From the NCBI GenBank assembly GCA_913020235.1, contig CAJWBT010000042.1, positions 1 through 11,189 of the forward strand: DNA of 11,189 nucleotides, given 5' to 3'. Position 1 is the stretch's first letter, and every line of letters starts with the position of its first letter. This stretch comes from an uncultured Chloroflexota bacterium. Lineage in GTDB: Bacteria; Chloroflexota; Dehalococcoidia; UBA3495. Positions 1 through 11,189 of this stretch are shown here, piece by piece. Below the pieces are notes generated by a model. It was not told the origin of the DNA, made no database searches, and saw only the letters and a program-made list of their open reading frames with translations. A program made the position numbers and the translations under genes.

Positions 1-142
1 TTCCGCCCCGCTCCTCGTAAGGCGCCTTCTCAAGCACCAGGACCCGCGCCCCCTCCTCCCGGGCTGCCAAGGCGGCGCACATGGCGGCGTTCCCCGCCCC
101 CGCCACGATAACGTCGAAGCGCTCCTCGCCTCTCACGGCCAT
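1..142 (-). CDS. FAD-dependent oxidoreductase, TcuA / fumarate-reductase flavoprotein type (N-terminus only)
   Basis: Only the first 47 codons are in the window; the gene runs off the left edge. They encode a beta-alpha-beta dinucleotide-binding fold: a short beta strand (FDVIV), the glycine motif AGAGNAAMCAALAA at about residues 14-27, and a second strand (RVLVLEKAP) ending in the acidic residue that usually contacts the FAD ribose. The G-N-A-A-x-C-A-A-x-A-A-R-E pattern followed by EKAP and a GG-containing loop resembles tricarballylate dehydrogenase (TcuA) and related succinate dehydrogenase/fumarate reductase flavoproteins more than MerA-type disulfide reductases. The ATG at 142 has a strong ribosome binding site (AAGGAG, 5 nt before the start) and lies 12 nt after the stop of the MerB-like selenoprotein gene, so the two are probably one transcript. 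The substrate cannot be told from this fragment. Confidence 0.8.
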   Translation of the reverse strand, partial: MAVRGEERFDVIVAGAGNAAMCAALAAREEGARVLVLEKAPYEERGG

Positions 143-154
143 GGTGTCTCCTTC

Positions 155-799
155 CTAGAACTCTCCGGCGGCGCGGCGGGACATGTAAGCCAGGGCACCG
201 CGCTCCCGATGCCTCTCCGCGCTGAACCGCTCCACCCAATAAGCCAGCGGCTGAAGGGTCTCTTCAAAGGCAGGGTCGAACCCGGACCAGCTACGGGCGT
301 GCTCTTCCGACTGGAAGAGGTTCATGCCGGCTCAACGGGTGGGGCGGGTCTCGGGTGATCCGCCTACTTCGGCGTTGGTGTAACCCACTATCCCATTCGG
401 GCTGGCCGACACCACCTGCTCATCCCGCATCTCGATGGCGATGGGCTCACCGCAGTCCAGACACGGGGCATCTACACGGACAGTCTTCCCGGGAAACAGC
501 CAGCGGACCGCCAGCGCCTCGAACCCTCATTGGGCGAACCACTTCTGCTGGCCATCCACGGTGATGCGGTACTGGGTGGGCATGTTGTTGAATGGGGCAA
601 AGGAGACGATGTAGTCGGTTCCGGGGTGAAGCCAGGCTGGGATCCCGGAGTTTATCAGGTCGTGAAGCACCTGGCGCCCTTCCTCCAGCGGAAGCCCCAG
701 GCTGGCGGCTAGCTCCGTGTAGTGGGGCGCCCGGCCGGTATCCACGAATCGGCTCATGATGCCGTGAAAGGCCCTGTCAAGCATCGCCAGGTCCGCCAT
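155..799 (-). CDS. MerB-like organometal lyase family protein with two predicted selenocysteines (UGA at codons 91 and 156)
   Basis: A single frame of 214 codons runs from the ATG at 799 (strong AGGAGG site 5-6 nt upstream) to TAG at 157-155, interrupted only by TGA at 529-527 (codon 91) and 334-332 (codon 156). Residues 1-60 look like the winged-helix N-terminal part of alkylmercury lyases; the rest resembles the MerB catalytic domain. In MerB, Cys96, Asp99 and Cys159 cleave the carbon-mercury bond and hold the metal. Here codon 91 is TGA in the context KWFAQ-U-GFEAL, Glu94 takes the Asp99 position, and codon 156 is TGA before AGMNLFQSEEHA, like the Cys-x-x-MerB segment around Cys159. The spacing is 65 residues against 63 in MerB. 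The only cysteines are Cys113 and Cys116 (a CxxC near MerB Cys117). Each TGA has a SECIS-like hairpin after it. Other genes here stop at TGA, so the code is standard. Expected to act in the cytosol on an organometal or organometalloid substrate, not necessarily mercury. I recall a selenocysteine-containing MerB-like family named SaoL in database annotation but cannot check membership. Automated callers would report a 90-residue ORF or a pseudogene. Confidence 0.88.
296..334 (-). promoter_or_regulatory. Bacterial SECIS element for UGA codon 156
   Basis: After the TGA at 334-332 come 12 nt and then a perfect hairpin: CUCUUCC (319-313), loop AGUC (312-309), GGAAGAG (308-302). Below it, GGC (328-326) can pair with GCC (298-296) across an internal loop. 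The loop begins 19 nt after the UGA. This fits the known bacterial SECIS layout: a stem-loop inside the coding region just after UGA, with a small loop containing a conserved G recognised by SelB. The stem is also coding, so its perfect complementarity is notable. Folding was done by eye. Confidence 0.8.
491..529 (-). promoter_or_regulatory. Bacterial SECIS-like element for UGA codon 91
   Basis: After the TGA at 529-527 the RNA can form GGCG (512-509), loop GUC (508-506), CGCU (505-502), extended below by GCU/GGC-type pairs and, across bulges, by GGG (526-524) with CCC (493-491). The loop starts 18 nt after the UGA, nearly the same distance as in the second element, and shares the GUC loop core with it. 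The stem is less regular than at codon 156, so on its own it would be moderate evidence; the match to the other hairpin strengthens it. Confidence 0.6.
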
Positions 800-881
800 G
801 GTTTCCTCCTCTGCTCTGGAAGCAAGTGGGGTCCGTTGACATAATCCTTAGCGCACGCCTTCTCACCCGCCCACCGGCCGC

Positions 882-2492
882 CTAGTGCATATGCTGATGC
901 CCTGCTTCCGCGTCCTTGTTCTTTTCTTCGGTAACAAGTGACTCGGTAGTCAGGACCATGCTGGCGACGCTGGCCGCGTTCTGCAGGGCTATCCGGAGCA
1001 CTTTGGCCGGATCGATTATGCCTTTGGCCACCAGGTCGCCGTAGTTATTGCCCTGTGCGTCGAACCCAAAATTGGGGACCCGGCTCTCGCGCACCTGGTT
1101 CAGCACCACGGCCTCCTCTTGCCCGGCGTTGGAGGCGATTGTCCGCAGGGGCGCCACCAGGGCATGCTTGAGAATGTCTATGGCCGTGGCCGCGTCGCCC
1201 GTTAGATTGAGGCTGTCCAGTGCCGGCAGCGCGCGTACGTAGGCCACCCCGCCACCGGGGACCACGCCCTCCTCGACCGCAGCCTGGGTAGCGGCCAGGG
1301 CGTTTTCCACGCGTCGCTTGCGCTCCTTGAGTTCGGGCTCGGTGGCAGCCCCCACCTTGATAATCGCCACGCCCCCGGACAATTTGGCGAGGCGCTCTTG
1401 GAGTTTCTCCTTATCGTAGTCCGAGGTGGTCTCCTCGATCTGGACCTTGATCTGCTCCTTCCTCGCCTTGATCAGGTCCTGCGAGCCCCTACCTTCAATA
1501 ATCGTCGTCTTGTCTTTGGTGGATTCCACCCTTCTGGCCCGGCCCAGGTCGGCTACGGTAGCCGAGTCAAGCTTGCGGCCCTGCTCTTCAGAGATGATCT
1601 GGCCGCCGGTAAGTACGGCTATGTCCTCCAGCATGGCCTTGCGCCTATCCCCGAAGCCCGGGGCCTTGACCGCCACGCAATTCATCGTACCGCGGAGCTT
1701 GTTCACGACCAGGACGGCCAGAGCCTCCCCGTCCACATCTTCGCCGATGATCACCAGGTTTTTCGAAACTTGCAGGGTCTTCTCCAGCAGTGGCACAAGT
1801 TCGGCGACGGAAGAGATCTTCTTGTCGATGATCAGAATGAAGGGGTCTTCGATGTCAGTTTGCATACGCTCAGGGTTGGTGACGAAGTAGGGGCTGATGT
1901 AGCCTCGGTCGAAACTCATTCCATCGACGTATTCGGTTTCCGACTCGATACCCTTGCCTTCCTCGATGGTGATCACGCCATCTCCGCCGACGCGGTCGAT
2001 GGTATCCCCCAGGAGGTTCCCAATGTCTCGGTCGTTGGCCGAGATGGATGCTATCTGGGCCTTTTGGTCTCGCCCCTCCACGGTAATCGCGTTCTTCTTC
2101 AGCTCCGCCACCAGCACCTCCACCCCTTTGTCGATACCTCGCTTGAGGGCCATCGGGTCGGCCCCGGCGGTCACGTTCTTCATCCCTTCCCGGACGATGG
2201 CCTGGGTCAAGATGGCGGCCGTCGTGGTGCCGTCTCCGGCCGCATCACTGGTCTTCGAGGCGGCCTCTTTTATGAGCTGGGCCCCCATGTTCTGGAAGGG
2301 GTCAGGCAGGTCCACTTCCTTGGCGATAGCCACTCCGTCGTTGGTCACAACCGGAGCCCCCCACTTCTTCTCCAGGATTACGTTCAACCCTTTTGGGCCC
2401 AGTGTGAGCTTCACCGCGTTCGCCACGGCATCGATACCCTGCATCAACGCTCTTCGAGACTCTTCGTCGCGTGTTATCTGCTTTGCCGGCAT
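882..2492 (-). CDS. groL: Chaperonin GroEL (HSP60, 60-kDa subunit)
   Basis: The 536-residue protein is a full-length group I chaperonin, an ATP-driven double-ring folding machine in the cytosol working with GroES. Diagnostic segments are all present: the ATP-binding start [26 protein letters not shown], the phosphate loop [15 protein letters not shown], the apical-domain region [10 protein letters not shown] and later the intermediate-domain GGGVAYVRA and the ATP-pocket segment [20 protein letters not shown]. The start at 2492 (MPAKQI) is preferred: AGGAGG lies 10 nt before it, while the ATG three codons upstream at 2501 sits directly against that site. The C-terminus ends in EAGHQHMH instead of the Gly-Met repeat of E. 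coli GroEL; histidine-rich tails occur in other bacterial GroELs. It follows groES after 38 nt and is probably cotranscribed with it. The gap to the MerB-like gene is 82 nt, with no clear terminator hairpin plus T-run. Confidence 0.98.
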
Positions 2493-2530
2493 TCTTCCCA
2501 TTCCTCCTGCGATCGATAAAACTATATAGC

Positions 2531-2842
2531 TCAGGAAATCTTAGCCAGCACGTCGTTGGCTCCGATGACCAAGAGTTCTTCGTCTTCCACTTGAATCTCG
2601 GTGCCCGCGTACTTGGAGTAGATAATCTTGTCGCCCACCGTGATTCCCACCGCCAGCCTCTTCCCTGTTTTCGAGTACCGGCCGGGACCGACCGCCACCA
2701 CTTCACCTTCCTGGGGCCGCTCTTGAGCCGAATCGGGCAAGAAGATGCCGCCCTTGGTCACGCCCTCCTGTTTTGCGGGCCGAACGACTAGCCGGTCGGC
2801 CATGGGTTTCAGCTGGGATACCGATGAAATACTGATGGTCAT
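2531..2842 (-). CDS. groS: Co-chaperonin GroES (HSP10)
   Basis: The 103-residue protein is the heptameric lid of the GroEL chamber. It has the typical order: an N-terminal strand around [12 protein letters not shown], the mobile loop that contacts GroEL ([19 protein letters not shown]), then [10 protein letters not shown], the [15 protein letters not shown] segment and the C-terminal [13 protein letters not shown]. It carries about ten extra residues before LKPMADR compared with the shortest family members. The ATG at 2842 is supported by GAGGAG 6-7 nt upstream; an in-frame ORF extends far beyond it but is non-homologous and runs antisense to the endonuclease gene. It is the first gene of the minus-strand operon, transcribed from the promoter at 2955-2983. 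Confidence 0.97.
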
Positions 2843-2866
2843 CGTCGACTCCTCACTGCTGGTCTC

Positions 2867-2907
2867 GCCCGCCCTGTCCCTTCCGATCGCCGGTCCAACG
2901 GGCGGGC
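2867..2907 (-). promoter_or_regulatory. GC-rich hairpin in the groES 5' leader
   Basis: The predicted leader of about 105 nt contains an 8-bp perfect inverted repeat, GCCCGCCC (2907-2900) and GGGCGGGC (2874-2867), with a 25-nt loop that can itself form a small CCG/CGG pair. It lies between the promoter and the ribosome binding site of groES without covering the latter. A role in mRNA stability or attenuation is possible but not shown. I found no CIRCE (HrcA) operator, TTAGCACTC-N9-GAGTGCTAA, in this leader. Confidence 0.4.
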
Positions 2908-2954
2908 CGCTGACAGTCCGGCTGCTCGGGCGCCGGCGCATTTCGCAGACATAC

Positions 2955-2983
2955 AGGATAATTGGGCCTGTCCCGGCGGTCAA
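2955..2983 (-). promoter_or_regulatory. Promoter of the groES-groEL operon
   Basis: On the minus strand, TTGACC (2983-2978) and TATCCT (2960-2955) are separated by exactly 17 nt, a good match to the housekeeping sigma-70 consensus. Transcription would start near 2948, giving a leader of about 105 nt before groES. The same -35 hexamer with the same spacing stands before coaE. Confidence 0.7.
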
Positions 2984-3037
2984 GTGATTCAGTGACACGC
3001 GGCCGAAAACCACCGCTTTCTGACACGAGGGCCGTGC

Positions 3038-3043
3038 TAGACT
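3038..3043 (+). promoter_or_regulatory. Possible -10 box of the EndoQ gene (leaderless transcript)
   Basis: TAGACT lies 6 nt before the ATG at 3050, and there is no convincing Shine-Dalgarno sequence between them. If it is the -10 element, the transcript would start at or next to the start codon. The -35 region (about 3015-3022, GCTTTCTG) matches consensus poorly, so this is a suggestion. Confidence 0.4.
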
Positions 3044-3049
3044 GGCTGC

Positions 3050-4300
3050 ATGGGCTACGCAGCCGACCTTCATCTTCACTCCCCTTACGCCTACGCCTGC
3101 AGCAAGAACCTGACTCTGGAAAACCTGTCCGCTTGGGCCAAGCTCAAGGGCATCGATCTGCTGGCCTGCGGCGATTTCACCCATCCGGTTTGGTACGGAG
3201 AGCTGCGCCGGAAGCTGACTCCCACCGGCTCCGGCCTTTACGGGTTCAAGGGCGTTCACTTCGTGCTGGGCACCGAGGTCTGCTGCATCTATCGACAAGG
3301 AGGCAGGTCTCGAAGGGTACACCTGCTGCTGTTCGCCCCGGATTTCGATACCGTGGACCGGCTCAACCTGGCCCTGGCAGCGGGGAAGAACAAGCTGGAA
3401 TCGAATGGCCGCCCTACCCTGAGCCTGTCGGCTCGCGATTTCACCGCCCTGGTCCTGGAGGTCAACCCCGACTGCATGGTCATCCCGGCCCACGTGTGGA
3501 CCCCCTGGTTCGGCGTGTTCGGCTCTAAATCGGGCTTCGATAGCCTTAAGGAGTGCTTCCAGGACCTGACCCCCAACATCCACGCCCTGGAGACGGGCCT
3601 ATCCAGCGACCCGGCCATGATGTGGCCCATCCGGGAGATGGACCAAAAGACCATCGTCTCTTTTTCCGACGCCCACTCCCTTCCGAAGTTGGGCCGGGAG
3701 CTAACGGTGTTCGAAGGCGAACTCTCCTACCGGGGCCTGTCCGAAGCTCTGGCAAACCAGCGGATCGCCTATACCGCGGAGTTTTACCCCCAGGAGGGCA
3801 AGTACCACTATGACGGTCACCGTAAGTGCGGGGTGCGTCAGTCTCCGGAGGATACCCGCCGCCTGGGCGGCCGGTGCCCCGTGTGCCGCCGTCCGTTGAC
3901 CCTCGGGGTGTTGAGCCGCGCTCAGAGGATGGCAGATGGCGGCCGGGAAACATCCACCGTCAGAGACGGATTCGTTCGGCATGAAGGAGCCCGCCCACCC
4001 TTCATCCGTTTGGTGCCTCTTCAGGAGATTATCGCCGAAACGCTGGGGCAGGGGACAGCCACCAAACGGGTGGGAGCCGAGTACCGGCGGATTTCCCAGG
4101 AGCTGGGCAGCGAGCTTCAGGTGCTAACCGGGGCGACAGCCGCGGACCTGGAGAGGGTGGCCGGAGAGCGGCTGGCCCAAGCAGTAATAAGGGCTCGGGC
4201 AGGCGATGTCCGGATCGACCCCGGATACGACGGGGTCTACGGAAGAGTTCGGGTCTGGCCGGACCCCCCGGCCGGCTCTCCAACCCTCGTCCAAAGTTGA
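3050..4300 (+). CDS. Endonuclease Q (EndoQ) family PHP-domain DNA repair nuclease
   Basis: The 416-residue protein matches EndoQ, which nicks DNA on the 5' side of deaminated bases (uracil, hypoxanthine, xanthine) and abasic sites. An N-terminal PHP metal-dependent nuclease domain begins with DLHLHS (residues 6-11), followed by GDFTHP, LGTEV, IPAHVWTPWFG and SFSDAHS, which supply the usual His/Asp/Glu metal ligands. After it comes the EndoQ-specific segment: EFYPQEGKYHYDGHRKCGV, with Cys260, then CPVC (Cys276 and Cys279) and RPLTLGVLSRAQRMAD. This is the characteristic zinc-binding region; His257 may also take part. The C-terminal part contains RPPFIRLVPLQEIIAE and the GTATKRV stretch typical of the family. 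Length is normal. The ATG at 3050 is the only start near the PHP motif and lacks a ribosome binding site. The gene is divergent from groES with a shared 207-nt spacer. EndoQ was first studied in archaea and is patchy in bacteria. Confidence 0.88.
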   Translation: MGYAADLHLHSPYAYACSKNLTLENLSAWAKLKGIDLLACGDFTHPVWYGELRRKLTPTGSGLYGFKGVHFVLGTEVCCIYRQGGRSRRVHLLLFAPDFDTVDRLNLALAAGKNKLESNGRPTLSLSARDFTALVLEVNPDCMVIPAHVWTPWFGVFGSKSGFDSLKECFQDLTPNIHALETGLSSDPAMMWPIREMDQKTIVSFSDAHSLPKLGRELTVFEGELSYRGLSEALANQRIAYTAEFYPQEGKYHYDGHRKCGVRQSPEDTRRLGGRCPVCRRPLTLGVLSRAQRMADGGRETSTVRDGFVRHEGARPPFIRLVPLQEIIAETLGQGTATKRVGAEYRRISQELGSELQVLTGATAADLERVAGERLAQAVIRARAGDVRIDPGYDGVYGRVRVWPDPPAGSPTLVQS

Positions 4301-4319
4301 AGGCCAAACGTGGCGCCAC

Positions 4320-4339
4320 TCCACCATGAACCTGGTGGA
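4320..4339 (+). terminator. Hairpin after the EndoQ gene, weak terminator candidate
   Basis: TCCACCA (4320-4326) and TGGTGGA (4333-4339) form a perfect 7-bp stem with a 6-nt loop, 19 nt after the EndoQ stop. No T-tract follows, so it is not a canonical intrinsic terminator; it may simply protect the 3' end. Confidence 0.3.
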
Positions 4340-4381
4340 CACGAATTGACCCCCACTCCAACTCTCCCCATTCACTAGGCT

Positions 4382-4517
4382 TTGCCTCAAAACTGTCATT
4401 CCGAGGAGCGAAGCGACGAGGAATCTGGTGCGGGGTTCCTCGGTGGCAGCCAAGACCCACCACCCCAGACCCCTCGCTTCACTCGGGGTGACATACTCCT
4501 GAGTGCTTTTGAGGCAA
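4382..4517. repeat. MITE-like palindromic element, about 136 bp
   Basis: The ends are a perfect 11-bp inverted repeat: TTGCCTCAAAA at 4382-4392 and TTTTGAGGCAA at 4507-4517. Just inside lies a second, imperfect inverted pair: the segment at 4394-4422, beginning TGTCATTCCGAGGAGCGAAG, and the segment at 4471-4493, ending CTCGGGGTGACA. The inner motif belongs to the widespread class of 'GTCATTC(C/T)GAG-CGAAGCGA-(G)GAATCT' dispersed intergenic repeats seen in many bacterial genomes, Chloroflexota included. It has no transposase and would be non-autonomous. A target-site duplication is not obvious. Confidence 0.6.
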
Positions 4518-4520
4518 GGT

Positions 4521-4564
4521 CCTTCGTAAGGGAGAGAGGGCCAGTTTCTTTCACCTTACGAAGG
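4521..4564. repeat. Perfect 11-bp inverted repeat
   Basis: CCTTCGTAAGG (4521-4531) is matched by CCTTACGAAGG (4554-4564), with a 22-nt purine- then pyrimidine-rich loop. It starts 3 nt after the MITE-like element and may be an outer part of it, a neighbouring repeat or a transcribed hairpin. No T-run follows on either strand. Confidence 0.5.
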
Positions 4565-4730
4565 GGGAAGGCCAGGATAGGGGTCTTCTCCAAAGCAGCA
4601 AACGAACCGCTCCCGGTACTAGTCCGCTATCCTCGAGGGGATAACCTGAGACCGCTACAACATACGGGTTATGCGGACGCATCTGCGGGCGAGGATGAGC
4701 GCCGGGTACTTGCCAGGGGGCTGGGGCCCG

Positions 4731-6755
4731 CTAGTCTATCAACAGCCTGAGGGCTTCCAAGGAGCCCGCGTCGTAAAAACCAGCCAGCACCCGCTGGCCG
4801 ACCAGCAAGTCGCCAAAACGGGGGTCCGGGTTCCCCCGGAGGTTTATCCGGACGGGGGTGGATTCCAGGACGAGCAGCCGCACCGGATCACCCCGGCGAG
4901 GGGCGATGGTGATGGCCGATAGGTTTTCGTCGACCTCGGTGATCTCCCCTCTTACCCGGAGAGCCTTGGGCGGCCCCAGCACCAGCCGCACCGCCTCGGT
5001 GGAGATTGGGTCGAAGGCGCCGGACAGGACCCGCTGGCCCGCCGCCAGGCCGCCGGCCGCCACGGGTTTTCCCTGGCTGACGATCTGGGTGTCGTCGGTG
5101 ACCAACAAGCTGACCAGTTCCAGCCAATTATTGGTCAGGGTCAACCGAGTCTCTCCTCCCGGCGCGAGGGCGACCCCCCGGATGGTGCCATGCACCCGCG
5201 CGCTACTGACCGACCTTAAGCTCAGCAGCACCAGGTCTCCCGCCGCGCCGCCACTGCCTTCAGGCCCTGCCCGGTATCGGGTATTGGGCCGGACCAGGTC
5301 GCCCAGACGGACCTGGCTGATGGTCACTCGGCGGCCGTCGCGCCGGATTACCATCTCCTCGGTATGGTTGAACGTCTGCAACCTGCCGGCGGGGGTGAGG
5401 ACGGAGACGTTGCCGGGCATGGTCTTGGGAATAAAGCTCTGGACCACTCCGGATACCGTTGCCTCGGAAGGTACGAGGTCATGGGTATCCAGCACAATTA
5501 TGGAGGATGACTCCAGGTCGAAGCTGACCGCCACACCGGCGTCCGCAAGGGTCGAGACCTCCACGGGATTACCGCCGGCCATTATTATGCTGTCCTCGGA
5601 AACGGCTAGCTCCATCGTCTTGCCGTCTACCGGGTCGCGCACCGTGACGGTGGGCGACCCGGCGCCCAGGTCAAGCCCGGTGACGGTGCCGGTTATCTCC
5701 CCCCGTTGGACTATGGACAGGAGCACGCCGGCGGGGCCGGCCCCCAGGGTCTCGGTCAGCAACACTCGGACCCGGCTGGCCGACCCGGTCTCGACTTCGT
5801 ACCGGACCGTTACTCGACTGGCCAGGTCCAGTTGATCGAACCGGCCCTGGCGCCCCGGAAACTCGATGCTGGTTTCACCGGTGATAGCTACCTCCACCGG
5901 CTCCAGGCCGGGGGGGCTGATCGTCACCTTCCGGCTCCGCCCGTCGATGGAGGTGATGATGCCTCTCGCCTCCGCCTTGGGCGTGCCGACGCCGGACCGG
6001 GAAAACACGGAGGCGTAGCTCCCGAGCACCGATTCCAGCTCCTGCCGGGCCCGGCCCCGAAGGGAAGGGGCCAGCTTTTGAGACGCATGCTCGAGGGTGG
6101 TCAGGTGGCGGGCGCTGTTCTCGGCCAGCCGCCGCTGCAAGGACGCCAGGTTGGTGGTTGCGTTGGACTGGTGAGCCCGGTCCAGGGCAGCCTCGATCCG
6201 CTTCAGGCTGTCGATGGCTCGGTCCAGTCCGGTAATCAACAGGCCCCCGGTGGGCAGGTCCTGCTCCACCACGGCGGTTACCAACTCACCCAGGCGGAGG
6301 CCCGGCATATCACTCAGGGCCGGGGCCGACAGATGGCCGCCCTCTTGGTCTTGGATGCCGATAGTGCCGTCGTCATCCAACGCGGTCACCACCCCCGTAA
6401 AGTGACCCGTCCGCACCGGCAGGGGAGTCCGGACCAGTATGTTCAGGGCCTGACCGCCGGAGGTCAAAACCGCCACCGATTCCCCAACGGCAATGGAATC
6501 CACCGTGGCCGTCTCCCAGCCCGGTATGCGGACGACAGTCCCCGGGTTGGCGGTTATTTCCACGGGTCCCGAAGCGGTATCCAGCGTGATGTCCGTCTCC
6601 CCGGCGACGGCCCTGGGATGGTCCGTTGACACCGCGGAAACCGTGCCGAATAGGCCCTGCTGGCCCGATTGCCGAAGGTTCCCGGCGGCAACCGCAGTGG
6701 GCGTCAGCCCCAGCAAAAGCCCGGTGTACAGCGCCAGAAGAGCTAGCTTCCGCAT
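4731..6755 (-). CDS. Exported protein of repeated DUF5666-like beta modules
   Basis: The 674-residue protein starts with a Sec signal peptide (MRK, hydrophobic core to residue 17, likely cleavage after AVA near residue 23). The rest is about seven related beta-rich modules of 60-80 residues, roughly at 36-105, 113-170, 265-335, 352-425, 433-515, 518-595 and 602-674. Each opens with G-x-(V/I)-(T/S)-x-(V/L/I), carries a TxTV/ITI strand, a 'threshold' strand with a GxPV or GxxV phrase, and ends with a LxxGxxV turn plus a final strand; this resembles DUF5666-type OB-like domains. A helical, charged segment at about 170-250 separates modules two and three. No membrane anchor or sorting signal is seen at the C-terminus, so it is periplasmic, secreted or surface-associated. 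The start at 6755 has AGAGGA about 9 nt upstream. The gene follows the lipoprotein gene after 21 nt and is probably cotranscribed. Function is unknown. Confidence 0.8.
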   Translation of the reverse strand: MRKLALLALYTGLLLGLTPTAVAAGNLRQSGQQGLFGTVSAVSTDHPRAVAGETDITLDTASGPVEITANPGTVVRIPGWETATVDSIAVGESVAVLTSGGQALNILVRTPLPVRTGHFTGVVTALDDDGTIGIQDQEGGHLSAPALSDMPGLRLGELVTAVVEQDLPTGGLLITGLDRAIDSLKRIEAALDRAHQSNATTNLASLQRRLAENSARHLTTLEHASQKLAPSLRGRARQELESVLGSYASVFSRSGVGTPKAEARGIITSIDGRSRKVTISPPGLEPVEVAITGETSIEFPGRQGRFDQLDLASRVTVRYEVETGSASRVRVLLTETLGAGPAGVLLSIVQRGEITGTVTGLDLGAGSPTVTVRDPVDGKTMELAVSEDSIIMAGGNPVEVSTLADAGVAVSFDLESSSIIVLDTHDLVPSEATVSGVVQSFIPKTMPGNVSVLTPAGRLQTFNHTEEMVIRRDGRRVTISQVRLGDLVRPNTRYRAGPEGSGGAAGDLVLLSLRSVSSARVHGTIRGVALAPGGETRLTLTNNWLELVSLLVTDDTQIVSQGKPVAAGGLAAGQRVLSGAFDPISTEAVRLVLGPPKALRVRGEITEVDENLSAITIAPRRGDPVRLLVLESTPVRINLRGNPDPRFGDLLVGQRVLAGFYDAGSLEALRLLID

Positions 6756-6776
6756 ACTTGGGTTTCCTCTACCGTG

Positions 6777-7325
6777 TCAGGGGATGAAAATAACCGTGCG
6801 GACCACCGACCGTCGCTCGCCGGCCACCGACGTGGCAATCACCTCAATCGACAACGGATTGTCCCGCAAAGACATCGACAAATCGATGGCGAAACGGCCC
6901 TGAACGTCGGGGGTGACCAGGACCCCGTTGACGCTGACCGTGGCGTCGGGTGATGTCAGTCCCGCCACCGTAACCGAATCGGAATTCACCACCGCGTCCT
7001 CGGCGGGAGACATAACCTCTAGCTCCAGCTCTGCGGCCCGCGGCAAAGGCATGGGGCCAGGCGTGGATGGCGAGAGCGGGGTGGGGGCAGTCGTGGGCGT
7101 CGGAAGGGGCTCGACAACCGGGGTGGATACCGGAGCCGTTGTGGGAGCGGGTGTGTTGGTGGGCGCCGGGCTAGCCGTGGGCAAAAGGGTCGGAGCGGGT
7201 GAAACCGTTGCCACCGGGGTAGGTGCCGCTGCCTCACCGCCGCATGCTATCAACAGGCCCATCAAGACGGCCAATCCAAAGGCCGCCATCCGGGTCCACC
7301 TCCGCCGAAAGAGTGGAACGGTCAT
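6777..7325 (-). CDS. Lipoprotein with Pro/Thr-rich stalk and Ig-like domain
   Basis: The 182-residue protein has a lipoprotein signal: a basic N-terminus (RRRWTR), a hydrophobic core and lipobox LIAC with the lipidated Cys at residue 28. Residues about 33-92 are a low-complexity stalk dominated by Pro, Thr, Ala and Ser (repeating APT/TPAP), as in cell-surface tethers. Residues about 100-182 form one beta-sandwich domain (VMSPAEDAVVNSDSVTVAG, DATVSVNGV, GRFAIDL, NPLSIEVIATS) like the glucodextranase-B or bacterial Ig-like domains. A GGAG site stands 7 nt before the ATG at 7325. The in-frame ATG at codon 13 has an even better GGAGGT site but would remove the basic N-terminus, so 7325 is preferred. 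It is the first gene of a two-gene unit with the beta-module protein. A structural or adhesive surface role is likely, but the ligand is unknown. Confidence 0.82.
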   Translation of the reverse strand: MTVPLFRRRWTRMAAFGLAVLMGLLIACGGEAAAPTPVATVSPAPTLLPTASPAPTNTPAPTTAPVSTPVVEPLPTPTTAPTPLSPSTPGPMPLPRAAELELEVMSPAEDAVVNSDSVTVAGLTSPDATVSVNGVLVTPDVQGRFAIDLSMSLRDNPLSIEVIATSVAGERRSVVRTVIFIP

Positions 7326-7411
7326 CTCCTTTCTCCGGTGGCAGGACCACCGGCCGGTGCCGGCGCTCCAGGGCCTTCGCGCACCACCGTGCCGTGGAAT
7401 CCGTTCAGCCT

Positions 7412-7417
7412 ATTATA
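7412..7417 (-). promoter_or_regulatory. -10 box candidate for the lipoprotein operon
   Basis: A perfect TATAAT on the minus strand (7417-7412) lies about 87 nt before the lipoprotein start, in an AT-rich patch of a GC-rich spacer. The -35 region at about 7435-7440 (TATAGG) matches poorly, so an activator or an alternative element may be needed. The same divergent spacer must also hold the promoter of the acetyltransferase gene; TAAAAT-like boxes near 7463-7468 are possible but unconvincing. Confidence 0.4.
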
Positions 7418-7521
7418 TAGGATTCGACAGGCGCCCTATAGCTGCTAAACGTACGAGTTATGTTAAAATCATTGGCCCGAAGGTCGAATATTAATCCTAG
7501 AAAAGTGGGACCAGGCTACCC

Positions 7522-8193
7522 ATGAACGTCACGGTTCGGCGCTTGCGTGCCGATGATATCGTCCAGGTCGTTGAAATCGAAAAAGAGGCTTTCTCTCCTC
7601 TGTGGATGACCACGCCGTTCAAGCGGGAGATCAACAACCGCTACGCCAGCTACCTCGTGGCTTGCGATGACCTAACGACTGCGGAGCCGGGCCCGGCGGA
7701 ACCCGGAGCCGGCGGGGAATCCTCCTACCCATGGAACCACTTGCTCCGAGGTGTTGGAAGCCTCGTTCGCAGGGGTCGGTCTGGCGGTTCACCGGCCTCG
7801 CCGGTGGTCGGTTATGTGAGCGTCTGGTATCAAGGGGACGAGGCTCATATCACCGAGATCGCGGTGCGAGAGGAACTCCGAGGCCGGGGCATCGGTGAGC
7901 TTCTGCTCATCGGATCTCTGCGGGCGGCGATTGAGTACGGCTCCAGAGTCATGACGCTGGAGGCCCGGGTCTCCAACTTCATCGCCCAAAAGCTGTACAA
8001 GAAGTACGGGTTCGCGTCGGTGGGTATCCGGAAAGCCTACTACTCCGACAATCGAGAAGACGCGGTCATCATGACCACCAGTCCAATCGAAACCGAAGAG
8101 TACCGACAGATGTTCCACGATCTGCAAGACGCATACCGGTCCCGTTGGGGGGAGATTCATATCTACGCTCGACGTGACGCCCACGAGTCCTGA
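7522..8193 (+). CDS. rimI: RimI-like GNAT N-acetyltransferase with an internal insertion
   Basis: The 223-residue protein belongs to the GNAT family, closest by eye to RimI, which acetylates the N-terminal alanine of ribosomal protein S18. The N-terminus (VRRLRADDIVQVVEIEKEAF) and TPFKREI are RimI-like. The central strand AHITEIAV is followed by the acetyl-CoA pyrophosphate loop RGRGIG (residues 120-125), then LEARVSNFIAQKLYKKYGF, the usual C-terminal acceptor region. The protein is longer than typical RimI (about 150-160 residues) because of an insertion at residues 51-94, rich in Gly, Pro, Ser and Arg, between LVACDD and the strand PVVGYVSVWY, and a longer C-terminal tail (from about 190). 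The ATG at 7522 has only a weak ribosome binding site (CAGG 6 nt upstream). The real acceptor could differ from S18. It is a single gene, with coaE next on the same strand from its own promoter. Confidence 0.82.
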   Translation: MNVTVRRLRADDIVQVVEIEKEAFSPLWMTTPFKREINNRYASYLVACDDLTTAEPGPAEPGAGGESSYPWNHLLRGVGSLVRRGRSGGSPASPVVGYVSVWYQGDEAHITEIAVREELRGRGIGELLLIGSLRAAIEYGSRVMTLEARVSNFIAQKLYKKYGFASVGIRKAYYSDNREDAVIMTTSPIETEEYRQMFHDLQDAYRSRWGEIHIYARRDAHES

Positions 8194-8298
8194 ATCCGAC
8201 GGCCACACCCGGGCTCCAGCAGCAGCGCCGCCCGAATATCTACCCACTTTGGCCGCACCCCGGGCCTCCCTTGATTCGTTGAACCCGCGCGATTGATG

Positions 8299-8327
8299 TT
8301 GACCACCACAATTCTCATTGGTAGAAT
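8299..8327 (+). promoter_or_regulatory. Promoter of the coaE operon
   Basis: TTGACC (8299-8304) and TAGAAT (8322-8327) are separated by 17 nt, a near-consensus housekeeping promoter. Transcription would start near 8334, leaving a leader of about 75 nt before coaE. The -35 hexamer and spacing equal those of the groES promoter. Confidence 0.72.
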
Positions 8328-8410
8328 GGCTCAGTCACCGGAAAGACGAATGGGTGAGACGATGCCCACCGCAAGCGGACGCCAGGCGGCGACGGGGAGG
8401 CCAGATTACA

Positions 8411-9037
8411 ATGTCCAATGAAGGCATGTTAGTCATTGGGCTGACCGGCAGCATCGGAACCGGGAAGAGCGAAGTTGCCGGTCTGATGCAGGCTTTGGGC
8501 GCGACGCTGATCAACGCTGATCTGGTTGGCCACGAAGCGTACCTCCCGAACTCCGCAGGCTGGCAGGCAGTGGTCGGGGCTTTTGGGAAGGAGATACTCC
8601 AGGACAGCGGCGAGATCGACCGCCGGAAATTGGGAGGTATCGTCTTCTCAGACCCGGAGCGGCTCGCCGAGTTGAACCGGATCATGCACCCGCGCATCGC
8701 GAGTATGATAGCGGACAAACTCGATGAGCTGCGGCCCCAGGGGGTCCAGGTGGTGGTGGTGGAAGCGGCCCTGCTGCTGGAAGCGGGGTGGGATTCGCTG
8801 GTGGAAGAGATTTGGGCCACCGACTCGACGGTCGATGTCGTGATTCAACGGCTCTATGCCAGGAATGGGATGAGTGAGGAGGAAGTGCGCAAGCGCCTGG
8901 GTTCCCAAATGGACGTATCGGAGCGGTTGACCCGCGTCGATGTGGTCGTGGATAATTCCGGAGACTTAGCCCAACTGGAGAAAACGGTCAACAGCCTGTG
9001 GGATAGCAGAGTTAAAAAAAGGATAGCGCACACATAA
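8411..9037 (+). CDS. coaE: Dephospho-CoA kinase
   Basis: The 208-residue enzyme phosphorylates the 3'-hydroxyl of dephospho-CoA with ATP, the last step of coenzyme A synthesis in the cytosol. Evidence: an N-terminal strand and P-loop GLTGSIGTGKS (P-loop residues 13-20), the LINADLVGHEAY segment with the substrate-binding Asp, FSDPERLAELNRIMHPRI, the VVVVEAALLLEAGW motif of the family, and RNGMSEEEVRKRLGSQ in the lid/ATP region. Length is typical. The start at 8411 is chosen because GGGAGG lies about 10 nt upstream and the domain begins directly after it; the frame stays open back to 8318, but those 31 codons include the promoter. Its TAA overlaps the ATG of the next gene (TAATG), indicating translational coupling. 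Confidence 0.95.
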   Translation: MSNEGMLVIGLTGSIGTGKSEVAGLMQALGATLINADLVGHEAYLPNSAGWQAVVGAFGKEILQDSGEIDRRKLGGIVFSDPERLAELNRIMHPRIASMIADKLDELRPQGVQVVVVEAALLLEAGWDSLVEEIWATDSTVDVVIQRLYARNGMSEEEVRKRLGSQMDVSERLTRVDVVVDNSGDLAQLEKTVNSLWDSRVKKRIAHT

Positions 9038-9930
9038 TGGTAGATACCGTTGAACAAACCTATAAAGAGTACGCAATCGAGGAATTCTTGGTCCGCAGCG
9101 AGCCCTACTACCGCACGGTGGGAGACGAACTCGAGTTGTTCACCGCGGCCTATCACCAGCACATTCCGGTATTGCTGAAAGGGCCCACGGGCTGCGGCAA
9201 GACCCGATTCGTGGAGTACATGGCCTGGAGACTGGGCCGGCCTCTTGCTACGGTCAGGGGAAAGAATAAGCAAAAGGTCCGGGAAGGCGAGGTCAGGGTT
9301 CCTCTGGTTACCATCGCCTGTCATGAAGACCTCACCGCCAGCGACCTGGTTGGCCGGTACCTGCTGGACGCCCAGGGCACCCGCTGGATCGACGGCCCAA
9401 TGACCCGGGCGGTCAAGGCGGGGGCCATCCTTTACCTGGACGAAGTCGTCGAGGCGCGAAAGGACACCACCGTGCTGATCCACCCGCTCACCGACCACCG
9501 GCGCATACTGCCGGTGGAGAAAACGGGGTCGATCATCGAAGCCGACGACCGCTTCCTTCTGTGCATCTCCTACAACCCCGGTTACCAGAGCGCCCTCAAG
9601 GACCTGAAGCACAGCACCCGGCAGCGGTTCATTTCTATAGAGTTCAACTATCCGCCAAGAGACATTGAGTCCGAAATCATCCAGCAGGAGAGCGGTTGCG
9701 ATGCGGCGGACGCCGATGCCCTGGCGAAACTCGGAGAGAAGATACGCAACCTGGAAGAGCACGGCCTCCAGGAAGGGGCCAGCACCCGGCTGCTGATCTA
9801 CGCCGCCCGCCTCATGTCCGAGGGTATCTCGGCCCGCCGGGCTTGCCAGGTAGCGATAGTGTGGACCTTGACCGACGAGCCGGAATTGCAGCGGAGTATT
9901 GAAGAGGTGGTTTCCTCCATCTTCGAGTAG
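9037..9930 (+). CDS. MoxR-family AAA+ ATPase, CbbQ/NorQ/NirQ type
   Basis: The 297-residue protein is a hexameric-type AAA+ ATPase of the CbbQ/NirQ/NorQ/GvpN group, which with a VWA-domain partner remodels or loads cofactor into metalloenzymes (Rubisco, nitric oxide reductase). Walker A is GPTGCGKT (residues 49-56), Walker B is ILYLDE (131-136), the sensor-1 Asn is in SYNPGYQ (N180) and candidate arginine fingers lie in STRQRF (about 194-196). The HEDLTASDLVGRYLL and WIDGPMTRAVKAG segments are hallmarks of the CbbQ group, and the C-terminal helices (STRLLIYAARLMSEG) match the CbbQ_C region. Translation is coupled to coaE by the overlapping TAATG. The gene two positions downstream looks like its VWA-type partner. 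No Rubisco, NOR or gas-vesicle gene is in the window, so the client is unknown. Confidence 0.92.
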   Translation: MVDTVEQTYKEYAIEEFLVRSEPYYRTVGDELELFTAAYHQHIPVLLKGPTGCGKTRFVEYMAWRLGRPLATVRGKNKQKVREGEVRVPLVTIACHEDLTASDLVGRYLLDAQGTRWIDGPMTRAVKAGAILYLDEVVEARKDTTVLIHPLTDHRRILPVEKTGSIIEADDRFLLCISYNPGYQSALKDLKHSTRQRFISIEFNYPPRDIESEIIQQESGCDAADADALAKLGEKIRNLEEHGLQEGASTRLLIYAARLMSEGISARRACQVAIVWTLTDEPELQRSIEEVVSSIFE

Positions 9931-9938
9931 AGGTTTGA

Positions 9939-10526
9939 ATGGGCATATCCCCTCCGGACGCCGTCCGAAAGGTGTTGTCCCAGCGAGTCGCACTAACGGT
10001 GGCCGGCCCCTCTATGACACCCGCCGCGGTGCTGCTGCTGCTCTACCTGAAGGATGGCGAATACTGCATCCTGCTCAACAAACGCTCCGAGCAGGTGGAG
10101 TACCACAAGGGTGAGATTTCCTTCCCCGGCGGGGCCCGGGACCCGGAAGACAACGATCTCCTCGACACCGCTCTCCGGGAGACGGAAGAGGAGATGGGAA
10201 TCAGCCGGTCCGATGTCACCGTCCTGGGCGAGCTGGACGAAGTCACAACCCGGAGCCAGTTTCGCGTTCAGGTTTTCGTGGGTGAAATCCGTCCCTCCTA
10301 CCCTTTCCGGCCCAGCGCCGTGGAGATCGCCGAGGTGTTGGAGGTCCCCATTTCAGCGCTGCGCGATCCGGCCAACCTCCGCGTGGAAACACGCTGGGAG
10401 AAGAGCACGCTGGTCACGAGCTACGCCTACGCTTATAATGAGCATCTGATATTCGGTGCCACGGCAAAGGTCCTGCAACAATTCCTGGAACTTCTGGCGG
10501 ACGGCCTAGAAAAGGGGGAACACTGA
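9939..10526 (+). CDS. Nudix hydrolase, CoA pyrophosphohydrolase (NudL/UPF0035) type
   Basis: The 195-residue protein carries the Nudix box in the CoA-specific variant. ILLNKRSEQVEYHKGEISFPGG (about 44-65) is the extra upstream signature of CoA diphosphatases. The Nudix helix follows as G65, then ALRETEEEMGI with Arg80, Glu81, Glu84 and Glu85 as magnesium ligands or catalytic residues. One residue more than the canonical GX5EX7REUXEEXGU spacing separates Gly65 from Arg80; from memory E. coli NudL has the same spacing. Family members split CoA or oxidised CoA into phosphopantetheine and 3',5'-ADP. It starts 8 nt after the ATPase gene and its stop nearly touches the next start, so it is in the coaE operon. 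Other Nudix substrates cannot be excluded. Confidence 0.87.
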   Translation: MGISPPDAVRKVLSQRVALTVAGPSMTPAAVLLLLYLKDGEYCILLNKRSEQVEYHKGEISFPGGARDPEDNDLLDTALRETEEEMGISRSDVTVLGELDEVTTRSQFRVQVFVGEIRPSYPFRPSAVEIAEVLEVPISALRDPANLRVETRWEKSTLVTSYAYAYNEHLIFGATAKVLQQFLELLADGLEKGEH

Positions 10527-10527
10527 G

Positions 10528-11189
10528 TTGAGTACGGCTCCTCTGGCGGATATCGAGAATGAACTTGCCAAGCTCCCCCCAGCGGTCCTGGAAGCGTGCC
10601 GTGAGGCCACGCCGTCGCTTCAATCAGCTTTCGGGGAAGAAGAGCTAACCCTGTGGGCCAAAGAAGGTCTGTCAATCGGCCTCCAGACGGTCCGCTCTTG
10701 GGAATCCGCGGTCGAGTATTACCGGGCCGGCCCGGAGGTGGCCCGGTTTCTCTCCTTCCCGTCCTTCATGCAGTGGGCCCGCTGCGGAACCTACCTGGCC
10801 CAAGACTCCCCCACCCTGGCGGTAGCCTTCTTCCGCGCTAGCTCGTCCATCGTGCCAAACCTGCGGCCTCAGTACATCCCCCGCTGGGCCGGACTGGGCC
10901 GAAGCCTGTACAAGGGCACCTGGAAGTCCAGCACCCTCGCGGCCAAGTTCTTCGAGGTCAGCCCGGACCTGATCCGCAGTCTGCCCTTCTGGGACGTGGA
11001 GGTTTTCGCGTCCCTCATCGAAGCCCTGTCGTACAAGTCCTACGACGTGGCCGGGGAATGCCTGCTCTTGGGCCGGGACGTCCTGCCTGCCATGGGCCGT
11101 GAACGGGAGCCATTCCTATCTATGTCTCGCGCCCTGATCGACAGTAGCTGGCGAGAGGTCAAGACCTGTCTGGAGATGGTGCCCCGGGC
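10528..11189 (+). CDS. Helical-repeat N-terminus of a probable NorD/CbbO-like VWA protein (3' end missing)
   Basis: The gene is open to the window edge (220 codons seen). It starts at a TTG, one base after the stop of the Nudix gene, with a GGGGG site 8 nt upstream; no in-frame ATG or GTG offers a better start. The visible part is made of about four degenerate helical repeats of 38-40 residues: F/LxxWAxxGxxL...AxxYF/FFRASP...L. The first three have WAKEGLSIG (from W43), WARCGTYLA (from W83) and WAGLGRSLY (about 121), each followed by A-x-x-(F/Y)-(F/Y)-(R/E)-(A/V)-(S/G). This recalls the HEAT-like N-terminal region of large VWA-domain proteins found beside CbbQ-type ATPases, where the VWA/MIDAS domain lies at the C-terminus, outside this window. 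The VWA domain is therefore inferred from the neighbour and not seen. It would be the adaptor that couples the ATPase to its client. Confidence 0.65.
   Translation, partial: MSTAPLADIENELAKLPPAVLEACREATPSLQSAFGEEELTLWAKEGLSIGLQTVRSWESAVEYYRAGPEVARFLSFPSFMQWARCGTYLAQDSPTLAVAFFRASSSIVPNLRPQYIPRWAGLGRSLYKGTWKSSTLAAKFFEVSPDLIRSLPFWDVEVFASLIEALSYKSYDVAGECLLLGRDVLPAMGREREPFLSMSRALIDSSWREVKTCLEMVPR

Follow-up and report, generated by a model that had tools for sequence, protein, structure and literature searches.

A MerB-like gene with in-frame UGA codons at both catalytic cysteine positions: a putative two-selenocysteine protein from a Chloroflexota bacterium

What might a gene encode whose reading frame is interrupted twice, each time at the codon of a catalytic residue? 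In an 11,189-nt stretch of DNA from an uncultured Chloroflexota bacterium (here called the window), we describe such a gene, which probably encodes a selenoprotein of the MerB superfamily. MerB is the organomercurial (alkylmercury) lyase, an enzyme cleaving mercury-carbon bonds, and selenocysteine (Sec) is a rare amino acid containing selenium. In the protein proposed here, Sec would occupy both active-site Cys positions, be decoded through SelB, tRNA-Sec and hairpins in the mRNA, and serve a MerB-like cleavage of organometals. The reading as Sec is supported by position, conservation, structure, and the machinery found in relatives; the catalytic part of the proposal proceeds by analogy.

A 214-codon frame with a MerB-like fold

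The gene lies on the minus strand, its 214 codons running from an ATG at 799 to a TAG at 157-155. A preliminary description of this DNA had reported a frame broken only by two TGAs, and so it is: TGA occurs at codons 91 and 156, with no other stop. The interval it gave, 155..799, stands as well; the strand, which it left unstated, is minus, and the plus strand of the same interval yields an unrelated, broken reading with nothing coherent.

155..799, minus strand: putative MerB-fold selenoprotein gene, 214 codons plus TAG, Sec at codons 91 and 156
805..810, minus strand: AGGAGG ribosome-binding site, 5 nt 5′ of the ATG
527..529, minus strand: UGA codon 91, read as Sec, at the MerB Cys96 position
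518..520, minus strand: codon of Glu94, at the MerB Asp99 position
332..334, minus strand: UGA codon 156, read as Sec, at the MerB Cys159 position

The read-through protein scores 70.5 bits against Pfam MerB (PF03243; cut-off 27), and its top fold matches are MerB chains, with the match spanning nearly the whole chain. It misses the NCBIfam equivalog cut-offs for MerB (NF009710, 45.5 vs. 193 bits; NF033555, 34.4 vs. 200). In alignments with PDB structures, UGA-91, UGA-156, and Glu94 fall where the preliminary description had placed them, at Cys96, Cys159, and Asp99, and Cys113 aligns with Cys117. The MerB catalytic triad Cys96/Asp99/Cys159 is not present literally, with UGA, Glu, and UGA in its place; the two sets are analogous in their chemistry without being identical. 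That random nonsense mutations are an unlikely cause, as was argued earlier, is borne out by a chance of ~4.5e-5 for hitting exactly these two of ~212 codons and by the recurrence of the pattern in 80 homologous loci.

Codons 91 and 156 in relatives

A genome scan returned 136 relatives, of which 80 loci were kept. Codon 91 is TGA in 50 of these and Cys (TGC or TGT) in the other 30, with nothing else seen; at codon 156, each of the 79 loci readable there has TGA, L061 stopping short of it. An in-frame UGA where homologues carry Cys, one criterion for a selenoprotein, is what the alignment presents. In a tree built from the window, four Cys/Cys proteins, and 78 of the 80 loci (83 rows in all), a minimum of nine switches between Sec and Cys is needed at codon 91, and a minimum of four at codon 156. 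Stops at varied positions in relatives, named beforehand as contrary evidence, were not seen: the aligned parts of the 80 loci hold no further in-frame TGA and a single TAG, near the N-terminus of L041. Both Glu94 and Cys113 are present in 80/80 loci, while Cys116 is missing in 12, with Gly in eleven Acidimicrobiia loci and in L077.

Some loci depart from the common architecture. L025 (8001-9107) and ten similar Acidimicrobiia loci carry a C-terminal extension, giving 369 residues in total, and in the one such locus scanned there was no Pfam match beyond MerB. In L062 (183-1832) the family similarity is lost after residue 193 and followed by unrelated membrane-protein-like sequence, reflecting an assembly break, a frameshift or a fusion. 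The genome of L001 holds a second double-UGA copy (L097), with Asp, not Glu, at the 99 position.

Of 786 database homologues, 120 are listed; Trp occupies both positions in 30 of those listed and Cys does so in four, and the majority of the rest end at or just before codon 156. Since TGG was found at neither codon in any of the 80 genome loci, Trp at both positions is best read as a gene-caller product of UGA=Trp. Three database homologues (P0008, P0093, and P0097) have Gly at 91, or Trp at one position only.

We further sampled two classes, whose genomes overlap partly with those of the first set. In the class of L001's host, 10/197 genomes carry a homologue, nine of them interrupted by TGA alone, once or twice, and one, at 36% identity, reading Cys/Cys; in that of L040's host, 17/291 do, 16 with two TGA and one as a partial match with one. 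Viral contigs gave no relative in two tblastn scans. Plasmid records matched 49 times, all below 60% identity, and the ten listed, with identities of 28 to 31%, carry the annotation merB or alkylmercury lyase.

A second clade with paired UGA codons

Searching with the model of SaoL, a MerB-like selenoprotein discussed below, led to a MerB-like frame in genome G040 (L108:1501-2130, plus strand) that defines a second, sister clade (L108/P0123). The clade comprises L108 and L110-L130, and a relative was found in 21/291 genomes of one class, the same draw as for the class of L040's host. Like the window gene, this clade has UGA at both catalytic positions (21/21) and the same hairpin geometry, the hairpin 3′ of the second UGA being of the GGUC type (loop GGUC in 20/21); unlike the window protein with its Glu, it has Asp at the 99 position in 21/21. 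The two are remote (hhalign probability 95.8, 22% identity). With the second clade consistently U/U, paired Sec in MerB-like proteins would therefore not be confined to the window's subfamily. One genome of the clade, G359, shows three TGA and one TAG over its longer match.

Hairpins 3′ of the UGA codons

Each UGA of the window gene is followed by a putative bacterial SECIS (bSECIS) hairpin:

499..515, minus strand: putative bSECIS hairpin of codon 91; 7-bp stem, loop GUC, loop starting 18 nt past the UGA, -7.7 kcal/mol
302..319, minus strand: putative bSECIS hairpin of codon 156; CUCUUCC-AGUC-GGAAGAG, loop starting 19 nt past the UGA, -9.1 kcal/mol

Both fall within the bSECIS criteria as given in the part of PMC13188914 drawn on here (loop of 3-9 nt, stem of 4-16 bp, G in the first two loop bases, spacing of 16-37 nt, and at most -7.5 kcal/mol). 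At codon 156, the same holds for 62/80 relatives vs. 134/2659 background codons. The stretch CTC TTC CGG TCG GAA GAG is kept across phyla, wobble positions too, and the conserved bases fold as a 7-bp hairpin with the loop GGUC (AGUC in the window). Measured against synonymous-codon shuffles, folding at this site has a mean z of -2.07 (n = 80), compared to -0.04 in the background (n = 2679). Standard pairs make up 99.2% of the stem over 76 distinct rows; with the second clade included, there are 108 distinct rows, 98.9% paired, and 39 cells with both bases of the pair changed.

Support for a hairpin at codon 91 is modest, and weaker than at codon 156. The bSECIS criteria hold for 10/51 of the UGA group and 2/30 of the Cys group, vs. 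the same 134/2659 in the background. Mean z is -0.84 for sequences with UGA (n = 51) and -0.22 for those with Cys (n = 30), while raw folding energies point the other way (-14.2 with Cys vs. -12.1 with UGA). Codon-level conservation 3′ of codon 91 rises above background in the UGA group only (0.245, background 0.011; Cys group 0.147, background 0.15). In the UGA/Cys comparison, standard pairs occupy 95.0% vs. 76.8% of the stem cells, the former barely exceeding shuffles (mean 94.0, maximum 94.96), and with one double-changed cell there is hardly any covariation. Rfam gave no match in the window at the gathering score.

Selenocysteine machinery in the hosts of relatives

A lack of selenocysteine machinery had been named beforehand as a further finding that would count against the proposal. 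We looked for it in the host genomes of relatives, where SelA scored over its curated cut-off in 71/80 (37/40 and 34/40), SelB in 37/40, and tRNA-Sec in 37/40; controls were over the cut-off in 1, 2, and 5 of 14. Every one of the first 40 genomes had SelA or SelB over the cut-off. Within one class, SelA was present in 8/9 gene-bearing genomes vs. 125/197 overall, a comparison that is not discriminating and proves little because SelA is common there and one gene-bearing genome (G208) has no SelA match.

Genomic neighbourhood and mercury context

The gene sits between a chaperonin locus and the edge of the window:

882-2501, minus strand: groEL, upstream of the selenoprotein gene
2531-2842, minus strand: groES-like frame, upstream; named from its translation
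1..142, minus strand: start of a FAD-binding oxidoreductase gene, 12 nt past the selenoprotein stop, running off the window

Co-transcription of the selenoprotein and oxidoreductase genes is possible. The 47 residues of the latter that lie in the window match TcuA best among NCBIfam models (60.2 bits, cut-off 369), too short a stretch to name the protein, and no such gene lies near the relatives in the 80 loci. Seven window proteins had no match in these loci at 1e-4. A crude ORF caller revealed no gene cluster common to the 80 loci, and Pfam scans of 126 of the relatives' 137 neighbour ORFs found the commonest family in four and none conserved. An intergenic segment of the window (4370-4520) looks by eye like a dispersed repeat, with pairs of complementary 'gaggagcgaagcgacgagg'-type words.

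No mer operon was found around the gene. MerA was over the cut-off in 5/40 host genomes and HgcA in 9/40, and the presence of neither explains the gene. With MerA that infrequent and no conserved neighbour, a role in mercury detoxification is without support from context.

Discussion

How could such a protein work? The earlier proposal of a MerB-family protein with Sec at both catalytic Cys positions is supported by the interchange of Cys and Sec, by the hairpins 3′ of the UGAs, and by the Sec machinery in relatives' hosts. We propose that each UGA would be decoded by SelB and tRNA-Sec, aided by its own hairpin just 3′. Judged by position, two selenolates take the places of the two MerB thiolates, and a carboxylate is present as in MerB; by analogy, the selenolate pair would grip the soft metal of an organometal, and the protonation that breaks the carbon-metal bond would fall to Glu94 in place of Asp99. 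Such a MerB-like protonolysis appears the likeliest mechanism, with methylmercury or another organometal or organometalloid as candidate substrate.

A serious rival, though on balance the less likely one, is that the protein shares the MerB fold and is no lyase, acting instead as a binder of soft metals or selenium, or as a redox protein that cycles its two selenols via a diselenide. Scores under the MerB family cut-offs, a Glu rather than Asp at the place of the proton donor, and the lack of a mer context, with MerA in so few genomes, all agree with this alternative; most catalogued selenoproteins are thought to be redox-active, according to the part of PMC13188914 used here, and a flavoprotein gene comes next in the window, though it is absent there in relatives. 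A lyase is favoured, however, by the retention of Cys/Sec and an acidic residue at all three MerB active-site positions, by the Asp that the sister clade has throughout, and by a fold match extending over almost the entire protein.

It is very improbable that the gene belongs to SaoL (NF040728), the MerB-like selenoprotein family of the SAO system, and the suggestion in the preliminary description that this family may already cover it was not borne out. While SaoL is the sole MerB-like entry in a 2026 table of 119 prokaryotic selenoprotein families (PMC13188914, consulted for this table) and NF040728 is one of three models matching the window protein, the match reaches 40.7 bits vs. a cut-off of 140 and covers residues 62-136 only. 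Against the same model, 12 further proteins of the family or the sister clade reach 24.7 to 50.8 bits (26.6 to 45.3 for ten relatives), and SaoL is over its cut-off in 0/40 host genomes. As to SAO neighbours, those in the window are GroEL and the FAD protein; neighbours of the relatives were surveyed by Pfam only.

Two further readings have next to no probability. A pseudogene with two nonsense mutations is what conventional annotation, seeing stops at codons 91 and 156, would suggest, but the same two positions without any other TGA in 80 loci, the synonymous-site constraint beside the UGAs, and a frame conserved past both refute it, unless all these loci decayed alike. Equally hard to credit is a genome-wide reassignment of UGA (e.g., to Trp or Gly) in place of Sec: it would account for the listed homologues with Trp at both positions, as UGA=Trp callers give, but not for the absence of TGG from the genome loci nor for the interchange with Cys, and five of nine other window genes read end in TGA, with none containing it internally, so that UGA is not generally recoded.

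Returning to the two-Sec MerB-like protein, if true, this would be an uncommon case of an enzyme in which two selenocysteines work as a pair in the active site. The mechanism of the MerB family is well studied, and how selenium alters the breaking of carbon-metal bonds would therefore be directly measurable. Gene finders usually end the gene at codon 156 or translate UGA as Trp, and surveys that count merB would consequently miss it; estimates of organometal degraders could shift for sediments and for the deep ocean. Genes of this kind are found in several bacterial phyla. A more speculative reading, which we consider rather doubtful, is that MerB-fold enzymes with Sec at both catalytic positions make up a broad, largely mis-annotated group, with at least two divergent clades and a spread over Chloroflexota, Desulfobacterota-type Deltaproteobacteria, Acidimicrobiia, Rokubacteria, Nitrospinota, Poribacteria, and others, whose members would cleave methylmercury or some other organometal found in nature, with no mer operon involved.

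Comparison with known systems

Compared to MerB (PF03243; MerB2, 5c17; R831b MerB, 3f0o and 3f2f), both catalytic Cys codons are UGA in the window gene, Asp99 is replaced by Glu, and there is an extra conserved Cys116; the protein lies below the NCBIfam cut-offs for MerB, and its gene is without a mer operon in the surroundings searched. We found no paper on a two-Sec MerB in the open-access literature searched, and an earlier report elsewhere is possible. The word 'MerB' is absent from the parts of PMC2398784, PMC5029168, and PMC12013277 covered by a word search, and an 'alkylmercury lyase MerB-like protein' is listed, without a motif, in the portion of PMC9312934 drawn on here. SaoL shares with the window protein its membership of the MerB superfamily and its nature as a selenoprotein. 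According to the same part of PMC13188914, however, SaoL has one Sec, placed in a CU motif, whereas the window protein has two, with R-U-A at residues 155-157 and no Cys before U156. The sections of that paper used here count different Sec positions as separate subfamilies.
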